In this document: positions 1 to 26,339 of the stretch, piece after piece | Layout of the letters: every line of letters begins with the position of its first letter | Numbering within the stretch: position 1 is the stretch's first letter | Source of the DNA: a virus | IMG/VR virus record: IMGVR_UViG_3300022678_000051 | Coordinates: 1-26,339 of that record | DNA length: 26,339 nucleotides | Reading direction: 5' to 3' (one strand) | Made by a program: the position numbers and the translations under genes | The notes under the pieces: generated by a model | The model's database searches: none | What the model saw: the letters and a program-made list of their open reading frames with translations, nothing else | Told to the model about the DNA's origin: nothing

Positions 1-1
1 T

Positions 2-1480
2 GATAAAATTGAAGAAAAAGTTTTTAAAACTCTCGAAGAGTTTTGGGAATATGAAGAAGAACTTGAAAATCAATCTAAGGAAGCACGAGTTAGTTTAAAT
101 CTTGAATGTCAAGAAATTGCAAAATTTCATCTGCAACGTACAAAACAAGATATTACTATTACAAAAGATGTTGAACGTCTTTTTAAAACCTATAAACGCT
201 ATAATAATGATTTAGCCGATCTCTTGCCTAACCAAGAATCTACATATGCCCTAATTCGCCGTCATTTGCAGTGGAAGGCCCTTAAACTGGCCGGGGCTTA
301 TGCTATTATGGAAAAGAAAGATGAGATTGCTGTATCGCATTATATTGAAGCAATTCGGTTTTGTGAAACACTGGATAAGGATATGGAATCCTTTGAACGT
401 GATCTAAATAAAGCCCCACATGAGCTTCTTGTCGATTATTTTCATACAAAAACTCTTGTAGACGGGGCAGCAGAAATCAGTACACATGATTTAAAAAAGC
501 AAGGGTTTATGAACAATGTATCTAAACCTCGGCTAAAAGAAATGATTGCCTTGTGTGCTGGATACGATCGAGATTCTGTTTATTCAATTATTAATGACGG
601 AGCTGCCATCCGGTATGAACCGATTATTAAAACAAATATTATTTCAGTTTCGTATAAAGAAATCGATTGTAGGGCTCTGAATGCTGCCGCTAATTCTGGT
701 GATTATGAGGCACTCAGAAAAGCTAAACAAGATATTGCAGCAACCGTTAATTATGGTTTTGAAACCGCTAACATCACCTTTAGTGATCTACCTGAAATGC
801 TTCAAGGTGATTATGCATATTCACCATTTAAATTCAAAGACGGTGTACGCCGGAAAGAGAATCTCGAATCCGGAACTAAATGGATCACCCTAGATTTAGA
901 TCAATCTCCACTTTCGGCAGAAGAAACACATTTCTTGTTGAGTGATATTAATCATCATATCGCACTTACGAGTGATCCAAATAATGAATTTAAATTTCGA
1001 GTATTACTTGAATTAGATTCAGAAGTCTTTTTAAACCATATTGCATGGAAACATTTTTATTTAAAAATTGCAGATGATCTCGGTTTGAAAGTAGATCCAC
1101 TACCACAAGCACAGATTTTCTATTCATATAGTGGACGCCAGATCTATTCAAATACAGAAGCAAACCCAATCGAAACTCGGGATTATTTGATGTATGCGAA
1201 AGATATGGCAGAAAGTAAAGAAACAGTAACGAGAGTTACTACAAACGCACAAAAACGTGCACTTTTAAATGATCCTACAACTACATTCGAATTTGCATTC
1301 GAAGCTAAATTCGGTGAAGGATCTCGTAATATGTATCGAATGGTACGATATGCATATGATTTAGGAGCAACAGAGGAGGAGATTCATCAACTTCTTGATG
1401 ACGTAAATGATTATTGGGAAAGCCCGATGGATCCATTTCGCCTAGACAAACTTAAAGAACAAGCATCTCGACTTTTTTAA
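2..1480 (+). CDS. Probable DNA primase / primase-polymerase-like replication protein (5' partial)
   Basis: The frame is open from base 2 with no stop, and no start codon near 224 has a ribosome binding site, so this gene begins outside the window; 492 residues are visible. Near residues 294-301 the motif WITLDLDQ gives the paired aspartates on a beta strand expected in motif I of archaeo-eukaryotic-type primase (AEP) folds. It is followed by a strand ending HIALTSD and by FRVLLELD, which could be motifs II and III, and by FYSYSGRQIY. Near the C-terminus, GEGSRNMYRM followed by a helical stretch with a conserved-looking Asn resembles the PriCT helical domain often fused to such primases. The N-terminal ~200 residues are helical, charged and unrecognised. 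The position at the head of a replication block supports a priming role. A non-primase replication initiator with a similar fold is possible. Confidence 0.6.
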   Translation, partial: DKIEEKVFKTLEEFWEYEEELENQSKEARVSLNLECQEIAKFHLQRTKQDITITKDVERLFKTYKRYNNDLADLLPNQESTYALIRRHLQWKALKLAGAYAIMEKKDEIAVSHYIEAIRFCETLDKDMESFERDLNKAPHELLVDYFHTKTLVDGAAEISTHDLKKQGFMNNVSKPRLKEMIALCAGYDRDSVYSIINDGAAIRYEPIIKTNIISVSYKEIDCRALNAAANSGDYEALRKAKQDIAATVNYGFETANITFSDLPEMLQGDYAYSPFKFKDGVRRKENLESGTKWITLDLDQSPLSAEETHFLLSDINHHIALTSDPNNEFKFRVLLELDSEVFLNHIAWKHFYLKIADDLGLKVDPLPQAQIFYSYSGRQIYSNTEANPIETRDYLMYAKDMAESKETVTRVTTNAQKRALLNDPTTTFEFAFEAKFGEGSRNMYRMVRYAYDLGATEEEIHQLLDDVNDYWESPMDPFRLDKLKEQASRLF

Positions 1481-1528
1481 GCTTATCAACTGTATTAGGA
1501 TGCGAAAACCAACTAATGGAGATAGTGT

Positions 1529-4500
1529 ATGATTCAACAAGAATATAAAAATAATGTTACAGACATGAGTGGAGAAATCACGACTACGGGCTTCACTATT
1601 GAAGCAAACGCAAGCGTGTATGCTATGCTCACTCAAAATGTCTACAATGATCCTATTCTCGCAGTAATTCGCGAATGGAGCACCAATGCATGTGATGCTT
1701 GTATTGCTGCAGAAGTTCCTGTTGAATATGATGTTCATTTACCTACTCTCAACGAACCAACGTTTTTTGTAAGAGATTACGGAACCGGTTTGCCACCCGA
1801 AGATATTATTGGGTTGTTTAGCAACCTAGGGGCCTCTACAAAAAGAAATTCAAACCTCTATAATGGGACTTTGGGTTAACGTACTGTTTGTATGCTCAAC
1901 CTATATGATGACGATGAGAATAAAAAAATGATAATCATCATATACTAGAGAAAGCAAATACGTTACATAGCCCCTATGCCTAGTGATAGGCATAGCAAAC
2001 CCCTTTAATTGCTGGGAACTCCAGTTAAGTTGTTAGTAGGATATTACGCAGAAATGACGTAACGAACCCTAAAAATCTAACAAATATGGACAATCAGCAG
2101 CCAAGCACCGCACATAGGTGAAGGTCCAACGACTATCCGAAAGGAGTAGAGTCTAAGTAGACTCGAAATAGGGGGTACCTTTTTGATAATTCCTTGACTA
2201 GTATTCCATTTAATGGTACATTAAGTTATTAATTACTAAAAAGGAGTTATCATGCAAGAAATCTACAAAGATATAAAAGGATTTGAAGGATATTATCAAA
2301 TATCAAACTTAGGGAACGTAAAGTCCTTAGGTGCTTATAATAATAGAAAGGAAAAAATCCTTTCGCCAGAAAAGGCAAAAAGCCGAAATATGTATTATGA
2401 ACGAGTCAATCTTTATAAAAAAGGAAAGACAAAACGTTATCTAGTACATAGATTAGTAGCACTGCATTTTCTAAACAACCCTGATAATAGACCTCAAGTA
2501 AATCATATCGATAATAATCCTATGAACAATAATGTTACAAACCTTGAATGGTGTACAGGCAAAGAAAACATGCAACATTCAAGAGCGCAAAACAGGCAAG
2601 AGTACGCAACACAACAGGCAGTGGCTGCAATGGCTAAAGCCAATCGAGCAAAAGTAAAACCTAAATATGATGCTTTAATAGGAAAAAACCTTAATGGGCG
2701 TATACTGCTTAGCTACTCTTCTTGTATAAAACCAAATGGTAAGCCTCGATACAAAGGCTTATTTAAATGCGCAAAATGTAACCAAGAATTCACAGCAGAA
2801 ATGGACTCATCTATTAAAAATATAAATAGAGATTCTCCTTGTTATTGTAGATCTTGTGTAAAAAAACTAAAAGGTAATGATATAGTCTAGTCTGCATGGG
2901 AACATGCAGCTGCAGGTAATGCTGCGGGGCAAGTTTAACGAACTTGCTTGAATACAACGATTGGTCGAATGGCTGGTCTAGCGGTAGCAGAAGCCTTTAC
3001 AGTTGAATCCTACTATGAAGGTACCTGTTATTCATATCTGATCTCTTTACGAGACGGAATTCCGGTAACGCTCCATCTAGGTGATGCACCAACGACGGAA
3101 CGAAACGGCCTAAAATTAGGTGTAAGTGTTGATAAAAACTCCTTTAGTTATTATCGTGAAAAGGCAAATAGTTTATATAAATATTTTGATTATAAACCAA
3201 ATATTAATGATGAAACTATTATCTTAGATCTTGAAATTGAAGAACGAATTTCAGATGATTGGTTTATTCAAAAAAGCACAGATCGATATGATTATGATAA
3301 TTATGTTGTTATGTCCCAAGTAATTTATCAAATTCCACGAAATTCGGCTATTAATACGCACGATTTTCGTCGACTTGTATTAAGAGCTCCAGCTGGATCT
3401 GTAACATTTAATCCAGGTAGAGAATCACTCTCCCTAGATAAAAAAACTATTGATTATGTAAATAAAGCATTTGACAAAGTTAAAGAAGATTATGTAAATG
3501 CTGCAACTACTGCACTTGCTGCATGTGACACAGATCAAGAATTAGTGCGATGTCACTCTAATTTAACACAAAACGCACCAAATAAGATTGCAGCTAATAT
3601 TGATGCTAAACCATTTATGTCCAAAGAATTACAAAAGCTTGTACATAAATGTTATGGGTCACGATATGAAGTTGCAATGAGCGATGAATTTAAAGTCGAT
3701 ACGATAGAGGAACTTCAACTCTATATCAAACATTCTTATTATAAAACCGCAAAACTTTTCAATACTTATAATAGTCTTGGAATTATTCCGTTTTTTGAGG
3801 CAAAACATGTCATTATTGATTTAAAAACCAAATTTAAATCGGCCTTGAATAACTACTATCAAGGAGAAGTTGCAATTTTTTGGCAACGAACTAAAGGCGA
3901 AGAACTTGATAGTGCTATTGAGCATGCAAAACGATATTTAGATGCTATAGGTATTAAATACGTTTTTGCATCAGACATTGTTTCAAAAACACCGGTTGGA
4001 ACAACTCAATCACGTGAAGGGTTTTATGCAAGTAATATTGGACAAACCGGAAAAGTATATCAATCTGGTGCAATGCCCGAAGAAGAAATGAAAAAATCAA
4101 AGTATTTGTATTTACCGTTAAAACATACAACGCCTGAACTACGTAACCAAGATATGACCTTAACTGACTATCTAGTGCTGTATCGATATCTCCAACACGT
4201 TAAGGAAGAAGATCAACCCTCAATAAAAGGTGTTGCAAAAAAATATCAAGATTTTGTTGCTGATTTAGATAATTGGGTTGATTTTGAAGATTATATTCAA
4301 ACTGAAATTCAACAATTGCACTTTCATCATGATTCATCAACAGTTAGTATATCTGGTCGTATGTCTCGAAACTTAGATAATAATACGATTAAAAACTATC
4401 CGGAGATGATTCAACAATATTATAAAAATGTTCAAGAGTATAATAAATTTTGTGCCGATAATACTTATGTTAGGGATGAAGGTGTAAAAAACCTGCTTCT

Positions 4501-4690
4501 TAAATTTAAAGCAACTGGTATTCCTTTTACTCCGCTTTATAATATAACACGAACTGATTTAAAGAAGCGATTCCCTTTAGCTGTAAAACAACTCTTAGGG
4601 GAAATCTATAATGCCCAATTTGACGCGGCAGAGTTGCTCCATCTTACCAAAGTAGAGGACTTTTATGCGATACATTCAGCTGACGAATGA
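1529..4690 (+). CDS. rIIA: rIIA-like GHKL ATPase, interrupted by a group I intron (exons 1529-1876 and 2960-4690)
   Basis: Exon 1 (116 codons) has a good GGAGAT ribosome site and carries the GHKL ATP-binding boxes: REWSTNACDA (residues 48-57, N box) and RDYGTGLP (82-89, G1 box), then GLFSNLGAST. It stops abruptly at YNGTLG followed by TAA. Reading resumes in frame at 2960 with IGRMAGLA, which completes the glycine-rich G2 box. Removing 1877-2959 gives a continuous 692-residue protein, close to T4 rIIA (725). The exon 2 motif FNPGRESLSLD is typical of phage rIIA-like proteins. In T4, rIIA is a membrane-associated protein needed to resist RexAB exclusion; its molecular role is unclear, and rIIA/rIIB-like pairs are common in N4-like phages. 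A TTG at 2948 can open exon 2 but lies inside the intron and is not the true start. The stop overlaps the next gene. Confidence 0.88.
2194..2222 (+). promoter_or_regulatory. Candidate sigma70-type promoter inside the intron, before the homing endonuclease
   Basis: TTGACT (2194-2199, 5 of 6 consensus bases) is separated by 17 bases from TACATT (2217-2222, 4 of 6). It lies 30 bases upstream of the endonuclease start codon. Expressing the endonuclease from its own promoter, independent of spliced pre-mRNA, is known for T4 intron endonucleases. The match is moderate, and A/T-rich DNA produces such patterns by chance. Confidence 0.4.
2252..2890 (+). CDS. Intron-encoded HNH homing endonuclease (NUMOD4 + HNH)
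   Basis: This 212-residue protein opens with a NUMOD4 module (YKDIKGFEGYYQISNLGNVK, residues 5-24). An HNH nuclease domain follows at about 65-105: VHRLVALHFLN, then VNHIDNNPMNNNVTNLEW with the catalytic-type His85, Asp87 and Asn88. The C-terminal third has two Cys pairs (C173/C176 and C199/C202) that look like a zinc ribbon, probably for DNA binding. Such enzymes cut intronless copies of the host gene at the insertion site so that repair copies the intron in. A strong AAGGAG ribosome site lies 5-6 bases before the ATG. Its TAG stop falls on the S element of the intron core, so the last codons also encode part of P7. It probably mobilises the surrounding intron. Confidence 0.93.
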   Translation: MQEIYKDIKGFEGYYQISNLGNVKSLGAYNNRKEKILSPEKAKSRNMYYERVNLYKKGKTKRYLVHRLVALHFLNNPDNRPQVNHIDNNPMNNNVTNLEWCTGKENMQHSRAQNRQEYATQQAVAAMAKANRAKVKPKYDALIGKNLNGRILLSYSSCIKPNGKPRYKGLFKCAKCNQEFTAEMDSSIKNINRDSPCYCRSCVKKLKGNDIV

Positions 4691-5027
4691 TTCATATGTT
4701 TTGTATACCCCCCAAGGGTTAAAAACAATTACTAAAAAATCTTTTCATTATCATAAAATCCAAAAACTTGTACGACAGGGTGCAGACGCTGACGAAATTT
4801 TGCCTTTACTTGAAAGTCCACTACTGCTAAATGGATTATATGAAGCATATTTACAAGATGATAAAATGATATATTTACATACCGAAGAAAACGGTATTCA
4901 AAAAGTCGTTGAGTTAATGACTAATCGACTTCTTGGGGAGACTCTTGACGAAACAACAGCTGAATTTATGGGTGTTTATGCATCATTAGATGATTTGATG
5001 GAAGATTGGCCGGAATATGTATTTTAG
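4665..5027 (+). CDS. Small rIIB-position protein, possibly rIIB-like
   Basis: This 120-residue acidic protein starts 26 bases inside the end of the rIIA-like gene, with AGAGGA as ribosome site, so translation is probably coupled. The N-terminal ~50 residues (MRYIQLTNDSYVLYTPQG, then FHYHKIQKLVRQGADADEIL) resemble the short conserved N-terminal region I associate with rIIB-like proteins of non-T4 phages: a small beta hairpin followed by a helical FxxI...L..G.D.....L pattern. The rest is helical with no recognised motif. It is much shorter than T4 rIIB (~312), so rIIB is inferred mainly from position. No membrane segment or signal peptide is visible. Confidence 0.45.
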   Translation: MRYIQLTNDSYVLYTPQGLKTITKKSFHYHKIQKLVRQGADADEILPLLESPLLLNGLYEAYLQDDKMIYLHTEENGIQKVVELMTNRLLGETLDETTAEFMGVYASLDDLMEDWPEYVF

Positions 5028-5059
5028 GTCTTCTATTAACAAATTATAAAGGAATGTCT

Positions 5060-5899
5060 ATGAAAAACTATTTTGCGTATAACAATGGAGCCGATCTAAC
5101 AAATAATGCTTTTCGAATTAGTGCATCACAAGTAAGTAAATTCTTTGATACAACCGCTGCATGGTATCGAGAACACTTTATGGGAGAAGCAGGATTTGAG
5201 GGAAATACGGCATCCGAACTAGGGAATTGTGTCCATGCTGCTGTCGATATGTTTGTAAATGAAAATGAGGTTAACTATGATCAAATCGAAGCATATATCG
5301 ACACTCTAGGTCCTGATATTGATACGGATCATATTCGTACACAATATCCACAAATGCTGGCAGTCTTGCTACCGTTTGTCGAACGACATCGTCCCACAGA
5401 AACAGAAAAGTTTGTCTTTCATGAGCTGCTTCCTGGAATTGTTGCGGGTGGGTCTATTGACGCTATACAAGGAAGAGTAGTAAAATCGGGGGATGAACTG
5501 ACCTATCCTGATGATGTTACAATTATGGATTGGAAAACAACCAGCTCAAAAACAGCTCCTACAAAGTTCTCACGAAACTACTGGTTCCAACAAATGGTTT
5601 ATGCGTGGGTGCTTAAACAGAAAGGAGTAAACGTTCGCTGGATTAAACTTGTATATATTACAACAAGCGAGGTTGGGAGAGTTAGCGAGAAAACAGGTAA
5701 ACCGTTAAAAGATTATCCATCTGAGGTTTCAGTCGTCACAGAGGAGGTAACCGACGCAAACCTTGAACTTATTGGTTCTTGTCTTCAACTGATTGCAGAA
5801 TCTGTCCAAACATGGCAAGAAAAACCCGAACTTCGATATCTACTCGCCCAAGACTTGCGTCTTAAACAAACTAAACCCGTATTATTCAAAAAGGACTAA
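5060..5899 (+). CDS. RecB/Cas4-like PD-(D/E)XK exonuclease
   Basis: The start at 5060 is chosen because AAAGGA (5048-5053) is 6 bases upstream; in-frame ATGs at 5006 and 5054 lack a suitable site. The 279-residue protein has the PD-(D/E)XK nuclease core of the Cas4/RecB exonuclease family: ELGNCVHAAVDMF with His59, GGSIDAIQ with Asp134, IMDWKTTSS with Asp157 and Lys159, and the helix WFQQMVYAWVL. The opening SASQVSKFFD followed by AWYREHF is the usual N-terminal helix pair of this family. No four-cysteine iron-sulphur cluster is seen, so it is closer to phage RecB-like nucleases than to classical Cas4. It directly precedes a Sak4-like ATPase and an SSB, so it probably makes 3' or 5' single-stranded ends for phage recombination. 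Confidence 0.85.
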   Translation: MKNYFAYNNGADLTNNAFRISASQVSKFFDTTAAWYREHFMGEAGFEGNTASELGNCVHAAVDMFVNENEVNYDQIEAYIDTLGPDIDTDHIRTQYPQMLAVLLPFVERHRPTETEKFVFHELLPGIVAGGSIDAIQGRVVKSGDELTYPDDVTIMDWKTTSSKTAPTKFSRNYWFQQMVYAWVLKQKGVNVRWIKLVYITTSEVGRVSEKTGKPLKDYPSEVSVVTEEVTDANLELIGSCLQLIAESVQTWQEKPELRYLLAQDLRLKQTKPVLFKKD

Positions 5900-5902
5900 T
5901 CT

Positions 5903-6565
5903 ATGAGTGTAAAACTTCTTATTTCTGCTGAAGCAAATGCTGGAAAAACAACCCTTACACGTGATCTAAAAGACGCGTTGGTAGTGAGTTGTGACGGCAA
6001 ACGTTATCCGTTTCCAACACCGCATATTCTTGTTTCATCCTTCAATAACTCAGCGGAGCTAATTAATCTCATTACTGACAAAATCGAGGCGTATAATACA
6101 AAATTCGGAAACTACCCGTCTACTATTGTATTTGACTCGGTCTCCAAGATTTTTGAAATTCTGTATAACATGTGTAATGAAAAATACACTGGTTTTCAGA
6201 TCTATTCAAAACTCGATAGTGAAGTTAATTTGCTGAATAACTTTATCGAAAATTCACTTGTTGCCAGCGATCTAAACGTCATCCTTATTTCTCATGCAAT
6301 TTATGATGCAGATGCTGCAAAGTATAATCTGGTGGGAAAAGGATCATTTCAGAAAAAAGGAGGTTATCTCTCTGAAGTTGATGAAGGTATTTTTATTGAA
6401 GTAAAAGGCAATAAAAGAGTTCTTCATTTCCGTTCCGGAAAATTCCCAGCTAGGTCTCTTCATCCTGATCTTCCGGAAAGTTCGCCCATCGAAGAGTTCG
6501 ATTTGCAACAACATATCGAACTATTACAAACTAACGCAAATTCTGTAACGGAGTTTGCACTTTAA
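5903..6565 (+). CDS. Sak4-like RecA-fold ATPase (single-strand annealing / recombination)
   Basis: This 220-residue P-loop protein has Walker A AEANAGKTT at residues 9-17 and Walker B STIVFDSV with Asp78. A following LNVILISHA (about residues 122-130) matches the sensor/motif 3 strand of the minimal RecA-like core. It lacks the N- and C-terminal domains of full RecA. The size and motifs fit the Sak4 group of phage recombinases (Rad51-like core), which need a partner SSB for annealing. The gene starts 3 bases after the nuclease gene with an AAGGA site, and an SSB-like gene follows 15 bases later. Some family members are annotated only as 'AAA family ATPase'. Confidence 0.82.
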   Translation: MSVKLLISAEANAGKTTLTRDLKDALVVSCDGKRYPFPTPHILVSSFNNSAELINLITDKIEAYNTKFGNYPSTIVFDSVSKIFEILYNMCNEKYTGFQIYSKLDSEVNLLNNFIENSLVASDLNVILISHAIYDADAAKYNLVGKGSFQKKGGYLSEVDEGIFIEVKGNKRVLHFRSGKFPARSLHPDLPESSPIEEFDLQQHIELLQTNANSVTEFAL

Positions 6566-6580
6566 CAAAGGAAAACTATC

Positions 6581-7243
6581 ATGAAACTTTTTGTCTCTAA
6601 CAACGATGACGCTATTAAGGATAGCGTTGGTGGTTTTATTAACCACTCTGACATTTATGATGTCCAACTGAACTATGTTCAATTGGCGAAAACCAAAAAC
6701 GGCGCATACCAGCTGAACTTTAATGTTACAAATAATGGTATGGCCCAAACTATTTATGGTCCTATCCTTGTCGGTAAGGACGGTAAAGTTAATGAAATTA
6801 CAAAAAACCTGTTGAACCGGCTTTGCGTAATTGCTGGTATGGAAGACGGTCAAGAAATTGAAACCGAGACCGCTGAAATTCCTGTTGGTAAAGACCAGAA
6901 ACTGATGGAAATGGAAATCATTCCCGAACTGTCGGATATTCCGGTTAAGATGCGTGTTCAAATGGAATATTCCCTGTGGAATGATCAAATCCAAGAACGT
7001 CGTAGTGTGAAAGCATTTTATCGTGAAGATGGCGCTACTGCTGCTGAAGCTAAAACCGGTGAAAATATCGGTCGTCGGTTGGCCGTAGACCAAGAAAAAT
7101 ATGCTTCGCATGTTACTTATAAAGACGGGTTGACTGAAGAAGATGTAGCCGAATGGTTGAAAGCTCGGATGTCCAAGAGTAAATCCGAACCTAAAACCGC
7201 ATCTCCTAAGACAACGAGTAAACGTCCTCTTTTCGGAAAGTAA
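6581..7243 (+). CDS. Phage single-stranded DNA-binding protein
   Basis: This 220-residue protein has a beta-rich body (YQLNFNVTNNG, then IYGPILVGKDGKVN) consistent with an OB-like fold of the ssDNA-binding proteins found beside Sak4-type ATPases. An acidic middle follows, then a basic Lys/Pro/Thr/Ser-rich tail ending KRPLFGK. It does not end in the acidic, Phe-terminated tip of bacterial SSB. The codon pattern is noticeably richer in GGT/GTT/CGT than its neighbours, which fits a highly expressed protein needed in stoichiometric amounts. An AAAGGA site lies 10 bases before the ATG. The assignment rests on composition and context more than on a sharp motif. Confidence 0.7.
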   Translation: MKLFVSNNDDAIKDSVGGFINHSDIYDVQLNYVQLAKTKNGAYQLNFNVTNNGMAQTIYGPILVGKDGKVNEITKNLLNRLCVIAGMEDGQEIETETAEIPVGKDQKLMEMEIIPELSDIPVKMRVQMEYSLWNDQIQERRSVKAFYREDGATAAEAKTGENIGRRLAVDQEKYASHVTYKDGLTEEDVAEWLKARMSKSKSEPKTASPKTTSKRPLFGK

Positions 7244-7248
7244 ATTAA

Positions 7249-8397
7249 ATGCCGGTACTAATTGATGATACAATATTTGCCCAAATTTGCGTAAATAACG
7301 ATTATCTTATTCCTGATATTGCTAAAGAATTGAAGGAATCGTATCCGGATTATCAAATTCGTCCTAACCGCATTATTAAGCGGATAAAAAATCTCCGGTC
7401 CAAGGGAGTTTTGCCCTTGGATTCGGGGAATTTTGTAAGTGAAGGCGAACTTCTTCGTGGAACTTCAACACTTTATGATAATCAGGGCGAAATTAAACTA
7501 CAGTGGGTTAAAACCGATGTTGAAAAAGAATCTGCTCTAGAAACTTTTAAAACATGTATTGAAGACTATGTCAAAGAACTGCCACAATTTAAGGCGCAAA
7601 AATACACTCAAACTTACGCCTCTGAGGATCTTATGGCAGTATACCCACTAGGTGATCCGCATATTGGTATGCGAGCATACAAAGACGAAGCAGGCGAAGA
7701 TTGGGATCTCCAAAAAGCCCAAGAAATCTTTTGTGGTATTTTTGATCGATTAGTAAACACTGCTCCGAGTTGTTCGCAAGCCGTAATTGTTAACTTGGGT
7801 GATTATTTCCATAGAGATAATATGGCAGGCGTCACTGAACGCCATAAACATAAACTTGATACAGATGGTACCTATCTAATGATGGTTAGTACGGGACTGA
7901 AAATTATGATTCAAATGATTGAATCAGCCCTTAAACGACATCAGACCGTTCGTGTGATTAATACGCTTGGTAATCATGACGATACAGGTGCAATCTTTCT
8001 CCAAGCAGCCTTAGCTCATATGTATGCGCATGAACCACGCGCAATCATTGACTGCACAAACTCGGTGTTCCAGTATTTCCAACACGGTTTAACCCTATTC
8101 GGAGTACATCATGGACACACCACTAAACCCGACAAACTCCCTCTAGTTATGGCAACAGATCGCCCAAAAGAATGGGGGGAGTCTAAATATAGATATTTTC
8201 TTACTGGACATATTCATCATGATACCAGAAAGGAATATTCCGGATGTATTGTTGAGTCGTTTCGAACACTTGCCAGTAAAGATGCTTATGCACAAAACGG
8301 TGGCTATCGTGCAGGTCAAGATAGTAAAGCTCTAGTAATTCATAAGGAGTTTGGTGAAATCGAACGACATACAATCAATATTGCTCAAATCTTGTAA
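7249..8397 (+). CDS. Calcineurin-like metallophosphoesterase with N-terminal helix-turn-helix region
   Basis: The protein has 382 residues. Residues ~10-55 look like a small helical DNA-binding region (PDIAKELKESYPDYQIRPNR, then IIKRIKNLRSKGVLP). A linker with LLRGTSTLYDNQGEIKLQWV is characteristic of this phage family. The metallophosphoesterase motifs are complete: GDPHIG (Asp136, His138), NLGDYFHRDN (Asp185, His188), LGNHDD (Asn242, His243), GVHHGH and GHIHHD (His321, His323). This is the two-metal nuclease/phosphatase fold of Mre11, SbcD and calcineurin. By context it probably acts on DNA in replication or repair. It starts 5 bases after the SSB stop with only a weak CGGAAAG site, so coupling is likely. 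It is the last gene before a hairpin terminator. Confidence 0.85.
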   Translation: MPVLIDDTIFAQICVNNDYLIPDIAKELKESYPDYQIRPNRIIKRIKNLRSKGVLPLDSGNFVSEGELLRGTSTLYDNQGEIKLQWVKTDVEKESALETFKTCIEDYVKELPQFKAQKYTQTYASEDLMAVYPLGDPHIGMRAYKDEAGEDWDLQKAQEIFCGIFDRLVNTAPSCSQAVIVNLGDYFHRDNMAGVTERHKHKLDTDGTYLMMVSTGLKIMIQMIESALKRHQTVRVINTLGNHDDTGAIFLQAALAHMYAHEPRAIIDCTNSVFQYFQHGLTLFGVHHGHTTKPDKLPLVMATDRPKEWGESKYRYFLTGHIHHDTRKEYSGCIVESFRTLASKDAYAQNGGYRAGQDSKALVIHKEFGEIERHTINIAQIL

Positions 8398-8400
8398 ATA

Positions 8401-8433
8401 GGTGCCCTGTTTATGCGGGGCACCTTTAACTTT
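8401..8433 (+). terminator. Rho-independent-type hairpin after the phosphoesterase gene
   Basis: A perfect 7-bp stem GGTGCCC (8401-8407) / GGGCACC (8418-8424) with a 10-base loop is followed by TTTAACTTT. The U tract is broken, so termination may be partial. It lies directly after a stop codon and before the next ribosome site. Confidence 0.6.
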
Positions 8434-8445
8434 ATGAGGAAGACA

Positions 8446-9158
8446 ATGACATCATTGCCCATCAAAGACCTAGCGACTACCAATGTGGAGACAAAACGAC
8501 AAGAAGTGTTTGAACACATTCAAAACCTTTTTGGCCCTTTTCATGAGTGGTTTATTGCCGGAAGTTTTGCTAATAGTTACGTTACATCGCCTAATGATGT
8601 TGATATATATTTTTATACCGAACATGATTATCGTCTGGGAAAACAAATAATTGAGGGGGCTTCAAGAGCTCGATTAATTGCAAAATCCAAGTATGCCGAT
8701 ACTTATATAATTCCAAAATTCCGATTGCAATTCAACTAATTCATAAACTTTTCGGAAGCCCGCAAGACGTTTTTGATTCAATGGATATTAATGTCTGTAA
8801 ACAAGCAATTCTTTCAAATTCCGACACCGTAGCAGACAAGACAGCATTTGATCTTCTAGCGTTTAGTGATTCTGATGTAATTGCAACAGACAGTTTTTCA
8901 CGATATATAAAATATTATCAGCGTTATCACCCAAAACGTAACTTAGATAAAGCATTTTTATATTTGTTTGAAAACTTTATTACTAATAATACATTGGTCG
9001 AGAGTTATTACGCTAAAGAAATCCCTCAACCAATAAACACATTAGTTTATAAACTTTTCTGTTCTTATAAACACTATGGTACAAAGTACATTTCAAATCG
9101 TGTACAAAACGAAGTTTTGGAGTTAATCCATAATGAAGTACCTGAACTATTAATGTGA
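8446..9158 (+). pseudogene. Nucleotidyltransferase-fold protein, split by a one-base frameshift
   Basis: The first part starts at 8446 (AGGA site 5 bases upstream). It carries a nucleotidyltransferase signature, WFIAGSFANSY then NDVDIYFY: Gly39-Ser40 and Asp51/Asp53. It stops at 8739. In the -1 frame the reading continues without a break from the AAAA run at 8715-8718 as IPIAIQLIHKLFGSPQDVFD, then MDINVCKQAI, to the stop at 9158. This Q-L-I...G...D-V-F-D pattern is what normally follows the catalytic sheet in such phage proteins, so the two parts are one gene of about 237 residues. One extra A in the run would restore it. It may be a pseudogene, a sequencing error, or a programmed -1 shift, although no canonical slippery heptamer is present. 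The substrate is unknown. Confidence 0.65.
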
Positions 9159-9169
9159 AATGTACTTTG
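9082..9169. repeat. Perfect 14-bp inverted repeat spanning the end of the nucleotidyltransferase gene
   Basis: CAAAGTACATTTCA (9082-9095) and TGAAATGTACTTTG (9156-9169) are exact reverse complements separated by 60 bases. The right arm begins exactly at the TGA stop codon. In RNA this would close a long hairpin at the 3' end of the gene; in DNA it could be a paired protein-binding site. No U tract follows, so it is not an ordinary terminator. Confidence 0.7.
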
Positions 9170-9181
9170 CAGGGTTTTGCA

Positions 9182-9187
9182 TATAAT
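9182..9187 (+). promoter_or_regulatory. Candidate promoter -10 element before the helicase operon
   Basis: A perfect TATAAT lies in an intergenic gap, 30 bases before the leader ribosome site. No good -35 hexamer is seen 16-18 bases upstream (AATGTA and its neighbours), and TG sits two bases rather than one before it. The 14-bp inverted repeat arm covers the -35 region, which would suit a regulated or activator-dependent promoter. Confidence is low on sequence alone. Confidence 0.35.
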
Positions 9188-9216
9188 CCTATAACACCGT
9201 TCGGAGGTAGTACTGA

Positions 9217-9249
9217 ATGCTACACTTTAGAGGTACGAAAGTATATTAA
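9217..9249 (+). CDS. Short leader ORF (10 codons) overlapping the helicase start
   Basis: This is a tiny reading frame, MLHFRGTKVY, with a strong GGAGG ribosome site (9203-9207) at 9-base spacing. Its TAA stop overlaps the helicase ATG as TAATG. The helicase itself has only AGAGG about 15 bases upstream, a poor distance. The most natural reading is that ribosomes load on the leader and re-initiate on the helicase. TAATG overlaps also join real genes at 15690, 15911 and 22970, so the phage uses this coupling routinely. The peptide has no Trp, His-run or other attenuator signature. Confidence 0.5.
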   Translation: MLHFRGTKVY

Positions 9250-10682
9250 TGAAATCTTTAACAAACGAGCAACAAGCGGTAGTTGATTTCGCCAAAGCCG
9301 CGCAAGACGACTCTCTTATACTCGTCGATTCTGTGGCCGGGAGTGGTAAAACAACTTTATTGGTCGCATTATCAGAAAACTTATCACCGTCTAATGGATT
9401 ATATATCAGCTACAATAAAGCCTTGGCGACTGAAGCTGCAGAAAAGTTCCCCTCATTTATTGATTGTCGAACAACACATTCTCTCGCTTATCGGGCAATT
9501 GTCCCCGCACTCGGTCTTAAAATTGGCTTTTTTAATACTAGACAAATTGAAGAAGTGATCCCGTATCAAGATAAATACGATTTGGTTGAAGACATAAAAG
9601 AATTTTGTCTTTCACATTATCTTTCTTATAATGTATTTGCAGAAGAACAAAATAAAAAGAATGCGATTCTAGCAAATAAATATTTAACTTTAATGGCAAC
9701 AGGCAAAATTGAATGTACTCATGATTTTTATTTGAAGCTTTTTCATATCTATCTTGCCGAAGATAAGCTTGATCAAGTTGAGTATTCTTTGATTCTCCTA
9801 GATGAAGCTGGCGATTTAAATGAAGTTACATTAGAAATTTTCCGTCTTCTAAGCGGTAAAATTAAAGTAGCTGTTGGTGATGTTCATCAAAATATTTTTA
9901 CATTTAACCATACAATTAATTGTTTTGCTCGTCTTAAAGATGATGGTGTAATGTTTCGTCTTACGAAATCGTTTCGCGTCCCACACTACATTGCTAAGCC
10001 GGTTGAAAAGTTTTGCCAAAAGTACTTAGATCCCGAAATGTGCTTTCGTGGTGTTGAGAATCCAAAAACAGAAATTAAAACTCGTGGATATATTTCTAGA
10101 ACTAATGCTGGTTTGATTAGTAAAATTATTGAATTAAACTCGCAACGTATGCCGTATGCATTAGTTCGTCCGGCAAAAGATATCTTTAAACTCCCACTAA
10201 TTGTTGCGGGGCTTAAGTATCAAGGTAAGATTTATGATGCGGCTTATCGTCATTTACAAGAAGATGTAGATGATTGGTATGAAAATACAAATAATATTCG
10301 TGTAGATCATAGTTCAGTAAATAGTTATTTGCGAGAAAAATACACTGAAGATTTATCGTTACTCCAAGCAATTAATCTAATCACAAAGTACGGAAAAGCT
10401 GCAATATTTGATGCATACGCCGAAGCTAAAAAACATGAAAACTCTACCCGAAAACACAACTTTTTGCTTTTAACTGCACATTCTTGTAAAGGTTTAGAGA
10501 TTGATGAAGTTATGTTTGCACCTGATATGAATGCATCAATTGATGATATTGTTGAGTTACTAAAAACTAGTCCGGATGTTTCATTGACGACTTCGGAGCG
10601 AGAAGCATTAAATTTGTACTATGTTGCGGCTACTCGTAGTCTTGTTCGATTGATTAATGCAACACATTTAGAGGGTCTGTAA
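9249..10682 (+). CDS. UvrD/PcrA-like superfamily 1 DNA helicase
   Basis: The 477-residue protein has the full SF1 motif set in order: LTNEQQAVV (Q motif, residues 4-12), VAGSGKTTL (Walker A, 29-37), SLAYRA (Ia region), LILLDEAGDL (Walker B / DExx, near 184), VGDVHQNIFTFN (motif III), LTKSFRVP (motif IV), LLLTAHSCKGLEIDEV (motif V) and LYYVAATRS (motif VI, near 460). The motif V/VI pattern with SCKGLE and VAATR is UvrD/Rep-type, giving an expected 3'-5' polarity. It is shorter than UvrD (~720), as is usual for phage forms with reduced 2B insertions. It lies just before the split DNA polymerase and probably unwinds DNA at the fork or in repair. It is preceded by a possible coupling leader ORF. 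Confidence 0.9.
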   Translation: MKSLTNEQQAVVDFAKAAQDDSLILVDSVAGSGKTTLLVALSENLSPSNGLYISYNKALATEAAEKFPSFIDCRTTHSLAYRAIVPALGLKIGFFNTRQIEEVIPYQDKYDLVEDIKEFCLSHYLSYNVFAEEQNKKNAILANKYLTLMATGKIECTHDFYLKLFHIYLAEDKLDQVEYSLILLDEAGDLNEVTLEIFRLLSGKIKVAVGDVHQNIFTFNHTINCFARLKDDGVMFRLTKSFRVPHYIAKPVEKFCQKYLDPEMCFRGVENPKTEIKTRGYISRTNAGLISKIIELNSQRMPYALVRPAKDIFKLPLIVAGLKYQGKIYDAAYRHLQEDVDDWYENTNNIRVDHSSVNSYLREKYTEDLSLLQAINLITKYGKAAIFDAYAEAKKHENSTRKHNFLLLTAHSCKGLEIDEVMFAPDMNASIDDIVELLKTSPDVSLTTSEREALNLYYVAATRSLVRLINATHLEGL

Positions 10683-10683
10683 T

Positions 10684-11358
10684 ATGAAAATTCCTCGTAG
10701 TATTCAAGTAAATTATGAAAGCACAAATGATCCGAATACTGCGAAACAATGGTTAGAGGGTTTACCTGATCTTATCGCAGCGGATTTAGAAACAGCTCTT
10801 CGATATAGTAAAACTGAACTGCAAGAAGCCAAAGAAAAGATGCAAGATGAGCGATTATCGAAAAAAGAACGTATTCGATATCAAGCAATCGCAAAAGCAA
10901 CGGCATTAGGTCATCCTTACCATTGTACTATTACACATGTAAATATTGCATGGACTGAAGAAGACGCATATGTATTTATTATTGACAACAAAGCAATTGC
11001 TGATCTGGTACTGAATTTCTTAATCACCACCAAGAAAAAGCAAATTTGGCATAATTATGGTTATGATGGACGTTTTATGCGATACTATGCTGATAAAGAC
11101 CCAATTGATATCGAAGATACCCAAATTTTAGCAAAAACCTTAATCAACCACGTTGAGACCTATAAGGCTCGTACTGGTTTAAAGGAATTAATGGGTCCGT
11201 ATTACGGAGATTGGGGAATTGATGCTGAAAACTTTGATCTTGAAAAACAACATGATCCCAAAGTAATAAAATATTCGGCAATCGATGCAGCAGCAACTTT
11301 TAAGCTTTGGAATGATTTACAAACATTTATAAAAAATAACCCATTGGAGGAGGTATGA
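10684..11358 (+). CDS. 3'-5' proofreading exonuclease (DnaQ-like), separate subunit of a family A polymerase
   Basis: The 224-residue protein has DEDDy exonuclease motifs: Exo I AADLETAL (Asp34, Glu36), Exo II IWHNYGYDGRF (Asn124, Asp128) and Exo III YSAIDAAATF (Tyr197, Asp201). Residues 41-75 form a charged helical insert just after Exo I. The next gene, overlapping by ATGA (11355-11358), encodes the polymerase part, so the two chains correspond to the exo and pol halves of a Pol I-like enzyme and probably form a complex. An AGGG-type ribosome site lies in the end of the helicase gene, whose stop is 1 base upstream. Confidence 0.88.
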   Translation: MKIPRSIQVNYESTNDPNTAKQWLEGLPDLIAADLETALRYSKTELQEAKEKMQDERLSKKERIRYQAIAKATALGHPYHCTITHVNIAWTEEDAYVFIIDNKAIADLVLNFLITTKKKQIWHNYGYDGRFMRYYADKDPIDIEDTQILAKTLINHVETYKARTGLKELMGPYYGDWGIDAENFDLEKQHDPKVIKYSAIDAAATFKLWNDLQTFIKNNPLEEV

Positions 11359-13175
11359 CATATTCTGCACATGATCAATTACCTGCTCCAGAACCAAAAG
11401 ATAAAGAATATCCGTTTGGATATTTTTATGAACATACAGCAAAACATTTGATTAAAGATACCGTTCGTATAATGGATAACGGTTTACATATAGATATGGA
11501 TAAGGTTATTGCTCTTGAAAAATTGCTTGCTGAACAACTTGAAGTGGTTGCAACAGAACTAGCGGGTAATTCGATTATTCAAGAATACCTTCAATTGAAG
11601 CATAAAAATGAGATTGATGCATATATTGAAGATCGTAAAAGCAAGATGCGAAGTCCGGATTATTATCTAGTCCCATTTAAAGTTAAAGATATGAACCATA
11701 GAAGCTATTTTATGGATGAATATGCTGCAATGCAGGGTTGGAGTAGTCCTGAAGAAAAACTCCCAACAGGAGTCGGAAAATGGCCCGTTAAGCTTGTAAA
11801 AAAATATGCAGCAACGAATCAAGTTGTAAAAATGCTTTTAGATGAGCGATTACCAGAAGATATGCCAGTAATCCAAAAAGCCATGAAACGTCTTGCTGAA
11901 GACAAAGCCCGGCTTTATAATGAAAAGTATATGCAGCAAGTGAAAAATCCGGCATTACCATACCCTGTATTTAATCCCGGTTCACCACTACAAAAACAAG
12001 AATTATTTGCACTCTTAGGTATTGAATCTGATAAGGTTTCAAAAGACACCGGTTTACCGAGCTGGGATCGAGATCAGATTGAAAGGGTAAACCGTGAAAC
12101 GACAGACGATACTATCCGCCATTTTACGCAGTGTTTTATTGATTACTCTTTTGCGGCGATTGTTAAAAACAACTTCATCGAAGCGTTTTACAACTTTACC
12201 GTAAATGACCGATTGTACGGACAATATAAACTTTTAGGTGCAAAAAGTGGTCGTTATACAAGCGCTAATCCAAACATGTTAAATGCGCCATCAACTAATT
12301 CGCGCTTCGCAAAACCGATTAAAGAGTGTTTTACAGCTCCTGAAGGTTTTGTTATTGGTGCGATTGATTACGCTGCACTTGAAGACCGTGTAATGGCAAA
12401 TCTGTCACGCGATCCAAATAAATTAGGGTTATTTCTTGAGAACCTCGATGGACACTCATTATCTGCCACCTATTATTATCCTCAACGTGTGCGGAATTTG
12501 ATTGGTGATTTTACAGATAATAAACAAGCATCTATACAGCTTAAACAATTAGTTGACGATGGAAACAAAGATGCAAAAACTGTTCGTCAGGATAGTAAAC
12601 CAATTAGTTTTGGATTAGCCTATGGTGCATACCCGAAAAAAGTTGCAGCAACGGTTAAAATCCCTTTGTGGGAAGCCGAAGAAATCTTTGATGCATATCA
12701 CCATGAATTATATCCTGGAATTACTGACTATCGAGAAAATTATGTTTTAGAAACTAGTCGACAGAAAGGACGAATTCATTTAGGTTTAGGTTTTTATATA
12801 AATACTGATGATGCTGATCGAGATATTCGAACACTTAATAATGCTACATGTCAGTTTTGGTCAATTCTTACCGCGTTAACTATAAATAAAATGCATATCT
12901 TAATTGATGAAGCTGGTTTCGAAAATGATATATTTATTACATCAACAGTCTACGATAGTATCTATTTTGAAATTCGAAACAAACCAGAAATTATTAAGTG
13001 GGTAAATGACACTGTTGTACCAATCATGGAAACCGATTTTATGGTTGATCAAATTGTTCATAATACAGCTGATTTAGAACTAGGGAATAACTGGAGTTCA
13101 TTACATGCTTTATCCCATAACGCAAGTCTTGAAGAAATCTCACAAGTACTTGAGAAATTGAAGGAAGAACTATGA
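11355..13175 (+). CDS. Family A DNA polymerase, polymerase domain (no exonuclease domain)
   Basis: The 606-residue replicative polymerase has motif A GAIDYAALEDR (catalytic Asp338, Glu343, Arg345) and motif B RQDSKPISFGLAYG (Arg411, Lys415, Tyr423, with the family spacing Lys+8=Tyr). Motif C is TSTVYDSIYFE, with catalytic Asp534. The His and Glu of the usual H-D-E are replaced by Tyr and Ser; the essential Asp is kept. The thumb-region pattern FNPGSPLQKQELFALLG and the GRYTSANPNMLNAPS strand are classical Pol I signatures. The exonuclease domain is supplied by the preceding gene. A strong GGAGGAGG site and the ATGA overlap give coupled, near-equimolar synthesis. It has no motif-rich C-terminal addition. 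Confidence 0.93.
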   Translation: MTYSAHDQLPAPEPKDKEYPFGYFYEHTAKHLIKDTVRIMDNGLHIDMDKVIALEKLLAEQLEVVATELAGNSIIQEYLQLKHKNEIDAYIEDRKSKMRSPDYYLVPFKVKDMNHRSYFMDEYAAMQGWSSPEEKLPTGVGKWPVKLVKKYAATNQVVKMLLDERLPEDMPVIQKAMKRLAEDKARLYNEKYMQQVKNPALPYPVFNPGSPLQKQELFALLGIESDKVSKDTGLPSWDRDQIERVNRETTDDTIRHFTQCFIDYSFAAIVKNNFIEAFYNFTVNDRLYGQYKLLGAKSGRYTSANPNMLNAPSTNSRFAKPIKECFTAPEGFVIGAIDYAALEDRVMANLSRDPNKLGLFLENLDGHSLSATYYYPQRVRNLIGDFTDNKQASIQLKQLVDDGNKDAKTVRQDSKPISFGLAYGAYPKKVAATVKIPLWEAEEIFDAYHHELYPGITDYRENYVLETSRQKGRIHLGLGFYINTDDADRDIRTLNNATCQFWSILTALTINKMHILIDEAGFENDIFITSTVYDSIYFEIRNKPEIIKWVNDTVVPIMETDFMVDQIVHNTADLELGNNWSSLHALSHNASLEEISQVLEKLKEEL

Positions 13176-13612
13176 CACTAGATCCTACGTCTATAGATGC
13201 AATGCATTGGGCTCAACAATTAGTTGCAACAGCAAAAAAACATAACTTCCCACTTGAAAAAGTACTTGATGAGGAATGGCTTGTTGGCTGGTTTGCAAAC
13301 TATTGGGCTGCAGTGAATGATCCATTACAGATGCAAAACGAACAGTTACAAGAGCAACTCCAACTTAAAGAACTTGAACTGGATGGAATTGGATCCAAGC
13401 TTTTAAATCTACAACAAGCGTATATTCAACTTCAGAAGGAACGCAATCTGTTTCGAGAAGTCTTAGATACAATCAACGAACAAATAAAAATTGTTCATCT
13501 TGATATGGGTGGGAAGCATCGATACGCGATTGCGCAAAAAGATCAACAAGTAATAGGAGAAACTCTCCAAAATATTAAAGAATTGTATGATCTTCATCCA
13601 GAAAGGACCTAA
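13172..13612 (+). CDS. Small coiled-coil phage protein of unknown function
   Basis: This 146-residue protein overlaps the polymerase stop by ATGA with a GGAAG ribosome site. The N-terminal part has an aromatic-rich segment, DEEWLVGWFANYWAAVND (about residues 33-50). Residues ~53-105 are a Gln/Glu/Leu-rich coiled coil (QNEQLQEQLQLKELELDGI onward). The C-terminal end is helical. The acidic-aromatic stretch before a coiled coil occurs in small accessory proteins of phage replication regions, but I do not recognise a named family. Translational coupling to the polymerase suggests a related role; this is inference. Confidence 0.75.
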   Translation: MTLDPTSIDAMHWAQQLVATAKKHNFPLEKVLDEEWLVGWFANYWAAVNDPLQMQNEQLQEQLQLKELELDGIGSKLLNLQQAYIQLQKERNLFREVLDTINEQIKIVHLDMGGKHRYAIAQKDQQVIGETLQNIKELYDLHPERT

Positions 13613-13619
13613 CGCAAGA

Positions 13620-14195
13620 ATGGCTACTAAATTAATTCAATCGGCCAATCTAAAACTTGGACCAAACACAATGATGTTTAATATCCCAGCCTGTCCTGCA
13701 GTTTGTGGTCGTATCTGTGCAGGCTGTTACAGCTACAAAGCATACCGAATGTACCCTAAGGTACTTATCGCGCAAGAACGTCGACTAGAGGCATCAAAAC
13801 GGCCCGATTTTGCCATGATTATTCAACAAGAGTTGGCCAGTTTACGAAAGAAGCCGACATATTTTCGGATTCATGGTTCGGCTGGTGAGTTTTATAATCA
13901 GACGTATATTAATGCTTGGGCCGAGATTGCAAAAACAACCCCAAATGTGATATTCTACGCTTATACGAAGCGATTACAAGATTTCGATTTTACAACCTTA
14001 CAAAAATTATCTAATATGGTTTTGATTGATAGTTTACATTTCGGAAAAGTTAATTTTGGGAAAGCAGAAGAGGTTCCCTCTGGAGCTTATATCTGTCCAG
14101 CTCAAAAAGATGTTGTTATCTGCGGCATTGATTGTACATGGTGCATGCAAAAAGGATATGCAGATACACATGGGGTATTTTTTATTAAACATTAA
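13620..14195 (+). CDS. GP88-like cysteine-rich phage protein
   Basis: I prefer the ATG at 13620 (MATKLIQSANLKLG, 191 residues), with AAGGA about 12 bases upstream; an in-frame ATG at 13587 would lie inside the previous gene without a ribosome site. The N-terminal pattern NTMMFNIPACPAVCGRICAG followed by CYS gives four closely spaced cysteines, then IAQERRLEAS. Near the C-terminus are YICPAQ, VICGIDCTWCMQ and more cysteines. This arrangement, with a central TIM-barrel-like FRIHGSAGEF ... FYAYTKR section, resembles the phage 'gene product 88' family. The family has no established activity; the cysteines suggest bound zinc or an iron-sulphur cluster. Confidence 0.7.
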   Translation: MATKLIQSANLKLGPNTMMFNIPACPAVCGRICAGCYSYKAYRMYPKVLIAQERRLEASKRPDFAMIIQQELASLRKKPTYFRIHGSAGEFYNQTYINAWAEIAKTTPNVIFYAYTKRLQDFDFTTLQKLSNMVLIDSLHFGKVNFGKAEEVPSGAYICPAQKDVVICGIDCTWCMQKGYADTHGVFFIKH

Positions 14196-14202
14196 CAGTT
14201 AA

Positions 14203-14264
14203 GAGCAAGGGTACTGTCTCCTACCCTGATGGGCCTTTCCGGTGGGGTGCTCGCTAATCACCGG
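14203..14264 (+). promoter_or_regulatory. Structured intergenic RNA before the RusA-like gene (possible pseudoknot)
   Basis: Hairpin I has a perfect 6-bp stem AGGGTA (14208-14213) / TACCCT (14222-14227). Hairpin II has a perfect 6-bp stem CCGGTG (14239-14244) / CACCGG (14259-14264). GAGCA (14203-14207), just before hairpin I, is complementary to TGCTC (14248-14252) in the loop of hairpin II, which would make a pseudoknot. The GGAGG ribosome site of the next gene follows 14 bases later. No U tract follows, so it is not a standard terminator. A role in controlling translation is inferred. Confidence 0.4.
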
Positions 14265-14288
14265 ATCTTATTTCTATTGGAGGATATT

Positions 14289-14699
14289 TTGAGATTAATA
14301 CTCCCTATTTACTATACTCAACAGTTTAAACGCAAAAATGATAAAGTTTGGCTAGTTGGGGATAATGCTTTTCGCAATTGGCATTACTTTCTTAAAAACC
14401 AAGTAAAACAACATTACCACAACTTAGTTGCTACACAAGTAACTGGAATACCATTAAACGGTCCATACGAACTTCGAATTAGGTTGTATTTAAAAAATCC
14501 AAATTCGGATCCATCAAATGTTGCATCAAGAATGGAAAAATTTACTTTAGACGCCTTACAAGCAGAAGGTGTTATAAAGAGTGATAATAGTAAGTATCAT
14601 AAACGTACCTTGTGGGAATTTATGGAGATTGATAAAGAAAACCCACGAGCAGAAATCGAATTAATCGCAATCCCAACTACTGGAGAAAACAATGGCTGA
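14289..14699 (+). CDS. RusA-like Holliday junction resolvase (TTG start)
   Basis: The start is taken as TTG 14289 because GGAGG (14279-14283) lies 5 bases upstream; an in-frame ATG at 14229 has no ribosome site and falls within structured RNA. The resulting 137-residue protein has RusA family length (~120-140). The key region is NPNSDPSNVASRMEKFTLDA followed by LQAEGVIKSDNSKY, matching the RusA pattern of an acidic pair, a Lys helix, 'DAL', and a downstream acidic pair that bind catalytic metals. RusA dimers cut four-way DNA junctions symmetrically, which suits resolving replication and recombination intermediates before packaging. It overlaps the next gene by 8 bases. Confidence 0.83.
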   Translation: MRLILPIYYTQQFKRKNDKVWLVGDNAFRNWHYFLKNQVKQHYHNLVATQVTGIPLNGPYELRIRLYLKNPNSDPSNVASRMEKFTLDALQAEGVIKSDNSKYHKRTLWEFMEIDKENPRAEIELIAIPTTGENNG

Positions 14700-15096
14700 A
14701 TTGAAAGAAGTACTCAACGAACGTGGCTCAAATTATGGAAATTTTCATACTTTTTCGAATTTGTCCCAATCACTGTATGCCATTATCATGAAGCATTATA
14801 GTGATCTCAACAAACAACGCGGTGAAGATGCACCGTTGCCTGCATTTATGGCTGAATCTCTTCGGATGATTTGTCATAAGCTTGCACGAATTGCGAACGG
14901 CAATCCTTATTATGCGGATAGTTGGATAGATATCGGAGGATACTCCCAACTAGTTGCTAATATCCTTGAGGCACACGAGGCCCAACAAGCACAAGCTGCG
15001 GTGGCTAAAGCAAAAGCAGACGATGCGAAAGCAAATGCTGAAGAAGTTAAAGCGACTAGTCCACAACTCGTAAATCCCCAACCTAAACCCGAATAA
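14692..15096 (+). CDS. DUF6378-like conserved phage protein
   Basis: The 134-residue protein starts within the end of the RusA-like gene (GGAGAA site). The N-terminal VLNERGSNYGNF, the central SLRMICHKLARIANGNPYYA and the following DSWIDIGGYSQL form the signature I associate with the DUF6378 family: an ERg.xYG motif, a K-x-A-R-I helix, and a DsWxDIxGY segment. Activity is not established; the all-helical fold with these acidic positions recalls MazG-type enzymes but is not proof. The last ~40 residues are a low-complexity Ala/Lys/Glu tail (AQAAVAKAKADDAKANAEEV) ending in a Pro-rich stretch, an unusual extension. Confidence 0.75.
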   Translation: MAELKEVLNERGSNYGNFHTFSNLSQSLYAIIMKHYSDLNKQRGEDAPLPAFMAESLRMICHKLARIANGNPYYADSWIDIGGYSQLVANILEAHEAQQAQAAVAKAKADDAKANAEEVKATSPQLVNPQPKPE

Positions 15097-15105
15097 GGAG
15101 TAGTT

Positions 15106-15690
15106 ATGTCTGGAATTGTCTTTGAACTACCGAAATCCCCAACTAGGATTTGGGATCTTGCTGTACCAATCGTTATAGATAAAGATGAGCGGAATATTAA
15201 AATTTATATTCGCGATACAATCGATGAACCGTACAACTATAATGAAATGTGTTATTTGCTGGCAACTGCTCGCGAAGGAACCGTTGTCGATCTTTATCTG
15301 AATACGCCGGGTGGTATTATTGATACCGCATTTATGCTCGCAGATGCAATTAAAGCATCAAAAGCAAAAGTTGTTGGACATTTGGCGGGAACTGTAGCGT
15401 CTGCAGGAACTATTATAGCAATGGTCTGTGACGAAATTGAAGTTGCACCACACTTGTCTTTTATGATTCATAACTATTCTGGCGGAATGCAAGGGAAAGG
15501 AAATGAACTAAAAGCTCGACAACAGTTTGTCGATGCGCAACTTAATGATGCCTTCAAAACTTTTTATTCTGGATTTTTGACAGAAGATGAAATGGATCGT
15601 GTCATTGAAGGTACCGATCTTTGGATGGGTACTGACGAAGTTGCTGAACGTTGGAATAAACGAGTAAGTTATATGAAAGGAGAAGTTTAA
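15106..15690 (+). CDS. ClpP-like serine protease
   Basis: The 194-residue protein has the ClpP/crotonase fold and the size of ClpP. LNTPGGIIDTAFMLADAI (about residues 65-82) is the oxyanion-loop motif. GTVASAGTIIA contains the nucleophile Ser99, and FMIHNYSGG contains His122, nearly the same numbering as in E. coli ClpP (Ser97/His122). The Asp is probably in TDLWMGTDEVAE. It lacks a head-maturation context: its neighbours are nucleotide and DNA enzymes, not portal or capsid genes. It may therefore work as a peptidase on host or phage proteins with a host Clp ATPase, rather than as a prohead protease. A strong AAGGAG site precedes the ATG. The stop overlaps the next ATG as TAATG. Confidence 0.87.
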   Translation: MSGIVFELPKSPTRIWDLAVPIVIDKDERNIKIYIRDTIDEPYNYNEMCYLLATAREGTVVDLYLNTPGGIIDTAFMLADAIKASKAKVVGHLAGTVASAGTIIAMVCDEIEVAPHLSFMIHNYSGGMQGKGNELKARQQFVDAQLNDAFKTFYSGFLTEDEMDRVIEGTDLWMGTDEVAERWNKRVSYMKGEV

Positions 15691-15911
15691 TGGAAGAAGA
15701 ATTAGCTGCCTTTATTAAAAATATGACACAACTGGATAATAATGGCGCTGCTGAAATCTTTTCAACAAAAATGACAAAGTCCGTACCAACGGTGTTAGGA
15801 GAAACAATTACTGGGCTGTTAGCTCAAAAGTCCCTAACAAAAGCACAAGTCGATCTATTAGCGTTGCTTCTAGATTCGTGGACTAAACTTACACTTGGTG
15901 GGAAAAGTTAA
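15690..15911 (+). CDS. Small protein of unknown function
   Basis: A 73-residue helical protein, coupled by TAATG to both the ClpP-like gene before it and the MazG-like gene after it; AAAGGAG lies upstream. No recognised motif, signal peptide or membrane segment is visible. The sequence is a series of amphipathic helices (EELAAFIKNM, then KAQVDLLALLLDSWTKL). The double overlap makes it a real gene. A link to its neighbours' functions is only positional. Confidence 0.75.
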   Translation: MEEELAAFIKNMTQLDNNGAAEIFSTKMTKSVPTVLGETITGLLAQKSLTKAQVDLLALLLDSWTKLTLGGKS

Positions 15912-16258
15912 TGAATTCAATCGATGGTATTATTAAATTTAACGTAGATCGAAATCTCCTTACTTTTAACGCAGAAGTGGAGTATCGTCTGTTGGAAGAA
16001 GAACTACAAGAATTTTTTGTGGCTTCTGCAAATGAAAATAAAGTCGATATGGCTGATGCCTTATGTGATCTGGTTGTCGTAGCAGTTGGTGGATTATATC
16101 AACTAGGTTATGACCCAGAAAAGGCATTATTGGAAACAGTAAAAGAAGTTTTAAGCCGAAAAGGAGCGATTAATCCTGGAACTGGTAAATGGGAAAAAGA
16201 TCGTACTCAAGACCCTAAGACTCTCTATAAGGCGGATTATACAGCCGCAGAAAGATAA
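15911..16258 (+). CDS. MazG-like nucleotide pyrophosphohydrolase
   Basis: The 115-residue all-helical protein carries the metal-binding pattern of the MazG/PRA-PH superfamily: LEEELQEFF (Glu31, Glu34) followed by VDMADALCDLVVV (Asp46, Asp49, Asp53), i.e. the ExxE...DxxxD arrangement. A later KEVLSRKG and GTGKWEKDRTQD segment is typical of phage members. Such enzymes hydrolyse (d)NTPs or related nucleotides to monophosphates, possibly cleansing the nucleotide pool or adjusting host signalling. It starts on a TAATG overlap with the upstream gene, and the next gene begins 2 bases after its stop. Confidence 0.82.
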   Translation: MNSIDGIIKFNVDRNLLTFNAEVEYRLLEEELQEFFVASANENKVDMADALCDLVVVAVGGLYQLGYDPEKALLETVKEVLSRKGAINPGTGKWEKDRTQDPKTLYKADYTAAER

Positions 16259-16260
16259 AT

Positions 16261-16512
16261 ATGGAGTATATCTTAATAGGTTTAGTTTCAGCGTTTAACT
16301 TGGTGGTAATTCTGCAAAAATTCAAACACAACCGAATTGAAGATGGTGTCTTTGACGTATTACTATTTATTCTTTTAGTAATGATGTTTAATGGTTCCTA
16401 TTCCGGCATGGTGGTTGGAATGGTTGCTTCGTTATGCGTATCAGCTTACCTATGGTTTTGCCCACCAACCTTTTTTCAGAAACTAAACAAACTTCGAAAA
16501 TTTGTAAAATAA
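16261..16512 (+). CDS. Small membrane protein
   Basis: The 83-residue protein has three hydrophobic segments: about residues 3-19 (ILIGLVSAFNLVVILQ), 30-45 (FDVLLFILLVMMFNGS) and 48-66 (GMVVGMVASLCVSAYLWF). A short basic tail follows (QKLNKLRKFVK). It is an inner-membrane protein of unknown role; the positive C-terminus suggests that end is cytoplasmic. It is the last gene of the plus-strand block, 2 bases after the MazG-like gene and with only a weak ribosome site, and directly precedes the terminator. A holin is conceivable from size and topology, but nothing lytic is nearby. Confidence 0.7.
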   Translation: MEYILIGLVSAFNLVVILQKFKHNRIEDGVFDVLLFILLVMMFNGSYSGMVVGMVASLCVSAYLWFCPPTFFQKLNKLRKFVK

Positions 16513-16517
16513 AATAG

Positions 16518-16537
16518 CCCCCGGTTTCGGCCGGGGG
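16518..16537. terminator. Strong hairpin terminator between convergent gene blocks
   Basis: The 7-bp GC stem CCCCCGG/CCGGGGG has a 6-base TTTCGG loop. On the plus strand it is followed by TCTCTCACC, a poor U tract. On the minus strand the flanking A-rich DNA (TAAAATAAAATAG) gives a good U tract. It is therefore mainly the terminator of the minus-strand vRNAP operon, with weaker action on plus-strand transcripts. Confidence 0.85.
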
Positions 16538-16548
16538 TCTCTCACCTA

Positions 16549-19500
16549 TTAATTCCCACCATTAAGTGCCCAATCGACAGCTTCAAATGAGGTTGGCGTA
16601 AACACTCTCATCAAATTATCCCATGGGTTGTAGAAAATATTACCCATATCCTTTGTCAGAAGCGACTGATCGTCAAACGTATCTAACTCACCAATAATAT
16701 AATCTTGCGCTAAAATGGATAAAAGTAACTTAAGTGGATGTTCTTTTCCATATCTATGGATAACGCGTTGAATTCGGGTAAAGTATTTTGTAAACATTAC
16801 AAAACCCATTTGGTTTGCCCATTCAACAAATCGACTGTTAGGCTTGTTATAGTTAATAAAGTTATCACGAACCGTGTTGATTGCTTTTTCTTTTGGGGCA
16901 CCTTGTTCGACCATTAAATGATACTGCGCATACCTAGCAGCAAAATCCGATGCTTGTACACCCTTCTCCACTAGTTTAAATAATTTTGTATTTTCTGTAA
17001 TATAAAGTAAATTTACACCATCACTGAAAATTTTCGGCATTTTACTCAATTTCTTTTTTGCAAGCCGATTAAAGTAACTACCGGAACCGGTATCTGCACC
17101 ATGCTCAATTTCTTCGAGAATGGTTGTATAAAATCCTGAATCAACCAAATCTTTTACAGGGCTGTTTTGTAAGTTATTTTGAATTACATTAAGCTCTCGT
17201 TCCTCTGCTTTTGTCGCAATCCCCGCCTGTACTTTTGCCCCCAGTATTACTGATTGTTTCATACCTTCCACAAACATATTCAATTCTTTAATGCCTTGTA
17301 ATTTTAATGTCGTAATTTCCTTAAATGAGTAGCCAGATGCATACATCAACATAAAATTACTAACCACATTACCAATAAACACTCCTGGAGTACGAATAAT
17401 AACATCTGCTTTGGAGATCTTGATCAATTCTTGCCAAAGTTTTTCAGCAAATTGAAGAGCATATTTAATTGTTGCTTTATAGGCTTTTGGGTTTTTACCG
17501 AAAAACTGTTTAAGTATTGGAAAATCAGCCAAACTTAGTTCACGATAACCAAGATATGAATACATTAAATCACGTCGTACTGTGAACCCATCTGGATATT
17601 TGCTTTTAATGTTTTGTGGAAGAATACGCCACAAGCCTCGAACTTGTTCTTCTGGAGAATCTTTAACAATTGTAATATATTCTTTTTGATTTTTTCCTAT
17701 AATACTCAATTGTTCGGGGGTTAAGTTTTTTTGTGCATCTTCTTCAATCAATTTCATCATCTCGCTGTTAAACTGTTCGGTTGCTTCTTTATCATAAGTT
17801 GATGCAGCTGTACGTCCCATAATTGTGCTCGCTTTCCGTTCGAGCTCCAATAAATCGATCTTTGCATCTTTATTCATCCCATAACTAAAATCCGTAACCT
17901 GCCCAATTTTATTAAAAACAGGACTAATCATAGCATCACCTGGCACAGCCTCGGGATTATATGTGCCCTCGTGCATTTGCTGAATCACGGCCATACGACG
18001 CTGTCGCATATCGCGGATATCTTTTACAGCCCGAAGGGTAGGTTGCGAATCTCCACTTTTCGTATAACTTTCTGTAATCGTGGTTCCTCTCCGACCTTTG
18101 TCCGTCATGCGTAAACCGACTCGATGAAAATTTTGCATAACATACTTATTATTTACATAGAGCCCCATTCCAGTACGATTATTATCCAAATCATGTTTTC
18201 CAAGCGCCTGAACTAGTTTATATCCCTGCGCCTCTAATTTTGCTTTGTCACTCAGTGGTGCGGTTGTTACTTCAATATCCGGATTTGTAATCTGTGCGGA
18301 ATAACCTTTGATTATATTGATTCGATCACTAGGTGTCGGAAACAACCGTTCTTCTGCGCGTTGTTGTTGCCCTTGTTGAAACGCAATAAAATTTGAAACG
18401 CCTTGCGCTTCTTCTGTCATAAGTGTTTGAATAACAACTCGTTTTGTTTTCGGAACTTTGCGTAATGCTTTGAGGGTGGTTAACTCATCAATTAGGGTAA
18501 CCAATTCCGGTGTTACTTCTACTGTTTCACGCGTCCCTAGTTTCTTTGCTATGTTTTCTGCATTTTTCAATAGTGCGATATGATCTTCATGGTTATTCAA
18601 GTAATTTGCTAATAGCGTAGTCTGCATTTCATAAAAATTGACAGATTGTGGATCACTCAATTCACCTAAACGCGACATAATCTTTTTAATCTCGGCATCA
18701 ATTTTTCCGTTGCTCCCCAATAATTCTTGAATAGGGTAACTGCCAAAAATGCTGGCTAAGTCGGTATCCAAGACAACATCGGTTAATGCCGTTTCCTCTT
18801 CCTGGGTTAAAGTACGTGTAAAATTCTGCAGAATGGTCTGAGCGGTATAAAGAGCGCGATATTCGCGTTGTTGGTCAATAACCGCCGATAACATACCTAG
18901 GTGTTCTACGTCAATCTGTTGTTTGTCGGCAGCTCGCATGTCCCTAAATGTTGAACGAATCGTACCTTCTGGCTTAAACGGGTTATAGCCTCCTTTAATC
19001 GTTGCAAGACTTAAAGCACCCGCAATAATATCTTTTGCTTGTTCATCGAAAAAGGCCCGTGTAGCGAGTCGTGTCATATAACGAAGATTACCTTCACCCT
19101 GTTTTGCCACATTTCGGCTTGGGTTGTTTTCCATTTCTTCTTTTTTACGGGTTAAGAAATCTTCCCATTTACGTTCAATTGGATCAAAGACTGAAATCAG
19201 GTTTCGGATCCCAAGCGTACGTTTTGCTTCTAGTGGTTTTTTGTGGGCACTTTGCAAACGACTAATCAAAAAGACCATTCGTGAGAAATCATCACCTTTC
19301 GGTTCTTTTGTGATTGTCCGTGCAATCAGCTGCACTAAATCATGGAAAGCATCAACTAAGCGGTAAAACAGGCTTTGACGCCCTTGTTCTTTCTTAGCAG
19401 TAACATCCAACTGTTTCAACTGATTTATTACAGCCTTGTTTGACATACTTAACGCAACAAATTCATGCAAACCAACTTTGGGGTCGGTTAAGTGGTCTAG

Positions 19501-20340
19501 GAGTTTTCCAGCTTGTTCTTCAGTTAACGTATTTCCAGAAGCCCGAACAAGATCAGCTTCAGTTGTTTGATCGAGAAAGTTTTTTCGGATCTTTTCCATT
19601 CGCGATGTAATCCCACGAGTTGCTGTACTAGTTCCAGTGATTGCGTAATGTGTCACAGCGTGATAAAGCTCATGGACATAAATTTCCATCAAACTCTTTG
19701 AACCACCTACACCCTTAGATATATAGATATCATTCGTATCAACATTAATTTGCCCAAAATTCGCTTCTCCTGCATTATTAATATGGACATTAAGGTTAGG
19801 TACCATTTCAATGAGAGTGGCTGTTATACGCCGTAATTGGTCCTGTAAGACAAGGTTATGACTCTCATCATTGTGGTATTCATCAGCATCGATTAGTGCT
19901 TGAGCGACTTCAAGAATTTTGGCTGGATTATTTGTAATATCCTTCGCAAGTTCCTCAAAATCATCAAAAGAATTGAGATTTTCATAATCGGAATAAAGTG
20001 TTTCGAGACTATCCTTAGTGACTACGAAACTACCTTGTTGAGTATCAAAATCCGCGACTTCTCGGATATCGGTTTCAAGAGTCGTGGAATCACCTTTCAG
20101 TTTATACTTCATCCGAAAGTTACCATCCTCCGTCCGCGTAATATCCAAAACCGAAACAGGCTCACCATTCAGTGATAGCTGAGCTGCCTTCAAAGTACGA
20201 GTAATAAACGCAGTAGGCGTATTACTTAATTCGGCCCGTTCTATTTCCGACATTCCCCGAACTTGGCGAACTGTACGTTCTATGACAGATTTGTCTTCAG
20301 CACGAACCGCATCCGTAATACCTTGAATAGTACATTTCAT
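16549..20340 (-). CDS. Large 1263-residue protein with HExxH metallopeptidase domain, probable virion/ejection protein
   Basis: The start has AAAGGAC upstream, 2 bases after the previous gene's stop. Residues ~150-330 hold a zinc metallopeptidase-like domain. GQINVDTNDIYISKG is the edge-strand region, VHELYHAVTHYA carries HExxH at His223-His227, and LHEFVALSMSN supplies a likely third ligand, Glu293. A middle region (~430-800) is helical and unrecognised. The C-terminal ~400 residues include a hydrophobic stretch (RTPGVFIGNVVSNFMLMYAS) and a conserved-looking segment FINYNKPNSRFVEWANQMGF followed by FTKYFTRIQRVIHRY. That pattern occurs, to my recollection, in the C-terminal parts of giant N4-type vRNAPs and other large polyvalent phage proteins. 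Being last in the vRNAP operon, it is probably packaged and ejected too (inference). The protease activity and target are unknown. Confidence 0.75.
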   Translation of the reverse strand: MKCTIQGITDAVRAEDKSVIERTVRQVRGMSEIERAELSNTPTAFITRTLKAAQLSLNGEPVSVLDITRTEDGNFRMKYKLKGDSTTLETDIREVADFDTQQGSFVVTKDSLETLYSDYENLNSFDDFEELAKDITNNPAKILEVAQALIDADEYHNDESHNLVLQDQLRRITATLIEMVPNLNVHINNAGEANFGQINVDTNDIYISKGVGGSKSLMEIYVHELYHAVTHYAITGTSTATRGITSRMEKIRKNFLDQTTEADLVRASGNTLTEEQAGKLLDHLTDPKVGLHEFVALSMSNKAVINQLKQLDVTAKKEQGRQSLFYRLVDAFHDLVQLIARTITKEPKGDDFSRMVFLISRLQSAHKKPLEAKRTLGIRNLISVFDPIERKWEDFLTRKKEEMENNPSRNVAKQGEGNLRYMTRLATRAFFDEQAKDIIAGALSLATIKGGYNPFKPEGTIRSTFRDMRAADKQQIDVEHLGMLSAVIDQQREYRALYTAQTILQNFTRTLTQEEETALTDVVLDTDLASIFGSYPIQELLGSNGKIDAEIKKIMSRLGELSDPQSVNFYEMQTTLLANYLNNHEDHIALLKNAENIAKKLGTRETVEVTPELVTLIDELTTLKALRKVPKTKRVVIQTLMTEEAQGVSNFIAFQQGQQQRAEERLFPTPSDRINIIKGYSAQITNPDIEVTTAPLSDKAKLEAQGYKLVQALGKHDLDNNRTGMGLYVNNKYVMQNFHRVGLRMTDKGRRGTTITESYTKSGDSQPTLRAVKDIRDMRQRRMAVIQQMHEGTYNPEAVPGDAMISPVFNKIGQVTDFSYGMNKDAKIDLLELERKASTIMGRTAASTYDKEATEQFNSEMMKLIEEDAQKNLTPEQLSIIGKNQKEYITIVKDSPEEQVRGLWRILPQNIKSKYPDGFTVRRDLMYSYLGYRELSLADFPILKQFFGKNPKAYKATIKYALQFAEKLWQELIKISKADVIIRTPGVFIGNVVSNFMLMYASGYSFKEITTLKLQGIKELNMFVEGMKQSVILGAKVQAGIATKAEERELNVIQNNLQNSPVKDLVDSGFYTTILEEIEHGADTGSGSYFNRLAKKKLSKMPKIFSDGVNLLYITENTKLFKLVEKGVQASDFAARYAQYHLMVEQGAPKEKAINTVRDNFINYNKPNSRFVEWANQMGFVMFTKYFTRIQRVIHRYGKEHPLKLLLSILAQDYIIGELDTFDDQSLLTKDMGNIFYNPWDNLMRVFTPTSFEAVDWALNGGN

Positions 20341-20342
20341 AT

Positions 20343-22970
20343 TTATTGTCCTTTAGCTGCACATTTATCAACATTTTCTAAAACATCCGCTTGTTCACCC
20401 TTATTTTGGGTTTTAACTTTTGGGGTGTCTTCAACTTGCCGAATCGGTTGTGCGTTTATAAGCTTATTTCCTCTCAGAGGTCGATTATCAATCACCACAA
20501 GTTTTTTACGTGGACGTGAGGCTGCGACATAAAGAGATTTGACAATACTATTCACATCAGCCTTTCCTTGACCCGCGATATTACCTAAATCCATATATAC
20601 GGTATCGTAAGTACTTCCTTGAGATCGGTGGCTATTAATAATATACCCATGCGCAAGTTGGGACGCAAGTACATTCGTAAGCCTGAATGCACCATTCGGG
20701 TTTTGACCTTTTTCATGTAAACGTTTTCTTTCATCTGCCATTAATGCGTTTACGCTCTTCTTATCTAGGGGTTTATTAAAAATAATCGTTTCCCCGTCTA
20801 TAGTACTCTTTCCAGTAATCTCATATACTTTAATTGTTTTTCGTGTCGTTTCGAGACGTTGCCCAACCTTGTAGTCTAGTACTTTTTCAACAATTTGACT
20901 TGAAACAACGACAAACTCTTCACCGTTTGTAACTCGTTTACTTTCATCTAAATCTAAATCATATTCATAAGGACCATTCGCCATTAATGGTTCGCCTGGA
21001 AGAAACTTCGTGGTTAAAGCTTCGTCTCCATACAAAGCATGTCGAATTTTTTCGATATTTGCCAAGGTCGTTGGATGATCAAATGCATTATAATTAATAT
21101 ATTTAGTTGTTTGAGGGGCCAATTTGTAATCCTGCAAAAAACTCGGCAACAGCGTTGAAAAGTCTTCTGACGCCAATATCACACCTTCGTTTGTTTGAGC
21201 ATCAAACTTTGTGAATTTTGCACCATCCCATAATTCTTTTTGAAAGTCTTCTTTTAGTTTGCTTGAAGTTTTGTTGGTAAATTTTTTCTCAATTTCATCG
21301 ACCCAAGCAATTAAGCGATCTGTTAATGTAATAATCGGAGATTTTTCACCTTGCCTCATCAATTCTGTAAGTTTGGCGTTTGTATCTTTATTTTCTGTAA
21401 ATACAATAGATTTGATTGGCGCATGTTTATCTTTGATTGGAGGTAATTGTGCGTTATCTCCCATAAATATTATTTTTGTCCCTGAAGCAGCCGCATTTGC
21501 CATAATTTCATTATAATTCTCGCTATGTAACATAGACGCTTCATCGATTACAAGAATCTTACCTAGGGGCGGTAATGTTGCATACGGATCTGGAAGAAAG
21601 ATCTGATTCCCTTCTCGATCATATTCGGGTTTTACGCCTAGTAGCTGTGCAACGGTATAATGCGGGCTAGCGCCATACGGAGAATTTAAGTTCGCTTTTT
21701 GTAAAACCTTAATCGCTTTGTTTGTTGGGGCAGCAAACGTCACGTTCGTCGGATTAAGGCCTAACTCCTGCAATAATACATTAATAACCGTTGTTTTTCC
21801 AGTACCGCCACGGCCTTGTAATAAAAAGGTTTGTTTATTTGTTGTATACCATTCCTTTATTTTGTTAATAGCACGTGTTTGGCCGACGTTTGTCGACATC
21901 TTATCATTTATTTTATAAGGTTCTGGTGCTGGTCCTGTCTCTGTTTCGGGTTGTACAACCTCTTCGGTTACTATTTCCGGCTCAGCTTGCGTAGTATCTT
22001 CTACTGGGATATCAGGTTCAAACGGTACACTTGAGTCCGAATCTGGTGCCCATGGTTCATCACCAAACGGGACAGCATCATCAACAACCCACGGGGGTGT
22101 ATCATATTCCAACGGATCTTCAGCCATCTGAAGAAAGATATTAAACAAGGCTTCGCTTTCAGAACCCATATTAATCTTAACCATCTTCGCTAGAGTGTGC
22201 ACTAACTTATGTAACTGAGAAACAAACCCGGTAGCTTCTTGCTCATTTAGTTTTTGCATTAGTTTAGGATTACTTAACGCAACCGCAATAAATTCATCTA
22301 CATCCGTTTTCCAGTACCCATCTTGAATACTATCTAAATCCGTATCGGTTTCCGCTAGTTTCAGGGTCTTTTCAAATAAACTATGGACATATTTTGTTTT
22401 TTCGTCGTATGGAAACATTTGCATAAAACGCGTTGCACCAGCATGAATATGCTCATGAACTTTAGTTATCGCTAAGAACAAACTTTTTTGCTTAGCTTCG
22501 ATTAAACTACGAGCTTCATCTATAGATGCTAAATTAAGAGTCGTTTGGAGTTTCTTAAGTGCGGTTTTGTCGTTTAAGAGTGCCTCATAATCCGGATACG
22601 TGATTTGATGACCTGTTTTCAGGTATTCATGCCACGCAACGGCAACTTTTGAATCTTTTTCTTTTGTGAGGATCTGCCACGCCAAATCTTTATCTTTAAC
22701 TACATCGATTGGTCGTGTACTTTTTATAAATTCGATAAACCGTTTGGCAAAAGCGGTATAACTGAATTGTTCCGTAGGCGCGGGAGACGGGGCCAGTTCT
22801 GCCCCAAGGTATCCTGCAGCTTGTTGAATCCGTGCACGATCGCGGTTAAACTTTGTAAATAAGTTTTCAATAGCCGCTCTGCGCGCTTTGTTCTCTTTTG
22901 TAGACGGGATTTGTCGATATAAGTCCTCAATATACTTTAAGGTTTCGACGATTTGACATTTAGTAGCCAT
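20343..22970 (-). CDS. HExxH metallopeptidase domain fused to an SF1 (RecD/Dda-like) helicase
   Basis: The 875-residue protein starts on a TAATG overlap with the vRNAP stop, with AAGGGA upstream. The N-terminal ~280 residues contain VHEHIHAGATRF (HExxH at His172-His176) and DVDEFIAVALSNPK (Glu226, likely third zinc ligand), related to the domain in the next gene. An acidic, Pro-rich linker spans about 284-350 (for example PWVVDDAVPFGDEPWAPDSD). The helicase follows: QGRGGTGKTTV (Walker A, Lys392), ILVIDEASML (Walker B, Asp476), FMGDNAQLPPI (motif III), LTELMRQGE (motif IV), INSHRSQGSTYDTVY (motif V) and LYVAASRPRKKLVVID (motif VI). This is the SF1B pattern of RecD2/Dda, expected 5'-3'. Its place between vRNAP and a large virion-type protein suggests packaging with the polymerase; that is inference. 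Confidence 0.85.
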   Translation of the reverse strand: MATKCQIVETLKYIEDLYRQIPSTKENKARRAAIENLFTKFNRDRARIQQAAGYLGAELAPSPAPTEQFSYTAFAKRFIEFIKSTRPIDVVKDKDLAWQILTKEKDSKVAVAWHEYLKTGHQITYPDYEALLNDKTALKKLQTTLNLASIDEARSLIEAKQKSLFLAITKVHEHIHAGATRFMQMFPYDEKTKYVHSLFEKTLKLAETDTDLDSIQDGYWKTDVDEFIAVALSNPKLMQKLNEQEATGFVSQLHKLVHTLAKMVKINMGSESEALFNIFLQMAEDPLEYDTPPWVVDDAVPFGDEPWAPDSDSSVPFEPDIPVEDTTQAEPEIVTEEVVQPETETGPAPEPYKINDKMSTNVGQTRAINKIKEWYTTNKQTFLLQGRGGTGKTTVINVLLQELGLNPTNVTFAAPTNKAIKVLQKANLNSPYGASPHYTVAQLLGVKPEYDREGNQIFLPDPYATLPPLGKILVIDEASMLHSENYNEIMANAAASGTKIIFMGDNAQLPPIKDKHAPIKSIVFTENKDTNAKLTELMRQGEKSPIITLTDRLIAWVDEIEKKFTNKTSSKLKEDFQKELWDGAKFTKFDAQTNEGVILASEDFSTLLPSFLQDYKLAPQTTKYINYNAFDHPTTLANIEKIRHALYGDEALTTKFLPGEPLMANGPYEYDLDLDESKRVTNGEEFVVVSSQIVEKVLDYKVGQRLETTRKTIKVYEITGKSTIDGETIIFNKPLDKKSVNALMADERKRLHEKGQNPNGAFRLTNVLASQLAHGYIINSHRSQGSTYDTVYMDLGNIAGQGKADVNSIVKSLYVAASRPRKKLVVIDNRPLRGNKLINAQPIRQVEDTPKVKTQNKGEQADVLENVDKCAAKGQ

Positions 22971-25900
22971 TATTTACATCCCTTTATCATGTCTTCGATT
23001 TTTGCTCGGATTTTACTATACTCCGATCCAAGAGCATTTTGAAGTTGTTTATTATCAAGGGCCGCTGAAATTGCGTTCGCCTGTTTTTGGATATAACTAG
23101 CCGAATCTTTTACCTGTTCTTCGATATTAATCGTTACCATCGTGCCTTCTGGCCCAACAAGTTGTCCGACTTTAGCGTTTTGGGAAAACAGTTTTTTACG
23201 CGCTTCTTGGACTTGTCGATTTAAAACCGCCAAGGTGTTTTGCATTGAAGCAAAATCTAGTAATTCTTTATTATTAGGTGGGCCTACCTCAACCGTCGCG
23301 TCTGTCATCCCGTTAACTTTCCCTAGTTGCTCAATCGCATTTACGAATTCTTGTATAATAGAATAATTTCTATTGGTTGTATAGAAGTTTTCATTATATG
23401 AGTTAATTACTGACGCTTCATCAATACCTAAAACAATCGCATCATGGATTGGCAACGCATTTTGCCCTGTTGTACCTTTATATGCTTGATTAAGGGACTT
23501 CGCCATGACCGAAGAATCTAAGGATAAAACGGTTAAGACAGCAGGACCAACACCAGGATCGCCATAACTACGGGCAACGGTGTTTGCTGTAAACCGACCT
23601 TTTGCTTTCAACCCTGGAAGAACAGTTAAAACATCATTATGCGTTTCCTCTAAAACATTTTTCAGAAAGGTAATTTTGTTAAATTGGGCATCCGAACTAG
23701 CTCCTGCTACACCAGGAATAATACTGGCAACATCTTTTAAGAATTCTATTTTTTCGTTATCAGTCGCATTCGGGTTCTGATTACGCCATACATAATATTC
23801 GCGTTTAAAATGGTCATACATAAACTGTGCAGCGTTAGTTAAAGCACTGTTAATTGCCGTCTGTTTCTCAAACAAGGTTTCAAGAGTCTCTGTTAAAGGC
23901 TCTCGATAGAGGGTATCAATAGTTGCATATAAGTCATTCCGAAGAATACGAATATTTTTACTATCCTTTCCAACTGTCATCAAACTATTATTTACCAAAT
24001 CGATTCGTGCCTGATGATAAATTTCACCTTTATCACCAAACGTCTTAACAAGCTGGTCTTTCGTAATTTTATAATTACCTTTTCCATCTTTTGCAGTAAT
24101 TAAATCAATCAGTCCTCGACCACTTAAGTATCCGGTTCCCATTACCTGATCATCAACTAGTCCGCTTGCGATTTTATTAATACCCGCTGCGTAGTTAAAG
24201 ACCATAACTGGGGATTTCATCAGTTTACGAACAAAACTTTTTACAACCTCATCATTTTTAGAGAAATCAGGTAACCCCTTATCTGTTTTTTCTAACAACG
24301 CTACCCATTTTTTGCTGTTTTGGTTTTTGATCTTTCGCTTTGCCTTACTGACGGCAGTATTAAAACGTTTTCCTACTGAAATATAAACATCTTCTTGTCC
24401 AAGCGCTCGGGCACCATTCATACTCTCTAAAGAATAAAGAGATGAATCTTCTGGTATAAAGCCAACCTTTTCTAGCCATTGTTGTGGTGTAGTATCCGAA
24501 CCTTCAGATGCAACCGGAAACTGCATTGCTCTAAAGGCAAAACCGTTTGTTAAGCCGTCAAGCTCTAAGACCATATCTGAATAAAAAGATTTAGCTCCTA
24601 CCTCATTATATTTAGTAATATTTGCAATCGCTAAAGCCGCATGACCTAAGTGCTGTGATTGTAGGGCCATTGCTTCTAGTTCAGCTTGCGGTTTATCTAG
24701 AAGTTCTTTCGCATATGCCAAGATTTGTGATTGACTATCTTTATCGATCCCTGGAACTCCGTCTGCACCATCAAAGGCCTGAACAATCCCATAAAGAAAC
24801 ATAGTAGCAGCCATTGACGTTGATTTTCCATCTAAGACATCATTAATTGTCTGTTTACTTAGTGTTACGCGGGAGTTGTTCGTAGTTAACAACCACCGAG
24901 CTAGGTGTTTATCGGATTGCGGATTAATGCGATTACTGTCCAAGTGAATACGATGATTTTTTGCAATAAACCAGTTAAAGTAGAGTTTTCCGTCACCAAT
25001 ACCATTTCGTGTTTCTTGATAAAATTGGATATTTCGTAAAAACGCCTCTTTTTGAGCATCATAGCGTTCCATTGCATCAAAGTTCGTAGCATTACTGCGT
25101 GGCCCTAAGAAATGGGTTATAAGCGCATCTGTATCCAGTTCCCCGTCTTTTGAGAACAAGGAGAATAAGACGGTATCACCACTATTAAAACTAAAGGCAG
25201 TATTTTCCAATGTATTTACTAGTTCTGTGTGATCTTTTGGGGCTTCTTGGTGTGAAAGCCTATGAACATTTACAGATCTTTCTTTACTTCGTAAGTCTTT
25301 CCGATATGTACGTTCTTTATCGAATTCCATTTTATACTTATCTTCAAAGCGATTCAGATCTTTCTTTACGTTTTGAAGTTTATTGAATAAGTCCGGAATA
25401 CCAACAATAAACCGAAGCTCATCAGCTAAAAACCCATTCGCTTTATCAGTATCAGTCGGTGTATAGGAAAAATTTGTAAGAAGCGTTCCAGATACGCCCT
25501 GCAGTGCAACGATTCCAAAAGAAGTAGCCAACGCTTCTCTATTTTGGATATTTTCAATTTCCAGCCCGAGATTACTGATAATTTTTTGACCTACGTCTGC
25601 AGCCAAGAGTTTTAGTGTAACTCCACCAGTACGTAACGCAGTAGCTAATGGTGTGGAAAGCTTGTCTTCCGAAATCCCCAGAAGTTCTGCAATTTCTTCG
25701 TCAGTTCGATACCCACTCCGCAGATTCGTCGCATCTTGCATAATCTGCTCATAGACCGCTGCTTGGATCGCTTCTGCCGCATTATAGTTGATTGTGCCAT
25801 CTTCTTTAAACAAGAAAGCTAAAAGCGGGTTTGTTTTATAGTTATTACCATTCTCTAAATCGATATTCGTTCCAATCGCAGCTCGAAGAGTTTTTACAAA

Positions 25901-26339
25901 CTCTTTTGTACTAGTCGAAACATCTTCTCTACTACGTTCGGATAAAGTAAACCCCGTAGCTGTAAATCCATCAATTATGTCATCTAACGTTGTTGTAATT
26001 GGTTTCCTATTTTTGATGCCGCCTGCAAAATTTTTATAGAGTTGGATAGTAACCGTAACTCCCCGATTAGCAAAACTTTTTACGTGCTCTACAAAAGCAT
26101 TTTTAATGCTGTGTCCAAATTCTGCTCGGTCCTCTTTAAGCTTTAACCGTTCTTCAAGCAAAGCGGTTAGTTGAGGATCATTTAAAAGCATTGTTTTCGT
26201 AACTTTTTTGTGTTTCCGGCGTAACTCTTCGCGTCTCGCAGTTATCGATTTTTGGTTTTCTTTAAGCGCTTGCTTATTTGCTTCAAACAGCTCAACCGTT
26301 TCATCTTTTTCTTGTTTAACGCGTTTCTTTGGTTTTGCA
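22970..26339 (-). CDS. N4-like virion RNA polymerase (vRNAP), N-terminus outside the window
   Basis: The frame stays open to the window end, and the first Met (26191) has no ribosome site, so the protein is longer than the ~1122 residues seen. Numbering from that Met, all T7-type single-subunit RNAP motifs occur. The T/DxxGR-like region is AKNHRIHLDSNRINPQSD (Arg414). Motif A is LELDGLTNGFAF (Asp545). Motif B is RKLMKSPVMVFNYAAG (Arg655, Lys659, Tyr667). Motif C is PIHDAIVLG (Asp917). As I recall, N4 mini-vRNAP has R424, D559, R666, K670, Y678 and D951: the same order with closely similar spacings. N4 packages this enzyme in the capsid and ejects it with the DNA to transcribe early genes from hairpin promoters. 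Unlike N4, the chain ends ~150 residues after motif C. Confidence 0.9.
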   Translation of the reverse strand, partial: AKPKKRVKQEKDETVELFEANKQALKENQKSITARREELRRKHKKVTKTMLLNDPQLTALLEERLKLKEDRAEFGHSIKNAFVEHVKSFANRGVTVTIQLYKNFAGGIKNRKPITTTLDDIIDGFTATGFTLSERSREDVSTSTKEFVKTLRAAIGTNIDLENGNNYKTNPLLAFLFKEDGTINYNAAEAIQAAVYEQIMQDATNLRSGYRTDEEIAELLGISEDKLSTPLATALRTGGVTLKLLAADVGQKIISNLGLEIENIQNREALATSFGIVALQGVSGTLLTNFSYTPTDTDKANGFLADELRFIVGIPDLFNKLQNVKKDLNRFEDKYKMEFDKERTYRKDLRSKERSVNVHRLSHQEAPKDHTELVNTLENTAFSFNSGDTVLFSLFSKDGELDTDALITHFLGPRSNATNFDAMERYDAQKEAFLRNIQFYQETRNGIGDGKLYFNWFIAKNHRIHLDSNRINPQSDKHLARWLLTTNNSRVTLSKQTINDVLDGKSTSMAATMFLYGIVQAFDGADGVPGIDKDSQSQILAYAKELLDKPQAELEAMALQSQHLGHAALAIANITKYNEVGAKSFYSDMVLELDGLTNGFAFRAMQFPVASEGSDTTPQQWLEKVGFIPEDSSLYSLESMNGARALGQEDVYISVGKRFNTAVSKAKRKIKNQNSKKWVALLEKTDKGLPDFSKNDEVVKSFVRKLMKSPVMVFNYAAGINKIASGLVDDQVMGTGYLSGRGLIDLITAKDGKGNYKITKDQLVKTFGDKGEIYHQARIDLVNNSLMTVGKDSKNIRILRNDLYATIDTLYREPLTETLETLFEKQTAINSALTNAAQFMYDHFKREYYVWRNQNPNATDNEKIEFLKDVASIIPGVAGASSDAQFNKITFLKNVLEETHNDVLTVLPGLKAKGRFTANTVARSYGDPGVGPAVLTVLSLDSSVMAKSLNQAYKGTTGQNALPIHDAIVLGIDEASVINSYNENFYTTNRNYSIIQEFVNAIEQLGKVNGMTDATVEVGPPNNKELLDFASMQNTLAVLNRQVQEARKKLFSQNAKVGQLVGPEGTMVTINIEEQVKDSASYIQKQANAISAALDNKQLQNALGSEYSKIRAKIEDMIKGCK

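Follow-up and report, generated by a model that had tools for sequence, protein, structure and literature searches.

Cysteines at the breaks of a segmented N4-type virion RNA polymerase suggest a chain joined by disulfides

The virion RNA polymerase (vRNAP) of phage N4, gp50 (Schitoviridae), is a single chain of 3,500 amino acids (aa) with no cysteine, whereas the window studied here (the whole stretch of 26,339 nucleotides, IMG/VR record IMGVR_UViG_3300022678_000051) encodes the homologous RNAP, C1 and C2 domains on at least three chains, with cysteines at each break and a helicase between RNAP and C1. In other respects the two loci are alike, i.e., the shared domains follow the same order, their interior is cysteine-free, and the genes adjoin convergent replication genes. 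The question is how a multi-chain polymerase might be delivered in the right order through a tail channel of approx. 35 Å, and the pieces themselves appear to offer a simple, testable answer. Three consecutive minus-strand open reading frames (ORFs) were confirmed, with the following features:

22970-26338, minus strand: piece 1, N4-type vRNAP catalytic piece, 1,122 aa visible, running off the contig edge (PHROG_2206)
23042-26173, minus strand: RNAP domain of piece 1 (profile match)
22976-22978, minus strand: Cys1121 codon (TGT), penultimate residue of piece 1 (KGCK-stop)
22968-22972, minus strand: junction 1, TAATG stop/start overlap with frame change
20343-22970, minus strand: piece 2, cargo, putative zincin-like domain and SF1/Dda-like helicase, 875 aa
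22956-22958, minus strand: Cys5 codon of piece 2 (MATKC)
22443-22457, minus strand: HEHIH, residues 172-176 of piece 2
20481-21908, minus strand: SF1 helicase domain of piece 2, approx. residues 355-830 (PHROG_325, Pfam AAA_30, UvrD_C_2)
21792-21815, minus strand: Walker A of the piece 2 helicase
20361-20363, minus strand: Cys870 codon of piece 2 (DKCAAKGQ-stop)
20338-20345, minus strand: junction 2, TAA-AT-ATG, 2-nt gap with frame change
16549-20340, minus strand: piece 3, C-terminal half of the vRNAP (predicted zincin-like C1, and C2), 1,263 aa (PHROG_2206)
20332-20334, minus strand: Cys3 codon of piece 3 (MKC)
19660-19674, minus strand: HELYH of C1, residues 223-227 of piece 3

These are separate ORFs with a frame change at both junctions and not one polypeptide of approx. 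3,500 residues. The TAATG coupling described in an earlier note holds for junction 1, whereas junction 2 has a 2-nt gap. Four contigs (the window, L007/L081, L008, and L009) keep the identical three-gene order, so the arrangement is not a matter of chance.

That the locus encodes a segmented N4-type polymerase, as the same note had proposed, is confirmed by profile search. Piece 1 matches the 'virion RNA polymerase' family PHROG_2206 at positions 911-1959 (E=1.7e-61), i.e., the N4 family and not the crAss-type polymerase, and contains a homologous T7-like RNAP domain with its catalytic motifs; R463, D594, K708, the Y716 region, and D966 are among the columns invariant across nine relatives. 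Because the profile of relatives stops at N4 residue 2086, 30 profile positions ahead of junction 1, the break can be placed at approx. N4 2102-2123, in or near the RNAP-CTD linker, which is disordered in N4 (PMC12633501). The contig does not reach the N-terminal domain (approx. 1,000 aa in N4), as the record ends at precisely 26,339 bases. It should be noted that the first piece of L081, at 2,360 aa, is long enough to include this (membrane-binding) domain.

The suspicion that the C-terminus of the 1,263-residue protein is related to vRNAPs was also borne out: piece 3 matches PHROG_2206 at positions 2268-3388 (E=1.6e-152), aligns along N4 2154-3500, and comprises both C-terminal domains, C1 and C2. 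C1 is predicted to adopt a zincin-like metallopeptidase fold and has an HExxH motif, HELYH, vs. HELVH at 2228 in N4. The best PDB match of its AlphaFold2 model (residues 1-430) is N4 gp50 itself (9pnr, Z 8.9, rmsd 3.4 over 168 residues), with other zincins at Z of approx. 7.

Piece 2 contains an SF1 (Dda/RecD-like) helicase with Walker A (GRGGTGKT at 386), Walker B (DEAS at 476), and C-terminal (SRP at 818) motifs; it matches PHROG_325 (4.5e-64), and AAA_30 (2.2e-25) and UvrD_C_2 (2.4e-7) are both above cut-off. Free-standing replication helicases of this family are approx. 430-490 aa long and contain 6-12 cysteines, whereas here the helicase is embedded between capped ends in a piece whose interior has none. 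Its matches in a defence library are generic helicase matches. The N-terminal HEHIH domain, which on sequence grounds may be zincin-like, is homologous to the cargo metallopeptidase-like domains of L033, L068, and L088 (1e-13 to 1e-16) and weakly so to C1; the AlphaFold2 model of this piece is poor (pLDDT 45).

The feature that best accounts for delivery of three polypeptides as a single machine, which the earlier note overlooked, is the pair of cysteines at each break. N4 virion RNAPs lack cysteine (PMC3715699, PMC2784036), and none occurs in the unsplit chains of N4, PT15-A5, LUZ7, and eight others. In the 3,260 residues of pieces 1-3 there are four, each no more than six residues from a broken end (GCK-stop / MATKC…KCAAKGQ-stop / MKC): residue 1121 of 1122 in piece 1, residues 5 and 870 in piece 2, and residue 3 in piece 3. 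The composition of the other genes in the window predicts approx. 32, and the chance that four randomly placed cysteines would fall one per junction-facing end is approx. 3e-10.

This pattern is general among split N4-type chains. In a survey of 32 contigs with 43 junctions, a cysteine lies within 10 aa of all 86 junction-facing ends (within 6 aa in 85) and at none of the 55 outer ends, and there is no internal cysteine in 119,205 aa, against a background of 0.91%. The breaks fall at domain borders, have their own start codons, occur in all three frame relations, and are spaced by -11 to +26 nt, with one of 1,752 nt. Middle pieces, whether helicase, metallopeptidase-like, or NADAR-like cargo, or RNAP itself (L076 and L090), are always capped at both ends. 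The middle slot is a cargo position, filled by a helicase here and by metallopeptidase-like, NADAR-like, or 2H-phosphoesterase-like modules in other phages. The puzzling absence of cysteine from N4-type vRNAPs becomes a rule, i.e., none unless the chain is broken, and then one on each side.

The cysteines are also gained and lost with splitting and fusion. L056, a re-fusion nested in a split clade (SH-aLRT 100), has no cysteine in 3,141 aa, and L021, which was split independently at the NTD/RNAP border inside a fused clade, carries the pair. Alteromonas phage vB_AmaP_AD45-P1 (Efbeekayvirus) has the same RNAP/CTD border split, the same cysteine pair (C2493 of 2495 / C4), and a flanking gene order very similar to that of the window; unlike the window, it has two pieces and no helicase cargo, and it is annotated as a 'potential frameshift'.

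A parallel exists in Crassvirales, whose virion RNAPs (gp78/gp77/gp76 in phi14:2; gp47/gp50/gp49 in crAss001) are likewise giant proteins in pieces with single cysteines at facing ends, some including SF1 helicase domains; the window shares this single-terminal-cysteine layout. In their split polymerases, 53 of 56 ends are capped; phi14:2 has C1797 in gp78, C3 and C2179 in gp77, C3 in gp76, and no others. Unlike the window, these phages have another kind of polymerase (PDB 6VR4 for phi14:2), the pieces can lie on opposite strands, and gut members have a few internal cysteines (42 in 94,364 aa, with three uncapped ends). Because partner pieces of crAss001 and DAC15 are on opposite strands, translational coupling cannot explain the cysteines. 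Crassvirales split-chain pieces are virion proteins by mass spectrometry, and disulfides form in crAss001 virion proteins (PMC10172136); the phi14:2 annotation also records polymerase pieces as virion proteins.

Taken together, these observations make it likely that the window encodes one N4-type vRNAP chain as separate polypeptides joined end to end by intermolecular disulfides. The order would be [NTD-RNAP]-Cys / Cys-[zincin-helicase]-Cys / Cys-[C1-C2]. As there is exactly one cysteine on each side of every break and no other, only disulfides between piece ends are possible. Given that the cytoplasm is reducing, such a bond could arise only in the virion or once the cell has lysed. The restored chain might then be packaged and, like beads on a string, pass as one polypeptide through the tail and the periplasmic channel, a route already proposed for the unsplit N4 vRNAP. 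The disulfides should withstand the oxidising periplasm, and the reducing cytoplasm would probably break them, freeing helicase, RNAP, and C-terminal domain. Packaging and ejection of the pieces are suggested by homology, composition, and mass spectrometry of the analogous Crassvirales pieces. Joint delivery, which the earlier note had already proposed, is supported indirectly by the cysteine-free interiors, the Crassvirales virion data, and L120, a fused form whose polymerase chain encloses the helicase, on a contig that is frame-broken inside domains and contains Ns. With one cysteine per end, the sequence does not enforce an order, and pairing of piece 1 directly with piece 3 or of a middle piece with itself is possible.

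Among other explanations, the one that survives best, though improbable, is that the terminal cysteines serve another role (joint metal binding, docking to portal or ejection proteins, or an export tag) and that the pieces associate non-covalently. The ends are short flexible tails that may be available to other partners (in the C1 model, pLDDT is below 50 for residues 1-4), the unsplit L084 chain terminates in SCDC, and the disulfide across the break is deduced. Against this, each break is flanked by cysteines on its two sides and no outer end has one, they vanished on re-fusion in L056 and are present at the different break of L021, and a single cysteine per end would not suffice to bind a metal unless further ligands contribute. 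Native chemical ligation or intein-like joining is not favoured either, since the cysteine is at residue 3-5 and not 1 and no intein was seen.

It is less probable still that these are three independent ejected effectors, with metallopeptidases that process or attack proteins and cysteines that are incidental. Polyvalent proteins do provide a precedent, as zincin-like peptidases and other effector domains are attached to N4-like RNAPs and peptidase processing has been suggested (Iyer et al. 2017, PMC5512222); unlike the window, these are covalent gene fusions, and terminal-cysteine segmentation was not described. However, incidental cysteines cannot yield 86 capped ends of 86 and none elsewhere, and C1 catalysis is not conserved, because HExxH reads EEVVH in AD45. 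The protease role proposed earlier, in virion protein processing or against host targets, thus finds no support.

The weakest explanation, gene-calling or sequencing artefacts or read-through stops, which has been proposed for AD45-P1 and pSb-1 (PMC10654107) and draws on pSb-1 (annotated as three pieces without any cysteine, which that study regards as one protein) and on L029, L087, and L120 from metagenome 3300002231, is scarcely credible given 32 contigs with domain-border breaks, own starts, varied spacings, and three frame relations, crAss001 and DAC15 pieces on opposite strands, and a cysteine pair that is present at real breaks and absent from artefactual ones. Read-through, frameshift, and sequencing error were rejected on the same grounds, as was the idea that a stop/start motif in the DNA brings the terminal cysteines with it, since the pair is present at spacings that range from -11 to 1,752 nt and also where the pieces lie on opposite strands. 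L029, L087, and L120 were rejected as counter-examples: their frames overlap and are broken inside domains, and L087 and L120 contain Ns. In L080 and L049, a single additional break in the 5' part resembles a sequence error. As a control, the cr108 break without cysteines is a group I intron. The pattern argues against the published view that split vRNAPs stem from errors of annotation or sequencing; the survey that expressed it excluded proteins below 2,500 aa (PMC10654107), a filter that would drop many pieces.

Beyond this locus, disulfide-joined chains may well represent a strategy common to at least two phage lineages with unrelated polymerases, although this is held with somewhat less confidence than the reading of the window. 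In such 'disulfide-stitching', cysteine-capped modules of giant ejected proteins would be joined by their ends in the virion, pass through the tail as a single thread, and be separated by the reducing power of the host cytoplasm, with a middle slot exchangeable for early-acting cargo (helicases, anti-defence enzymes). In two-chain AB proteins, disulfide-linked parts are freed by cytosolic reduction. The proposed chain is similar in having a reducible link between delivery part and payload; no homology is claimed, and the link in the window would restore a broken polymerase and could hold two junctions. A reducible linker is thereby suggested for threading cargo proteins into bacteria.

No earlier report of terminal cysteines in vRNAP, crAss, or ejection proteins was found in the open-licence papers searched, and earlier work may exist elsewhere. 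The rule would make ejected phage proteins and their joined neighbours predictable from sequence alone, including unknown cargo that may counter host defences. A reverse search found cysteines only at the ends in 92 of 491 distinct complete ORFs of at least 250 aa, nearly all of them pieces of these chains. The A5 scan gave no usable pattern, and a genome scan found only two loci, both of which follow the cysteine rule.

The final 9.8 kb of the window consist of three minus-strand genes:

22970-26338, minus strand: piece 1, the RNAP, 1,122 aa, open at the contig end
20343-22970, minus strand: piece 2, the zincin-helicase, 875 aa
16549-20340, minus strand: piece 3, the C-terminal half, 1,263 aa

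Profile searches against PHROG_2206 ('virion RNA polymerase') bear out the three-gene segmented vRNAP operon proposed in the earlier note: piece 1 matches profile positions 911-1959 (E 1.7e-61), piece 3 matches positions 2268-3388 (E 1.6e-152), which turns the guessed relation of the 1,263-aa protein to the vRNAP C-terminus into an established one, and residues of piece 2 weakly match positions 2104-2223 (2e-4). Their order is colinear with N4 gp50. Since the window is an entire record of 26,339 bases, the polymerase N-terminal domain (NTD) is absent from it. In piece 2, a zincin-like domain (HEHIH at 172) precedes an SF1/Dda-like helicase whose Walker motifs are intact. The TAATG coupling suggested earlier holds at the first junction but not at the second, which reads TAA-AT-ATG. 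Convergent with the operon are genes for a primase, rIIA, an exonuclease, a Sak4-like protein, SSB, a UvrD-type helicase, a family A DNA polymerase, RusA and a ClpP-like protease, as well as MazG-like genes. This arrangement is very similar to that of Alteromonas phage AD45-P1, the vRNAP of which occupies two clean ORFs (2,495 and 1,409 aa), though the annotation treats them as a single feature with a 'potential frameshift'. The rIIA-like gene of the window is itself interrupted (1529-4690): an HNH endonuclease ORF (2252-2890) lies between residues 1-116 (1529-1879) and 116-694 (2948-4690) of a single PHROG. This is probably an intron or homing insertion, with no group I intron detected at the Rfam gathering threshold.

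The central observation is the distribution of cysteines in these proteins. The absence of Cys from vRNAPs is already known for N4, LUZ7 and roseophages (PMC3715699, PMC2784036), and none occurs in N4 gp50 (3,500 aa) or the PT15-A5 vRNAP (3,495 aa). The three window proteins, for which approximately 32 Cys would be expected from the composition of the window's other genes, contain four (1121 of 1,122; 5 and 870 of 875; 3 of 1,263), and the AD45-P1 vRNAP contains two (2493 of 2,495; 4 of 1,409). All of them sit at ends facing a break; for the window, the probability of four random Cys landing one per facing end is approximately 3e-10.

Alignments of the pieces, used to scan viral contigs, brought up many relatives. 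In a non-redundant set of 32 contigs, which together hold 43 complete junctions, all 86 facing ends were capped, i.e., carried a Cys within 10 residues of the terminus. On the N-terminal side it was residue 3 (28 times), 4 (13), 5 (1) or 10 (1), and on the C-terminal side it always lay in the last six residues. None of the 55 complete outer ends (the chain's own termini) had a terminal Cys, and no other Cys was found in 119,205 residues (background in the remaining genes of these contigs, 0.91%). Where starts were ambiguous, in a few contigs, the ATG adjoining the Cys was chosen, which hardly alters the pattern because the interiors are Cys-free. Eleven unsplit chains had no Cys (the unsplit list includes the frame-broken L087). 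One further unsplit vRNAP (L084:5621-15880, 3,419 aa) has its only Cys in an SCDC motif at the extreme C-terminus, as if ready for linking to another partner that is not in view; the short stretch of contig left downstream showed no capped gene. An annotation-free reverse search, which kept ORFs of at least 250 aa if all their Cys lay no more than 10 residues from an end, retained 92 of 491 distinct ORFs. Almost all of these are pieces of the split chains; only L029, L084 and a 401-aa ORF in contig L120 are not.

Breaks occur at domain borders. The split-family RNAP profile aligned up to N4 residue 2086 with 30 profile positions remaining, which places the RNAP/CTD junction in or beside the disordered linker 2102-2123 that separates the RNAP from the C-terminal domain in N4 (PMC12633501); other splits likely fall in the 100-residue NTD/RNAP linker (907-1006). 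In a model of piece 3 (residues 1-430; best match N4 C1, Z 8.9), the first four residues are disordered, and thus its terminal Cys is likely exposed. In every architecture, a middle piece carries a cap at each end, whereas the outer ends have none.

Architectures of split chains and types of cargo (slash, break; cargo, the middle piece between RNAP and CTD; CTD, zincin-like C1 plus C2; L-numbers, surveyed contigs)
A: NTD-RNAP / CTD (two pieces)
B: NTD-RNAP / cargo / CTD (three pieces)
C: NTD / RNAP / CTD (L076, L090)
D: NTD / RNAP-CTD (L021, unrelated genes in between)
Cargo, zincin-like plus SF1 helicase: window, L007/L081, L008, L009
Cargo, HExxH proteins of 360-408 aa: L033, L083
Cargo, two HExxH domains plus 2H-phosphoesterase-like part: L068:14181-16511 (by eye)
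Cargo, NADAR-like domain (Pfam 1.1e-5, under the curated cut-off) plus HExxH and 2H-phosphoesterase-like parts: L086:10450-13083
Cargo, 661-aa protein with HExxH and possible ADP-ribosyltransferase part: L088:10530-12515 (by eye)

The unrelated genes of L021 (3055-4808; one endolysin-like by eye) lie between its two capped pieces, and therefore capped partners need not be neighbouring genes. The helicase cargo pieces have no internal Cys, compared with 6-12 in free-standing relatives of 405-487 aa; such Cys-free interiors provide independent evidence that the helicase travels with the polymerase. The capped cargos of L086, L068 and L088 are candidates for injected anti-defence enzymes.

Cysteines have also been gained and lost together with breaks. 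In a quick IQ-TREE tree of the C-terminal half, which has several long branches, split chains make up most of one side and unsplit chains the other. Nested among the split chains with full support is the unsplit L056 (no Cys in 3,141 aa), adjoining L010, the halves of which end in EEC and start with MSC; re-fusion was here accompanied by loss of both Cys. Conversely, L021, split at the other border and carrying the Cys pair, is placed within the unsplit side on a long branch; here a new split was accompanied by gain of both. In L120, a poor-quality assembly, one Cys-free reading frame runs through RNAP, HExxH, a DprA-like part with a Dda-like helicase and the beginning of C1, and is a fused counterpart of the window's architecture.

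A second polymerase type, unrelated to that of N4, obeys the same rule. In Cellulophaga phage phi14:2, Cys occur only at 1797 of 1,797 in gp78, 3 and 2179 of 2,180 in gp77 (the polymerase, PDB 6VR4) and 3 of 1,421 in gp76, all giant 'structural proteins' identified by MS/MS. In crAss001, they are C2339 of 2341 in gp47, C5, one internal residue and C2404 of 2412 in gp50, and C5 in gp49; mass spectrometry places all three proteins in the virion (PMC10172136). In a set of 17 chains of the Crassvirales type, caps occur at 53 of 56 facing ends and at none of 23 outer ends, and internal Cys amount to 0.045% (background 1.1%). Two of the three uncapped facing ends border a group I intron of cr108 (RF00028, 80 bits; L100:13088-13406, within the giant RNAP-type gene of cr108_1), and the third lies next to a LAGLIDADG-type ORF in cr116 (by eye); no Cys is needed where RNA splicing can join the exons. 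The exons of the cr108_1 gene are annotated as separate proteins.

Splits in the AD45-P1 and pSb-1 vRNAPs had been noticed before; they were put down to read-through or to errors in gene calling, and the pieces were concatenated (PMC10654107). Read-through, translational coupling and local DNA motifs are excluded as reasons for the Cys, because crAss001 and DAC15 encode the first piece on the strand opposite to the remaining pieces. Disulfide chemistry at the breaks is, judging from the sequences, a quite probable explanation. The N4 vRNAP is thought to exit the capsid through a channel of approximately 35 Å, as a flexible chain resembling beads on a string (PMC12633501), and one suggested reason for its lack of Cys is that it has to pass the tail or the oxidising periplasm (PMC3715699). 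Split chains are proposed to exploit the same chemistry: each break has just two thiols, and these would pair with each other, giving a chain that is covalently continuous in the virion and periplasm, the parts of which would be threaded together and separate in the cytoplasm, released by reduction. With one Cys per end, docking of folded domains could set the order of the three pieces. For the helicase, the simplest task would be to unwind the DNA early as it enters, or to pull on it.

That N4-like RNAPs can bear zincin domains was already known, as were polyvalent proteins (PMC5512222). Neither the terminal Cys nor joining by disulfides was found described in the literature searched, mainly open-licence papers. 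The polymerase itself is of a known kind; the Cys-capping rule holds for two unrelated polymerases and is a property of neither family.

Several minor observations concern the surveyed contigs. Two Crassvirales genomes encode thioredoxins close to their capped giant genes (L095:23001-23270, L100:24365-24634), which may have a bearing on disulfide reduction. Gaps of approximately 0.5-0.7 kb separate capped giant pieces in the crAss-like contigs L110, L111 and L114. Finally, a contig assigned by binning to the MAG of a Sulfolobales archaeon (L093) carries a close relative of the AD45-P1 operon; this is most likely misbinned phage DNA.
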